NCBI RefSeq assembly: GCF_023101665.1
Contig: NZ_CP082161.1
Span: 1,426,001-1,490,000 of the forward strand
Length of the DNA: 64,000 nt
Direction: 5' to 3'
Origin: Bradyrhizobium sp. 195
Lineage (GTDB): Bacteria; Pseudomonadota; Alphaproteobacteria; Rhizobiales; Xanthobacteraceae
Shown here: positions 1-64,000 of the stretch, in pieces
How the letters are laid out: the number at the start of each line of letters is the position of its first letter
How positions within the stretch are numbered: position 1 is the first letter of the stretch
Made by a program: the position numbers and the translations under genes
Notes under the pieces: model-generated
The model's database searches: none
What the model was told of the DNA's origin: nothing
The model's input: the letters and a program-made list of their open reading frames with translations, nothing else

Positions 1-1
1 C

Positions 2-1360
2 GTCCTGCATCCTTTCACGCAGCTTAAGGATTATGCGACCGGCGGGCTTGGCGAGCCCACGATTGTCGAAACTGGTAAGGGCATCCGAATTCAGGACGCT
101 CATGGTAACCAGCTTATCGATGGTTTTGCTGGAATGTATTGCGTCAATATTGGTTATGGGCGTACCGAAGTCGCTGATGCGATCTCGCGCCAGGCCTACC
201 GTCTCGCATACTACCACTCTTATGCGGCTCATACGACCGATGAGCTGGCGATCCTATCTGATCGCCTCGTCAAGATGGCGCCGGGAAAGATGAGTAAGGT
301 ATTCTACGGCATGTCCGGCTCGGACGCGAACGAAACGCAGGCAAAGCTCGTCTGGTATTATAACAATCTGAGGGGCAAGCCGAACAAGAAGAGGATCATA
401 TCGCGCGAGCGGGGCTACCACGGCTGCAGCGTGGTGTCTGGCTCGATGACGGGCATGAGCTTTTACCACGACCAAATGGATCTTCCGCTGTCGCAGATTG
501 TGCACACCGGTGCTCCCCACCACTATTGGGGTGCGACTCCGGGGGAGACCGAGCGGGAATTCTCTGCGCGTCGCGCGGCTGAACTGAACCAGCTCATCGA
601 ACGTCTGGGCCCGGACACCGTCGGCGCCTTCATTGCCGAACCTGTGCTCGGAACGGGTGGCATTACACCGCCTCCGGAAGGGTATTGGCAGGCGATCCAG
701 GCCGTTCTCAAGAAGTATGACGTTCTGCTGATTGCCGACGAAGTGGTGACTGGCTTTGGCCGGACCGGCTGTATGTTTGGATCGCAGCACTACGGAATCG
801 AGCCCGACTTGATTACCGCCGCGAAGGGCCTCACTTCCGCTTACTTTCCGCTATCCGCCGCAATCGTGGGGGAGAAGGTATACAAGGTGTTGGAAGACGG
901 TGCTGATAAGGTCGGTGCGTTTTCACACGGGTACACATATTCCGGTCATCCGATCGGCGCCGCCACGGCAAATGCCGTTCTCGACATCGTTGAAAAAGAG
1001 AACCTTCCCGGCAATGCCCGCGAAGTTGGCGGCTATTTCCAGGCTCTACTCAAAGAGAAGTTCGCACAATTGCCGATCGTCGGTGAGGTGCGCGGGGTCG
1101 GCCTGATGGGTGCGATCGAGTTCGTTGCTGACCGTGACAAGAAGAAGCGATTTGATCCTTCCCTCAAGGTTGGCGCTCGTGTCTCCAAAGCGGCGCGCGA
1201 TCGGGGTCTAATTGCCCGCCCCATGCCGCACGGGGACATTCTCGGTTTCGCTCCGCCGCTCGTGATCACCAAGGCTGAGATAGATGAGATTGTTTCGATC
1301 ACCCAAAGCGCGGTCCGATCAGTGATGGACGAGCTCATCCGCAGCGGTGAGAAGATCTAG
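2..1360 (+). CDS. Class III aminotransferase (omega-amino acid/pyruvate type), 5' end outside window
   Basis: PLP-dependent transaminase of class III, moving an amino group from an omega- or alpha-amino donor to a keto acid. The frame is open from base 2, so the first residues lie beyond the left edge. The first ATG inside the window (134) cuts into the conserved N-terminal region and is not the real start. The cofactor-binding block ADEVVTGFGRTG (about base 733) is present, and ITAAKGL (about base 805) contains the Schiff-base lysine. The C-terminal small domain is complete and ends at a TAG. The aldehyde dehydrogenase 266 bp downstream fits a transaminase-dehydrogenase pair, in which the aldehyde from transamination is oxidised. 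The exact substrate cannot be read from sequence. Confidence 0.9.
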   Translation, partial: VLHPFTQLKDYATGGLGEPTIVETGKGIRIQDAHGNQLIDGFAGMYCVNIGYGRTEVADAISRQAYRLAYYHSYAAHTTDELAILSDRLVKMAPGKMSKVFYGMSGSDANETQAKLVWYYNNLRGKPNKKRIISRERGYHGCSVVSGSMTGMSFYHDQMDLPLSQIVHTGAPHHYWGATPGETEREFSARRAAELNQLIERLGPDTVGAFIAEPVLGTGGITPPPEGYWQAIQAVLKKYDVLLIADEVVTGFGRTGCMFGSQHYGIEPDLITAAKGLTSAYFPLSAAIVGEKVYKVLEDGADKVGAFSHGYTYSGHPIGAATANAVLDIVEKENLPGNAREVGGYFQALLKEKFAQLPIVGEVRGVGLMGAIEFVADRDKKKRFDPSLKVGARVSKAARDRGLIARPMPHGDILGFAPPLVITKAEIDEIVSITQSAVRSVMDELIRSGEKI

Positions 1361-1626
1361 AATTCAGCGTATTCAGTCGGCATTCCAACGGCGCGGATTT
1401 TGCGAGAAAGTCTGCGCATATCGTCGAAGTATCATTCACGTAGACGTATGAGATGATAGCGGCGGCCGCTTTGGCGGGACATTGATTGATAACAGCAATG
1501 TCTCGCTGGAAGGCGGATGAGCGGGTTGGCGGCAGGGTGTCGGGACGGTATCCGCCGGCCCGAGCGGCCTGGTATGGGGACTCCCCAAGCGAATAAGAAA
1601 AGCAACAGCATAACGGCGATTTACGG

Positions 1627-3069
1627 ATGACCGAAATCACGAAGTACCAACTCTTTGTCAATGGGGCGTGGCGCGCGGGCGGTAGTGGCACTGACCTCCC
1701 TCTGATCAACCCGGCTACTGAGCAGGAGTGCGGGCGCGTGGCCGTTGCTTCGGCGTCGGATCTGGATGATGCTTTGACGTCTGCACAGCGTAGTCTCCTG
1801 CCATGGTCCAACACTTCGGCTGCTAGCCGGGGAAAGCTTCTTGTTCGTGCTGCGCGAATTTTGAAGGAGAAGATCGAAGCCGCGGCGGCCGCCCTTTCCA
1901 GGGAGCAGGGCAAGACCCTCGCCGAGGCGCGGGGCGAGTACTCGCGCGCAATCGAAATGCTCGAGTGGAATGCTACCCACGCCGCTAAGTTCTCGGCTCC
2001 GCTTCCGATTGACGAAAAAAGAGTGCTCGTACCGGAAGCGATTGGTGTGGTTGCCGCGTTCACACCTTGGAACTATCCAGCTGTCCTCAACGCCCGGAAG
2101 CTTGCCGCTGCTATCGCAGCCGGGTGTCCGGTAATCCTAAAAGCGGCAGAAGAAACTCCAAGTGCTGGCGCTTACATGGTCGAGGCTTTGCACGAGGCTG
2201 GGATTCCGCCCGGCGTCGTAAGCCTGGTGTTCGGAGATCCGCCAATGATCTCCGAGTACCTACTCCGGTCGCCCATTGTTCGGGCTTTGTCATTCACTGG
2301 CTCTACGCCGGTGGGTAAGCAGCTCGCTAAGATTGCCGCAAGCAATCTGCAGCGATGCGTTCTGGAGCTGGGTGGCCACTCGCCCGTCGTTGTCTTTGAA
2401 GATACAGACATCGCAAAAGCCGCTTCTGCAATATCTGACTACAAGTTTGAATGCGCAGGTCAAAGCTGCAACGCTCCCAGCCGAATCCTGGTAGCGCGAC
2501 CTGTCTACGAGGCGTTTCTGGCGCGGCTTGTTCGGGCCGCGCAAAGGATCAGGATTGGAAGGCCTGATGATTCTGAGACTGATATGGGACCAATGGCGAA
2601 TACGAGGCGTATTGCAGCCATGGAGCGTCTGACCAAGGATGCTGTCAATCGCGGCGCAAGGGTTGAAACCGGGGGTAAACGCATCGATCGACCGGGATTT
2701 TATTGGATGCCGACAATTCTGAGCAACGTCCATCCTGAATCAGAGGTGCTTCGCGAAGAGCCGTTCGGACCCATCTTGACGGTTGCTCCGTTCACTACGA
2801 TTGACCAGGCGATTGCGGAGGCGAACGCGACTGAGTATGGCCTTGCATCCTATTTCTTTACTGAATCCTCTGAGATTCAGAAGCGAATGATTCTTAGCCT
2901 TTCTGCGGGAGCCATCAGCATCAATCACCTAAAGGGCGTCTCTTCGGATGCGCCAAACGCTGGAATCAAACAAAGCGGTTATGGTTATGAGGGTGGTTTG
3001 GAAGGTTTGAGGGCCTTTCAGAGTCTAAAGCTCGTAAATGCAACGACACCTGTGGTTCTCGGATCGTAG
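1627..3069 (+). CDS. NAD(P)-dependent aldehyde dehydrogenase
   Basis: A 480-residue aldehyde dehydrogenase of normal family length, oxidising an aldehyde to the acid with NAD(P). The general-base glutamate is E247 in the block LELGGHSP, and the nucleophilic cysteine is C281 in GQSCNAPSR. The cofactor-binding FTPWNYP block and the C-terminal EEPFGPI block are also present. The ATG at 1627 starts in frame with the usual beta-hairpin N-terminus (YQLFVNGAW). It follows the class III aminotransferase on the same strand, so succinate-, malonate- or amino-semialdehyde oxidation is plausible but not proven. A short inverted repeat lies just downstream. Confidence 0.9.
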   Translation: MTEITKYQLFVNGAWRAGGSGTDLPLINPATEQECGRVAVASASDLDDALTSAQRSLLPWSNTSAASRGKLLVRAARILKEKIEAAAAALSREQGKTLAEARGEYSRAIEMLEWNATHAAKFSAPLPIDEKRVLVPEAIGVVAAFTPWNYPAVLNARKLAAAIAAGCPVILKAAEETPSAGAYMVEALHEAGIPPGVVSLVFGDPPMISEYLLRSPIVRALSFTGSTPVGKQLAKIAASNLQRCVLELGGHSPVVVFEDTDIAKAASAISDYKFECAGQSCNAPSRILVARPVYEAFLARLVRAAQRIRIGRPDDSETDMGPMANTRRIAAMERLTKDAVNRGARVETGGKRIDRPGFYWMPTILSNVHPESEVLREEPFGPILTVAPFTTIDQAIAEANATEYGLASYFFTESSEIQKRMILSLSAGAISINHLKGVSSDAPNAGIKQSGYGYEGGLEGLRAFQSLKLVNATTPVVLGS

Positions 3070-3074
3070 GCTCA

Positions 3075-3094
3075 CCTGCCTAAGTCAAGGCAGG
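3075..3094. terminator. Weak stem-loop after the aldehyde dehydrogenase
   Basis: A six-base-pair stem (CCTGCC/GGCAGG) with an eight-base loop begins six bases after the aldehyde dehydrogenase stop. A run of five T appears only 16 bases later, so it is at best a poor intrinsic terminator. Confidence 0.3.
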
Positions 3095-3117
3095 CGCTTG
3101 AACGTTTGCCTTTTTGA

Positions 3118-3129
3118 TGTTGCGCAACA
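3118..3129. promoter_or_regulatory. Perfect 12-bp palindrome upstream of methylaspartate ammonia-lyase
   Basis: The sequence TGTTGCGCAACA is its own reverse complement and lies 87 bases before the ammonia-lyase ATG, in the only sizeable gap between the two genes. Its size and place suggest a binding site for a dimeric regulator. No regulator gene is seen nearby. Confidence 0.35.
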
Positions 3130-3216
3130 CGCAACGCCGAGGGCACATCGTTCGGGGCCCGCCGGGCCACGGAAAAGGCGGGACATTTGCGAAACAAGGG
3201 TAGATTGAGCGCTTAG

Positions 3217-4500
3217 ATGAGAACTTCTCCCACAGTAAGAGATGTTATTCTGGCTCCGGGCAACGGCAGTTTCTTTTATGACGATCAAGCTGCCATACGA
3301 GCAGGCGTCGCTCATGACGGCTTTCGTTATCTAGGGACCCCGCTGACGCCTGGTTTCACGACCATCCGCATGCCGTCGCGTTCGTTGAGCATTGGCCTCA
3401 TCCTGTCAGACGATGTGATCGTCTGGGGTGACATGATGAGCGTGCAATATTCAGGTGCGGGCGGTCGTGATCCAATTTTTCAAATTGACGAAATCCAAAC
3501 ACTCACCGGATCCGTGGTGATTCCGCGCCTTCTAACTGCCGACGTTTCTGGTTTCCTCGCTGCTTGCGAATTTGTCCTTGCATACCATGAGGGCAGGCGG
3601 CTGCCGCTTGCCATCGAATATGGCGTGAGCCAAGCCTTGCTTCGTGCTGCTGCGCATATTGCCCGGACCACGCTTGCCGAAGTGATCTCCTCGGAATATC
3701 GCTTGCCCCTTCCAGAGAAAACAGTGCCGCTTTACGCACAGAGCGGGGATTCGCGCGAAATCAACGTCGATAAGATGATCCTAAAGGCTGTGGACGTTCT
3801 TCCACATGGATTGATCAACTCGCGTGAAAAGTTCGGCGCTTCCGGCGGGACGTTTCGCGAGTTCGTCAAATGGGTCGCCAAACGCACAAGGGAAATCGGA
3901 GAGCCCGGGTACCATCCCGTCCTGCATTTTGACGTTTACGGTTGGATTGGGTTCGAGATGGGTATGGAGCCGCAAAAAATAGCCGATTTCATTTCGCGGG
4001 TTGCGGACGACGTGCCGGGTTACCGGCTTCATATCGAATGCCCGGCAGACTTTGGATCAACGGAGGCTCAGCTCGAGGAGTATGCCAAGATCGTTACTCT
4101 TCTCGACAGGCGTGGCACGGAAGCCCGGGTGGTTGTCGACGAACAATGCAATACGCTTGACGATATCCGGCGCTTCGCCAAAGCAAAAGCCGCTCATCTC
4201 GTCCAGATCAAAATGCCTGACGTCGGATCAATCGCCGACTCGGCCAACGCCGTGTTGGTGTGCAAGGAAAATGGGGTCGGAGCGTATCTTGGTGGAAGCT
4301 GCACCGAAACTGATTTGTCGGCTAGGGCGGCGGTCAATGTTGCAGTGGCTACTCAGGCTGACATGATCCTCGCAAAACCTGGGATGGGGGTCGATGAGGC
4401 TATCTCCATCGTCGGAAATGAGCAGAGCAGATTACTTTCGATTCTCAACTACCGCCGTTCACAGAATTTCCTTCAGACGGTCAGTGCGACATCGGCATGA
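3217..4500 (+). CDS. mal: Methylaspartate ammonia-lyase
   Basis: Interconverts L-threo-3-methylaspartate with mesaconate and ammonia; an enolase-superfamily enzyme with an N-terminal cap and a C-terminal barrel. The protein is 427 residues, close to the roughly 413 of clostridial enzymes. The hallmark VQYSGAGGRDP is present. Residues matching the known active site are all there: metal ligands D239, E274 and D308, base K332 (in QIKMPD) and H197 (in LPHG). The C-terminal block LAKPGMGVDE is typical. The stop codon overlaps the next start as ATGA, so translation is coupled to a CoA-transferase that would activate mesaconate. No glutamate mutase gene is present in the window, so methylaspartate would have to come from elsewhere. 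Confidence 0.93.
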   Translation: MRTSPTVRDVILAPGNGSFFYDDQAAIRAGVAHDGFRYLGTPLTPGFTTIRMPSRSLSIGLILSDDVIVWGDMMSVQYSGAGGRDPIFQIDEIQTLTGSVVIPRLLTADVSGFLAACEFVLAYHEGRRLPLAIEYGVSQALLRAAAHIARTTLAEVISSEYRLPLPEKTVPLYAQSGDSREINVDKMILKAVDVLPHGLINSREKFGASGGTFREFVKWVAKRTREIGEPGYHPVLHFDVYGWIGFEMGMEPQKIADFISRVADDVPGYRLHIECPADFGSTEAQLEEYAKIVTLLDRRGTEARVVVDEQCNTLDDIRRFAKAKAAHLVQIKMPDVGSIADSANAVLVCKENGVGAYLGGSCTETDLSARAAVNVAVATQADMILAKPGMGVDEAISIVGNEQSRLLSILNYRRSQNFLQTVSATSA

Positions 4501-5633
4501 GAAAAGGGCTCGAAGGTATTGCCGTCGAGCAGGCGGTAGCAGCTCGTTATGCTTCCTCTCGCCTTGCCGATGCTGGGGCGCGTGTCATCAAGGTAGAACG
4601 GCCTGAGGGCGACTTCGCGCGAAACTATGACACACTCGTCCAAGGTCAGAGTGCGTATTTCGTTTGGCTCAACCGCGGCAAGGAAGCCATCTGCCTCGAC
4701 CTGACCATCGAGGAAGACCGTGCAGTTCTCGATGCGATGGTTGCTAAAGCAGACGTTTTCCTTCAGAATCTGAAGCCAGACAGCATTAGCAAGCTCGATT
4801 TCGACTCCGCTGATTTGCGCGAGCGCTTTCCTCGGTTGATAACCTGCGACTTCTCTGGATTCGGCGACGGCGGCGCGCTGTCGCATTTGAAGGCATATGA
4901 CCTGATCGTGCAGGCCGAAGCCGGACTTGGAGCGATCACCGGGACAGCCCATAGCGCAGCACGGTCGGCGTTTCTGTATGCGATGTTTCAGCTGGTATGA
5001 CTGCTCTCAACGCCATCTTGCAGGACGAGAGCGCACGAGGGAAGGAACGGGTATTCAGGTATCGCTTTTTGACGCTATTGCGGGCTGGATGAACGTTCCC
5101 GTGCTTCAGTTCGATTACGGCGGCTATCACACTTCAAGAGCGGGCGTAAACCACCCATCTATAGCGCCGTATGGTGCATACCGCTGTGCGGATGGCAGAG
5201 AGATTATCTTCTCCGTGCAGAACGATCGCGAATGGGTCAATTTCTGCACAAAAATCCTCAAGCGCCCGGAACTGATTCGTCGGCCCCTCTTTGCTGACAA
5301 CATGGAGCGAATCCGCAACAGGGCTGCTGTGGATGAAACGTATCCCATCGATTTGGGCAACTGTCGAGCAACGAGGTGATGAGCGAGCTGGAAGCCGCCG
5401 GACTTGCGTATGGACGTCTCAATCAAATTAAGGACGTATCCAAGCATTCACATCTGCGACGAATACCGGTGTCGACTCCGGCGGGCGATATTCACGTCAT
5501 TCCGCCAGGCGCCATTTTTGACGGGGAAATGACTCCGGTTTTGCGACCTGTTCCCACTCGCGGAGCTCATTCTGAAACGTTGCGCAAGGAGTTTGGGAAT
5601 TCCTGGGGGGAGGGCTTGTTAGCCATTCGATGA
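4497..5633 (+). pseudogene. Class III (CaiB/BaiF) CoA-transferase, frameshifted
   Basis: Remains of a formyl-CoA-transferase-fold enzyme that would move CoA onto a dicarboxylate. Three consecutive frames together cover the family: 4497-5000 (N-terminal Rossmann part, LADAGARVIKVERPEGD), 4927-5379 (middle, with YGAYRCADGREI) and 5376-5633 (C-terminal part). The frame changes near 4990 and near 5350, so no full-length product can be made unless there are two sequencing errors. The summed length (about 378 codons) is normal. The start overlaps the stop of the ammonia-lyase by four bases, so the pair was an operon. A mesaconate or citramalate CoA-transferase role is inferred from that context. 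Confidence 0.85.
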
Positions 5634-6381
5634 GAATTTCGGGGTCAAGTGAATGGACAGCTTTCAACTTCTCGGCCATTTGGACAGAGAGTTGCTGCAG
5701 CAGGGAAGCGACTTTCCTGTACGACACATCATCTCATCAAGTTCGAAAGAATTTCGAGGATATGATTTTAAGCTGCCCACTTTCCCGACCCCTCGGAAGG
5801 GGATCGCATGCAACGCACCTATCAAGTGTATGGTGTTGCGCCGAGGAGCGGCCGGTAGCATCCGTCCCTTGCACTAGGGGCCTCTCCGGGAAAGAGTGTT
5901 ACTCTGCTGTGGACCAGGCAAGAAGGGCCACGGACATCTCCATGCGAATGCTGCACCCATAAGCCCGACAAGTACGATTCCGTCCAGGAACGTCGCCTAA
6001 GGCGCCGGATTTGATCGTCAACGCGCCACTCATTGCACTAATCAAGATTGAAATGGCGCTACAAATCTCGCCGGAGCACTCCGATGAGTGTGCGGCTTTG
6101 CCGGGGTGTGTAGGCCAAGGTCCAGCTCCTCCATCCGGCGACCTTACTGTAATCGCCGCGCCAGCTTCGCGTGCGGGCGCACGTTTGGGGGACGAGAAAA
6201 TATGGGGACGTCGATGTAGTGCCATACGCGGGCACTCGTTCTGAAGTCCTGTGAATGCGACATGTCGTAGCTGACGAGGATATTTCGAACTACAATTACT
6301 GGCCCGGCGGTCATGTACCCACAAATCGTGCAGTTCTTTTCTCGTCAACCTACCTCGGCGGGACGTCCTCAGGAATCAATG
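5634..6381. other. Intergenic stretch with no recognisable gene
   Basis: About 750 bases between the broken CoA-transferase and folD. Short open frames exist (for example 5653-5877 on the plus strand) but none resembles a known family or has a convincing ribosome site. It may be decayed coding DNA plus the folD promoter. The last 15 bases hold the folD ribosome-binding site AGGAA at 6371. Confidence 0.5.
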
Positions 6382-7326
6382 ATGAATGCAATCCGAATCG
6401 ACGGAAAGGCCATGGCGGAGGCCCTTCGGGGTCGTATCGCGAGCGATGTGAGATTGCTCCAAAACAAATGCAGGGTCACCCCGGGCTTGGCTGTGGTGTT
6501 ACTGGGCAAGGATCCGGCCAGCTCGGTCTACGTAAAGACCAAGGCGAGACAAGCGCGGGCTGTGGGATTCAACTCTCGGCAATACCTTATGCCGAGCAAT
6601 GTCGGTGAAGCCGAACTGCTAGAATTAATTGAGGAGCTTAACGCCGACGATTCCATCGATGGTATTCTCGTTCAGCTTCCGTTGCCGGCCCACATCGACC
6701 GTTGGCGCGTACTGGAGGCAATTGATCCAGCCAAAGACGTAGACGGCTTCCACCCCTACAATGTTGGAAGATTGGCAGCCGGTCGACCTGCTCTCGCTCC
6801 CTGCACCCCGCTTGCGGTGGTTCATCTCATCAAGACCGTCGCAAGAGACTTGAACGGGCTTGACGTCGTCGTGATTGGTCGTTCGAATATCGTCGGAAAA
6901 CCTCTTGCCGTTCTACTGGGCGATGCAGGATGCACCGTGACAGGTGCGCAGCTTCAGACGCGGAACCTGCCTGATCTATGTCGGAAGGCGGACATCGTCG
7001 TAGCTGCTGCCGGTTGCGCAGGGTTGGTCCGGGGCGATTGGCTTAAGCCAGGAGGGATTGTCGTCGACGTCGGCATCAATCGTGTGATCGACTCAACTGG
7101 AACTGCCAAGCTTGTCGGAGACGTAGCTTTTGCCGAAGCGAGCGATCGCGCGAGCTACATAACCCCGGTACCTGGCGGGGTCGGACCAATGACGGTCGCT
7201 TACTTGCTCGCGAACACAGTATATGCAGCAGTTCTGCGACGAGGTTTGTCGCTGGTGACGACTCCCGAAACACCCGATATTTCGCGACCCAGCCTCGTAG
7301 GCAAGAACTTGCAGAGCAAAGGGTGA
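6382..7326 (+). CDS. folD: Bifunctional methylenetetrahydrofolate dehydrogenase/cyclohydrolase
   Basis: Oxidises 5,10-methylene-THF to methenyl-THF and hydrolyses it to 10-formyl-THF. The protein is about 314 residues. The active-site block SSVYVKTKARQA carries the conserved Tyr and Lys. The Rossmann motif GRSNIVGKP and the C-terminal PVPGGVGPMT signature are intact. I prefer the ATG at 6382, six bases after AGGAA; 6379 is an equally readable ATG, and an earlier ATG at 6313 adds an unconserved leader. With the flavoprotein at 9.5 kb and purU at 12.1 kb it makes a one-carbon oxidation set, now interrupted by an IS701-family element. It may be a second copy beside a housekeeping folD; that cannot be checked here. 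Confidence 0.93.
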   Translation: MNAIRIDGKAMAEALRGRIASDVRLLQNKCRVTPGLAVVLLGKDPASSVYVKTKARQARAVGFNSRQYLMPSNVGEAELLELIEELNADDSIDGILVQLPLPAHIDRWRVLEAIDPAKDVDGFHPYNVGRLAAGRPALAPCTPLAVVHLIKTVARDLNGLDVVVIGRSNIVGKPLAVLLGDAGCTVTGAQLQTRNLPDLCRKADIVVAAAGCAGLVRGDWLKPGGIVVDVGINRVIDSTGTAKLVGDVAFAEASDRASYITPVPGGVGPMTVAYLLANTVYAAVLRRGLSLVTTPETPDISRPSLVGKNLQSKG

Positions 7327-7655
7327 CTTAGAAAGGATCTGGGCGTCGCCGCAGTTTAAGTGGCGGTGCATTCGTTGTGTTAGCGGTGCAGCGGTGAAGC
7401 GAGGTGGCGTGCCAGTGAGGCTGCCCAATACCGACGCGTTCCTTTCGAAGCCAAAATCCAAAACCTGCCCAGACGTATGAATCGCCACCGTCGTAGGAAT
7501 GCGTCGCACCGAGAGTGTGCTAAAAAACCAAAGACCATATAGCAGCGCTAGCGTAGTATAATCAGCTTGCGGCCGCCGTCTCGCGCCAGGCATTTTGCCT
7601 TGTCGGCCCCATTCATCTAGAGCTCAAGTGCCCTCCCGTTGCTTGCTCCCGCTAG

Positions 7656-9090
7656 CATTACAGTTGCTTTGTTTGCGAGCTTCTGAATCCATGGGCAACC
7701 ATGATTCGAATGTCGTGGACGCGGGCCGCGTCGGTTGAGGAGACGCTTGCGTTGTGGGCGGCGTCGCTTCGAGAGGTCAAGCAGCGGATACGTCCGTTGT
7801 TCACGCAAGAGCGTGTGGCGACGAATGCAGGCCTGTTCCTGGAAGGTCTGCTCGGAGATGAGCAGCGCAAGACCGGTTGGATGGGCGCGGAGGCGGCTGG
7901 CGATCCCGGCCCATGGCGGCAGCAGGCGATCCTGGGTCGCGGGGATTGGGACGCTGAGGCCCTGCGCGACGTCGTCCGGGACTATGTCATCGAGCACTTG
8001 GCGGATGACGATGCGGTGCTGGTGATCGACGAGACCGGCTTTCTCAAGCAGGGTAAGGCCTCGTGCGGAGTGGCGCGGCAATACACTGGTTCGGCAGGGA
8101 AGATCACGAACTGCCAGATCGGCGTCTTCGCTACCTACGTTTCGCGTCATGGTCATGCGTTCATCGATCGCGCGTTGTATCTTCCGAAGGAATGGACCGA
8201 CGATCCAGATCGTCTGGAAGACGCATACGTGCCTGCCGATGTCGGCTTTGCGACCAAACCAAAGCTTGCGACGAGAATGATCGCACGTGCGATAGCCGCG
8301 TCTGTACCATTCAAGTGGGTTGCCGGTGACACCGTCTACGGTGTTGGCGATATCGAACAGCAGCTACGGCGGGCAGGCAAAGGCTATGTGCTCGGGGTCA
8401 GCAGCTCTCATGTCTTCCGATCCTGGGGCAAGCGACCGCCGGTCGCCGGCAAGGCCGAAGACATCGCCCGGACGCGGCGCCCGTCCGACTGGAAGCGCTT
8501 GTCGGCGGGAGCCGAAACCAAAGGACCGAGGCTGCATGACTGGTGTTATCTCGAACTGGCCGATCTCGAGGTCGAGCAGTTCAACAGCGCAAATGATGGT
8601 TTATGGACGCGCGGTCTGCTGATCCGTCGCCATATCGCCGATGGCGATCTCGCCTTCTTCACCACCTGGTGCCCAGCGGGAACATCAATTGAAACGCTGG
8701 TCGCGGTCGAAGGCCATCGATGGGCGATCGAGGACAGCTTTGAAACCGCGAAAAACGAGTTCGGACTCGATCACAACGAGAGCAGGTCCTGGCATGGCTG
8801 GCATCGCCACGTGTCCCTGGTGATGCTCGCCTTCGCCATGATGGCGGAGATCCGCCATCGCGCCAATCCGCCACCGCCTAAAAAAACCAAACCTCGCCCC
8901 CCGGCAAAAGCCAAAGCACACCCACGCCGCCGCTGATCCGTTGGTCAATCCAGGAAATCCGCCGCATCGCCATCAGGCTTGCTCGAAAGCGGATCCAACC
9001 CGCGCATGTCATTGCATGGTCATTCTGGCGCAGAGCTCACCAGGCTGCCGCTCAGCGCGCGCATCTCAAAGCAAAACGGCAACTGTAATG
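7656..9090 (+). mobile_element. IS701-family insertion sequence
   Basis: A complete element of about 1435 bp. The ends are inverted repeats: the left starts CATTACAGTTGC at 7656 and the right ends GCAACTGTAATG-like at 9090 (read outward, CATTACAGTTGC again, then divergence). The flanks are CTAG on the left (7652-7655) and GTAG on the right (9091-9094). This approximates the four-base YTAR duplication expected for the family, with one mismatch. The element lies between folD and the flavoprotein gene. Confidence 0.85.
7701..8936 (+). CDS. IS701-family DDE transposase
   Basis: A 411-residue open frame, intact and of normal family length. The first catalytic aspartate lies in VLVIDETGFLKQG, and a second acidic block is in KWVAGDTVYG. 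The late glutamate is in HRWAIEDSFETAKNEFGLDH. The C-terminus ends in a lysine/proline-rich tail common in this group. The start may be the ATG at 7701 or the one at 7710 (MSWTRA); neither has a strong ribosome site. Confidence 0.9.
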   Translation: MIRMSWTRAASVEETLALWAASLREVKQRIRPLFTQERVATNAGLFLEGLLGDEQRKTGWMGAEAAGDPGPWRQQAILGRGDWDAEALRDVVRDYVIEHLADDDAVLVIDETGFLKQGKASCGVARQYTGSAGKITNCQIGVFATYVSRHGHAFIDRALYLPKEWTDDPDRLEDAYVPADVGFATKPKLATRMIARAIAASVPFKWVAGDTVYGVGDIEQQLRRAGKGYVLGVSSSHVFRSWGKRPPVAGKAEDIARTRRPSDWKRLSAGAETKGPRLHDWCYLELADLEVEQFNSANDGLWTRGLLIRRHIADGDLAFFTTWCPAGTSIETLVAVEGHRWAIEDSFETAKNEFGLDHNESRSWHGWHRHVSLVMLAFAMMAEIRHRANPPPPKKTKPRPPAKAKAHPRRR

Positions 9091-9487
9091 GTAGTCCAAA
9101 GCTGGCGCGATAAAAGCTTCACGGTTTGACGGTTAGGCGCAGAATTTCTGCTTCGTGCATGCCTACAATAATTAAATTCAATTTCTCGGGTCCAATAGTA
9201 TTTGCGCGAGAGATGGAGCTCCACGGCTGACTAGCATCACCGAAACAAGGCGCGAGTGAGGAGATCGAACGTTGCATACTTCGGTACACCACAGGCGCTT
9301 CATGGTACCTGACCTGCTGGCACGCGGCATCAATCACGAACAGCAATTATCCCCGAGGGGCTCCACGTCCCGCCAACGGCCCATCACATGTGCCGCGGAA
9401 GTGGCGTGCCGGCCGAGCAGCAGGCGACGCGTCGTGGGACAAGCTCCAGACGTTTAACGGCTGCTGGATGCAGCAATAGATATGCGC
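9091..9487. other. Intergenic stretch upstream of the flavoprotein gene
   Basis: About 400 bases with no credible open frame. It probably holds the promoter of the flavoprotein gene. The only structure I can see is the palindrome listed next. Confidence 0.5.
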
Positions 9488-9512
9488 TGAACTTGGACCA
9501 CGTCCAAGTTCA
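9488..9512. promoter_or_regulatory. Perfect 25-bp inverted repeat upstream of the flavoprotein gene
   Basis: Two perfect 11-base arms, TGAACTTGGAC and GTCCAAGTTCA, separated by CAC. It ends 30 bases before the preferred ATG of the flavoprotein gene. There is no T tract, so a terminator is unlikely and an operator for a dimeric regulator is the best reading. The site could also fold as a hairpin in the leader RNA. Confidence 0.55.
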
Positions 9513-9542
9513 CTTAAGTTCTCCTATTTTTTGAGTTGCCGA

Positions 9543-12053
9543 ATGCAAAGCAAGCTGACCACCCAAGCGGAATACGTAATCGTCGGTGGTGGTATCATTG
9601 GTCTCTCCATCGCCTATCACCTTACGCGGCTCGGGCACCGCGACGTTCTGCTGCTCGAACGCGACCAGCTCACCTGCGGTACGACCTGGCATGCGGCGGG
9701 GTTGGTCACCCAGCTGCGCGCTACCGAAAACATGGCGAAGCTGGCTCAATACACGGCCGATTTGTTTAAGCAACTCGAGAAGCTGACCGGCCAACCTACT
9801 GGCTTTCGACAGAGTGGCTCGATTACCATTGCCGCCACTCTCGAGCGGCTCGAGGAGCTGAAGCGAGGCGCGTCAATGGGGCGCTCCTTTGGCCTCGATG
9901 TCGAGATGATCAGCGCTGCTGAAGCCAAGAGACGTGTGCCCTTGCTCGACGTGACTGACGTAATTGGCGCAGCGTGGATCCCTTCCGACGGTATGACGAG
10001 TCCGGTTGACACGGCGCAGGCGTTCGCGGCTGGCGCACGCCAGGGCGGAGCAAAAATCCTAGAGCGCACGCCGGTGACGCGTATTGTGGTCGAAAAAGGG
10101 CGAATTTCCGGCATCGAGACCGCTGATGGCGTTGTACGTACCGAAAAGGCTGTCATCTGCACGGGCATGTGGACGCGGGCGCTGGCTGCCGAGCTCAACT
10201 GGACAGTGCCGCTGCAGGCGGCAGAGCACTTCTATGTCGTCACAGAGGCAATTGCGGGCTTGCCAACTGATCTCCCGACGATTCGCGACATGGATGCAGG
10301 CTTCTACGCGAAGCCAGACGCGGGCAAGTTGCTGGTTGGTTTCTTCGAGTACAACAACGGCAAGCCGTGGGGGATGGATGGAATTCCGCGCGATTTCAGT
10401 TTCGATTCGCTGCCTGACGACTTTGAACACATCGAACCCTACCTCGTGAATGCCATGCGTCGCATGCCGGCGCTGGGAAACGTGGGTCTACAACTCAACT
10501 TTAACGGCCCAGAGAGCTTCACGCCGGACAATCGATTCTTGCTAGGGCCAGCATCCGACATCGCAGGCCTCTATGTGGCTGCAGGATTCAACTCCTGTGG
10601 TATCGAGTCTTCCGGTGGCGCTGGCAAAGTGATGGCCGAATGGATGTCGACGGGCGTCCCCGACAGTGACTATTGGGAAATGGACGTGCGACGCGCCATG
10701 CCATTCCAGCGCAATCGCAGATATTTGCGCGATCGAACGGTCGAATCGGTTGGTAATCTCTGGGGCCTGCATTGGCCTCACAAGTCACCCGAGACGGCGC
10801 GCAACGTCCGTGTGTCGCCGCTCCACGATCGTCTTGCTGCCGCCGGCGCAAATTTCGGCGAGGCTGCTGGTTGGGAGAGAGCACAATGGTTTGGCAGGCC
10901 TGGCGCGCCGACGAGCGCCCATGCCACATTTGGTCGCGACAATTGGTTTAAGGCGAACGCTGCCGAGCATGAGGCGGTTCGTTCCGGGGTCGCGCTGTTT
11001 GATCAGACGTCCTTCACGCATCTATTGGTCCATGGCCGTGATGCGCTCGCCTTGCTTCAACGCCTCTCCACCAACGACGTTGACGTTCCGGCGGGCCGTA
11101 TCGTGTATACGCCGTGGCTAAACGACCGAGGGGGCATGGAGTCCGACGTCACCATCGCGCGTTTGGGTGATCAGGAGTTTCTGGTGGTCACAGCGGCCGT
11201 GCAACGCATCCGGGACATCGCATGGCTGCGCATGCATGCCAAGAGTGCGGGCCACGCACTCGTTGCCGACGTATCGTCGGGCTACGCTTGTTTGTCCGTC
11301 ATGGGGCCGCGGTCGCGCGAGCTGCTTGGGCGCGTGAGCCCGGCGGATTTCTCCGATGCTGCATTTCCCTTCGCGACATTCCGAGAAATCGAGATTGGGT
11401 ATGGCATGGCGCTTGCGTTCCGCATGACGTTCGTCGGGGAGCTCGGATGGGAGTTGCACATTCCGACCGAACAGGCGCTAGGCATCTACGATGCGCTCAT
11501 GGCCGCAGGGCGTGATCTCAATGTGCACCACGCGGGCTATGTGGCACTGAACACGTTGCGTCTCGAGGCGGGTTACCGCGACTGGGGCGTGGACGTGAGC
11601 GATGAAGACACACCGATCGAATCCGGACTGGGATTCACGATCGCCTGGAATAAGGGTGAGGATTTCATCGGGCGGGCGATTCTGGAATCACAACGCGCGC
11701 AGATCCCGCGCCGTCGTCTGATTCAATTGGCCGCACCCCACGCGGTCCCGCTTATGTTCGGAACGGAGCCGGTCTGGCGCAACGGATCCCTCGTGGGCTA
11801 CCTGCGCTCCGCAGGCTTTGGCCACACGTTGGGTTGCGGTGTCGGCATGGGATATCTGCGCTGCGAAAGCGGGGTGAGCTCTGAATGGCTATCTCAAGGA
11901 AGTTTTGAGATCGAGATCGCGAGCGAAAAGCACGTCGCTATCGCATCCCTTCGTCCCTTCTACGATTCAAAGCGCACTCGAGTGAAGGGCGAACTGCGGC
12001 AGGTCGCAGATATTATTGCCCCGGAACTGCTCAGCGCACGATCTAAGCGGTGA
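9543..12053 (+). CDS. Dimethylglycine/sarcosine dehydrogenase-like flavoprotein (FAD + GcvT domains)
   Basis: A two-domain enzyme of about 836 residues that oxidatively demethylates an N-methyl amino acid and passes the one-carbon unit to tetrahydrofolate. Residues 1-380 form a DAO-type FAD domain, with the dinucleotide motif [14 protein letters not shown] near the start. The block TTWHAAG holds the histidine that binds FAD covalently in this family. A linker domain follows, then a GcvT-like aminomethyltransferase fold from about residue 430 to the end (for example [10 protein letters not shown]). I prefer the ATG at 9543 over the TTG at 9531; neither has a clear ribosome site. The stop overlaps a possible GTG start of purU, so the two are likely co-transcribed. 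The substrate (dimethylglycine, sarcosine or another) is not certain. Confidence 0.9.
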
Positions 12054-12109
12054 CTGCAGTTTCGCTTGGTTCAACGCAGTTTCCGTGCGACCGTCGGGGG
12101 TGGGCTGCC

Positions 12110-12973
12110 ATGTCTGACCGTTCTATGATTCTCGTCTTGTCATGCCCTGATCGTCCGGGCATCGTATCGGCCGTCTCGAGCCGTCTCTTCGAAGCTGGTT
12201 GCAATATCCTTGACGCTCAGCAGTTCGACGACACCGAGACCGGCAACTTTTTCATGCGCGTTGTTTTCGATCGTCCCGAGCAGGCTAAGTCAGAAGCGGA
12301 AATCGCTGCATCGATTGAGGAGCTCGCTGAAAGGCTCTCAATGACGTTCACGCTGCGGCAGAGCTCCAGCACGAAACGTGTGATGCTGCTGGTTTCTAGA
12401 TTCGATCATTGCCTGGCTGATTTGCTGTATCGCTGGCGCATCGGCGAATTGCCGATGGAGGTGACGGCAATCGTTTCGAACCACGGCCGCGAGCATCTGG
12501 CCTGTACCGATCTCGGCGGGCTCCCGTTCTACCATTTGCCAGTCACCAAGCAGACCAAAATGGAGCAGGAAGCACGAATTTGGCAGCTCGTGCACGAGAC
12601 CAACACGGATCTTGTTGTCCTTGCGCGATACATGCAAGTTCTGTCGGACGGCTTCGCCGCCAAGTTGTCGGGGCGGTGCATAAATATTCACCACTCATTT
12701 CTGCCTGGCTTCAAGGGCGCAAAGCCCTATCACCAAGCCCATGAGCGAGGAGTCAAGTTGATTGGTGCGACAGCGCACTATGTGACCTCTGATCTCGACG
12801 AGGGGCCGATCATTGAGCAGGATGTCGAGCGGATTTCGCATCGCGACACGCCGAACGATCTCGTACGAAAAGGCCGCGACATCGAACGCCGCGTACTCGC
12901 CCACGCCGTGCGCCATCACCTCGAGGACCGGGTACTGCTGAATGGTAGGAAGACGGTCGTCTTCACAGGTTGA
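12110..12973 (+). CDS. purU: Formyltetrahydrofolate deformylase
   Basis: Hydrolyses 10-formyl-THF to formate and THF. From the ATG at 12110 the protein is 287 residues, the usual PurU length. An N-terminal ACT domain ([15 protein letters not shown]) is followed by a formyltransferase-type domain. [14 protein letters not shown] carries the catalytic Asn and His, and [10 protein letters not shown] the catalytic Asp. A GTG at 12050 would overlap the upstream stop and add 20 unconserved residues. Placed after a demethylating flavoprotein, it would release the methyl carbon as formate and regenerate THF, the usual arrangement in glycine-betaine/choline catabolism. Confidence 0.93.
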
Positions 12974-13831
12974 CCAGAAGTCCGCGCTGCCAATTTGATT
13001 TGCTCGCACGGCGTTACGAAGAAGAATGCGGGGACATCCACCAAGGCTGACAGAGATTCGGACAATCCATGGTATCGCCAGGGGGCCGCCGCGGAATACG
13101 CCGTTCCGCCACTGCTCTGACAAACCGCCCTTTGCTCAAAGAGGTGCCTCGACTGGTCTCAATACACCTCGGGTTCGCCGCCGCTTTAACTCACATATGC
13201 AGCTGATCTTGATCTCCCGCGCATCTTGAACGCAAGCCCGTAAAACGCTAAAAAAACGACCTCGCCAGCCATCATCGAAGTTGGCATCCACGTAGTTCCA
13301 AAGCCCACATCTTCCTGCTCGCGTTCCCACTCCTGGTGCAGGAAGCCATCGCCTCACCAAATCGCCGCGTAATTTCGGCTCTGCGAGGTTCTAAAATAAG
13401 GAACCTCGGTCAAGGACAGGGCAGTCTTCAGTTGTGGCAGCCAGATGCAGACGCGCAACGCCCGATGCGGTGCCGCCCGGGCTGGTTCAGCGGCAAAAAG
13501 CTTGCGCATCTTCTCCGTGCGCGGTTCAAGACTGGCGCTTTCCTTTGATGTGATAACTTCGACTGCGGCCATGACACAATTACGGTGCACGCGTAGTAGT
13601 GAATTTCGTTCGCAACCGCGGTTTATCGCGGAAAAGCTGCGCCTCAAGTGGCGAGTTCGGAGAAAAAGGACGAGGTCCGCGTATAAGCTCGTTGCGCAAG
13701 GTCGCGCGCAATGGTCGACGTACGGTTTTGCCGAAGATGGTCACAATCGGAAGTGTCGGCCCCAACATGATCGGTCCAAGCGCTCTTGGTGATGCGCGGG
13801 CGCCGGTGCGCGTGGCTAGAGCGGTGGGGCC
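12974..13831. other. Intergenic stretch, no recognisable gene
   Basis: About 860 bases between purU and the DUF2817 gene. Open frames on both strands (for example 13354-13647 minus and 13445-13792 plus) resemble no family I can name. They look like chance frames in GC-rich DNA or heavily decayed coding sequence. Confidence 0.45.
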
Positions 13832-13864
13832 TTGATCATTTGCGGCCGGTCGATCAATGATCAA
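13832..13864. promoter_or_regulatory. Inverted repeat upstream of the DUF2817 gene
   Basis: Perfect nine-base arms TTGATCATT (13832-13840) and AATGATCAA (13856-13864) flank a 15-base spacer. The repeat ends 48 bases before the ATG at 13913. The TGATCA half-sites and spacing are what an operator for a dimeric regulator would look like. Confidence 0.45.
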
Positions 13865-13912
13865 CAGCTTCCTAATTAAACCTGAATTGCCGGCCGCAGT
13901 GGGACCATCGAA

Positions 13913-15013
13913 ATGAACTTCGACATCGCCAAGCAGTGCGTGCCCATTTTCTTCTCCGACGGCTATCATGAGGCACGTAAGAAATTTCTCGTAGTTGCGC
14001 CGGCGTCACGAGCTTATAGAAGCAGCTCAAAAGGGCCTTCCGGCGACGATCTCTTTACCGATGTCGCTTATTTCGGCCCTGCACCGGCCAAGCAGCTCCT
14101 GGTCCTGATTTCTGGCACACATGGTGTGGAAGGCTATTGCGGCTCTGCGGCGCAGCTTCTGTTCTTGCACGCCAAATTCCACGAAGTGCTGCCACCTTCT
14201 ACAGCGGTGCTCATTGTCCATGCGCTCAATTGCTACGGATTTGCTTGGGACCGCCGCGTGACAGCGGAGGGCGTCGACCTCAACCGCAATTTTGTCGACT
14301 TTGCCGAACCGCTTCCTCAAAACACTGGATATGAGGAGTTGGCTGAACATTTCGTTCCTGCTGAAATTTCGGAGGAACGTGTTCGCCGCGCGGAGGCTGC
14401 ACTGGCGGCTTACCAGAAAACGCACGGCGAGCTCGCCTTCCGGATAGCCCTATCGAGTGGGCAATACACCCGGCCGGGTGGCATGTTCTATGGTGGAACT
14501 GCGCCAACGGAAACGAGACGAACGCTCGAGCAGATCGTGGCTGACTTTGGCGTCGCAACCCGCGAGCATGTCCTCATCCTTGATTACCACACCGGGCTAG
14601 GTCCTTACGGGTATGGCGAGCTGCAATGCGAGCTCTCGTCGGGGCGGGAGGGCTATGAGCGCGCAGCCAAAATGTTTGGCGCTTCGGTGACTTCGCCGGT
14701 ACTAGGGACTTCCTCGGCGGTTTCCATTCCTGGCACTCAAGATGCGTATTGGCATCGAGTTCTGGGCGACCGCCACACATATGTTGGCCCGGAGTTTGGT
14801 ACCTACCAGCCCCCAAGGGGGCGGCTCGTCCTGCGCAAAGACCTTTGGTTGTTCATGCATCAGCCCAAGTCGGTCGACTCCGAGCTTGGGCGCCAGATTC
14901 GTCAAGCCGTCAAATGGCATTTCTATCCGCAGGCGCCAGATTGGAAGGAGATGGTGCTTTGGAGATCACACCAAGTGCATAGACAGGCGTTAGACGCCTT
15001 AGCCTCGATCTGA
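13913..15013 (+). CDS. DUF2817 family protein (M14-like metallopeptidase/deacylase fold)
   Basis: A 366-residue protein of the DUF2817 family, predicted to have the zinc-carboxypeptidase (M14) fold and to cleave an amide of unknown substrate. The early motif SGTHGVEGYCGS carries the His and Glu expected to bind zinc. VDLNRNFVDF matches the substrate-binding Asn-Arg pair, and ILDYHTGLG supplies the third zinc ligand. No signal peptide is visible, so it is probably cytosolic. It lies upstream of a decayed eutB-eutC pair, and amidohydrolases of related fold act in ectoine breakdown, so a link is possible but unproven. Confidence 0.85.
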   Translation: MNFDIAKQCVPIFFSDGYHEARKKFLVVAPASRAYRSSSKGPSGDDLFTDVAYFGPAPAKQLLVLISGTHGVEGYCGSAAQLLFLHAKFHEVLPPSTAVLIVHALNCYGFAWDRRVTAEGVDLNRNFVDFAEPLPQNTGYEELAEHFVPAEISEERVRRAEAALAAYQKTHGELAFRIALSSGQYTRPGGMFYGGTAPTETRRTLEQIVADFGVATREHVLILDYHTGLGPYGYGELQCELSSGREGYERAAKMFGASVTSPVLGTSSAVSIPGTQDAYWHRVLGDRHTYVGPEFGTYQPPRGRLVLRKDLWLFMHQPKSVDSELGRQIRQAVKWHFYPQAPDWKEMVLWRSHQVHRQALDALASI

Positions 15014-15752
15014 CCCTCCATTGGAGCATCTCGTGCGGGTGCGCTCCACGTCTGCTCGCCCCGGAACGGATTGCAACGACGCACTGCAGAGTCTTGCCAT
15101 GGTTCAAGCTGGGGAAATGCGCCTGTCGGCGAAGCCCCAGGTGCCGTTCGAAGCTCTCGATTGGCACCGGGCGCTCGACAGATAGCGATGCCAGGCGGAC
15201 CTATTTGAACTCAGGGAGAGAGAGAATCAGCGCGTTGACTCCGGCGGCAGCGGGAAGCATGCTTTATGAGTATCCTGACAGTCACTCTGCCAATGCGCTG
15301 TGCTGCGAGACGATCTTTCAACGCGATGCACTGCTAGAGCAGGTGCGCGCCGGCTCGTGAAGTAGATCATGAGGCAGCTTCAGTGTTGTTAGAAGAGAGC
15401 GGAAGCAGGCACAGGGAGGTGCGACCGTAAGCCGTATCGCAGCGCGTGGACCGAGGATTGGTCCTCTCATCTGCCGTGCACGAGGTATTTGTCGACATCC
15501 GGCTGTCCATTGTTGCTGAGAGAGGTATCTCGCTTCCACAGATGCTGCCGAGGAGCGCGTTGGCTGTGCATTGCTGAATGCTGGCTGATGGGTGCCCGGT
15601 TGGGAATGATTTACTTAAAAATGAACTTCTGCTCCTTTTTCGAATAGATCGCCCGAATCCTGCGCGGGTTGGCCAGGTTTGATGACTTGTAGCCCACTTG
15701 GGGTGATGCTTGAAAAAAGACCCACAGATTGGTGACAGGGAAGAGAGCGGCC
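15014..15752. other. Intergenic stretch, no recognisable gene
   Basis: About 740 bases with only short unconvincing frames (for example 15094-15360 plus). A minus-strand frame running into it from 15982 is a shadow of the eutB relic. A ribosome-site-like AGGGAAGAG at about 15738 precedes the relic ATG. Confidence 0.45.
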
Positions 15753-16735
15753 ATGATCAGTCTAAATGCATTTTGAGATGCACGTAGACGCATTGCGAGC
15801 CACGTTCTTTCGACGCCGCTTGTACCTTCGCGTACGCTATCGAATTTGTGCGGCGAACCCGTAAGCTTGAAACTTTGAGCATCATCAGACAACCGGCAAT
15901 TTTTAAACTGCGAGGCGCGACAAATAAAATGCTTCAACTCTCTGGGACTGAAAGAGCGCGGGGGAGTTGTCACTGTCCCCACCGGTAATCATGGCCGCGG
16001 TCTTGCTTACGCGGCTCGGGCAACAGAATCTCGCGCGACAATCTGCATTTCGCGGCTTGTACCCGAGAACAAGGTGTCGGAGATCCGGGGCCTGGGCGGG
16101 GAGGTGCGGATTGTGGGACAGTCGCAAGATGAGGCGCAGGAGGAGGCAGAACGCTTAGCTGCCGAGGAAGGGCTCGTTATGATTTTGCCCTTCGATGATC
16201 CCGAGATTATCGCTGGCCAAGGAACAGTAGGTCTCGAAGTGGTTGAGGCGATGCCCAATGTTGCGCGGTTGTTGTGCCGCTCTCCGGTGGAGGGTTGGCG
16301 GCTGGTGTCGCGGCCGCGGTGAAGGGGCTGCGACCAAGTGCGAAAATCATCGGGGTCACGATGGAGCGCGGCGCCGCTATGAAGGCCAGCCTCGATGCTG
16401 GCCGCCCAGTCCAGGTCAAGGAATTTCCAAGCCTTGCCGACTCGCTGGGCGGCGGCATCGGACTCCACAATAAGTTGAGGTTTTCGATGTGCCAAGCTCT
16501 TCTCGATGACGTTGTGCTTCTCAGCGAAAGCGAGGCCGGTATTCGACATGCCTACGAGCAAGAACGCGAAGTTGTGGAGGGTGCCGGTGCTGTCGGCATT
16601 GCGGACTTACTCGCGGGCAAGATCCCAGACCTGCCGGGCCCAGCGGCGCTCATTCTTTCCGGCCGCAATATCGATATGGGACTGCATCGCCGCGTTGTAA
16701 ACGGGGAAAACGATCCCTTCAGGGAGTTCAACTGA
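15753..16735 (+). pseudogene. eutB: Relic of eutB (hydroxyectoine utilisation dehydratase, threonine-dehydratase family)
   Basis: Joining several frames rebuilds an almost full-length EutB of about 325 codons. From the ATG at 15753 a stop soon appears (TGA at about 15774). The sequence then reads RRRIASHVLSTPLVPS, changes frame near 15870 and 15960, and continues PTGNHGRGLAYAAR and RLVPENKVSEIRGLG. A last shift near 16265 leads to PLSGGGLAAGVAAAVKGL and SLADSLGGGIGL. The PLP-lysine region is preserved as IFKLRGATN. These blocks match the EutB branch of fold-type II PLP enzymes rather than generic threonine dehydratases. The gene is dead, with at least four lesions, and is followed directly by a eutC fragment. 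Confidence 0.82.
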
Positions 16736-16862
16736 TGGCAGCGCGAACTTAGGAAAATCGTTCCGCTCGATATCGAAGCCATGCAATGGTTGAGAGCGCG
16801 TTCCATTCGCTTGCAACTGATGGGGTGGATCGCCCCCTCTCGCGCCATCGAGTGCCATAATG
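16733..16862 (+). pseudogene. eutC: 5' remnant of eutC (ornithine cyclodeaminase-like)
   Basis: Two adjoining frames read ELRKIVPLDIEAM and then VESAFHSLATDGVDRPP. This is the start of an ornithine-cyclodeaminase/EutC protein, which begins with a conserved LxxLVxLDxEAxxxVExAF pattern. The ATG overlaps the eutB stop, the usual eutBC arrangement. Similarity stops at about 16862, where the IS110-family relic begins, so that insertion appears to have cut the gene. Confidence 0.6.
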
Positions 16863-16898
16863 GTGGTCGTCGAAGATCACCAGTAATGGGAGCCATCC

Positions 16899-17436
16899 AT
16901 GGGCAATATTACAGCAATCGGTCTTGATTTGGCAAAGAAGGTTTTCCAGGTGCATGAGGTCGATGAGGCGGGCAGCGTAATCATGCGCAAGCAACTGCGA
17001 CGAGGCCAAGTTCTCGCTTTCTTTGCAGGGCTTCCGTCGTGCCTCGTCGGGCTGGAAGCCTGCGCGACGGCGCATCATTGGGCGCGCGAGTTAACTGCGC
17101 TCGGCCATGTGCCACGACTCATGCCGCCTGCTTATGTAAAAGCCTATGTCAGGCGCAACAAGAACGACGTGGCCGATGCCGAGGCGATCTGCGAGGCAGT
17201 TAGACGTCCATCGATGCGCTTCGTGCCGATAAAAACGACGGAGCAACAATCGGCCCTCGTGATACATCGGGCTCGCGATTTGCTGATCCGTCAGCGCACC
17301 ATGCCAGTTAATGCTCTGCGTGGGGCACTTGGCCGAGTTCGGACTTATTGAGGCGCAGGGGCTGCATAAAGTGGCGAAACTGATGGCAATTGTCCTGGAT
17401 GAGGAGGCAGGCGTATATCGGATATTGCCCGCCAGG
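16899..17436 (+). pseudogene. IS110-family transposase, N-terminal fragment
   Basis: Begins with the DEDD-type block AIGLDLAKKVFQVHEVD and contains RNKNDVADAEAICEA, both hallmarks of IS110 transposases. The frame breaks near 17320 and continues as GHLAEFGLIEAQGLHKV. The C-terminal serine-containing half is missing, so the element is dead. The sequence from 17437 to about 17690 after it is not recognisable. Confidence 0.85.
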
Positions 17437-17746
17437 CTTCCGCATGGTGGTGGCTTGGGGGCGCTGGTGCCGTTCGCGAAGGAGCGGCTGTCGGTCGATG
17501 ACGGCGCGCTAGATTTTCTGCCGCCCTGCCTCGGCATGGGCGCGGTTGCCGCGATGCTTTTGGCCGGCCTGTTGAATGCGTGCTACGGCAGTAAATCGGT
17601 CAACCTGATCGCTGGGTTCAGCTTTGCACCCATCCTGCGTTGGTGGTGATTGCCGGTGCGCTCATGAGTAAGGCTCATCATGTTGCTTGTCATCGCGCGC
17701 TCCGGCGTCCACCGGTCGCTACAGTCGGCCAACGACAACGAGCTTG

Positions 17747-18012
17747 CCTGATGCGACGCCTCGACGAGCTGTTCACTGCCTAGGCTCGCGGAAGGCTGAG
17801 AGAGTTCAGGTCAATCGCAAGCACGTGCAGGGCTTGATGCGCAAGATGGGCATCGAAGCGCTGGGACCGAAGCCGAGCGCGAGGAAGCCGAGCCACAAGA
17901 TCTATCCTTATCTGTTGCGCAGCATGATAATTGATCGGCCGAACCAGTTGTGTCACGTATCCGCCCATCGACCGCGGCTTTCTCTATCTCGTGTATCTCC
18001 AGTACAATGGAT
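17747..18012 (+). pseudogene. IS3-family orfB remnant
   Basis: Degraded frame with LMRRLDELFTA, then VNRKHVQGLMRKMGIEALGPKP and KIYPYLLRSMIIDRPNQL. These are typical of the region before the integrase core in IS3-family OrfB. There is a stop in the first part, and the catalytic core after DRPNQ is lost or scrambled. Confidence 0.75.
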
Positions 18013-18198
18013 AACTTGTTCTGCCTCGCTCCGCTCTACGACGCTCCGGCACGGTATATGGTAGGTCGAAGATCTTCAACACCGACCAAGGCAACCAAAT
18101 TCAGCGGTTCGGCCTTCTGCCGCGTTGGCCGCGAACCCTGTGGACAGCTCTGACGCGTTGACCACATACCCACAGTAACAGCAGCAGACAGGATCTCT

Positions 18199-19386
18199 GG
18201 CAACATGATAGAAAGTGATCAGGAGCGGCCAGTTTCCAACGTGCAACGTTCGCCGCGAAACCAATCCAGATATTGGATGGCGTGCCATACCGGCATCCCG
18301 CCAGCGTTTGGCGTTGCGGGTGACGCGGCGAAAGGTGCCCATCATGTTCTCGACGATGTTGGTACCGGCGAGCGATCGACGAAGCTCCTTCGGCAGCTTC
18401 AATCGGACGACAGTCAGGATATCGTCGAGCCTTCGAAAACGCTGGCCGTTACGCCGGGCCATTCCAGCTCGAGTCGACGCGCGAGATTGCGGATTTCAGC
18501 CTTGTCGGCGTCATCGCCCTCCCGCCTGGTCCAGCACCCGACGGATCGCCGCATGATGCTCCTTCGGTAGGTGTTTCATGATTTGCGCGTCTTGCGGATC
18601 TGGCAGCGCTGGATCGCAGCGGCCCGAACCGAAGGTGCGGCGGATCGCCCTCGACAGCGCGTTCGGTCCTTCGGCGAACAGTCTGGCATCATCGGATCGA
18701 ACCCGCCCGCGACCAAGTTGCCAGCAGGGCCTGAACCGTTGCAGCATTCTCGGTCGCCCCTTTCACCAGGGCGAGCGGATGCTTGTTGCCTTTGCCATAA
18801 ACCCCGATCGCGGCGACCGGCACGAGATCGTCGCGGAGATGCAGCCCATCGATTTGGACCACCAGAAGGTCGAGCGAGGACAAGTCGGCAGCCATGAAGT
18901 CGGGCAGCCGCGCCGCCGACAACGCTACGAACCTCCGCGAGCCCGCCGGCTTCGAACCTCCGATCCGGGCGGTGGCGATATGTCACCCTCGGGCAGCCGG
19001 ACAGCGCAGCCGAACCGGCGCGTCGACACATTGATCAGCATTAGGCTCATCGCCCAGCGACCGAGCCAATCCTCCTCCGTCGCCGTTCCCCAACTCGGGA
19101 TCGTGACCTCGCGCGACCGTCCACGCCCGGACCGGCGGGCGCTCAACCTCGATCTTGCCGCGGTCGAGGCCGATCCGTCCCCGCGTTGGCCTCAACGGTG
19201 CGCCCGCCACGCCGCGTCGCGACCGTGGCGCGGCCCGCAGGCCGCCGTGACATCCGCCTCCATCATCGTGCCGAGCGCCTCGATCTATGCTGCAAGGCAG
19301 AACCGATCGAAGACCCGCACTTCTGCAAACGCTTCGTCCACAGCCCCAGTCTCCGGCGAACTACCCGGTGTGATATCTCTCGTCAT
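18199..19386 (-). pseudogene. IS256-family transposase, decayed
   Basis: Reading the minus strand from the ATG at 19386 (MTREITPGSSPETGAVDEA-like start) several frames are needed. DLSSLDLLVVQIDGLHL (about 18870) holds the first catalytic aspartate. KHPLALVKGATENAATVQALL follows, then ALSRAIRRTFG, and LPKELRRSLAGTNIVENMMG near the end (about 18370). All are conserved IS256 blocks. Multiple frameshifts make it non-functional. A long plus-strand frame at 18578-19420 is only its shadow. Confidence 0.85.
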
Positions 19387-19539
19387 GGTAATGCTCTCCT
19401 TGGAGGAACCAGCACCCTGAGCATACCGTCAAGGTGGGCAACGCCGACATCTTCGGGGAGTTCAACAGAACTCGGGACATCCCCCAAGTTGTGCCTCGAG
19501 CTCTTCGTGTCCATCGTAATGGTAGCGTCGGACGGTCGC

Positions 19540-20185
19540 ATTCCTTGATCGTGCGGTTCATGCGCTCGAGCTGACCATTAGTCCAGGGACGTTCGATGCC
19601 ATGCTCTTGGCAGCGTCACGCATCTTGCCATCGGGCCGTCCGCATAGCGCGGCGGGAAAGTGAACTGGATGCCGTTGTCGGTGAGAAGCGTGCGGATCCT
19701 TAGGGGCCCCCCGCGATCAGAGCTTCGAGGGAAGGCCACGAGGAAAAGGTCCTTCCCGTCTGCCTGATCCCGTTTACGAAGGCGAACTTGCTGGTGCCGT
19801 CAATAGTGACGTAGATGTAGGGCTTGCGTTCACCGATCTGGAGCTTAGCGATATCGATGTGGAGATAACCGATCGGATTAGCCTTGAACATTCTCTTCGG
19901 AGGCTTGCTGCCTTTCGACCTCCGGCAATCGGCTGATGCCGTAGCGCTGGAGACACCCATGCAGGGATAATCGCGTCAGATGCGGAATGGTCGATTGGAG
20001 CGCATATAGAGGTAATCGTCGCAGCGGCAGGAGCGTATGACGGCCGCAAAGCAATGATGATCGCCTCCTCCTCGATGAAATAGGCCTATCGGGAGATCGG
20101 CGACAGTCTCGCACTCCCTCCACTTCACGACGGTCTTTTTGGTTGATCTCATGGCCCTAACAAGCGCTCTCAGGCTCTCTCGACT
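19540..20185 (-). pseudogene. IS481-family transposase, decayed
   Basis: Minus-strand fragments in order: KKTVVKWRECETVADLPIG (helix-turn-helix part), LPLRRLPLYALQSTIPHLT, PIGYLHIDIAKLQIGERKPY with the catalytic aspartate, VTIDGTSKFAFV, and the C-terminal ERMNRTIKE. Frames change several times and part of the middle is missing. Its upstream flank was later the target of the IS21-family element. Confidence 0.8.
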
Positions 20186-20452
20186 ATTTTGTGCGGATTC
20201 CGACGAAGTCGCCCGGGTGTACCGATTTGAAGTCGCCCGGGGATTCCGAGACGATGTCGCCCACCTCTCCGATCTGATCTCGCCCGGGGGCGAGGCATTC
20301 TGGCCGGTTGGTTCTCTGGCATCGGTCAAGCCGCGTGGTCAATCTGGAATCGCGGCTTGAATCTGTTTTTTCTTCTGCTGCGGTTGCTGTGGGCATGTGG
20401 GCAACGCCTTGGCGTTGTCCAAGCGAAGCGGCATGTCCACGGCGCCACGGGC

Positions 20453-21172
20453 TCAGGCCTTTCGGGCGGATTGCCGGGTTCGGCGCAAGCTTTCGCCAGA
20501 GAGATCGAGCCGATGGGCGTTGTGGACGAGGCGATCGAGGACGGCGTCGGCATGCGCGTGCCACTGGTCGACCGTTAGTTGACTGGTAACGAGGGTGGAG
20601 CGGCGGCCGTAGCGATCCTCCAGGATCTCCAGGAGGTCGTGGCGGGCGCCGGCATCGACCAGGCCCCAGTCGTCGAGGATGAGCAGATCGACGCGGCCGA
20701 GCGCGCGCAGCAGGCGCGGGTGGCGGCCATCGCCGCGGGCGAGCGCCAGATCGTCGAACAGACGCGGGATGCGCTGGTAAAGGACAGAGCGATTGTCGCG
20801 GCAGGCCTTTTGGCCGAGCGCCGAGGCAATCCAGCTCTTGCCGACGCCGGCCGGACCGCAGATCAGCAGGTTGGCGTGGTCGTCGATCCAGCGGCCCTCG
20901 ACGAGGCTGGCGAATAGCGCGCGATCGAGACCGCGCGGGGTGCGGTAGTCGACGTCCTCGACACAAGCCTGCTGGCGCAGCTTGGCGTGACGCAGGCGGG
21001 TGGCGAGCCGCTTGTCGTGACGCAGCGAGACTTCGCGTTCGAGCAGAAGCGCGAGCCATTCGGCGTGACCGAGACTCGCGGCCTCGCCAGTGGCCTCGAT
21101 GTCGACAAAAGCTTTGGCCATGCCGTGGAGGCCGAGCGCGTTGAGCCGGTCGAAGGTCGGATGGGTGAGCAA
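20453..21172 (-). CDS. istB: IS21-family helper ATPase IstB
   Basis: A AAA+ ATPase of about 239 residues that assists the IstA transposase. The Walker A motif GPAGVGKSW and the Walker B motif DLLILDDWG are intact. I start it at the TTG at 21172, because the ATG at 21180 next to the ribosome site TTAGGAG is in another frame. The C-terminus NAHRLDLSGESLRRTR is complete. The reading frame stays open far upstream through the istA region by chance. Confidence 0.85.
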   Translation of the reverse strand: MLTHPTFDRLNALGLHGMAKAFVDIEATGEAASLGHAEWLALLLEREVSLRHDKRLATRLRHAKLRQQACVEDVDYRTPRGLDRALFASLVEGRWIDDHANLLICGPAGVGKSWIASALGQKACRDNRSVLYQRIPRLFDDLALARGDGRHPRLLRALGRVDLLILDDWGLVDAGARHDLLEILEDRYGRRSTLVTSQLTVDQWHAHADAVLDRLVHNAHRLDLSGESLRRTRQSARKA

Positions 21173-21183
21173 GGGATCATCTC

Positions 21184-22735
21184 CTAATTGTAATAGCGCG
21201 GTCCGCGGATGTTGGAATGCAGGATCGGCAGGTCGTCCGCGGAATGCTGGGGAGCAGGACGCCGATCGAGGTTGTTGGCGAGGATCGACTTGATCGGGCC
21301 ATAGGTGCGCGCGCCGATGTCGATCGCGCGCGCGGCTGCTGCGTCCAGGCGCTCGCGCCCGTAGGACGCGGCAAGCCTGAGGATGCCGAGACAGGCGCGG
21401 AATCCCTGCTCGGGGTGCGAGCGCTCGTCGAGAATGAGGTCGCACAACGCGCTGGTCGCCGGGCCGATCGCGGCGGCGTCCTGGCGGATGCGCACGATGG
21501 TCCAGCCGGCGTAGCGGCGATGGCTGGAGGCCATGTGCTCCGGCACGGTGGTGTGCTTGTGATTGCCGCTCATGCGCTGATGCGCGGCAATCCGCTCGCC
21601 CTTGTGGAAGATCTCGACGGTGCGGGCGGTGAACCGCACCTCGACTTCGGCACGCGCGAAGCGATGCGGAACGCTGTAGTAATGCTTCTCCACCTCGACG
21701 TGGTAGTCGAGGCTGACGCGGCGGATACGCCACTCGGCGAGCACGTAGGGGCTCGCCGGCAACGGTTTGAGCGCCGGCCGGTCGACCTCCTCGAGCAGCC
21801 GGCGGCGCGTCATGCCGAGCCGCCGGATCGGCCGCTCCTCGTTGAGCCTGGTGAGCAACTCGCCGATCGCCGCGTTGACTTCGGCGAGGCTGTAGAAGAC
21901 GCGGTGACGCAGGCGGCCGAGCAGCCATCGCTCGACGATGAGGACAGCCTGCTCGACCTTGGCCTTGTCGCGCGGCTTGCGTGGTCGCGCCGGCAAGACG
22001 GCCGTACCGTAATGCGCCGCCATGTCCGCATAGGTACGATCGATCTGCGGGTCGTAGAGGCTCGCCTTGATGACCGCGACTTTGGTATTGTCAGGCACCA
22101 GCAGCGCCGGCACGCCGCCGATCGCCGCCAAGGTACCGACGTGGGCGCTGATCCAGTCGGCAAGTCCCTGCGTCCACGTCGCCTGCGCATAGGTGAAGTT
22201 CGAGGCGCCGAGCACGGCGACGAAGATCTGCGCCGTCCTCCGCTCCGGTGAGGCGGTCGACCACCACCGGCACGCCGTCGCCCGCGTAGTCGACGAACAA
22301 TTTGTCGCCGGCCGCGTGCGATTGGCGCATCGTCACCGACAGGCGCCCCTCCCAGGCGCGGTAGAGCTCGCAGAAGCGCGAGTACCGGTATCCGCCGGGC
22401 TCGGCGGCAATGTACTCCTCCCATAGGATCGACAGCGTCACGTGCTTGCGCTTGAGCTCGCGGTGCACCGCCGCCCAGTCGGGCTCGGTGATCCGGCGGT
22501 GACCCTGCCGGTTGCCGTTGCCGGTCTTGGCGAACAGACGGGCCTCCAGGCCCGCGTCCGTGAGTTCGTCGGGCAACGGCCAGCTCAGGCCTGCGGCCTC
22601 GAACCGCCGGATGGTCAACCGCACTGTCGAGGGCGCCGCGCCCATCCGCCGCGCAATCTCGCGGCTCGGCAGCCCAGCCGCCTTCATCCTGATCACATCG
22701 CGCACACGGCGCATCGCAAGCCTCTCCGTCGGCAT
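21184..22735 (-). pseudogene. istA: IS21-family transposase IstA, one frameshift
   Basis: The N-terminal part (22735 to about 22240) has a helix-turn-helix (GLPSREIARRMGAAPSTVR) and the first catalytic aspartate in [19 protein letters not shown]. The rest (from about 22235) starts in another frame with [19 protein letters not shown] and runs to 21184, including the [18 protein letters not shown] region. A single indel near 22240 separates them; otherwise the protein of about 515 residues is whole. Confidence 0.88.
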
Positions 22736-22924
22736 CCAGGGTCCCCCTTCGCAAAGCCGAAAGGACGGACCCTATGGGAGCCAGAAGAGGCCGCGTCACC
22801 CGGGCGACATCATCCCGGAATGCCGGGCGAGACCGTCTCGGAACGGGTGGGCGACTTCAAATCGGAATGGTGGGCGAGATCATCTCGGAATGATGGGCGA
22901 CATCGAGCGGAATCCGCAATTTTG

Positions 22925-23024
22925 TATTGGTCGACGGATTTTCTCCGTCGTGGTGGCGCAGTAAGCTGTCCCACAACGCATCCTTCCAATCGTGCGATAA
23001 GAATGCACCATCAAAGCTCGGGCT
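22925..23024. other. Short spacer between IS21 and IS630
   Basis: About 100 bases of unidentified sequence that was probably contiguous with the DNA left of the IS21 element before insertion. Confidence 0.4.
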
Positions 23025-24408
23025 AGAGTACTTCGACACAGAGGTTTTGACTGATTGGTTTGGGATTCCAAGACGGGTAGCTGCTCAGGAGGGACCAGCA
23101 CTTTGATGCTGCGCGGCGAGCTGGGCTGGCGCCTGACGAGACCCGCGCGTGCGAGATCAACACCATCTGGTGGACGGAAGTTGGGGACACGGCGAAGTGC
23201 TATTGCATCTCCCATTTGGCAGGTGGCCGCCGATGTACCGCGTGTAGGCGCCGATGAAGGCCAGATACTGTCCCTGCTTGGCACAGTTGCTTGTCCGTGC
23301 CCCGACGGTTGGAGGCAAAGATGAATGTACGGTATCGGACCGAACTCGAGTGCGCCGAACTCACAGCGCCTTTTGCGCGGGGCAAGCACGGGCCACGCAA
23401 GCTCAAGCCGGGCGCAGATTTTGCTGGCGGCTGACGCGTGGGCCAGCGATGCGGAGATCGCCCGGAATGTCGGCGTTGGCGGTCCACGGTCTATCGCGCC
23501 AAACGACGTTTTGCCCTTGGCAATTTGGAGCAGCTCTCAGCGAGAGCGGCGGCCTGGGGCAAAGCGCAAGCTCACCGGCAAGGAAGAAGCCCTGCAGGTG
23601 GCAACCGCCTGCTCGAGCCCTCCGGCAGGCATACCCGTTGCACTTGGAACTGTTGGCCGATGCGCTTGTCAACCTGACGCCACACGAGAGCCTGTCGCGC
23701 GAGACGGTGCGCCGACGTTGGCCGAGAACGATCTCAAACCGTGGCCAAGGACAAGTGGTGCATCCACCGGATCGATGCGGACTACGTCGCTCGCATGGAA
23801 GATGTGCTCGATCTCTATGTCGAGGCGCCTGATCCGAAGCGGCCGGTGGTCTGCTTTGGCGAGAGCCCGATCCAGCTCATCGGCGAGGTGCACCAGCCGA
23901 TCCCGGCCACGCCGGACACATCGAGCGCAACGATTGCGAGTATCGGCGTAATGGCACCGCAAACCTGCTCGTCTTCCTCGGCGCGCATGACTGCTGGCGC
24001 AAGGCGCGAGCGACGGGCCGTGGAAGACTTTTCGGCGTGCATGCGCGACCTCATGGACATCCACCCGCGCCGAGCACATCCGCCTAGTGCTCGACAATCT
24101 GTCGATCCATTTGGTCGCGGCGCCCTATCAGGCCTTTCGGCGGATGAAGCGCGCCGGCTGCTGCGCCGCTTGGAGCTCCACTAACATCCCAAAGCACGCC
24201 AGCTGGCTCAACATGGTCGAGATCGGCGTCCTTTCTCGCGCCTTGTCGTCACTGCCGCCTAGGATAAACGGTGCAATTACCAGCCTAGCCCGCGTCAGAA
24301 TGAACGCTCACAACCGAAAAGGCTCGCGCCAAAATGGCCGAGCCTATCCAAAGCCCATAGCCAAACAGCCGAACTTCAACGAGTCAAAACCTCTGTGTCG
24401 GGGTACTA
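23025..24408 (+). mobile_element. IS630-family insertion sequence, inactive
   Basis: Inverted ends CGACACAGAGGTTTTGACT (23034 onward) and its reverse complement (about 24382-24401), extending outward as AGTAC on both sides, bracket a decayed IS630-type transposase. Exact outer bases are uncertain by a few positions. The family duplicates TA, and TA-containing sequence is found at both edges. Confidence 0.75.
23321..24360 (+). pseudogene. IS630-family transposase, frameshifted
   Basis: Starts at the ATG at 23321 with MNVRYRTELECAEL. Across three frames it reads [86 protein letters not shown] with the catalytic Asp region, and HASWLNMVEI near the end. At least four frameshifts are present, so it is non-functional. 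Confidence 0.82.
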
Positions 24409-24967
24409 CCCTATTCGATCTGGTAGCTGCCCCAGCGACCCGCGAGTGGTTTATCTCGTCTCGAGCAAGCGGGCCTGATGCGCGCCCGTAAGATCTGTAA
24501 ATAAACTTTCAGTTCGGCACGTATGCTTTCGTGCCGACACATGTGAGCGGTTGGGTGCATATTCTTCGCAGATCAGGGCTGATTACGAATGCAGCGGCGG
24601 ATCATCCTTTCTCTAACCATCCGGACGCTTTTCGAACACCGCTTATCTCATCAACGAGAGCAGGGCGCATTTCGATGCTGCTTGCGGGGCAGGTCCCACG
24701 AGTGTCCAGCGCCGTGCTTGGGGCAGCGGCCCGCTTAACGACCGGAGATAATCGATTTCGTGGGATGCTCCGACCCGGCTCTCGACAATCATCGGCGGAT
24801 CGTTGCTGCCTATGCCAACCGCAAATCCGTATCTGTTGTCTCGGTGTTCAGGATCGGCAGGATCATCGACGCCAGCCAAGACGTGGCCGTAGATGAAGTG
24901 GTCTGCACTCGTCTCGCCCTGCTGGCGCGCCGACAGGCTCAGAGCCGACGATTTCAGGAGTATTTGC
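24409..24967. other. Stretch upstream of the double CoA-transferase
   Basis: About 560 bases. It contains the hairpin listed next. Open frames cross the second half on both strands (24760-25206 plus, 24643-24969 minus); neither matches a family I know. A ribosome site AGGAG at 24957 sits seven bases before the downstream ATG. Confidence 0.45.
24514..24537. promoter_or_regulatory. Eight-base-pair hairpin/inverted repeat
   Basis: Perfect arms TCGGCACG and CGTGCCGA flank the eight-base loop TATGCTTT. There is no following T tract. It may be a terminator remnant, an IS end, or an operator; the sequence does not decide. Confidence 0.35.
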
Positions 24968-27421
24968 ATGGACGAAAAAATAGTGTCCTCGCCCGGAGTG
25001 TTTTCGCATCTGCGGGTTGTCGAGATCGGAAGCTCGGCAGGAATCAGTTATTGTGCACGGTTATTTGCCGATTTCGGAGCCGATGTTCGGAAGGTCGAGC
25101 CGCCATCAGGCGATCCACTTCGCCAAGGCGCGCCGCTTACGCCCAGCGGTCAGAGCGCGTGGTTTGGATTCATGAACTTCAACAAGTCGAGCGTCATCAT
25201 CGATAGCAACGACTCGGACGCGGTCATACGGCTGACAACGTTGATCGAGGACTGCAATATTTTGCTCGATGGCCGTGATGTCGACTTTTCGGGTTGTCCG
25301 TCGATTGACGTCGCAGCGATCCGCAAGCGGCGCCCCGGGTTGATCTACCTCGAAGCGAGTTGGTTCGGTGGGGAGGGCCCCTATGCAGGATTCGCCGCAA
25401 CGGATTCGACAGTTCGCGCACTCGCTGGCGTCATCAAACTGGTCGGCCCCGTCGATGGCCCGCCGTTGCTCGCACCGGATTTCCAGACGGGTATCCTCGC
25501 CGGCCTTTGGGGGTTCATCGCCGCTGCTTCTTCCGAACTTGCGCGAATAGAGGGTGGGACAGGACGGTCGTGGTCGCTCAGTATTTTCGAATCGACCCTC
25601 GCTTTGACTGAGTATCTCACGTGTGAGGCGTTTGCGCGCGGCGACGTTATGCCCCGACTTGGTATTAACCGCTTCTGGCCGAGCTTTCCCATCGGTATTT
25701 ACGAAACCAAAAAAGGTTGGCTCGGCGTCACCTTGCATACTCCAGATCAGTGGCGCGCATTCTGCGACATGCTCTGTTTGTCTGAATTGCTGGATGATCC
25801 GGCTCTGGTCCTAGGCGAAGACCGCCTGCAGCACATGGATCAGATCGATGCGCACATTGTGCCGAGGCTGAAAACGCGGACAGCGCCGGAGTGGTTTGAG
25901 GAGGGACTGAAACGGAAAATTCCGATCGTGCCAGTGCCTGAAATAACTGATCTGCTCCAAGACGCGGAGAAGAGGGCGCGTGGCGCAATCGTGCCCGTGG
26001 TGCTGGGTAGAGAAGAGCGCCTAACGGCTGGTTCGATGCAGCGGCTGACAGTGACACCGCCCCGCCAGGGCGGAAAGGTTCCGGCTCCTGGCGAGCAGCA
26101 GGCTTTCGCGAATACGCAAAGGCACCTCACCGGCACTAGCTCGGCGTCGTCCGGCGTCGTCAACGCCAAGCGGCCGCCGTTGAATGGGATTCGCGTCATT
26201 GACTTCTCGATGGGCTGGGCGGGTCCATTGTGTACCCGCACACTGGCTGATTTGGGCGCGGACGTCATCAAGATCGAGGCCATCCAATATCCGGATTGGT
26301 TTCGCGGCGTTGACCGGCGGGCTGCTTACGTCGACGGTCAGATGTACGAAAAGACGGTACGCTTTTGCATCTTAAACCGCAACAAGCGCGGTATCACACT
26401 CGACCTGAAGCGCCCCCAAGGCCTCGCTCTTGCTAAACGGCTTGTAGCGGGAGCCGATATCGTCGTCGACAACTATTCAGTCGACGTGCTGCCGAAGCTC
26501 GGGCTTGGCTATGACGTGCTCAGAACGCTCAACCCGCGGCTCGTGATGATGTCGATGTCAGCCTTTGGTACCAACAGCGTCCATCGCGATTGCCGGGCCT
26601 ACGGCTCGACTCTCGAGCAGGGATCGGGGCTACCGGGCCTGATCGGAAACCCTGATGGACCTCCCGTGATGACCCACACCGCGTTTGGAGATCCCGTTGG
26701 TGGCTTGAATGGCTGCGCTGCAGTGCTGGTCGCTCTGCTTCACGCCCGTAAAACCGGGCAGGGACAGTTCATTGATCTTGCGCAGATCGAATGCATGATG
26801 CCTTTCGCAGCGCCATGGATTACCGCCCACGCGGTCGGCGTTACGACGCCAAGATATGGCAATCGGCATCCACAGTTTGTGCCGCACGGTTGCTTCCGAT
26901 GTGCGGGCGAGAATAGCTGGCTCGTGATAGCGGCGACCGACGCGGGCATGTGGCACAGACTTGCATTGCTTATTAGGCGGCCTGACTGGGCGGAGGATGC
27001 CTCGCTGAAATCTGAGGAGGCGCGCCGAGCGATTGAGGATCTCATCGAAACAGAAATCGCAGCTTGGACGCTCAGCCGCGATGTGGATGAAGCCATGTAC
27101 CAGTTGCAGGGCGTAAAGGTTGCCGCCGGCGTGGCACGACTGCCAATTGACCTGCTCAATGACGAGCATCTTCGGTCGCGTGCATTTCTGCAGGAAGTCG
27201 AACGCGCCTTCATAGGCGTGCATCCGCAGCCATCGATGCCAATTCGCGAAGGTACAAGACCATATGCGATCTGCAGGGGGGCGCCGACACTCGGAGAGCA
27301 TAACAGGGAGATCCTAACGGGGCTTCTCGGCCTCTCCGACTGCGAGATCGCACTATTAGTCAGGGAGGGTGTCATCGGTACGAAGATGCTCTCCGAAGGA
27401 GAGCTCGCGAAAGCCAGGTAG
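24968..27421 (+). CDS. Double-domain class III (CaiB/BaiF) CoA-transferase
   Basis: An 817-residue protein made of two CoA-transferase units in tandem. The first unit (about residues 12-385) opens with LRVVEIGSSAGISYCARLFADFG. The second (about 405-800) opens with IRVIDFSMGWAGPLCTRTLADLG and contains LNRNKRGITLDLK. In single-domain relatives the catalytic Asp sits after a DGPP motif. Here the first unit has DGPPLLAPDFQTG and the second DGPPVMTHTAFGDPVGG, so both may keep it. The N-terminal half is more divergent. The ATG at 24968 follows AGGAG with good spacing; an upstream ATG at 24893 lacks one. The acyl substrate is unknown. A hydroxy-acid oxidase gene lies 0.5 kb downstream. Confidence 0.88.
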   Translation: MDEKIVSSPGVFSHLRVVEIGSSAGISYCARLFADFGADVRKVEPPSGDPLRQGAPLTPSGQSAWFGFMNFNKSSVIIDSNDSDAVIRLTTLIEDCNILLDGRDVDFSGCPSIDVAAIRKRRPGLIYLEASWFGGEGPYAGFAATDSTVRALAGVIKLVGPVDGPPLLAPDFQTGILAGLWGFIAAASSELARIEGGTGRSWSLSIFESTLALTEYLTCEAFARGDVMPRLGINRFWPSFPIGIYETKKGWLGVTLHTPDQWRAFCDMLCLSELLDDPALVLGEDRLQHMDQIDAHIVPRLKTRTAPEWFEEGLKRKIPIVPVPEITDLLQDAEKRARGAIVPVVLGREERLTAGSMQRLTVTPPRQGGKVPAPGEQQAFANTQRHLTGTSSASSGVVNAKRPPLNGIRVIDFSMGWAGPLCTRTLADLGADVIKIEAIQYPDWFRGVDRRAAYVDGQMYEKTVRFCILNRNKRGITLDLKRPQGLALAKRLVAGADIVVDNYSVDVLPKLGLGYDVLRTLNPRLVMMSMSAFGTNSVHRDCRAYGSTLEQGSGLPGLIGNPDGPPVMTHTAFGDPVGGLNGCAAVLVALLHARKTGQGQFIDLAQIECMMPFAAPWITAHAVGVTTPRYGNRHPQFVPHGCFRCAGENSWLVIAATDAGMWHRLALLIRRPDWAEDASLKSEEARRAIEDLIETEIAAWTLSRDVDEAMYQLQGVKVAAGVARLPIDLLNDEHLRSRAFLQEVERAFIGVHPQPSMPIREGTRPYAICRGAPTLGEHNREILTGLLGLSDCEIALLVREGVIGTKMLSEGELAKAR

Positions 27422-27790
27422 GGGTGATCGGACTGCCAAATCGGCACTAGGGTCCAGACGGGTAAGTCCTCAACTTTGGCAGATCGGGCGGCTTCTCGCC
27501 AGACATTGATGGTCGCGCAAGATTCGGTCCGGGCTCCGCCAGAGCTCGCGCCGCAGTACCACTCCAAGGCCCTAATTGGCACATGCCTAACTCTGAGGCA
27601 CGGAGAACTATTATGGTGAGTAGGTTCTTTGCTTCCGGTTCTCAGATACACGGCTGGAGCCGGGCACTGGCCGCTCGCGAGCGGCAGAGCTGGATCGATT
27701 CGAGAGTTGGGGCCGCGAATCCGCCCGTTAGTCAGCTCGTCAATCATGGGATCTTGTGGGCACAAGTGTCCGAATTTCGGATAAGAGACA

Positions 27791-27808
27791 AGAAATTGCT
27801 AAATTTCT
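27791..27808. promoter_or_regulatory. Perfect 18-bp inverted repeat
   Basis: Arms AGAAATT and AATTTCT are separated by GCTA. The centre lies about 118 bases before the ATG of the hydroxy-acid oxidase. AT-rich symmetric sites like this are typical operators. Confidence 0.4.
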
Positions 27809-27838
27809 GCGCTATTCGACGTAAAATTCCCAACTTAC

Positions 27839-27863
27839 GCCGTCGTTCCGACTAGGCGACGGC
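27839..27863. promoter_or_regulatory. Seven-base-pair GC-rich hairpin
   Basis: Arms GCCGTCG and CGACGGC around an 11-base loop, ending 54 bases before the oxidase start. No T tract follows. Possible leader structure or operator. Confidence 0.3.
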
Positions 27864-27917
27864 AACATGCAGATTCAACGACATCTGGCGTCGCATTGAA
27901 GGCAGAGCCTGAACCAC

Positions 27918-29117
27918 ATGAGCGATTTCCTAAACTATAGTGAGCTTCGACGACTCGCCAAACGCAGGCTGCCGCGCGGTCTCTTTCAATACATCGACAG
28001 AGGCACCGAGGATGAGAATGCGCTTCAACGCAACCGGCGTGCCTTGGACGCGGTGCGGATCAGGCCGCGGGTGCTGACGGGCGGCCGCGCTCGCAGCCAA
28101 TCTATCTCGCTCTTCGGCGAAACTTATGCCACGCCAATGATCGTTGCACCAACCGCTCTTGCTGGTCTTGTGTGGCATAAAGGTGAGATCGAACTGGCCA
28201 TAGCCGCCGGCGCTAACGGGATGCCGTTTTGTGCCGCAACGGAAGCAATCTCCTCTGTGGAGGAGATCGCGGCGTCGGCCACAGCTCCGATTTGGTTTCA
28301 GCTCTATCTATGGGAAATGGAGGAGTTCACGAGGGACCTGCTTCAGCACACTTGGAATGCCGGCGTGCGGACACTGGTGGTGACATGCGACAATGCCGTC
28401 GCTGCCAACCGGGAATACAATACCCGCAATGGCTTCGGCATGCCCTTGAAATTTTCCGGACGCAACATATGCGATGTAGCCCTCCATCCGCGTTGGGCGC
28501 TCGGCGTCTTTGCGCGCTATCTGGCAACGGGCCACGTTCCATCGTTCGCGAACTATCCGGACGGGTATCGTACCAGCATCTTGGCCAAGAGTAGGGCCCT
28601 GCGTTACGACCTCGATATAAGCTGGGAACATATCCGCCGGCTGCGCGATCTCTGGAAAGGCAATCTTGTACTAAAGGGATTCCTCCGCGTGGATGACGCG
28701 ATCGTCGCGGCGAAACTGGGTGCCGACGGCATCGTCGTCTCAAATCACGGCGGGCGCAACCTGGACAGCGCTGTAGCGCCGATCGAGGTGCTGGCGGGAA
28801 TTGTTGACGCAGTCGGCGAGCGGATGACAGTGATTTCTGACAGTGGAGTCCAGCGGGGCAGTGATATCCTCAAGCTCCTTGCAATTGGAGCTAAGGCGGT
28901 GATGCTTGGTCGAATTCTGCTGTATGGCACCGCGGTCGGCGGAATGGCCGGCGCGAGCCAAACGATCGGGATGCTGCGGCGCGAACTCGATATTGCGATG
29001 GGCATGAGCGGTTGTAGGAGCTTCCGCCAGATGGACAGAAGTCTGCTTGAGATGTCAGGCGAAGCCAACAGCTGCTTGGCCGAGGCTGCAGTCAGCGGGG
29101 CCTGCAGGCGACCGTGA
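27918..29117 (+). CDS. FMN-dependent alpha-hydroxy-acid oxidase/dehydrogenase
   Basis: A 399-residue TIM-barrel flavoprotein of the glycolate oxidase/L-lactate dehydrogenase/mandelate dehydrogenase family, oxidising an (S)-2-hydroxy acid to the 2-oxo acid. The active-site signature SNHGGRNLDS holds the catalytic histidine, and LVLKGFLRVDDA the FMN-binding lysine. DSGVQRGSDILKLLAIGAKAVMLGR forms the phosphate-binding end. YIDRGTEDENAL matches the N-terminal substrate region. There is no membrane anchor visible apart from the usual internal loop. The FAD-linked dehydrogenase at 41-42 kb acts on the opposite class of 2-hydroxy acids in related organisms. The substrate is not determined. Confidence 0.9.
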   Translation: MSDFLNYSELRRLAKRRLPRGLFQYIDRGTEDENALQRNRRALDAVRIRPRVLTGGRARSQSISLFGETYATPMIVAPTALAGLVWHKGEIELAIAAGANGMPFCAATEAISSVEEIAASATAPIWFQLYLWEMEEFTRDLLQHTWNAGVRTLVVTCDNAVAANREYNTRNGFGMPLKFSGRNICDVALHPRWALGVFARYLATGHVPSFANYPDGYRTSILAKSRALRYDLDISWEHIRRLRDLWKGNLVLKGFLRVDDAIVAAKLGADGIVVSNHGGRNLDSAVAPIEVLAGIVDAVGERMTVISDSGVQRGSDILKLLAIGAKAVMLGRILLYGTAVGGMAGASQTIGMLRRELDIAMGMSGCRSFRQMDRSLLEMSGEANSCLAEAAVSGACRRP

Positions 29118-29289
29118 TGAAGTCACCTTTAGGTTTTCAAAGAGCATCCAGCTGTGGCGCCGTTGCGAGCCGTGGCCGTCTTGATAGACCCGCGGCATTC
29201 AAGGAGGAGCTCAGGAATCGTGGCGATCAGCCATCGTGATCTCATTCATGTTGCCGGTGTGTTGCGGAGATCTGCTGAAAGGAGAAGAA
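29118..29289. other. Spacer between the oxidase gene and mobile DNA
   Basis: About 170 bases with no gene; likely the 3' flank of the oxidase gene. Confidence 0.4.
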
Positions 29290-29383
29290 AGTGACTCAGC
29301 AGTTGATCGCAAAGCTGCGCAGAAAGTGAGGGAAGGTCCCCGATCGTGTCGTCAAGGCTCGAATGGGGACGGCGGCGATTGTA
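29290..29383 (-). pseudogene. IS3-family orfB 3' fragment, separated from its body by a serine-recombinase element
   Basis: The minus strand reads YNRRRPHSSLDD, the classic C-terminal motif of IS3 integrases. The residues before it (LDFYNR) are found at 32066-32080 on the far side of the recombinase element. The nine bases GCGATTGTA are present at both junctions (29375-29383 and 32057-32065). Confidence 0.75.
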
Positions 29384-29970
29384 CAACAAGGTTTGAGAAC
29401 GCCCACAGGACCGTTCTTCGCGAGGTTCTTTATCGGTATCATCCTTGGTTTGGTCGCCGAGTTTGCGTTGATGGGGCCGTCGACAAGGCCGGTGATATCG
29501 TTTTTCGCTGCACGCTGGACGGGTCGCAAGCAGATCGTTGGATTGAAGTACCGGCATGGATGTTCGACCGGACGGTACGCCCTGACCCCGAGCTTTTGAC
29601 AGCTCAGCCGTTTGTCAGCATTGACGCACTTGCAGCGCTTTCTGCGCTTCTCGATCTGGCGTTGAAGGATCGAACGCCATCAGCTGCCCTGCTTTCTGGC
29701 GCACCCAGAGCTTCTCACGACCAGAATCGGGGAGAGACCGATGCCACGACAGACGGCAATGCCAGGGAACGCATACCGACACAATCGACAACCACGGCCG
29801 CAGCAGATGGATCTGTTCGGGAGCGGCCTGCCGAACGGCGCCCTCGGCGCACCCGCATGGCTGGAACTGCCGGCGGAGGCCCGGGCAGCTCTCATGAGCC
29901 TGATGACGCAGTTGATCCTCGATCATGCCGCGACGACAGCGACGCCGCGCGCGAAGGAGGTGGATCATGA
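29384..29970 (+). CDS. DUF5372-like protein of element A
   Basis: An open frame that enters the element from the left flank and has no usual start codon between the element edge and the conserved part. The first ATG of the frame is at 29236, outside the element. The conserved block is [17 protein letters not shown], then [20 protein letters not shown], resembling DUF5372 proteins found beside such recombinases. The remainder of the frame overlaps the next small gene in another frame and ends by overlapping the recombinase ATG (ATGA). The true C-terminus may be shorter. Function unknown; possibly a recombination accessory factor. Confidence 0.55.
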
Positions 29971-29977
29971 TCTCTGA
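29741..29977 (+). CDS. Small protein of element A
   Basis: A 78-residue frame ending 11 bases inside the recombinase gene. The C-terminal half ([20 protein letters not shown]) is predicted helical and resembles the matching half of the small protein in the second element (47847-48074). Conserved position and similarity argue that it is real. Function unknown; a recombinase partner or directionality factor is a guess from position and size. Confidence 0.55.
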
Positions 29978-32036
29978 CAAGGTCAGGCCTCATCATCTGG
30001 AGCGCAAGGCGATTCTTTACGTGCGCCAATCCTCAGCCCATCAAGTATTGCACAATCGCGAGAGCAGCGCGTTACAATACGCCATGTGGGATCGGCTGAC
30101 GGCGCTCGGGTGGTCAGAGATCGAAGTGATCGATGATGATCTCGGCCGTTCAGCTGCCGGCGGCGTCCAACGCGCTGGCTTTGAGCGGATGGTAGCGGAG
30201 GTTTGCCTCGGTAAGGTTGGTGCGGTTTGCGCCCGCGAGGTCTCGCGCTTCGCTCGCAACAGCCGGGACTGGCAGCAACTCATCGAGATGTGCCGCGTGG
30301 TCGATACCGTTCTGGTCGATCAGGAGACCATCTATGCGCCGAGGCACGGCAACGACCGCCTGCTGCTCGGGCTCAAGGGCAGCCTCAACGAGTACGAGCT
30401 GGATCTGTTGCGCCAGCGCTCGCTCTCGGCCCGCCACGAGAAGGCGCGCCGGGGCGAGTTGGTGGTGGCAGCGCCGGTCGGCTTCGTGAAGGCCGGCGAC
30501 CGTTATGAGAAAGATCCGGATCGGCGTGTCCAGGAAGCGATCAAGCTGGTGTTCGACAAGGTCGAGGAACTGGGCAGCGCGCGACAGGCGCTCTGCTGGC
30601 TCCACGAGTACAATCTCGATCTGCCGGTGAAGCAGACCAACGGCGACACGGCCTGGCGGCGACCGAGTTACTCCGCCATCCACCGGATCATTGAGAACCC
30701 GGTCTACGGCGGCGCCTATGCTTATGGTAAGACGGCTGTGGCGGCGGGATACAGCGCCGAGGGCGTGAGCGTGAAGCTCCGCCGCATGGCGCGGAACGAA
30801 TGGCTGGCGCTGAAGCCCAACACCCACGAAGGGTACGTCAGCTGGGAGAGGTTCGAGGCGATCCGCACCATGGTCAGCAGCAACGTTCCCACCGGTCGGC
30901 ATCACGGCGCGCCCAAGCATGGTGACGCGCTGCTGGCCGGTCTGATCCGGTGCAAGCGCTGCGGCCGCAAGCTCACACTCCGGTACTCCGGCATGAAGCA
31001 CCATATCCCGCGCTACAGCTGCAGCCGCGCCTGGATGGACAATGGCGGCCCTCACTGCATCGCCTTCGGCGGATTGCGCGTCGATGATGCAATCGAAGAA
31101 GCACTGCTTGGCGTCGTTGGTCCGGGCGCTATCGCCGCTGCAACCGCGGGCGCCAAGGAAGCCGGGGAACGGCGGGATCAGGTGCGCGATGCTCTCAGTC
31201 GTGATCTCGAAGCGGCGCGCTATGCCGCCGACCGGGCCTTCCGGCAATACGATGCCGCTGACCCCGCGAACCGGCTGGTGGCGAGTGAGCTGGAAGCGCG
31301 CTGGAACAGGGCGCTCGCTCACGCGGTGGAGGTCGAGGGCAAGATCGCTATGCATGATGCGGCGACGCCCGCCCCCATTGCTGATCCAGCTTCGCTCGGC
31401 GTTCTGGCATCGAACCTCAAAACGGTCTGGGATGCGCCGACGACGGATGCTCGCCTCAAGAAGCGCATTGTGCGCACCCTCATCCATGAGGTCGTGGCCG
31501 ATATCCACGACGCGGCCTCCGAGATCGTTCTCATCGTCCACTGGGTGGGTGGCGCCCACAGCGAGTTGCGCTTGCCCAAGCGCCGGCGCGGACAGCGCAA
31601 CAGCACCTCTGCCGATATCATCCAAGCCGTGCGTCAACTGGTGCTGATCGCCAGCGATGACCTGATTGCCGGCATCCTCAACCGCAACGGCCTCAAGACC
31701 GGCAACGGCAATCGCTGGACCCGCGAGCGCGTCACATCAATGCGCTCGAACTACCACATCGCGGTGTTCAAGCCCGCCGAGGACGGAACCGAACCCTGGC
31801 TCAACCTTGGCAACGCCGCAAAGCTCCTGAAGATCGCGCCCAAGACGCTTCGGCTGGCCGCTGAAGCCGGCGAGATCGATGCCATCCATCCTCTGTCGGA
31901 TGGTCCGTGGATCTTCGCCCGCGCCGCTCTCACAATGTCCGCTGCCAAATCCATCACCGAACGGGCACGGCTGAACCCCAAATACCCCACGGGATCGCAT
32001 CCCGATCAGCAAAGCCTCTTCACTTCAACAACATAG
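29967..32036 (+). CDS. Large serine recombinase of element A
   Basis: A 689-residue site-specific recombinase. The N-terminal catalytic domain begins LYVRQSS, with the nucleophilic serine at position 22 or 23, and contains [20 protein letters not shown] recombinase domain follows (about 165-330). A zinc-ribbon (CKRCGRKL then [13 protein letters not shown]) sits near residue 330. A coiled-coil region (about 390-470) and a C-terminal helix-turn-helix-like part complete it. The start is the ATG at 29967, preceded by AAGGAGG with ideal spacing; earlier ATG codons give an arginine-rich leader with no support. It presumably integrated the element into the surrounding IS3 transposase gene. Confidence 0.92.
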
Positions 32037-32065
32037 ATAGATGGGTGTTCTGATGCGCGATTGTA

Positions 32066-33142
32066 GAAGTCGAGCTACCGGCCGATCGAATGTCGCGCCT
32101 CGCCGACGGTTTCGTAGGCTCGCAGATAGACCTCCTCGTATTTAACGCTGCGCCATAGCCGCTCGACGAAGACGTTGTCCCGCCAGGCGCCCTTGCCGTC
32201 CATGCTGATCGCGATGCCGTGGCTGGCGAGGACACCGGTGAAGGCCGCCCCGGTGAACTGGCTGCCCTGGTCGGTGTTGAAGATCTCCGGCTTGCCGTGA
32301 CGGATCATCGCGTCCTCCAGCGTCTCGACGCAGAACGCCGCCTCCATGGTGATCGACAGTCGCCACGACAGCACACGGCGGGTCGCAAAGTCGAGCACTG
32401 CGGCGAGATAGACGAAGCCACGTGCCATCGGGATGTAGGTGATTCCATCGCCCACACCTGATTGGCCCGCTCGATCGCCAGACCGCGCAGCAGATACGGA
32501 TAGATCTTGTGGCCCGGCTCGGGCTTGGTGGTGCGCGGACGGCGATAGAGCGCCTCTATCCCCATCCGCCGCATCAGCGTCTTCACATGCCGGCGGCCGA
32601 TCTTGCTCCCCTCGGCAGCCAGCAGGCCTCGCAACATGCGCGAACCGGCGAAAGGAAACTCCAGATGCAGCCGGTCGAGCCGCTGCATGATCGCGAGGTC
32701 GGCAGACGACACCAGACGCGGCAGATAATAAACGCTGCCGCGGCTGATCTTCAAAACTTCCGCCTGCCTGGTGATCGACAGATCGTGTCCACGGTCGATC
32801 ATCGCTTTGCGCTCAGCAATCCCGCCTTGGTGAGCGCTCCTTCTAAAAAACTATGCGCGGCGCTGCGCTCCCCTGTGGGATAGAAACGGCCGCCAGCGTC
32901 AGCTCTCCGATCTTGGCATGCAGCGACTTCACATCGACTGCAGGCGCAGCCAGCGGCCTGCCCCCTGGTCCGAAAATCCCGGAAGCATTGCCCTCAAGCT
33001 GCGATTTCCACGCCGTAATCTGATTGGGGTGAACGTCAAAATGCTCGGCCAGTTGGGCTATGGTCCGATCGGCTTTGACGGCGGCCAGAGCCACCTTCGC
33101 CTTGAAGGCCGGTGAGTGATTCCGGCGCGCTCGTCTGCTCAT
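32066..33142 (-). pseudogene. IS3-family element (orfA/orfB), interrupted and frameshifted
   Basis: On the minus strand orfA starts at 33142 ([22 protein letters not shown]). It loses similarity after KIGELTL, where about 40 unrelated bases replace the usual ENDFLE frameshift region near 32840-32885. orfB begins at 32802 (MIDRGHDLSITRQAEVL), shifts frame near 32460 and continues with the integrase core (NTDQGSQFTG, then ERLWRSVKYEEVYLRAYE). It is cut at 32065 by element A. A TAG replaces the tyrosine codon before LDFYN. The 3' end of the gene is at 29290-29383. Confidence 0.85.
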
Positions 33143-33194
33143 CGTCTCTCCTGATTCGCGGGCCTATCGTGCCCGTCGTCAGGCAGAAACTCCA

Positions 33195-33665
33195 CTTAAC
33201 GTCCTGTGCAGATTTCCGGAGCCGGCTCTGGCAATCATCGAGCGACGCGGCAAACCAGGAATGATCGTATCCGACCATGGCACCGAGTTCACCTGCAACG
33301 CCATGCTCGCCTGGTGCAAGGACTCAGTCATCGATTGGCACTTCATCACACCGGGAAAGCCGATGCAAAACGGCTTCGTCGAGAGTTTCAACGGTCGGAT
33401 GCGCGATGAGCTGCTCAATGACACCCTGTTCTTCGATCTCGACGACGCCCGCGCCAAGACCGCGGCCTGGGTCGCCGACTACAATCTCCAGCGCCCCCAC
33501 TCGTCTCTGAAATACCTAACCCCGCGGCCTACGGGGCCCACCTCACCGCAACGGACGATCGGCTACCCAACCCCGACCAGCTCCGCCGATCGTCCGTTGC
33601 TCCACCCGCGCCACTTGGTGTACAAAACCCCGAGACTCTAACTGCCGCTGGATGAAAATTCGGTG
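33195..33665 (+). pseudogene. IS3-family orfB C-terminal fragment and right end
   Basis: Reads [41 protein letters not shown] and [15 protein letters not shown], the end of an IS3-family integrase. One frameshift lies near 33520, after LTP. The N-terminal half is absent. The end, around CCGCTGGATGAAA (33644 onward), recurs almost identically at 52828-52862, so both are right ends of the same kind of element. Confidence 0.8.
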
Positions 33666-33904
33666 CAGGTCATCGGCAACCAGCCGCTGATGTGGGGTCG
33701 CGGGGGCGCTATACGTTTTGTGATGCTTGTGCTTCGTCGAGAAAAATCAGATTGCTCAGACAGGCTCCTAGCGTCGATTCGAGGGGCTCGGAGCGTTTCT
33801 TGGCGCAGGTTTACCGTTCGGCCCGCTTGTCGTGAGCTTTTTCCAGAGCTCAAATTGATACGAAAGGAGTGCGATGGAGCGCGTGTCCGTGATTCAAACG
33901 ATGG

Positions 33905-35227
33905 ATGAGCAAGACATTTCGTCCGTGGGACGTTGATCAGGTTTGGCTGCTGCCGCCGTCGATCCAGGATGTGGTGCCTTCCGGGCACGTGGCGCACTTT
34001 GTCCGCGACACGGTTCGCACCGGTTCGGACCTGTCGGCGATCATGGATGTCTACGACGAGGAGCGCGGCTTTCCGCCCTATCATCCTGGCATGATGGTGG
34101 CGCTGCTGCTTTATGCGTACAGCCAAGGGGTTTACTCGTCGCGCAAGATCGCGCGGGGCTGCGAGGAGCGACTGGATTTTGCGGCGGTAACGGGGATGCA
34201 ACCTCCAGACTTCCGCACGATCAGCGAGTTCCGCAAACGCCATCTCGCAGCGTTATCGGGCCTGTTCCGGCAAGTCTTGACGCTGTGCCGGGAGGCCGGC
34301 CTTGTGAAGCTTGGCCATGTGGCGCTCGACGGCACCAAGATCAAGGCCAATGCCGGGATCAACAAAGCGATGAGCTATGGCCGGATGAAAGAGGCCGAGC
34401 CGAGGCTTGCAGCGGAAGTCCAACGCTGGTTCGCCGAAGCCGCCCAGACCGACAAGGCCGAGGACCGCCAGTTCGGTGCCTTGAAGCGCGGCAACGAGAT
34501 GCCGGACTGGATGGCTAATAGAGAGAAGCGGCTCGAGAAGATCCGTGCCGCCAAGGCGCGCTGGAAGCCGAAGCCAAGGCTGCTGCCCCCGCGAAGCCGG
34601 ACGACGACGGCTCCGGCGACGGAGGCAAGGGCCGGCCGGGACGCAAGTCCAAGCCCGTCACGGCAGAGCCGAGCGACAAGGCACAACGCAACTTTACCGA
34701 TCTCGACAGCCGCGTGATGCCGACCAAAACGGCTTCATCCAGGGCTACAACGCACAGGCCGCCGTTGATGGCGCCCATCGGATCATCGTGGCGCACACGC
34801 TGACCAACTCGCCGAGCGATCAGGCGCAGCTTGCGCCATTGCTCGATGCCATAAAAGCCAATCTCGGGAAGAACCCGGACGAAGCGTCGGCCGATGCGAG
34901 CTATTGCTCGCAATGTAATCTTCGCACGCTCATCCGACGCCGGATCGAGGGCTACGTCGCCACCGGACGGCAAAAGCACGGCACCAAGGCGGCCACGACG
35001 AAAAGGAAACTCAAATCTGGCACGCTCAAATGAGCACGAAGCTCAAGCGCGCAGGCTATCGAAGCCGGTATCGATTGCGAAAACAGATCGTCGAGCCCTT
35101 CTTCGGCCAGATCAAGCAGGCAAGAGGCTTCCGCCAGTCCCTCCTGCGCAGCATAGACAAGGTCAAAGCCGAATGGGCCATGATCTGCACCGCCCACAAC
35201 CTCGCAAAACTCGTAGCCGCACTCTGA
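33905..35227 (+). pseudogene. IS1182-family transposase, frameshifted
   Basis: The N-terminal 215 codons (SKTFRPWDVDQVWLLPPS; GHVALDGTKIKANAG with a catalytic aspartate) are intact to about 34560. Several frame changes follow: QNGFIQGYNAQAAVDGAHRIIV with the second acidic region, then a last frame at 35030-35227 ending RKQIVEPFFGQIKQARGFR. It is a full-length but dead gene. AGACAnGCTCCTAGC occurs on both sides (33758 and 35294), which may mark the element edges. Confidence 0.85.
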
Positions 35228-35308
35228 GGAGAGACTTGCCTCTTCCAAAAAATCGCTCAGAACGCAATTCGCTTGATCCAAAGTCCATTACCGAGACAAG
35301 CTCCTAGC

Positions 35309-35538
35309 CGACCATTCGGGACCGCGGCGCCGTTCTTCTGCTCAACAAAGGCCGGACCGTTCTTGCGATAGGGGCGACAGCGCGTGAAGAGTATGTCAGC
35401 CTGTTCGCAAACGGAACACTTCTGGCGACGCAATGCGGCATTCGCGGGAACTTGTCGCTAGCTGTCGGTGCCGTTCTGGTTGGTGGGCGTTCAGACCGGA
35501 TAATAAGATCCGCCTCTTGCAGGGGCGGAAGATTATAA
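35309..35538 (+). pseudogene. Unidentified coding remnant
   Basis: An open frame of about 76 codons without a start codon, right after the IS1182-like element, reading AVLLLNKGRTVLAIGATARE and then SLFANGTLLATQCGIRG. Codon use and composition look genuinely coding, but I do not recognise the family. It ends at a TAA within an inverted repeat (CCGCC/GGCGG around 35511-35527). Probably the tail of a resident gene cut by the insertion. Confidence 0.4.
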
Positions 35539-36050
35539 GAGGACCGACCAGAACGCCAAGGACACCAGCGGATAGTGCTTGCCGCCAGGCTTAAAGATCG
35601 ATGAAAAAAAGCGTGTCTCCGCTGGCGAAGCGGTCGTGGTCAAGCGAGCCGATGAACGAAACGTCATCGCCGCGATGGGCCGCAAAGGGCTGGGCGCGTC
35701 TTGCGCTGCTAGAAAAAACGTTCGCTGAAGCGATATTGCACTCACGTTCTGGCTTGCGACTGTAGCGGTACAGTTGGGGTGACTTTGCGAGCTGATGAAT
35801 TTCGCGCGAGCGAGGGGTGGTGGGAGTCGATCGTAAAGGAGCCGCGGGGCTGAACTCGCGAAGGTGAAACGACAATCGATGTTTGGCTTGGGCGCGGTTC
35901 ACCTTAGGTGTGAGATCGAAGGAGCGAAGTTAGCCATTCCGAACGAGAGCCGGCTGATCCAAAGGCAGCCAAGCTATCCTTTATTGTCAACGCCTTCTGC
36001 CCGCCTCGATCGTAATAGCTAGTTCAACCCGGTCGGCCATCGTCAGACGC
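35539..36050. other. Intergenic stretch, no recognisable gene
   Basis: About 510 bases downstream of the CitE-like gene (which reads toward it). Short frames on both strands resemble nothing I know. Confidence 0.4.
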
Positions 36051-36998
36051 TCAAAGTGGTGGCAGCTCGATTTTTGGAATGTTGCCAACTTTAATTCCAG
36101 CTGTCTCAGCCTTCTTAAGGACGTCCATGGCAGTCCGAACACTCGCATAGTCCAGCAATATTGATTTGTGCCGCACCGCAGCCTCGCCGTGGGCAGTGGC
36201 CTCCGCGAGGACGGACACTATGTCACATGCCTCATTGATCTCATCCTGCGATGGCGAGTAGACCTCGTTGATGACAGGGATATGGCTAGGGTGGACGGCC
36301 GACGCCCAGGACGCGCCCATACGCCTCGAGCGTTCGCCGATTCGCCGCACCAACTCAAGGTCATCCAATCGTCCAGTCATGCCGCCTTCAACGTGTATAA
36401 TCCCGGCGGCGCGAGCCTGCAGCACGGAATTGGCTCCAAAGCAGATCCCCTCATCGTCCAATTCATTGAGCTGCAGGCCCAGCGAGCGAGCCCCGTCTCC
36501 ACCTGGGGTTGGGCCACCAGAGCAGCCGGCTCGTTTAACTCGCAGGGATGCCGTGCAGAGATGATACATCTTGTACCTTCCCACTGCGCTTTCCGCGTGC
36601 GGACAAATCTCGATTTGGCCGACCGGCAGACCTCGCGACCTCTCCAACTCCCCAAGCACGAGGTCCAGGGCGGCAATATCTTCCGGATCCTCAGTCTTAG
36701 GCAGCGCGACCCCGTCGAGGCCATCGATTACGACCGCGTTAAGATCGTCTAGCAGACAACCTGTCCGCCACCCATTTACCCTCACGAAGCGCCCGAAGGG
36801 GCCGGTGCCGAGCTCGTTGATAGCTGTCGCGACCGCGTTGCGGGCTCCTGCTTTCTGAGTAACCTCAACCGAGTCCTCGAGATCGAACATCAGGGCATCC
36901 GCTCCATATTTGGGCGCCTTTAACATCCAATCGAGTTTGTTTCCAGGGACGTAAAGCATCGAGCGATACCAGCGAGCTTCTCGAAATGTCTGGGGCAT
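36051..36998 (-). CDS. HpcH/HpaI (CitE-like) aldolase/lyase, copy 1
   Basis: A 315-residue TIM-barrel lyase of the CitE/malyl-CoA lyase type, expected to cleave a 3-hydroxyacyl-CoA such as malyl- or citramalyl-CoA with Mg2+. The block ALMFDLEDSV carries the acidic residues next to the metal site, and VRVNGWRTG the CoA/substrate arginine region. IEICPHAESA corresponds to the later metal-binding glutamate region. AVHPSHIPVINEVYSPS is the usual C-terminal cap motif. The ATG at 36998 follows AAAGAG. A paralogue of exactly the same length lies at 51052-51999. Compared with it, this copy has drifted around residues 150-170. Gene context (CoA-transferases, methylaspartate ammonia-lyase) suggests citramalyl-CoA cleavage. 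Confidence 0.88.
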   Translation of the reverse strand: MPQTFREARWYRSMLYVPGNKLDWMLKAPKYGADALMFDLEDSVEVTQKAGARNAVATAINELGTGPFGRFVRVNGWRTGCLLDDLNAVVIDGLDGVALPKTEDPEDIAALDLVLGELERSRGLPVGQIEICPHAESAVGRYKMYHLCTASLRVKRAGCSGGPTPGGDGARSLGLQLNELDDEGICFGANSVLQARAAGIIHVEGGMTGRLDDLELVRRIGERSRRMGASWASAVHPSHIPVINEVYSPSQDEINEACDIVSVLAEATAHGEAAVRHKSILLDYASVRTAMDVLKKAETAGIKVGNIPKIELPPL

Positions 36999-37392
36999 GA
37001 TCTCTTTCTCGTTCGCAACTCACATTTTAACGCTGCATCAACGTCCGTGCCTTGCTGACTCTATTCGACCGTTGTGGCTGTTGTTTACATATTTGTATTG
37101 CCCGCGCACCTATCTTTCCTTGTAGGCTGACATCGGGCGCCAGCAGAAGGCGATCATTGAGATGGCGCGGATCATAGACGCCATCCTCGTCGACGATCAG
37201 TTTTCCGACGAGCCCGCAGAACTCCAGGAGCGTATGCCAAACCTTGCCGTTGCGGGCCAGCTAAGCGGCCTCAATCGAGAGCACAGCGCAACTCGTCCTT
37301 CGCAGATAGGGGCAAGTAGCTTCGCCACTCAACTCTGCGGGTTGTGCGTGTTCTTTCCACAAGAGGTCTGTCTTCTCTCTCCACAGGAGCTT
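36999..37392. other. Upstream region of the CitE-like gene, cut by an IS3 element
   Basis: About 390 bases. The promoter of the minus-strand lyase gene should be here. The heptamer TTTACAT at 37084 also occurs in the upstream region of the paralogue (52077). A frame at 37162-37395 (IIDAILVDDQFSDEPAEL) is unidentified and runs into the IS end. Confidence 0.4.
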
Positions 37393-37442
37393 TGAACCGC
37401 CCCGGGATTGCCGGAGGCTCCAACTCTTGAGAAGGTGGAGCC

Positions 37443-37772
37443 ATGACGAGCAAGACAACGAACAAGTTTTCGCCCGAGGTCCGGGCGCGTGCGGTTCGGA
37501 TGGTTTTGGATCACGCGAGTGAGCATCCCTCGCGCTGGGCGGCGGTGACCTCGATTGCGGCCAAGATTGGCTGCACGCCGCAGACGCTGCATGACTGGGT
37601 CAAGAAAGCTGAAGTCGACAGCGGGCAGCGGGCCGGCGTTCCGACCGACATGGCCGAGAAGCTGAAGGCGCTCGAGCGGGAGAACCGGGAGCTTCGACAG
37701 GCCAACGAGATTCTGCGCAAGGCAAGCGCTTATTTTGCGATGGCGGAGCTCGACCGCCGGTCCAAGCCATGA
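37443..37772 (+). CDS. IS3-family OrfA
   Basis: A 109-residue protein with the IS3 OrfA helix-turn-helix ([31 protein letters not shown]) and a leucine-zipper-like coiled coil at the end ([21 protein letters not shown]). Intact. The orfB start at 37769 overlaps the OrfA stop by four bases. Confidence 0.92.
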
Positions 37773-38377
37773 TCGCCTTCATCGACGATCATCGTGGGGC
37801 GCATGGGGTCGAGCCGATCTGCAAGGTCCTGCCGATCGCCCCCTCGACCTATCACGCCCATGTGGCCAAGCGGCGGGATCCGGCCAGGCTGTCGGCGCGC
37901 GCCAGGCAGGATGTTGCGCTGAAGATCGAGGTCCGGCGCGTCTTCGATCAGAACTTCCGCGTCTACGGCGCGCGCAAGGTCTGGCGGCAGCTCAAACGTG
38001 AGGGCTTCGATGCTGCCCGTTGCACGGTGTCGCGACTGATGCGGGATATGGGTTTGCAAGGGGTCATCCGCGGCAAACCCGTCAAGACCACGATCAGCGA
38101 CAAGGCTGCGCCATGCCCGCTGGATCACGTCAACCGCCAGTTCAAGGCGCCAAGGCCAAACGTCCTTTGGCTCTCCGACTTCACCTATGTCGCGACCTGG
38201 ACCGTCTTCGTCTACGTCGCCTTCGTCATCGACGCCTATGCCCGCAGGATCGTGGGCTGGCGAGCCTCTCGCACGGCGCATGCAGGCTTCGTGCTCGATG
38301 CGCTGGAGCAGGCACTGCATGATCGACGGCCGGTCCATCGTAGCGGGCTCGTGCACCACAGCGACAGGGGCAGCCAA

Positions 38378-39833
38378 GGCGGATTCAAACGGTCGTCGCA
38401 ACACCAGTTATTTTCACTCATGACAGCAATTCGTCAAGCGCCTCCGCCGGCGTTTTCCAGCCTAGTGTCTTTCTCGGTCGGGCATTGAGGGCCGCTGCCA
38501 CAGCGGATATCTCGTCGGCGCTGTGGATGCTCAGGTCTGTGCCTTTCGGGAAGTACTGCCGCAGCAACCCGTTGGTGTTCTCGTTAGTGCCGCGCTGCCA
38601 AGGGCTTTGCGGGTCGCAGAAGTAGCCTGGATACCCGCATCGATCTTGAGACGATGATGCTGAGCCATTTCGGCCCCCTGGTCCCACGTCAGCGAGCGAC
38701 GCAGTTCTTCGGGCAAAGTGATGATGGTGCGCGTGATCGCATCGCGCACGGCTTCGGCCCCGTGTCCCGCGAGCGCAGGTCCGTTCTTCGCGCGCGGAGC
38801 TTCGCCATGCCCCGCCAACCGAGGAAGGTGCAATAGCATCGTGAAGCGCGTCGTGCGCTCGACCAGCGTGCCGATTGCCGAGCTACTAAGACCGAGGATG
38901 AGGTCTCCCTCCCAATGTCCCGGCACTGCTCGATCGGCAGCTTCAGCAGGGCGCTCACTGATCATGATCTCCGGGGAGACAAAGCCCTTGCCTCGCCTGC
39001 GTACGCGCACTCTGGGCATTCGTAATACACGCCCTGTTCGCAAGCAGGCCGTCAGCTCGCGGCGGAGCGCCCCACGGCCCTGAACGAAGAGAGCTTGATA
39101 GATAGCTTCGTGGCTGATGCGCATCGTCTTGTCGTCCGGGAAGTCGATCGGCAAGCGTCGGGCAATCTGCTCGGGGCTCCAGGCTTTGGCCCATCGATCC
39201 TTGCGCGGGCCATGCCGGCGGCCGTTCCACGGAACGGCGGGACCCGGAACGAGCGCGCCACTCGGGGCTACGACGCCGCCAGCAAGTCTCTCCTCTACAT
39301 AAGTGCGCAAGGTTGCATTGAGCGCAAGCTTGGTCGGCTTGGGCCGGCGGGCGGATCGATCCGCATGCCATTGGGCAGTTGTTGCCCGATACTCCAACCC
39401 GCCGCCGCGGGTGGCCGCGTTGCGCCGCAGTTCACGGGAGACTGTCGAAGCAGCCCGCCCCAGGCGACGTCCAATCTCGTGCATGGAATGGCCCTGCACC
39501 TTTAAAAGTGCGATCTCCTCGCGCTCTACCAATGAGAGGTACCGCCCGGAGAGCGGTTTTGCCGAGGATCTGAACATCGCTGGTGGCATGCCGCCCGCCT
39601 TTCGGAATAATCTGCTTCCGACAGGTTGTGACAATCCGGCTTCCAGCGCAGCATCTTCGCTGCTTAGCCCCGCGGCAATCGCCCGCCAGAAGTTGTTCTG
39701 TTCATCGCGTCCTGCAACAGACGGCGGTCCTGGCGATGGCAATGGGGCTCGTCCTGACCGCGCCGATCGGCGCCTTACAATGTTCATCGCAACCTCCAAC
39801 CTCCGAGTGTTGCGACGACCGTTTGAATCCGCC
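38378..39833 (-). mobile_element. IS30-family insertion sequence
   Basis: Perfect inverted ends starting GGCGGATTCAAACGGTCGTC bracket 1456 bp. CAA is duplicated on both sides (38375-38377 and 39834-39836). It sits inside the IS3 orfB. Confidence 0.93.
38418..39787 (-). pseudogene. IS30-family transposase, single frameshift
   Basis: Starts at the ATG at 39787 (MNIVRRRSARSG). It contains the helix-turn-helix YLSLVEREEIALLKVQGHS and GRAASTVSRELRRN, and GHWEGDLILG with the first catalytic aspartate. After KIDAGI the frame slips near 38650. It continues in another frame with [20 protein letters not shown], holding the catalytic glutamate, to 38418. One indel explains the break. Confidence 0.9.
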
Positions 39834-40173
39834 CAATACGTATCCATTAAGTACACCGAGCGCCTGGCCTGAAGCAGGCGTGGAGCCTTCTGTCGGCAGC
39901 GTCGGAGATTCCTATGACAATGCTCTCGCCGAAACCATCAACGGCCTCTACAAGGCCGAGGTGATCCATCGGCGCGGGCCATGGCGCAGCTTCGAGGCCG
40001 TCGAGTTCGCGACGCTGGAATGGGTCGACTGGTTCAACAACCGGCGGCTCCTGGAGACCATCGGCAACATACCACCGGCCGAAGCCGAGCAACGCTACTA
40101 CGCCATGCTGGAACAACCCGCCATGGCGGCATAACTTAAACCAAATGGCCTCCGGCAATCCCGGGGCGGTTCA

Positions 40174-40419
40174 CTTGCAGCCAACGCTTTTATGTAGAGA
40201 CGAGCCCAGCTCGGTTCTGTGTGGCGGGCGACGGATCTTTCGATCAGGTGCCAAGGAATCGTTCGAAGAACGACTTAATATCAACATCTATAACTCAGTT
40301 GAATTTCGCAGCAATGCTTCGCGCTGTCTCCACTGCATCAAGCGCGGAGAGTGCCATCGCGAAGTCTTGGTTGGAAATCAGGGGCGTAGTCTCCGAGTGA
40401 TCAACCTCGATCATCCGGC
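40174..40419. other. Unrecognised spacer
   Basis: About 245 bases between the IS3 element and an IS256 relic with no identifiable gene. Confidence 0.35.
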
Positions 40420-40840
40420 GTTAAGAACGATTGGGACGCCAGGTACGCCCGCTCGCTGCCGGAGGAGCCCATCGTGCACCTGATCCTCAACGGCACCGTG
40501 GGGCGCGTGCGGCTTGACCGCAAGACCACGTCCGTCTCGTTGGCATGCGCGCGAATGGGCAAAAAGTGCTGCTGGCGACCAAGAGCATGGGGGAGAGCGC
40601 CGAGCCCTGGCGCAGTGTTCTCGACGATCTGATTCGGCGCGGGCTCGCTCGACCCGAGTTCCTCATCGTTCGACGGGGCGCCGGCGCTCGACAAGGCCAT
40701 CGCCGCCGTTGGGACGCTGTGCCGGTCCAGCACTGCACGGTGCACAAGCACAGGAACCTGCTGGCGCACGCCCCGGAGCGCCTGCGCGCGAATTCCAGCC
40801 ACTCTCCGGACCGCACCGCGCTGAGCGCCGAGGGCGTTTG
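40420..40840 (+). pseudogene. IS256-family transposase fragment
   Basis: Across two or three frames reads RYARSLPEEPIVHLILNGTVGRVRLDRK (catalytic Asp region mutated to Asn), ANGQKVLLATKSMG, LARPEFLIV and VPVQHCTVHKHRNLLAHAPERL. This is the centre of an IS256-type transposase different from the one at 18.2-19.4 kb. Both ends are missing. Confidence 0.82.
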
Positions 40841-40945
40841 ATTGATCTAATGAGTCCAAATGCGGCGCAGCCGTTCTCTGGACAAAGGGAGACTCGGATT
40901 TTCATCGGTTCCGACTGAGATGCGCCGCGTGGCCCGGGCATCTTC

Positions 40946-42340
40946 TTACATTCGAAAAATTCGTCCCGGGTTCAGGATATTGTTCGGATCGAGCGCGCGC
41001 TTAAGCATACGCATCGTTTCAATTTCCTCTTGTGTCCGACTCATCTTGAGATACCGCAGCTTCTCGACGCCGATGCCGTGTTCAGCTGAGATCGAACCGC
41101 CGAACTCACTGGTGATCTGATAAGCAAGCTTCTCTAAATCCTCCCGCTTGTCAGGCGTGTGCTCGTGATGCAGGCTGATATGTAGGTTGCCATCACCGGC
41201 GTGACCGAAGACGATCGCGAATGCGCAGGGGTCGATCGCCTTAATGCGCACGCCGATTGCCTTCACATATTCATCCATCCGCTCGATGGCGAGGCTGACG
41301 TCGAGGGCGATACGTGCGGCATAAGGAAACGTGCGGGAAAGTTCCAAGCTAGATTCCCGGACACGCCAGATCGTTGCTGCCGATGCATTCGACGTCGAGA
41401 GCGTCGCGTCAAGGATCATGTTTGTGCGCATTGAGGTCTCGATCAGCTTCTCGAGATCAGCATGGATGCGATCAGCGTCGTCACCGGAGGCCTCGATCAG
41501 AGCATAAAAGGAATGATGAATCGGCAGCGGCCCGACCACGCCCTTCACGCGCTCGACAGTTAGGCGGTAGTACTCATTCCACATCACCTCAAATGCGGTC
41601 AGTTCTCCGCCGAGATGTCTTCGCGCCATCTCCAGGATTGAGATGACTTGTGCAAAGGAGGGCAGAGCGCAAAGCGCCACTTGCCGCTCCGTAGGGGCAG
41701 GAAAGATGCGCAAGGCGGCTCGTGTCACCACGCCGAGAATCCCCTCGCTGCCGATGAAAAGCTGCTTAAGATCGATGCCGGTATTGTTCTTGATGTATTT
41801 GCGCAAGCCCTGCAGCACCGTGCCATCGGCGGTAACGACTTCGAGGCCGAGGATCAGGTCGCGGGCCATGCCGTACCGAATCACGCGGTTGCCGCCGGCA
41901 TTTGTCGAGATGTTGCCGCCGATAGTGCAGCTACCGCGCGCGCCGAGATCGAGTGGGAACATGTAGCCTTCCTGCTCGACCCGTTCCTGTACCTTTTGCA
42001 GCGGCGCGCCGGCCTGCACCACTGCCGCGCCTGAGGAGGTGTCCACCTCCTCGACCGCATTCATCAGTTCCATCGACAGCACAATTTCATTCGCATTCGG
42101 CAGAGCGCCGCCCACTACCCCAGTCATGCCGCCCTGCGTCGTCACTGGCACCTTTTCGCGGTGACAGAGCCGAAGCACCGCCGAGACCTCTTCTGTCGTG
42201 CTTGGGCGGACTACGGCGCGCGGCTGGGCGACTGAGTTACCCGCCAAATCGTGGCAATAGCGAGGTTCGATGTCCGCGCCGGTCAGCACCGACCTCTGGC
42301 CGAGTGCTTCGCGTAATCGGTCGATAAAGCCGTCAGTCAT
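40946..42340 (-). CDS. FAD-linked 2-hydroxyacid dehydrogenase (GlcD/D-lactate dehydrogenase family)
   Basis: A 464-residue VAO-type flavoprotein oxidising a D-2-hydroxy acid. The FAD-binding domain (PTTEEVSAVLRLCHREKVPVTTQGG; LGARGSCTIGGNISTNAGG; FIGSEGILGVVTRAALR) is complete. The C-terminal FAD-oxidase domain has the metal-binding FGHAGDGNLHISLHH and SAEHGIGVEKL, and it ends in the typical LDPNNILNPGRIF. The start at 42340 follows AAAAGAAAAGAG; an upstream GTG-type start is possible. No neighbouring GlcE or GlcF subunit is visible, so it probably acts alone, as the D-2-hydroxyglutarate or D-lactate enzymes do. Substrate undetermined. Confidence 0.9.
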   Translation of the reverse strand: MTDGFIDRLREALGQRSVLTGADIEPRYCHDLAGNSVAQPRAVVRPSTTEEVSAVLRLCHREKVPVTTQGGMTGVVGGALPNANEIVLSMELMNAVEEVDTSSGAAVVQAGAPLQKVQERVEQEGYMFPLDLGARGSCTIGGNISTNAGGNRVIRYGMARDLILGLEVVTADGTVLQGLRKYIKNNTGIDLKQLFIGSEGILGVVTRAALRIFPAPTERQVALCALPSFAQVISILEMARRHLGGELTAFEVMWNEYYRLTVERVKGVVGPLPIHHSFYALIEASGDDADRIHADLEKLIETSMRTNMILDATLSTSNASAATIWRVRESSLELSRTFPYAARIALDVSLAIERMDEYVKAIGVRIKAIDPCAFAIVFGHAGDGNLHISLHHEHTPDKREDLEKLAYQITSEFGGSISAEHGIGVEKLRYLKMSRTQEEIETMRMLKRALDPNNILNPGRIFRM

Positions 42341-43628
42341 CTCTTTTCTTTTCGTCAGGAAAGACCCCACTGCTCTCGTGCTGTGGTCTCTTTCTCATCG
42401 TAGCAATCCGCGTGCCACTCACGCAATCTGATGCGTGCTTTGCTCGACGACGGATACCTTCCAACGTTGCCTGATGTGGCGGCGCCGTTCTTGTCGACTC
42501 TCCGACAGCTGGCTTCAATTGGACATGGCGGCACGAACAAGATGAAGGGAGATAGTACCAATCGTCACGTTCCTGAACGGACGCACCGATCTTCCTTTGT
42601 CACGCGGATGGGAATCCCGCGCTTATCTCGTCGATGCCGGTGAGATAAACGTCGGCGAACTGCGGATACCCTGTTCAACCCCCTTATGGGGCCGGTTACC
42701 GGATGCCGAAGATGCCTTCGATCATGATGTCGGCTTCAGGCGAGTACCCAACGCACCGGAGCGGCCGACAGAGCGAAAATCGCTGGTTTGTCGCTCGTCG
42801 CTCAGAACCGGTCGGGAGTGCGCCAGGCATAGAGAATAGCTCCGGCGAGCTTGGAGCTTGAGGGCGAGCCGGTAAGCTGGTCTTCAAGACACCGCTTCGG
42901 CTCCGCGATGAACGGCGGTCTTGGCCTGACCGGTGGCGGCGCATTCGTTGGGGCTACAGCCTCGAATATGCCTTCGATCACCAAAGACGGATCATCTCGG
43001 CGGCGATGACGGATTTGGTCGTGTTCTGCCGAGGCATGCGACAAGGTCCGAAACAGTGCAGGATTCCTGCAAGCCCCTACCTGCTTTTAGTTAGTTTGCG
43101 CTTCAATTCTGTCTTACAAATTCTACGGTCTTAGGGCGCCTCTGACTTGATGACGGTATCCGCGTGTCTAGATCAATCGTCGCGAGCATTACTCAAGGAG
43201 GAGCTTTGGCAGATTAGAAAGTCAGATCTCACCATCGCTTTCTGAGGCGTTGAACTTGTCGCGACAACAGCATTGCCTCTTATGCCGGCAAGCAGCGCGT
43301 CCTCAATGCGATGAGCCTGATCTTCAATTGGTCAGACGAGCCGGGCGGCCAATAACTCCATATGACGGTCTGTGCCCGTGATTGGTCGCCATACAACTGC
43401 TGCCGAGTCGGTCGATCTCTGGAGCTTGACCTCATTGCGGGGCGGAATGTTTTGAATGGGGCGGTGGTGAATAGTGTGGCGCCGGCACCGTTTCCTCTCG
43501 ACTTTTAGCGGCTGAAGGTTTGAGGCCATGCTTCCGACAACAGCTCGCCAACCCGAAGGCCCGAACGCGGAAATCATCTCGGCCGTGCTGAGTTGAGCGG
43601 CCATCACAACCGAAACGAAGGAGATCAA
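42341..43628. other. Long stretch without a recognisable gene
   Basis: About 1.29 kb between the divergent dehydrogenase and binding-protein genes. A frame near 42560-42690 reading WESRAYLVDAGEINVGELRIP looks coding but has no start and no family I can name. Minus-strand frames around 42700-43040 (including SLVIEGIFEAV and a second IMIEGIFG) hint at a decayed repeated gene. The last 100 bases hold the binding-protein promoter and ribosome site. Confidence 0.4.
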
Positions 43629-44489
43629 ATGCTTTTCAAAACCGCAATCCGTCTTATCATGAGCGCGCTCGCCGCGGCGAGTCTCTGTGTCAGCTCCGCA
43701 TATGCGCAGAATTCCGAGGGCGTCATCAATGCGGCGGCTATCACGACTTTACCGCCGTTTGCGTATAAGGATATCCAGTCTGGCGAATTTACTGGCTTCA
43801 ATCGAGACTTATTCGAGGCCATGGCCAACAAGATTGGCAGGAAGGTCAATTGGATCTTTTACAGCTATCAGGACCTGGAGACCTTCGCTTCGCTAAAGAC
43901 CGGGCGCATTGATATATATGGCGGAGCGATAATGACGGGGCATTCCAAAAGGCGTGCGCTTGGCGTGAGCTTCATTGACTTCGTGAAAGAACCGTACGCG
44001 TTCTACGCGCTCAAATCCAACGCTGAAATATTCAAGACCCCTGCCGCAATGTGCGGAAAACGGGTTGCTCAGTTCCGCGGCAATCTCGGAACGGCTAAAT
44101 CGCTCGACACGTGGAACAATGAGGTTTGTGTTAAGGTGGGGCTGCCTCCGATGGTCAGGATCGATATCGATGGCGGAACACCGACAGCACAGCTGGAATT
44201 GAAGCAGGGCCGCGTGGACCTTGCCATGGCAGGAGCCGGGTCGGTCGCGTTTGCAAATATGACAGGGGGCGATATCTACGTGACGCTTCCGAGACCAATG
44301 CCCAGCGCGGTGTACGGAATGGCATTTCTGAACGAGAAGCAAGAGTTTGGAGAGTCGCTCAGGAAGGCGCTAGAGGAACTGATCGCTGATGGTACTTACG
44401 TTCAGCTGTTGAACAAATGGCACTTGCTGCCCATCGAGGATTTCTCGATCGGGAAAGCAACAATCAATGCCGCACCTGATCCTCAGTAA
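43629..44489 (+). CDS. Amino-acid ABC transporter solute-binding protein
   Basis: A 286-residue periplasmic binding protein of family 3. A signal peptide of about 26 residues (hydrophobic LIMSALAAASLCVSSAYA, cleaved before Q) precedes the mature protein. The mature domain begins AAITTLPPFAYKD and has GFNRDLFEAMANKIGRKVNW and the C-terminal LIADGTYVQLLNKWHL, all typical. The ATG at 43629 follows GAAGGAG with good spacing; an ATG at 43593 would bury the signal peptide. No permease or ATPase lies beside it; a permease-ATPase pair with a broken binding protein is at 53-55 kb and could be its partner. Ligand unknown. Confidence 0.9.
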   Translation: MLFKTAIRLIMSALAAASLCVSSAYAQNSEGVINAAAITTLPPFAYKDIQSGEFTGFNRDLFEAMANKIGRKVNWIFYSYQDLETFASLKTGRIDIYGGAIMTGHSKRRALGVSFIDFVKEPYAFYALKSNAEIFKTPAAMCGKRVAQFRGNLGTAKSLDTWNNEVCVKVGLPPMVRIDIDGGTPTAQLELKQGRVDLAMAGAGSVAFANMTGGDIYVTLPRPMPSAVYGMAFLNEKQEFGESLRKALEELIADGTYVQLLNKWHLLPIEDFSIGKATINAAPDPQ

Positions 44490-44516
44490 CAAGCAACCAT
44501 TTAGGAGATCTATCAA

Positions 44517-45077
44517 ATGCGAGCGAACGGTATGAAGAAAAGACCTATGCTCAGTGGGAAGATCGAGGAGGTGATTTACGCACAACTCGGGAAGGGTGAA
44601 GATCTTCTTCGGGGCATCTGGGACGTCTGCAAGGAAAACGATGTCAAAACAGGGATTCTTCTGGACGCGACCGGCTGTATGCATAACCTGAGGATGCACG
44701 CAATTGCGACAAAGCCGGACACTCCTTGGGGAGTTGAATTCGAGAACATCCAGGGGTTCCTGGAGGTCACGGCGCACGGCATCATCGGCATGGGCTGGGT
44801 TCCAGATAAGTCCGTCAAGCCGGAAGAGCTGCCGGGAATGATTCGCAGCAGCCACGACACAGGCTTCGGTGCTGGAGGTTTTGTGGGACACGAAGCCCCA
44901 TATTGCCATATCCATATCACGGGCTCGAGCCCGACGCGGACGATGTGCGGACACCTGCTGGAAGGTTCGATCATCGCGACCCAGTACTTCGAAGTCGTCA
45001 TCGCGAAAGTTTCCGGGGTCGTCCTGAAGGCGACCTACGATAAGGCGGGCTACCGGCACGACATCGTTCCAGTATAG
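44517..45077 (+). CDS. PCC (DUF296) domain protein
   Basis: A 186-residue protein consisting almost entirely of a PCC/DUF296 domain (plants and prokaryotes conserved), a trimeric fold whose bacterial role is poorly known. Visible features are CMHNLRMHAI, ITAHG-like VTAHGIIG, and HIHITGSSPTRTMCGHLLEGS, where His residues could bind a metal. It starts 27 bases after the binding-protein stop and is followed at 40 bases by the aconitase-like relic, so it belongs to a catabolic operon. A DNA-binding role (as in plant AT-hook proteins) is less likely because no AT-hook is present. An enzymatic or ligand-sensing role is inferred. Confidence 0.82.
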   Translation: MRANGMKKRPMLSGKIEEVIYAQLGKGEDLLRGIWDVCKENDVKTGILLDATGCMHNLRMHAIATKPDTPWGVEFENIQGFLEVTAHGIIGMGWVPDKSVKPEELPGMIRSSHDTGFGAGGFVGHEAPYCHIHITGSSPTRTMCGHLLEGSIIATQYFEVVIAKVSGVVLKATYDKAGYRHDIVPV

Positions 45078-45825
45078 GCGCATAAGGAGGGCGAAATGAG
45101 AAGGGGTACCTGAGGGCATGTCGAGAACAATGACGGAGAAGCTTCTCGCAAAAGCTTCGGAAAAAGACGCAGTTTCGGTCGGAGAGGTGGTTACAGCGAA
45201 GATCGATGTCATCTCGATGATCGACCTATTCTTCGACGATTGGATGCTTGAGAACAATCTCAAGGCACGGGATCCAACAAGAGCGGTCTTCTCCTTTCGA
45301 CCATTTCCCCCAATCGGTCAAATGGCCGGGCGATGTGGAGCGAACGAGGCGGTTTGCACAGAAGCTGGGCGTGCCCAGAGAGAACGTCTACGACATCGGC
45401 AGACACGGCCTTTCGCATCAAGTGCTGGCCGAGGAGGGATGGGTTCTCCCCGACACGTTTTATTTAGCTGCGGATACCCAAGCCGCCACGATGGGCGCGC
45501 TGAACTGCTTCGCGATGGCCGGAATCTACTCGACGCTCCCGGCAGTGGCGTCAGGTGAGATGTGGGCGTGGTCGTGCCGGAGACCGTCCAAATAATTCTG
45601 ACAGGTGAGATGCCCAAAGGGATACTCGGAAAGGACATCTACTTCCGACTGCTTCAAGACCTTCAGGGCCGAGCTGATGGTCATGTGCTTGGAGTTCTGT
45701 GGGCCGGGGTTGCAATCACTGCCGATTGACGTGCGCATGGGCGTGGCGAACGGTTCGAATCACATCGGCGCCATGAGCTCGGTATTCGAACCGGACCAGA
45801 GGCTTCTCGACTACTTGAGGCCTAG

Positions 45826-46596
45826 GACCGATCGACATTCCTTGCATCCAGATCATGGCGGCTGCGAGATGGATGAAGCCGGTAAAGTTCGCGGTTCCCC
45901 TGTCATAACGGGTAGCGAAGCGCCGGAAGTGTTTGAGCTGGTAGAAGCAGCGCTCGATGCGGTTGCGCTGTTTGTAGGCGTCGCCGTCGTGCGGAATGAT
46001 GATCCTGCGGGTGCGGTTTGACGGGATCACCTCACCGCCGTTGCGCCGATCCCGGCGATGATCGCGCGCAGGGCGTTGCTGTCATAGGCTTTGTCGGCGA
46101 GCACTGCATCGCCGCTTTGCCCGTCGAGCAGCGCAGGCGCGTGGGTGATGTCGCCAACCTGTCGGCCGTGACGATGAAGCGGAGCGGACGGCCGAGCGCA
46201 TCAGCCAGCATGTGGATCTTGGTGGTCAGTCCGCCTCGGGAGCGCCCCAGCGCCTGATCTTTGGCCCCCCTTTTCCGCTTGCGGCCTGCTGGTGGGCGCG
46301 AATAATGGTGCTATCGATCATCAGATACTGGTTGTCGCGATCGGCGGTCAGCGCGGCGAATACCCGCTCCCAGACGCCGGCATGGCACCAGCGGCTGAAG
46401 CGCCCACGGTCTTCCACTTGCCGTACCGCTCCGGCAGGTCGTACCAGTGCGCGCCCGACCGTAACACCCACAAACATCCGTTCACGAACAGAAGGTTATC
46501 CGCAGCTGACCGTCCCGGGTCGCCAGCCTTGCCCGGCAGTAATGGCGAAATCTTCGCCCATTGCGTCTCGTTCAACTCGTATCGCTTCGCCGCCAT
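45826..46596 (-). pseudogene. IS5-family transposase, two frames plus a lesion
   Basis: The first frame (46596-46348) reads RYELNETQWAKISPLLPGKAGDPG and HWYDLPERYGKW. The second contains LMIDSTIIRAHQQAASGKGG with the first catalytic aspartate. It shifts at a run of four A and six G near 46262 to read QALGRSRGGLTTKIHMLAD. A second break near 46015-46030 (an extra AGGTG-type five bases) separates it from IPSNRTRRIIIP and RNRIERCFYQLKHFRRFATRYD. The A/G run may be a programmed frameshift, as in IS427 relatives; the five-base lesion is probably real damage. Confidence 0.85.
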
Positions 46597-46673
46597 TATC
46601 CGCTCCGTGTCGAATCACGGAGCTCTATGAATCAGCGATCAAACCGATTGGGAATCCTGAATGTCGATCGGTC
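45826..46673 (-). mobile_element. IS5-family (IS427-like) insertion sequence
   Basis: Inverted ends beginning GACCGATCGACATTC lie directly inside CTAG on both sides (45822-45825 and 46674-46677), the expected target duplication. Length is 848 bp. It interrupts the aconitase-like gene. Confidence 0.92.
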
Positions 46674-46838
46674 CTAGGGCAAGGGAACGGTTCGAACCGG
46701 TGACGGCGGACCGAGATACCAAGTACGTCGCCTCCTACGCATACGACTTGTCTACGTTCGAACCATTGGTTTCTGGTCCTGGGGACATTTCAAAAATTCA
46801 ACCGCTCGGTGAGGTGAAAGCAACAACGGTCCAGGCAG

Positions 46839-47166
46839 TGCTGATTCCGACGATCTCGCCCGGGTTTACCATTCCGATTTGATGTCGCCGGGGGCGCGAG
46901 GCGTTCTGGCTGTCTAGTTTCTGGCATCGGTAAAGCCGCGTGGTCAATCTTTGAATCGCGGCTCGGCGGACTTGTTTTTCTGCTGCTTCTGCTGTGGGCA
47001 TGTGGGCAACGCTCTTGCGTTGTCCAAGCGCAGCGGCATGTCCACAGCGCCACGGGCTCAGTCCTTTCGGCTGGGTTTACGGGTTCGCCGCAGGCTTTCC
47101 CCGTTGAGGTCAATCAGGTGGGCGTTGTGGACCAGGCAATCGAGGACGGCGTCGGCATAGGTGGGG
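46839..47166 (-). mobile_element. IS21-family element (second copy type): 3' end and istB C-terminal part
   Basis: Begins TGCTGATTCCGACGA, a variant of the end seen at 20192. On the minus strand it encodes the istB tail (YADAVLDCLVHNAHLIDLN). The istB gene stops at 47166 where element B begins, and its upstream part resumes at 50168. The element cut the aconitase-like gene at 46838. Confidence 0.8.
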
Positions 47167-47212
47167 TCGCCGAACACGACAGAGTACCCCTATTCTTGAG
47201 CGGGTCGTGTCT

Positions 47213-47527
47213 ATGGCGCGACAATCAGGATGAGAGCGGCGCGTCAATCAAGATGAGACAAAGCGGCCGAGTCAGGAGATAATTGACGCTGGCCGCCGGC
47301 TTGGCAAGCGTTGATTGACGCGTTGATTGACGCTGCGCGACAATCAAGAGGCGCTGCCAGCGTCAATCACCGCTTTGTCGAGCTCGTTTGGAGTGGCGTG
47401 CACGGGTGGCCGTCCTGGACCGCGCCTTCGATCGAGAGCAACTCTTCGACGGTAGCTCTCGACATTCATCTCGAGGATCGTTGCGTGGTGGACGAGGCGA
47501 TCGACGGCCGCCAGCGTCATTGCCTGA
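47213..47527 (-). mobile_element. Remnant of a third IS21 element: end repeats and istB C-terminal part
   Basis: After the first 46-base repeat comes a region with repeats of GCGTCAATCAAGATGAGA type, as in IS21 ends. The minus strand then encodes an istB tail of a different subtype (FGDQAMTLAAVDRLVHHATILEMN). It ends at TCGCCGA (47528), the same site relative to the protein (after the FG/IG pair) as in the other istB. Confidence 0.75.
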
Positions 47528-47567
47528 TCGCCGAACACGACAGAGTACCCCTATTCTTGAGCGGGTC

Positions 47568-48055
47568 GTGTCTCACGTCACGATCACCGACCCGCATCAT
47601 TTCCTGTTGGGCACCGGCTTGAGGTGCTGAAGGAGCGGTCGGGGCGCGGTCCCGCCTACGTCGTTGTCGCGCTGCCGGACGGACGGCCGCGGGCGATTCG
47701 GATCGCGTCGACGGATCTTGGCGAGACGCCTATCACTTCCCGCCCGAACGCCGCCGATCTGCCGCGCATCAGTGCACGTACGCTGATCCCATTGATGCAA
47801 CATTTGAGCGCGAGTCTGAGCCTTCTCGACGAGAAGGTGATTCGCGATGACCCACCGACCGCTTCCAGGTCGCGTTGCGTATCGACCACTGCCGACGTCG
47901 GCAAATCCACCCGGCCGCCCGACGGCCGACATTCCGCGCCTGTGGCCGAATCTGTCGACCGCGACGCAAACCCAGATCGCTCAAATCCTCGCCACGCTGC
48001 TGCGGCGAATGCAAGCGGTTCCCGGCACGCCCGGAAGGGGACTGAGCCGTGCTGA
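47568..48055 (+). pseudogene. DUF5372-like frame of element B, frameshifted
   Basis: Starts at a GTG (47568) inside the end repeat with VTITDPHHFLLG, then shifts near 47615 to RLEVLKERSGRGPAYVVVALPDG and RPRAIRIASTDL. The latter frame stays open until it overlaps the recombinase start, just as in element A. Function unknown. Confidence 0.55.
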
Positions 48056-48074
48056 TCAGCTTGAACGTCGCTGA
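47847..48074 (+). CDS. Small protein of element B
   Basis: A 75-residue frame with LSTATQTQIAQILATLLRRM near its C-terminus, the counterpart of the small helical protein of element A. It overlaps the recombinase start by 26 bases. Its phase relative to both neighbouring frames is the same as in element A. Confidence 0.55.
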   Translation: MTHRPLPGRVAYRPLPTSANPPGRPTADIPRLWPNLSTATQTQIAQILATLLRRMQAVPGTPGRGLSRADQLERR

Positions 48075-50150
48075 CGAGCGGCTCACGACTGCGCACCGAG
48101 CTAAGTTGGCCTATGTCTACGTGCGGCAGTCATCCGTGAACCAGGTGCGCCACCACCAGGAGAGCACGCAGCTGCAGTACCGCCTCGTCGATCGTGCCAT
48201 CGGTCTGGGCTGGCCGCCTGAACGTGTCCAGGTCATTGATGAGGATCTGGGCAAATCCGGTGCTGGCGGTGTGGATCGTCATGGTTTCCAGAAGCTCATT
48301 GCCGAGATCGGCCTTGGCAACGCCGGTCTTGTGGTGAGCCTCGACGCTTCGCGCTTGGCCCGCAATAATCGGGACTGGCATCAGCTGCTCGAACTGTGCT
48401 CGGTGTTCGGCGTGCTCATTGCGGATGGCGAGCGGCTTTACGATCCGCGCGCCTACCACGACCGCCTGTTGTTGGGCTTGTCCGGCATCATGAGCGAGGC
48501 GGAGTTGCATCAACTTCGGATGCGCCTTCACCAAGGGGAACGCCAGAAGGCAACGCGGGGCGAACTGCGGCTGCCCCTGCCAGCCGGGCTCGCCTATGAT
48601 CGAGCGGGCACAATTATTCTCAATCCCGATGAGGAGGTGCAGGCCCGTCTTCATCTCGTGTTTGCCAAATTCCAGGAACTGCAAAGCGCTCGCCGTGTGA
48701 TGCGGTACTTGGACAGAAACGGATTGTCCTTGCCGGTTCGACCGCTGCTTGGACCATCTCCACATGAGATCGCCTGGCGTGCGCCAGATAGTGCACGCGT
48801 CCTTAGTATCCTTCAAAATCCGGCCTATGCTGGTGCGTATGTTTATGGCCGCCGGCAAAAGGATCCGAGCCGATGCCGGCCGGGATCGCTGACGGGAACG
48901 GTCAAGGTGGCGATCGCGGATTGGGCGGTTTGCCTCCACGCCGCTCATCCAGGCTATATCAGCTGGGAGGAGTTCATGGCCAACCAGGGGCGACTGGCAG
49001 ATAACGTCTTCCGCTATGAGGCAGGACACTCTGGCGTACCGCGCAAGGGGGCAGCCCTGTTACAAGGGATTGCGATCTGCGGCCGTTGCGGACGGCACAT
49101 GAGCATGCGCTACACGGGCCCGAATGCCGACTATCCGGTCTATTGCTGCCGCTCGGATCGGGACCAGCAAGGCAATGCACTGTGTCAGGAAGTCCGGGCC
49201 TTGGCGGTTGACGCGCTGGTCGAGCGGGTGGTCCTCGATGCCCTGTGCCGGATCAGATTGAGATCGCACTCGCGGCGGCGGGCCAACTGGAGCAGGAGAG
49301 CCGTCAGCTCGAGCGCCAATGGGCGCTTCGCGTGGAGCGCGCCCGCTACGAGGCAGAGCGCGCTCGGCGTCAGTATGACGCCGTAGAGCCCGAGAACCGT
49401 CTTGTGGCGCGCTCACTCGAGCGGGCTTGGGAAGAGAAGCTGCGTGTCGTCGAGGCGGTCGAGCAGCAGCATGCGCGTTGGCGAGCGCAAGAGCCGCTTC
49501 TGATTGGCCCGGCGGAACGCGCAGGGCTACAAGCGCTCGGCGAGAACCTGCCGCGGATTTGGAACGCGGCCACCACGTCGGCAGCCGATCGCAAGCGCAT
49601 TCTGCGATTTGTCATCCGGAAAGTCGTTCTTGATCAGAAGCGGACCCGAGGTCAGGTGTGGCTCAAGATCGTCTGGCAGACCGGCGCAACCAGCGAGCAT
49701 CACGTGCAACGGCGCGTTCACACCTACCGCGATTACATCGACATTGATCGGTTGCGGCGACAGATCGTCGAGTTGAATGCTGAACACAAAATGGATGGCG
49801 AGATCGCGGCAATACTCAATCAGGAAGGCTTCGTCGCGGCCCGAGGCTGCGCCTTCAAAGGCGAGAACGTCTGGGTGTTGCGTACCCGCTGGGGCATTCC
49901 CACCATCAAAATCAACGGCGTGGACAAGAATCCGATGCGCTGGCCCGACGGTAGCTTCTCGATTCAGGGCGCTGCAGCCGAGCTTGGCGTCACCCCGCAA
50001 ACGGTGTTCGATTATCTCGCGCGCGGATTGCTGGCAGGCCGTCAGTTAGCCAAAGGCCAGCCATGGCAGATCGAGCTCTCAGACGAACAAATCAGTCGGC
50101 TGCGCAATCGGATACGACGTACCAAGCGTTCAAAGAAGGAGGCATCATGA
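48049..50150 (+). pseudogene. Large serine recombinase of element B, one frameshift
   Basis: Same architecture as the element A recombinase: catalytic block VYVRQSSVNQVRHHQES, then SLDASRLARNNRDWHQLLEL, recombinase domain, and zinc ribbon (CGRCGRHMSMRY; CCRSDRDQQGNALC). The frame is lost near 49245 (after DALC) and resumes one base off at PDQIEIALAAAGQLEQE. It then continues through the coiled coil to a lysine-rich C-terminus at 50150. The start is a GTG at 48049 or a TTG at 48061. One indel makes it inactive unless it is a sequencing error. Confidence 0.88.
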
Positions 50151-50160
50151 AGTCATCGGC

Positions 50161-50520
50161 TCGCCGATCAGCGCGTGCCATTGATCGACCAGGAGCTGGC
50201 TGGTGACGATGGTGGAGCGGCGGCCGTAGCGGTCCTCCAGGATATCCAGGAGGTCGTGGCGGGCCGCGGCGTCGAGCGGCTCGAGGCCCCAGTCGTCGAG
50301 GATGAGGAGATCGATGCGACCGAGCGCGCACAGGAGGCGGGGGTGGCGGCCGTCGCTGCGCGCCAAAGCCAGATCGCTGAACAGCCGTGGGACGCGCTGG
50401 TAGAGCACCGAGCGATTGTCGCGGCAGGCCTTGTTGCCGAGAGGAGGCGAGCCAGCTCTTGCCAACGCCGGAGGGCCCGCGGATCAGCAGGTTGGCGTAG
50501 TTGTCGATCGTTCGAGTTGG
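50161..50520 (-). pseudogene. IS21 istB N-terminal part, truncated
   Basis: Minus strand reads NYANLLIRGPSGVGKSWLAS (Walker A), a frameshift near 50455, then NKACRDNRSVLYQRVPRL and DLLILDDWG (Walker B). It ends with VDQWHALIGEP at the element B junction. The first roughly 100 codons of istB and all of istA are missing, so the IS21 copy was truncated near 50520. Confidence 0.82.
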
Positions 50521-50699
50521 CGCCGGCCACTTTGGACATGCGCGCGTCTGCTCGTGGCTCACTGCTACCGCCGCTGTCACGCCCGCCATAGAGAGCGTGC
50601 AGGGGCGCGCAGCGGCTTCGCCGTTGAAGGGCTTGCGCACTTCGCTGATCAAGAGGGTTCCGACCGCAGCGTCGCCTCAAAACGCGCCGAGCCAGCAAC

Positions 50700-50985
50700 A
50701 GATTCGCCGTGGTGAGATGCATCCAGGAAAGTCAGCGCGATTGCGCCGTGAGGATCAAGCGCGACCAAGCGCTCGTTTCCATTGACATCCAGAAAGGCCT
50801 TACATTCTCCATCCAAGCTCGATGAATGTTGTCGCATTTTATCCGCCGCCGGACCACTCAATCTAAATGATCTCAGCTCTGAGATCGGCCGAAAGGGCTC
50901 ACCCCCGGGGTCTACGAGGCGGCTACGAGATCAAGCACGACAACCTCTTGAAGAGCTTCGGCACTTGTTGCTGAGGTTCCATTTG
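50700..50985 (-). pseudogene. Relic of a class III CoA-transferase behind the second CitE-like gene
   Basis: The minus strand from about 50985 reads EALQEVVVLDLVAA, then after frame damage DKMRQHSSSLDGECKAFLDVNGNERLVALD. These match the start of the intact CoA-transferase at 61252 (ALQGIVVLDLTAYLAGP; SNLNGECRTFLGANRNKRSIVLNL). It begins 67 bases after the CitE-like stop on the same strand, so the two formed an operon. Sequence beyond about 50700 is lost, replaced by unidentified DNA and the istB fragment. Confidence 0.7.
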
Positions 50986-51051
50986 CTTTGAACGGAATTG
51001 CGGAAAGGTGCAGACACACAAATGATCGGCTCTAACTCGTCCGAGGCATAT

Positions 51052-51999
51052 TCACTGTGTGGGAAGCTCGATGTTCGGCACGTCGCCAACATCAACCCCT
51101 GACGCCTGAGCGGCTTTGAGTACGTCCATCGCGGTCCTAACATTCGCGTAGTCCACCATTGTTGATTTGTGCCGAACTGCCGCGTCGCCGCGGGCAATGG
51201 CCTTCGCCATAGCGGACACGATGTCGCGTGCCTCATTGATCTCATCTCGCGATGGCGAGTAGACCTCGTTGATGATGGGAATATGGCTAGGATGGATAGC
51301 CGACGCCCACGTTGCGCCCATACGCTTCGATCTTTCGGCGAGTCGCCGTACCAGCTCAAGATCATCCAACGTCGCAGTCATGGCCCCTTCGATGTGCATA
51401 ATTCCGGCGGCGCGCGCCTGCAACACCGAAATGGCTCCGAAGCCAATCCCCGCATCAGGCTCATCCTTGATCCGCAGACCGAGCGCGCGCGTTCCATCTC
51501 CACCTGCGATCGGACCAAGGGCAGTGCCTCCGCGCTTAATTCGCGAGGATGCCATGCAGATCTCATAGAACCTGTTCATCGCGACCGCAGATTCTGCGTA
51601 CGGACAAATTTCGATTCTACCGACTGGCAGAGCACGAGACATTTCCAACTCTCCAAGCACGAGATCTAGTGCTGCGACATCTTCCGGATCTTCAACCTTG
51701 GGCAGCATGACCCCGTCGAGACCGTCGACGACAATCGTATTAAGATCCTCTAGCTGGCAACCAGTCCGCCATCCATTGACCCTCACGAAGCGCCCGAAAG
51801 GGCCCATACGCATTTCCTTGATAGCCGCTACGACAGCGTTGCGCGCTGCAGGTTTTTGGGACGCCTCGACTGAATCCTCAAGGTCGAACAGCAGGGCGTC
51901 CGCACCATACTTGGGTGCCTTCAACATCCAATCGAGCTTGTGTCCTGGGACGAAGAGGATCGAGCGATAGCACCTGGCGTCTCTAAAAGTCTGAGGCAT
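51052..51999 (-). CDS. HpcH/HpaI (CitE-like) aldolase/lyase, copy 2
   Basis: A 315-residue CitE/malyl-CoA-lyase-type enzyme, aligning without gaps to copy 1 at about 70 percent identity by eye. Key blocks are ALLFDLEDSVEASQK, VRVNGWRTG, IEICPYAESA, and AIHPSHIPIINEVYSPS. The glycine-rich LGPIAGGDGTRALGL block is better preserved here than in copy 1. The start at 51999 follows TAGGACC. A CoA-transferase relic lies directly downstream, linking this lyase to an acyl-CoA intermediate. Citramalyl-CoA or malyl-CoA are the likely classes of substrate. Confidence 0.88.
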   Translation of the reverse strand: MPQTFRDARCYRSILFVPGHKLDWMLKAPKYGADALLFDLEDSVEASQKPAARNAVVAAIKEMRMGPFGRFVRVNGWRTGCQLEDLNTIVVDGLDGVMLPKVEDPEDVAALDLVLGELEMSRALPVGRIEICPYAESAVAMNRFYEICMASSRIKRGGTALGPIAGGDGTRALGLRIKDEPDAGIGFGAISVLQARAAGIMHIEGAMTATLDDLELVRRLAERSKRMGATWASAIHPSHIPIINEVYSPSRDEINEARDIVSAMAKAIARGDAAVRHKSTMVDYANVRTAMDVLKAAQASGVDVGDVPNIELPTQ

Positions 52000-52385
52000 G
52001 CAACGGTCCTAAAGTTTCAAATTTGCCTATGCGATTCAGGCTATATTCTAACGATCTTTGATGTCGCTCGTCGCCATTTACATTGAGCTTGGGGCCTAAT
52101 TCGTGCGCCGGGGACGCATTTTCGACGGATTTGTACAAATCAGGCCTTTATCACGGTCTTATTGTCCAAGCGTCCTTTAATTCCTAGCAGTACCGGAGGG
52201 AGCGCTTGCGACGTTTGGAGTTGAACGGACCTCGTAGGGATCAAAGACGTCGCTCGGTCATGAAAGGTTCGAGCCGAATTGCGACGAGCTCTTCGACGAC
52301 GCGCGCTCTAACGTCCTCACGTAACCGTTCGCTCGCGGGGGCACGGCGGCAAGCGGCCTCAATTCCTAGGCCGATCTGCAAGTCT
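52000..52385. other. Upstream region of CitE-like copy 2
   Basis: About 390 bases with no gene. It should contain the promoter of the lyase gene and holds a perfect palindrome (next entry). Confidence 0.4.
52128..52141. promoter_or_regulatory. Perfect 14-bp palindrome GATTTGTACAAATC
   Basis: Fully symmetric, about 129 bases upstream of the CitE-like copy 2 start. Candidate operator; no regulator gene is nearby. Confidence 0.35.
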
Positions 52386-52862
52386 GGCGAGTGCGTTTCG
52401 TGAACGAATTCCGGCTACGCCATAAGGTAGCGCAAGCGACGCCGCGCACGCCGCAAGCGAGGCGTCGTCCCGGAGGGCGACCGGTTGGCGCGGGAGGAGA
52501 TTCTCGCTGAAGCGCGGAGCGACTGGAAGGCTGGATCGGGCGGGCCTGCTCGATTCTTCGGATTGATCGCGCACTTTGCGTCTACAAGACGAAGCGCGGC
52601 GACCAGACCGCCCTCGAAAATCGGCTCAAGGAATCTGCCAGACGCGGGTCAGATAGCGGCTACCGCCGCGTCCAACTCCTGCTCCAAAGTGATGGTTGGG
52701 CCATCAACATCAAACGTGTCTATCCTAACCGGATGGCGCCACCAGCCCGCCACCGTGAAAGAAGCGCATAACTCTAGTTCTGGGTGGTCCAAACCTCGGT
52801 GTCGCCGCAAAAGAACCTAAGACTGACTCTAACCGCCGCTGGATGAAACGTCAGTGGCAGGT
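52386..52862 (+). pseudogene. IS3-family relic (orfB start and right end)
   Basis: Frames read GWIGRACSILRIDRALCVYKTKRGD-like sequence and RLKESARRGSDSGYRRVQLLLQSDGW, the beginning of an IS3-family OrfB. The DNA then jumps to an element end (CCGCTGGATGAAA at about 52828) almost identical to that at 33644. The middle of the transposase is deleted. Confidence 0.7.
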
Positions 52863-53044
52863 CACCTGAAAAAGTCGCGCATGGCAGGATCATCGCAGGA
52901 TTCGGGCTTCGATCGACCGATTTTGAAGAAGATCTGCCTTGGACTTCTATAGCCTCACTGTGATCCCGTCGATCCGCGAGGCGAGGTGAATCTCCTTGCG
53001 AGATGACCGAGTGGGGAGGCGGCTAAGTGGGGATAGGTAGTACA

Positions 53045-53932
53045 ATGTTGGTCGAAGCGGTCGGACGGCTAGCGAAAACAAGTCGGGATGGCCTCGTAAG
53101 CGAAGATTTGTCTCAATTCGAGCATGTGCGCCGAAGACATCTAGGCCGTTATTTCGGGGCTGCCGCGGTCCTGGCATTGGCTGTGTGGCTCGGTTTGGCG
53201 TTCGCTCATGGCCAGATCGAGTGGTCTGTTACTGGACAATACCTCACGGCACGGACCGTCATGGTTGGACTCGGCAACACCGTATTGTTGGCCGTCCTGG
53301 CGATGTTGCTCGGCGTTGCGATAGGTGTGGTCGTTGCGATCATGCGGTTTTCGACCAATCCGATTATCAATTGGACGGCGCTTGCCTATGTGTGGCTCTT
53401 TCGCGCCATCCCGTCATTGCTCCAGTTGCTGTTGTGGTTCAATCTCGCGCTAGTGTTTCCCACCATTGGCATTCCAGGATTGCACGAGTGGCGCACCGTG
53501 GATGTGATGACGCCATTTGTTGCAGCGCTGCTCGGATTAGGGATCAATCAGGGCGCGTATACTTCGGAAGTGGTGCGTGCCGGTCTGTTGTCTGTCGATG
53601 ATGGGCAATACGAAGCCGCCAGCGCTATCGGAATGAATCGTCTTCAAGCGTTGCGTCGGATAATACTGCCTCAAGCCATGCGAGTTATCCTGCCACCGAT
53701 TGGCAACGAATTTATCGGCATGGTCAAGTGGACGTCTCTGGCGAGCGTAATTCAATTTTCAGAAGTAATGTATGCCACATCGAATATTTACTACGTTAAT
53801 AACCGGGTCATTGAGCTGCTTTTCGTTGCGGCCTTTTGGTACCTGATCGTAGTCACAGTGCTCTCGCTTTTACAGACTCAGGTCGAGCGGTATTTCGCCC
53901 GGGGTGCGGGACGTGCTGCTCAGTCACGCTAA
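53045..53932 (+). CDS. Amino-acid ABC transporter permease (HisMQ type)
   Basis: A 295-residue inner-membrane permease. About five hydrophobic segments follow a charged N-terminal tail. The first lies around residues 40-60, and the core segments begin at NTVLLAVLAMLLGVAIGVVV. The EAA loop is EAASAIGMNRLQALRRIILPQA, which contacts the ATPase. The ATG at 53045 or a GTG at 53027 could start it; neither has a strong ribosome site. The ATPase gene starts 12 bases after the stop. As a single permease it probably forms a homodimer. Confidence 0.9.
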   Translation: MLVEAVGRLAKTSRDGLVSEDLSQFEHVRRRHLGRYFGAAAVLALAVWLGLAFAHGQIEWSVTGQYLTARTVMVGLGNTVLLAVLAMLLGVAIGVVVAIMRFSTNPIINWTALAYVWLFRAIPSLLQLLLWFNLALVFPTIGIPGLHEWRTVDVMTPFVAALLGLGINQGAYTSEVVRAGLLSVDDGQYEAASAIGMNRLQALRRIILPQAMRVILPPIGNEFIGMVKWTSLASVIQFSEVMYATSNIYYVNNRVIELLFVAAFWYLIVVTVLSLLQTQVERYFARGAGRAAQSR

Positions 53933-53944
53933 CCGGGCAAAGAG

Positions 53945-54724
53945 ATGAACGTAATTCTCAAGGCTGTTGGCCTGCGAAAGTCATATGGATCCTTCGAGGC
54001 GCTCAAGGGCATCGATCTGGAGATAAGCCGCGGTGAGGTGTTGTGCCTGATCGGCCCGTCGGGCTCTGGGAAGAGCACATTTTTGCGCTGTATCAATCAG
54101 CTGTCGGTTATCAATGGTGGCGTTTTATGGATAAATGGGGAATTGGTCGGCTACCGCTGTATAGGCCACAAGCTATACGAGCGCTCCGAGCGTGAAATCG
54201 CCCGGCAGCGACTGGCGACAGGCATGGTGTTTCAGCGTTTCAATCTGTTTTCGCACAAAACGGCGTTGGAAAACGTTATCGAGGGGCCGACCCAAGTACT
54301 CAAAGTTCAGCGTAGGCAGGCCGAAGCGGCCGGTCGTGAACTGCTTAATCGTGTAGGCCTAGCGGACAAATGCGACGCGTACCCGATCGAGCTCTCTGGT
54401 GGACAACAACAGCGTGTGGCGATAGCCCGGGCTCTAGCGATGAAGCCCGCGCTCATGCTCTTTGACGAGCCAACTTCTTCACTGGATCCTGAACTCGTGG
54501 GTGAGGTACTCGCCGTTATGCGCGATCTCGCTAGGTCAGGGATGACGATGGTCGTCGTTACCCACGAACTTGCGTTCGCACGTGAAGTTGCGAGTCGAGT
54601 AGGATTTATGGACCACGGGCATTTGGTCGAAAGCGGCCCCCCCGATCAGATTCTCGGTAACCCGACACACGTCCGAACTCGAGAATTCATCTCAGCAGTT
54701 CTGAGCCAACCGAGCGTAGACTAA
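53945..54724 (+). CDS. Amino-acid ABC transporter ATP-binding protein (GlnQ type)
   Basis: A 259-residue ATPase with Walker [11 protein letters not shown]-loop [10 protein letters not shown], signature [15 protein letters not shown], Walker [16 protein letters not shown] and the H-loop VVVTHEL. All are intact and the length is normal for polar amino-acid transporters. It is coupled to the upstream permease and was followed by a solute-binding protein gene, of which only a 5' remnant survives. Confidence 0.93.
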
Positions 54725-54753
54725 TTCTTTCCGAGCAACAGAGAGGGCTCAGT

Positions 54754-54970
54754 ATGTCATCGAGGATCGAAGTCGACTCGTGGTGAGCGTGCGCGCGCTT
54801 CGCTGCCTGCACAGGCGCAAACTTCAAGAAAGACCGTCAATGCGTCCACTATTACCTACAATCCGCCGTGCTCTTTTGAGGATCCTAATCCAACGAGCTG
54901 ATGGGATTCGATCGCGACTTCTTCAAGGCCATAGCCACAAAAGTCAATTGGATCGAAGTCAGCTGCGAAC
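54754..54970 (+). pseudogene. 5' remnant of a solute-binding protein
   Basis: After a degraded signal-peptide-like region ending in LPAQAQ, the frame gives TVNASTITYNPPCSFED. After a stop or shift it gives LMGFDRDFFKAIATKVNWIEVS. This matches the N-terminal half of the intact binding protein at 43629 (GFNRDLFEAMANKIGRKVNW). It breaks off at about 54970, at the edge of the outer IS66, so the insertion removed the rest. Confidence 0.72.
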
Positions 54971-55003
54971 GTATCCATTCGGCGTAGGCCGCAGGGTTAC
55001 CGT

Positions 55004-55258
55004 CTGGGCAGTCCAGGGTTCTCTTTGTAGAACCTGATCAGGTCGATGAGGTTTTCGATGCCGAAGTCGGTGAATGCCTGGACGCCGTCTTCTTCGACGC
55101 CATAGACCCAGATGGCACCGTCCTCGATCTCCATTTCGTTGGCGATGTCGCACAGCCAATCTTCGTCTTCCGAGGTCTTTGGCGAGCTTGGTGATAGTGG
55201 TGACGTGATGGACCTTGTTGACGGGATCGAGGTCATCGCCAAGCCGACCGACCGTCAA
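55004..55258 (-). pseudogene. Small acidic accessory protein of the outer IS66, frameshifted
   Basis: Across one frameshift near 55180 the minus strand reads LDPVNKVHHVTTITKLAKDLG and then EDEDWLCDIANEMEIEDGAIWVYG, DGVQAFTDFGIENLIDLI. The roughly 80-residue product would be acidic. It sits just after tnpC and looks like cargo of this IS66 type. I recognise it only as a conserved hypothetical protein. Confidence 0.6.
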
Positions 55259-55919
55259 CCCGCAACCGCCGCCGCCTGACCGGCTCGGCCGTCACCAAAA
55301 ATTGGCGATAGCTCGTTCAGCATCTGCCGCACCTGAAGGCTCCTCGGCGCTCTTGCCGTTGAGAGACCGCTCGATCTCGAAGAGTGCATCGACCCGCCGC
55401 ACGACCTCGATCGCGATCGGAGAGAGCGGGATTTCCTTTTTGCCAACGGCCTTGCGCCGCGCATTCTCTTCAATGTCGGCCATGGCAAAGAACGGACGCC
55501 GTCCGTGCGACCAGCAGGCGGCCTCCCGGATTAGCCCTGGCTGGCGTCCTGCCAGATAGAGCTGGTTGTACCCGTCATAGGCGTCGGCCTGCAGGATCCC
55601 GGCATACCGGGCCATGCCCCTGGAGGTGTTCGCCCTTGCGGTCGCGTGAGTAGTAGAACATCGCTGCTGGTGGGCCCGCGCCCCCAAACGGCCGATCGTC
55701 CCGAATAAATCCAGCACCGTCCTGTGTCGGTCTTGCCCTTGGCCAGGACCGGCACCGTCGTATCGTCAGCATGAAGCCGCTCGGCTGCCATGACATGGGC
55801 TTCCACCAAACGCAGCAGGGGATCCAGCGAGGCACAGACCGCCCCAACGGCATCTGCCATGGTCGACAGTGCGATCGGCACGCCTTCCAGAGCGTAGCGC
55901 TTCGCCTGGCGGTTGAGCG
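55259..55919 (-). pseudogene. Outer IS66 tnpC, C-terminal part
   Basis: From the inner IS66 edge the minus strand reads NRQAKRYALEGVPIALSTMAD and RLHADDTTVPVLAKGKTDTGR with a catalytic-region aspartate. After frame shifts it reads YAGILQADAYDGYNQLYLAGRQPG and ACWSHGRRPFFAMADI. Together with the N-terminal part at 58510-59133 it forms one TnpC. It is broken by frameshifts as well as by the insertion. Confidence 0.82.
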
Positions 55920-55995
55920 GTAAGCGCGATTTTCCCCGCACGATGACGCCGGCGGTTTTGATGGATTGCCCTAGTATCGGGCGATACCGGGCCGT

Positions 55996-57567
55996 TCAGG
56001 CAGTGGCGGCTTTGTGGAAGTTGAAGGGCAGCAGGTCGGTAATATCGGCGTCGCCGGCGCGCTGAGGCGATTCGGTGAGGACGTGGCGCAACCACGCTAA
56101 CGGCTCGACACGTGAGGCGCGGCAGGTCAGCATCAGGCTGTAGACGACGGCACTGGCCTTGGCTCCGTCCACGGTATCGCTGAACAACCAACTCTTCCTG
56201 CCAGTTGCAAAAACCCTGATGTCGCGCTCCAGAAGATTGTTGTCGATCGGCATGCTGCCGTCCCCGGTGTAGCGCGTCAGATATTCCCATTGGTTTCGGG
56301 TGTAGGATACGGCGTCGCCGAGCTTGCTGTCAGGCAAGACCTTCGGGGCCATGTCATCGAGCCATACCTTGAGAGCATTGAGGATGGGGACACTATGTTG
56401 CTGGCGGAAGCGGCGAATGCAGTCGGCCTGTGTTTCACCCTTCTCCGGTATTCCGTCCCGCGCCTGCCTTTCAACCCGGTAGAGCTGGTCGAAGAACCGC
56501 AGCGCCTGCTCGGGCGGACCGCCGCCCTTCTTCCTCGCCCTGAGGGCATCGACAAAGCGCCGCCGGGAGTGGGCCATGCAGCCGATGTGGGTGGCCAGTT
56601 CCAGCGTGCGCCATGCGGTATAGCCGTCACTCATCACGATGCCGCGGTAATCGCCGAGGAAGGCCTGCGGGTGGATTTGGCCGCGGCCCGGCTGATAATC
56701 CAGAAGAACGATGGGCTCGTGACTGCCCTTGCCGCTGCGATAAGCCCACATATACGATGTGCTGGTGGCCTTTTTGTCCTTCTCCTTGAGGACCTGAACC
56801 GTCGTCTCGTCGCCATGGATGAGAGGCTGCGATCTGAGCCGCAGCTTCAGGGCGTCATAGATGCGGGAGAGATGTTTCTCGCTCGAGCCGATCACCCAGC
56901 GACCCAAAGCGCCGCGGCTGACCGGAACACCGGCGCGTTCGAAGGCCTGCGCCAGGCGGTAGAGCGGCGTGCCATCGACATATTTATGAACCAGCGCGAA
57001 CGCCAGCGTTGAGGCCGTGGCAACGCTGCCCGGCAGCGGCTGCGTCGGCATCGGCGCGGTCACGACAGGGGCGTTGATCCCGGTGCGATCGCAATGGCGG
57101 CACGCATATTTGAAGCGTACGTTCTGTAAAACCTTCGCCTTCACCTCGATATGAAGTTGCTCGGTGACAGCCTCGCCCATGCGATGCATCTGGCCACGGC
57201 AGCAAGGACACGCCTTCTGATCGTCGGGCAGGTCATACTCGACGCGCTCACGCGGCAGGTTCGCCGGCAGCGGCCTGCGGCCGCGCTTCTTTCCCGTTGT
57301 GTTTTCGACGGGTGGCAAGCCCGTGTCCGGAAGTTCGGCGATATTGTTCGTTTCACTGCCGGCGTCATCCTCATCGGCGGCCTGCTCGGCTTCATTGAAG
57401 AGACGATCGACGTGCTTTTCGCTGCGTGGCGCAAAACGATGCAGGCGTGCCAGCGCCAGTTCTTCCTCGAGTTTGACGACGCGGTCGGCGAGTTGATGGT
57501 TATCCGCCTGCAGCGCAGCAATGCGCGCCAACAGCACTTCAACACTCGGATCGCCGGTTCGATTCAT
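55996..57567 (-). CDS. tnpC: IS66 transposase TnpC (inner element)
   Basis: A 523-residue intact IS66 transposase. The N-terminal coiled coil (LLARIAALQADNHQLADRVVKLEEELALARL) is followed by a zinc-finger region (CPCCRGQMHRMG; YACRHCD). The DDE core includes LIHGDETTVQVL, GIVMSDGYTAWRTL and, near the end, IDNNLLERDIRVFATGRKSW with the catalytic glutamate. The C-terminal DDE_Tnp_IS66_C block (LPFNFHKA) is present. Confidence 0.93.
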   Translation of the reverse strand: MNRTGDPSVEVLLARIAALQADNHQLADRVVKLEEELALARLHRFAPRSEKHVDRLFNEAEQAADEDDAGSETNNIAELPDTGLPPVENTTGKKRGRRPLPANLPRERVEYDLPDDQKACPCCRGQMHRMGEAVTEQLHIEVKAKVLQNVRFKYACRHCDRTGINAPVVTAPMPTQPLPGSVATASTLAFALVHKYVDGTPLYRLAQAFERAGVPVSRGALGRWVIGSSEKHLSRIYDALKLRLRSQPLIHGDETTVQVLKEKDKKATSTSYMWAYRSGKGSHEPIVLLDYQPGRGQIHPQAFLGDYRGIVMSDGYTAWRTLELATHIGCMAHSRRRFVDALRARKKGGGPPEQALRFFDQLYRVERQARDGIPEKGETQADCIRRFRQQHSVPILNALKVWLDDMAPKVLPDSKLGDAVSYTRNQWEYLTRYTGDGSMPIDNNLLERDIRVFATGRKSWLFSDTVDGAKASAVVYSLMLTCRASRVEPLAWLRHVLTESPQRAGDADITDLLPFNFHKAATA

Positions 57568-57619
57568 CGGATTCTTGAATCTGAACCGTACCGACGCGTC
57601 AACCGCTCAACTCGAGAGC

Positions 57620-57973
57620 TCAGCCGGCAACCTGATATTGCCGCACCGGATGGCGGACCATCGCATCGATATCGATGCCGTCAAGGATCCAGTGCAATTG
57701 CTCGGTCGTCAGCGTGACGACCGCCTCCTGGCGGCGCGGCCATCGGAACTTGTCCTCGGTCAGCCGCTTCAGGACCAGCACAAAGCCGGACCGGTCGAAG
57801 AACAGCAACTTCATCCGGTCGCAACGGCGATTGCAGAACGCAAAAACCGCCGGAGTGAATGGATCGAGCGCCATCGTCTCCTGGACCAGGACCGCAAGGC
57901 TGTTGATGCCAGCCCGGAAGTCGATCGGCTCACGGTGCAGATAGACCTGCAGGTCACCGCCCAGTCTGAACAT
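57620..57973 (-). CDS. tnpB: IS66 accessory protein TnpB (inner element)
   Basis: A 117-residue TnpB required for IS66 transposition. Family hallmarks are YLHREPIDFRAGINSLAVLV, FAFCNRRCDRMKLLFFDRSGF and KFRWPRR. Intact; overlaps the end of tnpA. Confidence 0.93.
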   Translation of the reverse strand: MFRLGGDLQVYLHREPIDFRAGINSLAVLVQETMALDPFTPAVFAFCNRRCDRMKLLFFDRSGFVLVLKRLTEDKFRWPRRQEAVVTLTTEQLHWILDGIDIDAMVRHPVRQYQVAG

Positions 57974-58427
57974 GGCCCAGTGCTCCGATGATCGCCGTCA
58001 ATGCATCCACATCGCCGCATTCCAGCGCGAGCTTCACGCCGTTCGGCAGCGACACGCTCACTTTGGCCGGAGAACAAAAAGCTGGAGTCCCTTTGGGTTC
58101 CGAACCACGCATTTCATCGCAAGTCGCCGGCAAATCCACCGTCGCCACGCTGTCTTGCCGCGACAGGGCTCGATCGGCGGACCCCTCAAGCTGAACCGGG
58201 ATGAACGCCGGGCGTGAGGACGGCGGCAGCGACCTGGTGGCGGTGTGCTTCTTGATCCACTTCCGAAGGAGGTTCGCGTTGACCCCATGTTCGAGTGCAA
58301 GCCTCGATACCGAAACCCCAGGCTCAAGGCAGGCCGTGACAAGACGCTCTTTCGATGCCGCCTCGTAGCGCCGGCGACCGTTCCGGCCAACAAGCCTGAC
58401 CCGCAGTTTCTGATCATCCGCTGCCAT
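57954..58427 (-). CDS. tnpA: IS66 accessory protein TnpA (inner element)
   Basis: A 157-residue protein with a helix-turn-helix of the transposase_8 type (RRYEAASKERLVTACLEPG; VSRLALEHGVNANLLRKWI). The C-terminal half ends with ALECGDVDALTAIIGALG. I choose the ATG at 58427 over the in-frame ATG at 58484, which is close to the IS end. Confidence 0.9.
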   Translation of the reverse strand: MAADDQKLRVRLVGRNGRRRYEAASKERLVTACLEPGVSVSRLALEHGVNANLLRKWIKKHTATRSLPPSSRPAFIPVQLEGSADRALSRQDSVATVDLPATCDEMRGSEPKGTPAFCSPAKVSVSLPNGVKLALECGDVDALTAIIGALGHVQTGR

Positions 58428-58509
58428 CACAAGGTGTCCACCTATTTTGGTGGACACCTCATGCATCAGAGCACTCAAAAGCAAAAGGTGCGGAGAAATT
58501 CGCGCTTAC

Positions 58510-59133
58510 GTTGAGCGGCTGATGCTGGCCGAACTTCTCAAACATGATCATGGCCAGGAGGCTCGGACCAGCCCATCCCCGGGCGATGGCATGGAATGGC
58601 GCCGGCGGCTGGCTGATCTTCTCGCAATCGCGGCAGGAGAACTTCTCCCGGACGTTCGATCACCTTCCACTGGCGCGGCACCACTTCCAGCGTGCGGGTC
58701 ACATGCTCGCCCAGCTTGCGAAGGCGATTGGTTCCGCAACATTCACAAGCCGTAGGTCCTTCGATCACCACCCGCTCCCGGGGAAGGTGCTGAGGGAAGG
58801 TCTGGCGCTCGGCGCGCTTGCGCGTAAATCCGCGCACCGTCGTCGTCTTCGCTACGGCCCGTTCCGCCATCCTCGGTGGCGTCGGCTTCCAGCTCTTCGA
58901 GCGTCAGCGCCAACTGCTCGATCAGGCGCGACGAACGCTCCGGCCGCTGCCCATAGATCTGATGTCTTAGCTTGGCGATCTGCAGCTTCTGCTGTCCAAT
59001 CAGCGCCTCGTCTTCCGACGCTTTCGCGCGGGCGACCGCGAGCTCGGCGGCGATCTCCAAACCCTTCGCGCGCTCGACCGCGAGCGCCTCTTTCAGGGCG
59101 AGCGTCATCCGGAGCAGCGTCGCGGTCGGCATC
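58510..59133 (-). pseudogene. Outer IS66 tnpC, N-terminal part
   Basis: Reads LALKEALAVERAKGLEIAAEL (coiled coil), QIAKLRHQIYGQRPERSSRL, then after a shift RKRAERQTFPQHLPRERVVI and CECCGTNRLRKLGEHVTRTLE (zinc-finger region). The inner IS66 then interrupts it at the GTTGAGCG target. It is also frameshifted near 58860. Confidence 0.82.
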
Positions 59134-59154
59134 CATGCGACACAGTGAATCACA

Positions 59155-59502
59155 GATTGGATGCGTTGGGACTCCCCAAAAATGGCGGCAACCGCAGATT
59201 TCTTCGCTCAGCCTGCGCTCTGCGGTCGCCAGCTCAATTGCGCCAAGCTGGGCGGGGGTGATTGTCACCACGCCATCAGCCGACGACGGCCACAGGAAGC
59301 GGCCGCGCTCCAGCCGCTTGGCATAAAGCGACATACCCAGTCCATCGTGCCAAAGGATATTGATCAGCTTGCCGCTTTTGCCACGGAACACATAGAGGTC
59401 GCCCCCGTGCGGGTCTCGCGTGAACGCTTCCTGCACCAGCAAGACCAGCGAGTTCATGCCGCGACGCATATCGGTGTGGCCGGTCGCAATCCACACCCGC
59501 AC
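59155..59502 (-). pseudogene. Outer IS66 tnpB with altered C-terminus
   Basis: The minus strand from 59502 reads IATGHTDMRRGMNSLVLLVQEAF, DLYVFRGKSGKLINILWHDG and RFLWPSSADGVVTITPAQLG, a clear TnpB. After that the usual C-terminal residues are replaced and the frame runs on into tnpC, so it is probably damaged at the end. Confidence 0.75.
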
Positions 59503-59531
59503 GCCCGACGCAATGGGATCACCGTAGGCGC

Positions 59532-59926
59532 CTATCTGCGAGGCGCCGCCACGGCTGCCTTCAGCGTCGCCGCGTCGACCTCACCCGTGATCCGCATCCG
59601 AGCCCCGGCCGCAAACTCGATCTCGATCGACCCGCCGCTGCTGGCCGGCGCGACTGGGCAAGGCTTCAGACCTGATTCCGCGACCACCATCGCCGGTACG
59701 AAGCCAGCCTGATGGGCGGCATCCTTCTCAGGCCGAAACGATCGCCGCCATCGCAGCAGCAATGAGCGCGAAGCACCATACCGCCGCGCTGTCGCCGCGA
59801 CTGGCGCGGCGCCTGTAAGCTCTCCAGGACGATCTTGAGCTTCTCATCCTCGGACCAGCGCCTCCGCCGACCCGTCTCCACCACCTCAAGCCGCTCGACT
59901 TGGGCACTGCGCCTATCACTGTCCAT
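59532..59926 (-). pseudogene. Outer IS66 tnpA, frameshifted
   Basis: From the ATG at 59926: RRRWSEDEKLKIVLESLQAPR (helix-turn-helix), then frame loss near 59800 and continuation LLLRWRRSFRPEKDAAHQAG to GEVDAATLKAAVAA at 59532. At least two indels. Confidence 0.78.
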
Positions 59927-60149
59927 AAGGACAGTTCTCAACAACAGGCCTCATTCGGCAAGGCGGCCTTCACTGGCTTTCAATTACCCGTAACTTTGCC
60001 CATTCGGGCTGATCCGCTGATCGGCGAAATCTTGAATCGAAAGAATCACTTGTGATCCCTTTCTGAGCACCTGATTCGCGAGGGGGTGCTCTATGGGGCT
60101 GACATTAAGGGATCGACCGGCAAAGGCTGTTTGCGATCTCCTCAAGGTG

Positions 60150-60515
60150 AATGTGGATTGATCGAGAGTAGTGGATGCGAGTTTAGGGACGCGCGGCTCG
60201 GCGACAGATTCCGCAAACTGCTCACGCAGATTGGAAGCGCCATGGGACAAAGCATTCCGCTCGTCTGCCACGATTGGGCGAATACCAGGGCAGCCTACCG
60301 CTTCTTCTCTAATGACCGGGTCAGCGAAGCGGACATTCTGGCCGGCCATTTCCAATCGACGCGTGATCATGCCGCCGCCACTGAAGGTCTCGTTCTTGTG
60401 CTGCACGATACAACCGAGTTCAGCTATGAACGCGAGAAGTCAGAAGCGATCGGCATCAGCAAGAGCATAAACAGTGGGCGGGATAAGGCGGGTCGCCTCA
60501 GATCGCACACGGTTT
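60150..60515 (+). pseudogene. IS4-family (Tn5/IS50-like) transposase 5' fragment
   Basis: Reads GCEFRDARLGDRFRKLLTQIG, CHDWANTRAAYRFFSNDRVSEADILAG and LVLVLHDTTEFSYEREKSEA with the first catalytic aspartate, then GRDKAGRLRSHTVCG. The rest is cut off by an IS630 fragment joined near 60515. Confidence 0.85.
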
Positions 60516-60880
60516 GCGGCATGATTGACGTCGTCGATGCCGGCCATGATGCGTTCCTTGAGTTCGTGCTTTGATGTCACTCGGATGTGACGCAGGACAG
60601 AGCGGGCAAACTTGGAAAAGAAGCCCTCGATGAGGTTGAACCAGGAGCCGTGCTTTGGCGTGAACGTGAAGTCGAAGCGGCCTGCCGGTCGGGTGTCGAG
60701 CCAGGCTCTGGTTTCCCTCGAGATGTGTGCCGAATGATTGTCGAGGATCAGCTTGATCGCGGTGCTGGCCGGATAGGCGGCATCGAGAAGCTTGAGGAGT
60801 TCGATGAACTCGCGGCTGCGGTGGCGATCTCTGACGAGCGCGTGGACCTTGCCAGCCAAAATGAACCGTCAGCCACGGAG
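60516..60880 (-). pseudogene. IS630-family transposase C-terminal fragment
   Basis: The minus strand reads AGKVHALVRDRHRSREFIEL, KLILDNHSAHISRETRAWL with the second catalytic aspartate, and FTPKHGSWFNLIEGFFSKFARS with the catalytic glutamate. The N-terminal half is missing. This is a different subtype from the IS630 at 23-24.4 kb. Confidence 0.85.
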
Positions 60881-61251
60881 ACACAGCTCTGCCGATGCGG
60901 CAATTGAGGGCGGGCGACGCGTCGGAATTTGGCCGGACAAATCACCGTGTGACTGGTGGTCGACGGCAGGTCGCGGACTCGAACCCCCGGCGCTCCTCGG
61001 ATCGATCGATGTTGAAGGATGTCGCGCTCTCGCGCGACTCAATCCAGCTTCTCGATTTATTCAGCTTGAGCTAACGGCGCCACACGATTCGATTGACAGC
61101 ACGGAGTGACGCCCGGAGACATTTCCGAACAAAACTATCCAAAAAGACGCTCTCAGCGCAGGCTTCGCGCTTGAAAGTGCTTAGGTTTGCATCAAACCGA
61201 CCTTGGCAGCCTATTACAATTAACTGCAGTAACGATCGCTAAGGAGCAGAT
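60881..61251. other. Intergenic stretch upstream of a CoA-transferase
   Basis: About 370 bases without a gene. It ends with the ribosome site AAGGAG at 61240. A short sequence around 60960-60995 resembles the 3' part of a tRNA on the minus strand but does not fold properly. Confidence 0.4.
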
Positions 61252-62418
61252 ATGGCGGACGCCCTTCAAGGAATAGTCGTGCTTGATCTCACTGCGTATC
61301 TTGCGGGGCCGTATGGGTGCGCCCTTCTGGGCGATGTGGGAGCCGAGATCATCAAGATAGAGCCTCCCGGCGGGGACATGTCGCGACACTACCCTTCGAA
61401 CCTGAACGGAGAATGCCGCACCTTCCTAGGAGCGAATAGAAACAAGCGGTCGATCGTTCTTAACCTGAAGCTTCCCGAGGGCCAAGCTGCGTTCCATCGA
61501 CTGGTCAAGCACGCCGACGTCGTCGTGCACAACTTCCGACCCTCGGTCCCTCGAAGGCTTGGCATCGACTACGAGACACTTCGAAGCATTCGACCCGATC
61601 TCATCTACTGCTCGTTCACGGGATACGGAGAAAAGGGACCACTGCGCGATCATCCTGGTTTCGACACCTTGCTGCAGTGCTTTACCGGGATAGCGTCGAT
61701 GCAAGGCGGCCGAAACCAAAACCCACAAATACAGAGCGGCTCCATCGTCGACTATTACTCGGCCTCTTTCGTTGCGTTCGGAATCCTGTCGGCGCTTGTG
61801 CACAGGCTGCGCACAGGCGAAGGGCAACATGTGAGAACGTCGTTGTTGCGGTCAGCGATCTCCTTGCAGGCTGGCCAATTCATATGGGCCGAAAACGAGC
61901 CTCGAGACATAGACCGGTGGTGGGGTCCAAGTTACTCCGGAATTTATCCAACCAAAGAGGGATATCTCTATCTGCAAGCTACGACTCCCACCTTCTGGAA
62001 GAACCTTTGTGAGAACCTCGGTTTTCCGCAGCTCGCGGACGATCCACGTTTCGATACCCTCAAGAAACGTACCGAACTCAGGGAAGAGATCAGGCCCCTC
62101 ATCAGGGAGGGTCTCATGCAGCGTACAGCGATCGAGTGGGAAGAATTGCTGCTCGGCAAGCTCTCTTGCATCGCGGTCCGATCGATCGAAGACATGTTCG
62201 ACCATCCGCAAATTCTGGCGGAGGATCTCGTTGTCGAGCATGAGCACCCCATAGTCGGCAAGTACAAGGCTATGAGCAAGTCGGTTCAGATGGGAATCGG
62301 AGACAAGCAGACGAGGCGTGCTCCGATGCTGGGCGAGCATACCGACGAGGTCCTCGCGCAATTCGGATTTCAAAATGACGAAATCGCGACCCTTCGGGCA
62401 ACAGGGGCTGCAGCTTGA
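61252..62418 (+). CDS. Class III (CaiB/BaiF) CoA-transferase
   Basis: A 388-residue single-domain CoA-transferase. The N-terminal Rossmann part has IVVLDLTAYLAGPYGCALLGDVGA and IIKIEPPGGDMSRH. The CoA-binding region has NRNKRSIVLNLKLPEG and DVVVHNFRPSVPRRLGIDY. In typical family members a catalytic Asp follows a DGPP-like stretch; here the matching region reads IQSGSIVDYYSASF, where D (in IVDYYS) fits. The C-terminal LGEHTDEVLAQFGF is standard. The ATG follows AAGGAG with good spacing. The stop overlaps the TTG start of the hydrolase gene. The acyl substrate is unknown; an inactive relative lies at 50.7-51.0 kb. Confidence 0.92.
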   Translation: MADALQGIVVLDLTAYLAGPYGCALLGDVGAEIIKIEPPGGDMSRHYPSNLNGECRTFLGANRNKRSIVLNLKLPEGQAAFHRLVKHADVVVHNFRPSVPRRLGIDYETLRSIRPDLIYCSFTGYGEKGPLRDHPGFDTLLQCFTGIASMQGGRNQNPQIQSGSIVDYYSASFVAFGILSALVHRLRTGEGQHVRTSLLRSAISLQAGQFIWAENEPRDIDRWWGPSYSGIYPTKEGYLYLQATTPTFWKNLCENLGFPQLADDPRFDTLKKRTELREEIRPLIREGLMQRTAIEWEELLLGKLSCIAVRSIEDMFDHPQILAEDLVVEHEHPIVGKYKAMSKSVQMGIGDKQTRRAPMLGEHTDEVLAQFGFQNDEIATLRATGAAA

Positions 62419-63302
62419 GAACTCAGATTTTCGGGGACATACGGGTCGATACGATCCCGGAATACGACTGGGCGGTGGACGGCGAGTGGCTACTCGCTGG
62501 CGCGTCCAACGAGGTCATTGGCGAACATGCGCACTGGCTGGGACCAAGCCTAGTGGATCCGGAAACGCTCCATCTGAAGGGAAGCTCCCACGCGTATCTC
62601 ATCCGCACGCGTCACCACACGATTCTGTTCGACACTTGCTGCGGCAATGACAAGGAGCGTCCGTATTACTTGCCCTGGCATCGGCTGCGCACGTCCTTTC
62701 TCGAGAACCTGGCGCACGCAGGTGTTCTGCCGGAGCAGGTCGATTACGTCATGTGCTCCCACTTGCACGCCGATCACATCGGCTGGAACACGCTGCTGAA
62801 GGATGGCAAATGGGTCCCCACGTTTCCCAATGCTCGCTATCTGATGAGCAAGGGGGAGTTCGAGTATTGGCGCGACGTCATCGAATCGGGCGAGGTCGGG
62901 CCGAGCAGAAAGCTGCCCTTCGATGACAGCATTTTGCCAGTGGTGCAGCATGGCCTGGCGACTTTCGTAGAAGACGACCACGCCGTGGAGAACGAATTTC
63001 CAGACGAGGTGCGCTACTTTCCCTTGCATGGCCACACCCCGCACCACTGCGGTCTTTACCTGCGTTCCAAATCGCAGGACGCGATCTTCAGCGGCGATGC
63101 GATTCACCACCCGATCCAATTCGCTGAGCCGGATTGGGTGAACGGCAACGATCACATCATGGGCCGGCAGGTGATACGCGACCTGATCGGTCGCCTGATT
63201 GACACACCGACGAAGCTGTTGACGGCCCATTTTCCCGCACCGGCGGTGGGGCGTGTGGTGAGCGATGCGGGTCATGTCCGTTTTCGTTTTGACCGTGATT
63301 GA
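62415..63302 (+). CDS. Metallo-beta-lactamase-fold hydrolase
   Basis: A 295-residue MBL-fold enzyme. The metal signature HLHADHIGWN, the later histidine in PLHGHTPHHCG, the aspartate in FSGDAIHH and the final histidine in LTAHFP are all present, so two metal ions should bind. The layout resembles the N-acyl-homoserine-lactonase-like branch (for example STHLHxDHxG), but that is not evidence for lactonase activity. It starts with TTG at 62415, overlapping the CoA-transferase stop (TTGA), so the two are translationally coupled. It could act as a thioesterase or lactonase in the same pathway. No signal peptide is visible. Confidence 0.88.
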   Translation: MRTQIFGDIRVDTIPEYDWAVDGEWLLAGASNEVIGEHAHWLGPSLVDPETLHLKGSSHAYLIRTRHHTILFDTCCGNDKERPYYLPWHRLRTSFLENLAHAGVLPEQVDYVMCSHLHADHIGWNTLLKDGKWVPTFPNARYLMSKGEFEYWRDVIESGEVGPSRKLPFDDSILPVVQHGLATFVEDDHAVENEFPDEVRYFPLHGHTPHHCGLYLRSKSQDAIFSGDAIHHPIQFAEPDWVNGNDHIMGRQVIRDLIGRLIDTPTKLLTAHFPAPAVGRVVSDAGHVRFRFDRD

Positions 63303-63439
63303 CGAGCGGCTGAACGTGCTCACTTGACGAGCCAAGCACACCTGCGCCAGCCCTCACGTTCCCTACTAGCCGGACCAGATTGTCCCAATACCAAGCCGCG
63401 CTACTTAGAAAAGAGACAAGCAGATTGAGTGAGGGTGTC
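63303..63439. other. Spacer before the last aminotransferase
   Basis: About 140 bases without a gene; presumably carries the ribosome site of the next gene. Confidence 0.35.
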
Positions 63440-64000
63440 GTGAGAGAAGCGCGCTCGGATACCGCGGCCGGATCTGCCGGCGCTGGCCAAATTTCGAAGG
63501 ACAGCTTCGCCCGCGCGCGGCTGGTTTTCCGGATGGGACCTCGCGCGTGACCATTGAGCGCGATCCGGAGCCAATCTATATCGAGCGGGGCGCGGGCAGT
63601 TACGTGTTCGACGTTGACGGGCGGCGATTCCTAGATCTTAATTGCAACTTCACGACCCTCATTCATGGCCACGCTTTCCCGCCGGTAGTGCAGGCGCTCT
63701 CGGACCAGATCCAGCGCGGCAGCTGCGTTGCAAACCCGACTAAGGGTGAAATCGAGCTTGCAGAGTTGCTCTGTGGCCGGATCCCCCACCTTGATCGCGT
63801 CCGTTTCGTCAACACAGGAACAGAGGCGGTTCTGTTCGCGGTAAAGGCGGCGCGTGCTTTCACGGGCCGCACGAAAATCGCTAAGATCGAGGGCGCCTAC
63901 CATGTCGCATATGATTGGGTCGAAGTCAGTCAGGCTTCTGCGCCCTCCAGTTGGAGTGATCCCGCGCGCCCCATATCGGTCCGGAATTACCGGGGTATGC
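63440..64000 (+). pseudogene. Class III aminotransferase (glutamate-1-semialdehyde aminomutase-like), frameshifted, 3' end outside window
   Basis: The first frame (GTG at 63440, or TTG at 63425) reads GQISKDSFARARLVF and then runs to a stop at 63549. One base off, the family continues FPDGTSRVTIERDPEPIYIERG, FLDLNCNFTTLIHGHAFP, VANPTKGEIELAELLCGRI and VRFVNTGTEAVLFAVKAARAF, a PLP-binding region of class III enzymes. A single indel in the run of T and C at about 63524-63529 explains the break. A GTG at 63547 could allow an N-terminally shortened protein. The active-site lysine lies beyond the right edge. Confidence 0.82.

Follow-up and report, generated by a model that had tools for sequence, protein, structure and literature searches.

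What has interrupted two different istB genes at seemingly the same codon, and is that codon the target, are the questions raised by this locus in the window (the whole 64-kb stretch of DNA analysed). The interruption of a first gene, istB-1, at 47166/50168 (..HALIGEP), claimed in an earlier sequence-only reading, was borne out by the reading frames and by the PF01695 profile. The minus-strand frame 50145-50465 is an IstB piece ending ..LLVDQWHALIGEP at 50168; the N-side part of istB-1 (50161-50465, minus strand; E 4.7e-24, profile positions 112-213) ends ..QWHALIGEP at the junction, and its own frame is broken further upstream. From 47166 downwards the C-part of istB-1 was recognised by eye and by profile match as TYADAVLDCLVHNAH.. 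(C-terminal part 47076-47168, minus strand, PF01695 positions 199-235; TYADAVLDCLVHNAHLIDLNGESLRR, by eye). A second istB subtype is represented from 47527 downwards by its C-part only (profile-matched stretch 47443-47529, minus strand, PF01695 positions 200-233; translation ..QAMTLAAVDRLVHHATILEMNVESYRR..). The mobile element occupies 47528-50160 on the plus strand, 2633 bases with one copy of the core TC, which is found at 47528-47529 and again at 50161-50162; its right edge adjoins the N-side part of istB-1 and its left edge the C-part of the second subtype. The observation in the window is therefore confirmed as real. The second gene had been described as an FGDQAM subtype cut at the equivalent codon, and its C-part does begin there, but the 'FG' is element sequence: only TC (GA in istB sense) is common to target and element, so these residues are supplied by the element, and an intact relative of the subtype reads IFPDQAM.

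The motif TCGCCGA was indeed found at 47167, 47528 and 50161. It is common by itself, with 36 matches in the 64-kb window, a count attained in 3 of 100 shuffles, for an expectation of 23.9, and the evidence lies in the reading frames. Moreover, the GCCGA following TC belongs to the element at 47169 and 47530 and to istB at 50163, and the idea that TCGCCGA is the target or a target duplication is refuted, the exchange being limited to two bases, GA (TC on the plus strand). In the direction of istB, ..GA/GCCGATGACTTCATGATGCC is found at the N junction and ..CTGTCGTGTTCGGC/GA.. at the C junction; since the bases before GA on the N side and after GA on the C side vary with the istB subtype, GA is the exchanged core.

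Two genes were recognised within 47528-50160, a small ORF and one for a large serine recombinase; no phage genes were seen in the element, and no istA or istB of its own was recognised in this interval, which argues against membership of IS21. The recombinase (48049-50150, plus strand), delimited by Pfam and by comparison with 18 other copies, has Resolvase, Recombinase and Zn_ribbon_recom domains (E 6.7e-17, 8.4e-11 and 1.1e-08, all above cut-off), as expected of a large serine recombinase. All three lie within 48049-49386, a one-base deletion follows the Zn ribbon, and the rest is read in 49245-50150; the window gene is thus frame-broken, and open-frame relatives exist. At E 0.1, neither half of the window recombinase matched DUF4368, a domain present in 63% of a TndX-like multi-targeting clade of large serine recombinases (LSRs) according to the text of PMC10083194; this speaks against that clade. 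Among the recombinases of three relatives, all were below the XisF cut-off of 375 bits (NF041201; L080 65.6, L069 98.8 and L070 84.5 bits), and the NCBIfam IS607 transposase (cut-off 110) did not match the 715-aa L080 recombinase at E 0.01 and scored 21.7 bits with that of L069. The small ORF (47568-47860, plus strand) carries a one-base deletion in the window copy and its twin, as seen by alignment with the 18 other copies; its product has about 97 aa in relatives. The L080 version of this protein matched no Pfam or NCBIfam family, and a structural model (pLDDT 83, pTM 0.49) with a weak SH3-barrel likeness (best E 0.018) weakly suggests an SH3-like fold. In three distant relatives (L294, L297, L310), a protein encoded upstream carries the PGAP name DUF5372. 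An RNA guide of the IS110 kind was considered and set aside; in copies read by eye, the small ORF starts at most about 60 bases from one edge, and the opposite edge contains the end of the recombinase.

A genome search found the left end of the element three times, twice in the window and once at C1:1514602. The latter belongs to a second copy (L004), 41 kb away, which is identical to the window element base for base over its whole length, with flanks that diverge at once. The gene interrupted by L004, again at this codon, is of a third istB subtype (..EWGEVFGEP / ..GDPVVATALLD..). The two copies share both one-base deletions, in the small ORF and in the recombinase, which are absent from the 18 other aligned copies; it follows that either the broken element was moved by the enzyme of another copy, or gene conversion overwrote one of the two.

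To see how far the pattern extends, named genomes were scanned, keeping the best 80 of 91 relatives, which gave 79 loci; the closest recombinases among these were from Bradyrhizobium. We analysed the 75 loci whose recombinase is at least about 58% identical and excluded four distant ones (L144, L145, L149, L152). Most istB matches stop at the insertion codon, and so did a profile built from all of them; a three-sequence full-length profile was used instead. By the boundaries of this profile, istB ends at the same codon in 59 of the 75 loci from the best 80 of 91 relatives, at profile positions 209-219 on the N side and 203-213 on the C side. Both istB halves are present in 32 loci, the C side only in 18 and the N side only in 9, and several one-sided loci stop at a contig edge, e.g. 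Rhizobium altiplani contigs among L094-L102. The hosts are Bradyrhizobium, Mesorhizobium, Rhizobium, Agrobacterium, Hoeflea, Azospirillum, Acetobacteraceae-type strains and one burkholderial strain (Azohydromonas). The distance between the istB pieces is 2.55-2.63 kb in 33 loci. Three M. sophorae copies (L089-L091), identical in their attP arms, occupy three istB genes; in L106, one of the 59, the codon is right and the next bases are not the element's own end. Site-specific targeting of istB, as proposed at the outset, is upheld by the third subtype in the same genome and by this recurrence at one codon across many istB subtypes, and the suggested check, whether istB genes with such recombinases break at the same codon, comes out positive for these loci.

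The pattern is missing in 16 of the 75 loci, three of them with shifted istB positions (L097, L139, L147) and 13 without an istB piece ending at the site. Among the latter, an istB stub was detected in L110 and L146 (tblastn) and in L140 (by eye). The Caldimonas copy L120, whose core is GA, is inserted in a DDE_Tnp_1 transposase, and the degenerate B. manausense copy L128 lies at the start of a gene, also with core GA; this gene had no Pfam match and is likely, by eye, a universal-stress-protein gene. L132 (Microvirga) adjoins a transposase-like piece read as rve-type, and its relative L124, with the same rve-like piece at its edge, probably also lies beside such a transposase. These Microvirga relatives appear to have changed target, perhaps with a different core dinucleotide. 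The remaining loci (L080, L116, L134, L136, L138, L150) are truncated, tandem, rearranged or without an assignable site. Uncut istB genes occur nearby in L124, L132 and L136. Copies outside istB, named beforehand, for sites lacking TCGCCGA, as the observation that would speak against targeting, do therefore exist (L120, L132, L128 and probably L124), but istB remains the target in most loci; the enzyme thus reads DNA, and istB supplies its site most often. Two further arrangements were seen: in L122, a metagenome-assembled genome named Dormibacteraeota that is perhaps contamination, two istB C-parts face each other at the flanks, and L139 is flanked by two istB N-parts. Judging from their layout, both would be traces of recombination between inverted copies.

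From the junctions 37 target sites were reconstructed, 35 of them unique, all with A at +1 and T at -5; G at 0 is found in all unique sites but L115, which was wrongly cut by the extraction script. The constancy of GA is partly by construction because the search patterns contain GA, which does not hold for T at -5. When the target halves are joined they give IstB codons in 27 of 28 loci read by eye (e.g. GEWPTVFGDAKMTTA, SQWHDVIAEPTVADA, GEWGRIFPDQAMTLA), the exception being the mis-cut L115. Across the unique sites and joined frames there is no duplication beyond the two-base core, as is characteristic of large serine recombinases. The comparison of attB sites across subtypes, called for in the sequence-only reading, thus yields a GA core in a loose context, in which T stands at -5 and CC is frequent at +3/+4. 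Uncut istB sites from the same genome, relatives and two plasmid copies (18 unique) have GA in 15 cases and other bases in three. Three loci (L088, L099, L105) show AA at one junction; as AA also occurs here in an intact istB (L282), mismatched cores may be tolerated. The joined ends of the element (attP) mimic the target: they are nearly palindromic around GA/TC and imitate istB codons on both sides of the core.

Among the loci with both halves, istB and the recombinase gene run in opposite directions in 22 and in the same direction in 10. Read in the direction of the gene, attP is TCGGC-TC-GCCGA in the 'opposite' kind and TTCGGT-GA-ACC in the 'same' kind, both equally far from the end of the recombinase in the copies compared. 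In a quick tree, which includes a Walker A element as row L051_282, nine of the ten 'same' rows form one clade, L118 is placed elsewhere and the 'opposite' L107 falls inside the clade. L107 and L137 are sister rows (SH-aLRT 99) whose arms are common almost base for base (CATTGGT..ACCAAGCATCGCAGACTGCC vs. CATTGGT..GCCAAGCATCGCAGACTGCC), with cores TC and GA, respectively, and opposite directions of insertion, a correlation in which core and orientation change together. The sites of serine integrases synapse either way, and exchange is efficient only with parallel central dinucleotides, a rule for which the text of PMC3783163 cites Ghosh 2003 and Smith 2004; a swapped core with opposite direction agrees with the rule as stated there.

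We consider it very probable that the interrupting agent is a minimal integrative element with its own kind of large serine recombinase, specialised on istB of IS21, and hence apparently a parasite specialised in other transposons. The element would pass through a circular form, in which the centre of attP imitates the istB codons F-G-[D/E]-P and is nearly palindromic around the two-base core. The recombinase, whose activity in integration is predicted from its domains and junctions, would join attP to the matching istB codons of an IS21 and cut at the GA that opens an Asp or Glu codon, with no loss or duplication except the core. The direction of insertion would be set by GA or TC in the core relative to the recombinase gene. 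Being multicopy and mobile, istB offers a site that is both abundant and travelling; the IS21 hit would presumably be inactivated. Comparison of the loci documents, at the level of sequence, one codon hit in diverse subtypes, clean empty sites, the core and the switch of orientation.

A recombinase of weak specificity could instead use any TCGG.GA-like site, istB being merely the commonest one, without adaptation. The short target constraint and the GA core kept outside istB in L120 and L128 favour this view. However, TCGCCGA is frequent in the window and yet 59 of the 75 loci are in istB, and attP copies istB codons on both sides of the core, so that we regard it as unlikely; its difference from specialisation on istB is one of degree.

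The history of the window itself bears on a second alternative, in which one rearrangement of a single insertion, and not two insertions, made the three TCGCCGA copies. A left-end remnant of an earlier element copy lies at 47167-47211 (plus strand; core TC and 43 bases) and has the same sequence as 47528-47572. The claim that a 46-base end is present twice in direct orientation holds as to position and direction (plus strand, 47167 and 47528), but the first copy has only 45 element bases, since the second IS21 starts at 47212. The right end of this IS21, up to the cut in its istB, occupies 47212-47529 and is 87.8% identical over 47212-47530 to an intact IS21 on a B. guangzhouense plasmid. In two intact IS21 on Bradyrhizobium plasmids (L292, L293), the common homology runs from or adjoins TATGGCGCGACAATC, corresponding to 47212, and beyond the element junction, 47529/47530, the window is no longer matched. 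The proposed sequence of events (insertion into istB-1, arrival of the second IS21 in the element, a second insertion into the istB of that IS21, deletion) fits all these boundaries including 47212, with the last step, a deletion between the two direct copies, as the part that we infer. The identity of the remnant with the full copy would suit a single rearrangement; the stretch between them, on the other hand, belongs to a separate IS21 end, which has a boundary of its own at 47212 and is itself cut at the same codon, and the second istB subtype of the window is cut identically in other genomes of the genus (L049, L129), which makes this alternative improbable. That IS21 captured the element a single time and inherited it since, the common break in the 59 loci going back to one ancestral insertion, is hardly credible given the identical element in different istB subtypes of one genome (unless gene conversion carried it there entire), the identical attP arms in three istB genes of M. 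sophorae, the occurrence of both insertion directions and the existence of an uncut istB of the window's second subtype. Elsewhere in the window (20468-21145, minus strand), an otherwise readable istB (L158) is without the insertion-site codons (..DQWHAHADAVLDRL.. vs. ..DQWHLLIGDPTYADAVLDRL..), perhaps by imprecise loss of an insertion or by escape from the element.

Specialisation on istB may be one case of a wider habit. In nine loci with L069-like recombinases, istB pieces end at profile positions 105-110, the Walker A codons, with both halves close by in L051, L064, L069, L229, L230 and L231 and, in L228, L239 and L240, a single half or a second one that lies far off or is ragged. Both halves of an IS110 transposase surround L232, L233 and L246, tyrosine-recombinase pieces are found at L234 and L235 (one half seen), and other branches have pieces of IS66 TnpC, IS66 TnpB, IS3 orfB or IS481/IS3-like orfB at one or both edges, with one half seen for the IS3-type genes; Pfam families of the target pieces were checked for seven seed pieces. 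For several further loci (e.g. L063, L067, L257-L260, L263) no target was found. Among 17 plasmid loci (14 chosen for coverage from 40 spread rows, plus three others), a piece of a transposition gene is at the edge in 12, as a raw count. The pieces belong to istA (L294, L296, L297), IS66 (L299, L300, L302, L303, L307), IS3 (L305), IS5-type (L308), DDE_5/IS701 (L309) and rve (L310) genes. Both halves are present in L296, L297, L302, L308 and L309, L300 and L310 may lie beside the gene rather than inside, and no target was found in L295, L298, L301, L304 and L306. L308 (IS5-type) and L309 (IS701-type) break at RW..E with core GA, the Glu being presumably catalytic. The idea that GA always falls on a catalytic acidic codon agrees with the acidic codon of istB described above, L308, L309 and perhaps L120, but the cores of istA (L296) and of the Walker A site in istB could not be placed, and the idea was set aside. 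The window holds two relatives of its own, a recombinase element at 29916-32033 (41% identical), which has a 99% twin at C1:1419684 (L070) and belongs to a group adjoining IS3-type orfB (rve_3) pieces, and a remnant of another related recombinase at 37135-37287 (51% over 51 residues).

It is fairly likely, then, that the element represents one branch of a whole superfamily with serine recombinases, whose insertion sites are the most conserved codons in transposition genes of other mobile elements, a claim weaker than that for istB. The candidate sites of its branches would be the D/E codon and Walker A of istB, istA beside RDK.(K/R)VE, RW..E of IS5- and IS701-type transposases, IS66 tnpB and tnpC, IS3 orfB, IS110 at VPGVG and a tyrosine recombinase. 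Under the same reading, a GA core would escape synonymous drift because every Asp and Glu codon begins with these two bases.

A site-specific integrase with its niche in the transposition machinery of other elements would have a target that is multicopy, conserved and self-spreading. IS21 may be curbed in turn, as IstB loses roughly its last 30-35 residues through the cut. The natural core swaps with opposite insertion offer test material for orientation choice and target change of serine integrases, and the elements provide a collection of enzymes whose attB sites are related without being the same. They would also account for many 'recombinase family protein' genes adjoining broken transposition genes in rhizobia. 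No paper on serine recombinases in istB or transposase genes was found by title or abstract among the matches listed in the open-licence literature, subscription papers lying outside this search.

The closest known systems are the large serine integrases of the phiC31, Bxb1 and A118 type, which share the order Resolvase-Recombinase-Zn ribbon, the two-base core, the clean insertion and, according to the text of PMC3783163, orientation by the central dinucleotide. Unlike these, the window element has 2.6 kb, with a target in another transposon and an attP that imitates attB. Durrant et al. 2022 describe cases in which diverse LSRs share a single conserved gene site, in prolyl isomerase or Mg chelatase; the targets named in the text of PMC10083194 are host genes, and istB does not occur in its main text. 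RmInt1 in ISRm2011-2 is likewise a rhizobial mobile element with its natural target inside an insertion sequence and, as described in the text of PMC4496777, differs in being a group II intron, a retroelement without serine recombinase. XisF and CcrABC are the best NCBIfam matches of the three superfamily recombinases scanned, XisF at 65-99 bits against its far higher cut-off and Ccr far below cut-off. IS4321/IS5075 of the IS110 family are insertion sequences specialised on another transposon, residing in Tn21-type ends; they use a DEDD enzyme and target terminal repeats, not a gene. Inteins, finally, are seated on active-site codons, much as the proposed superfamily would be on the conserved codons of transposition genes.
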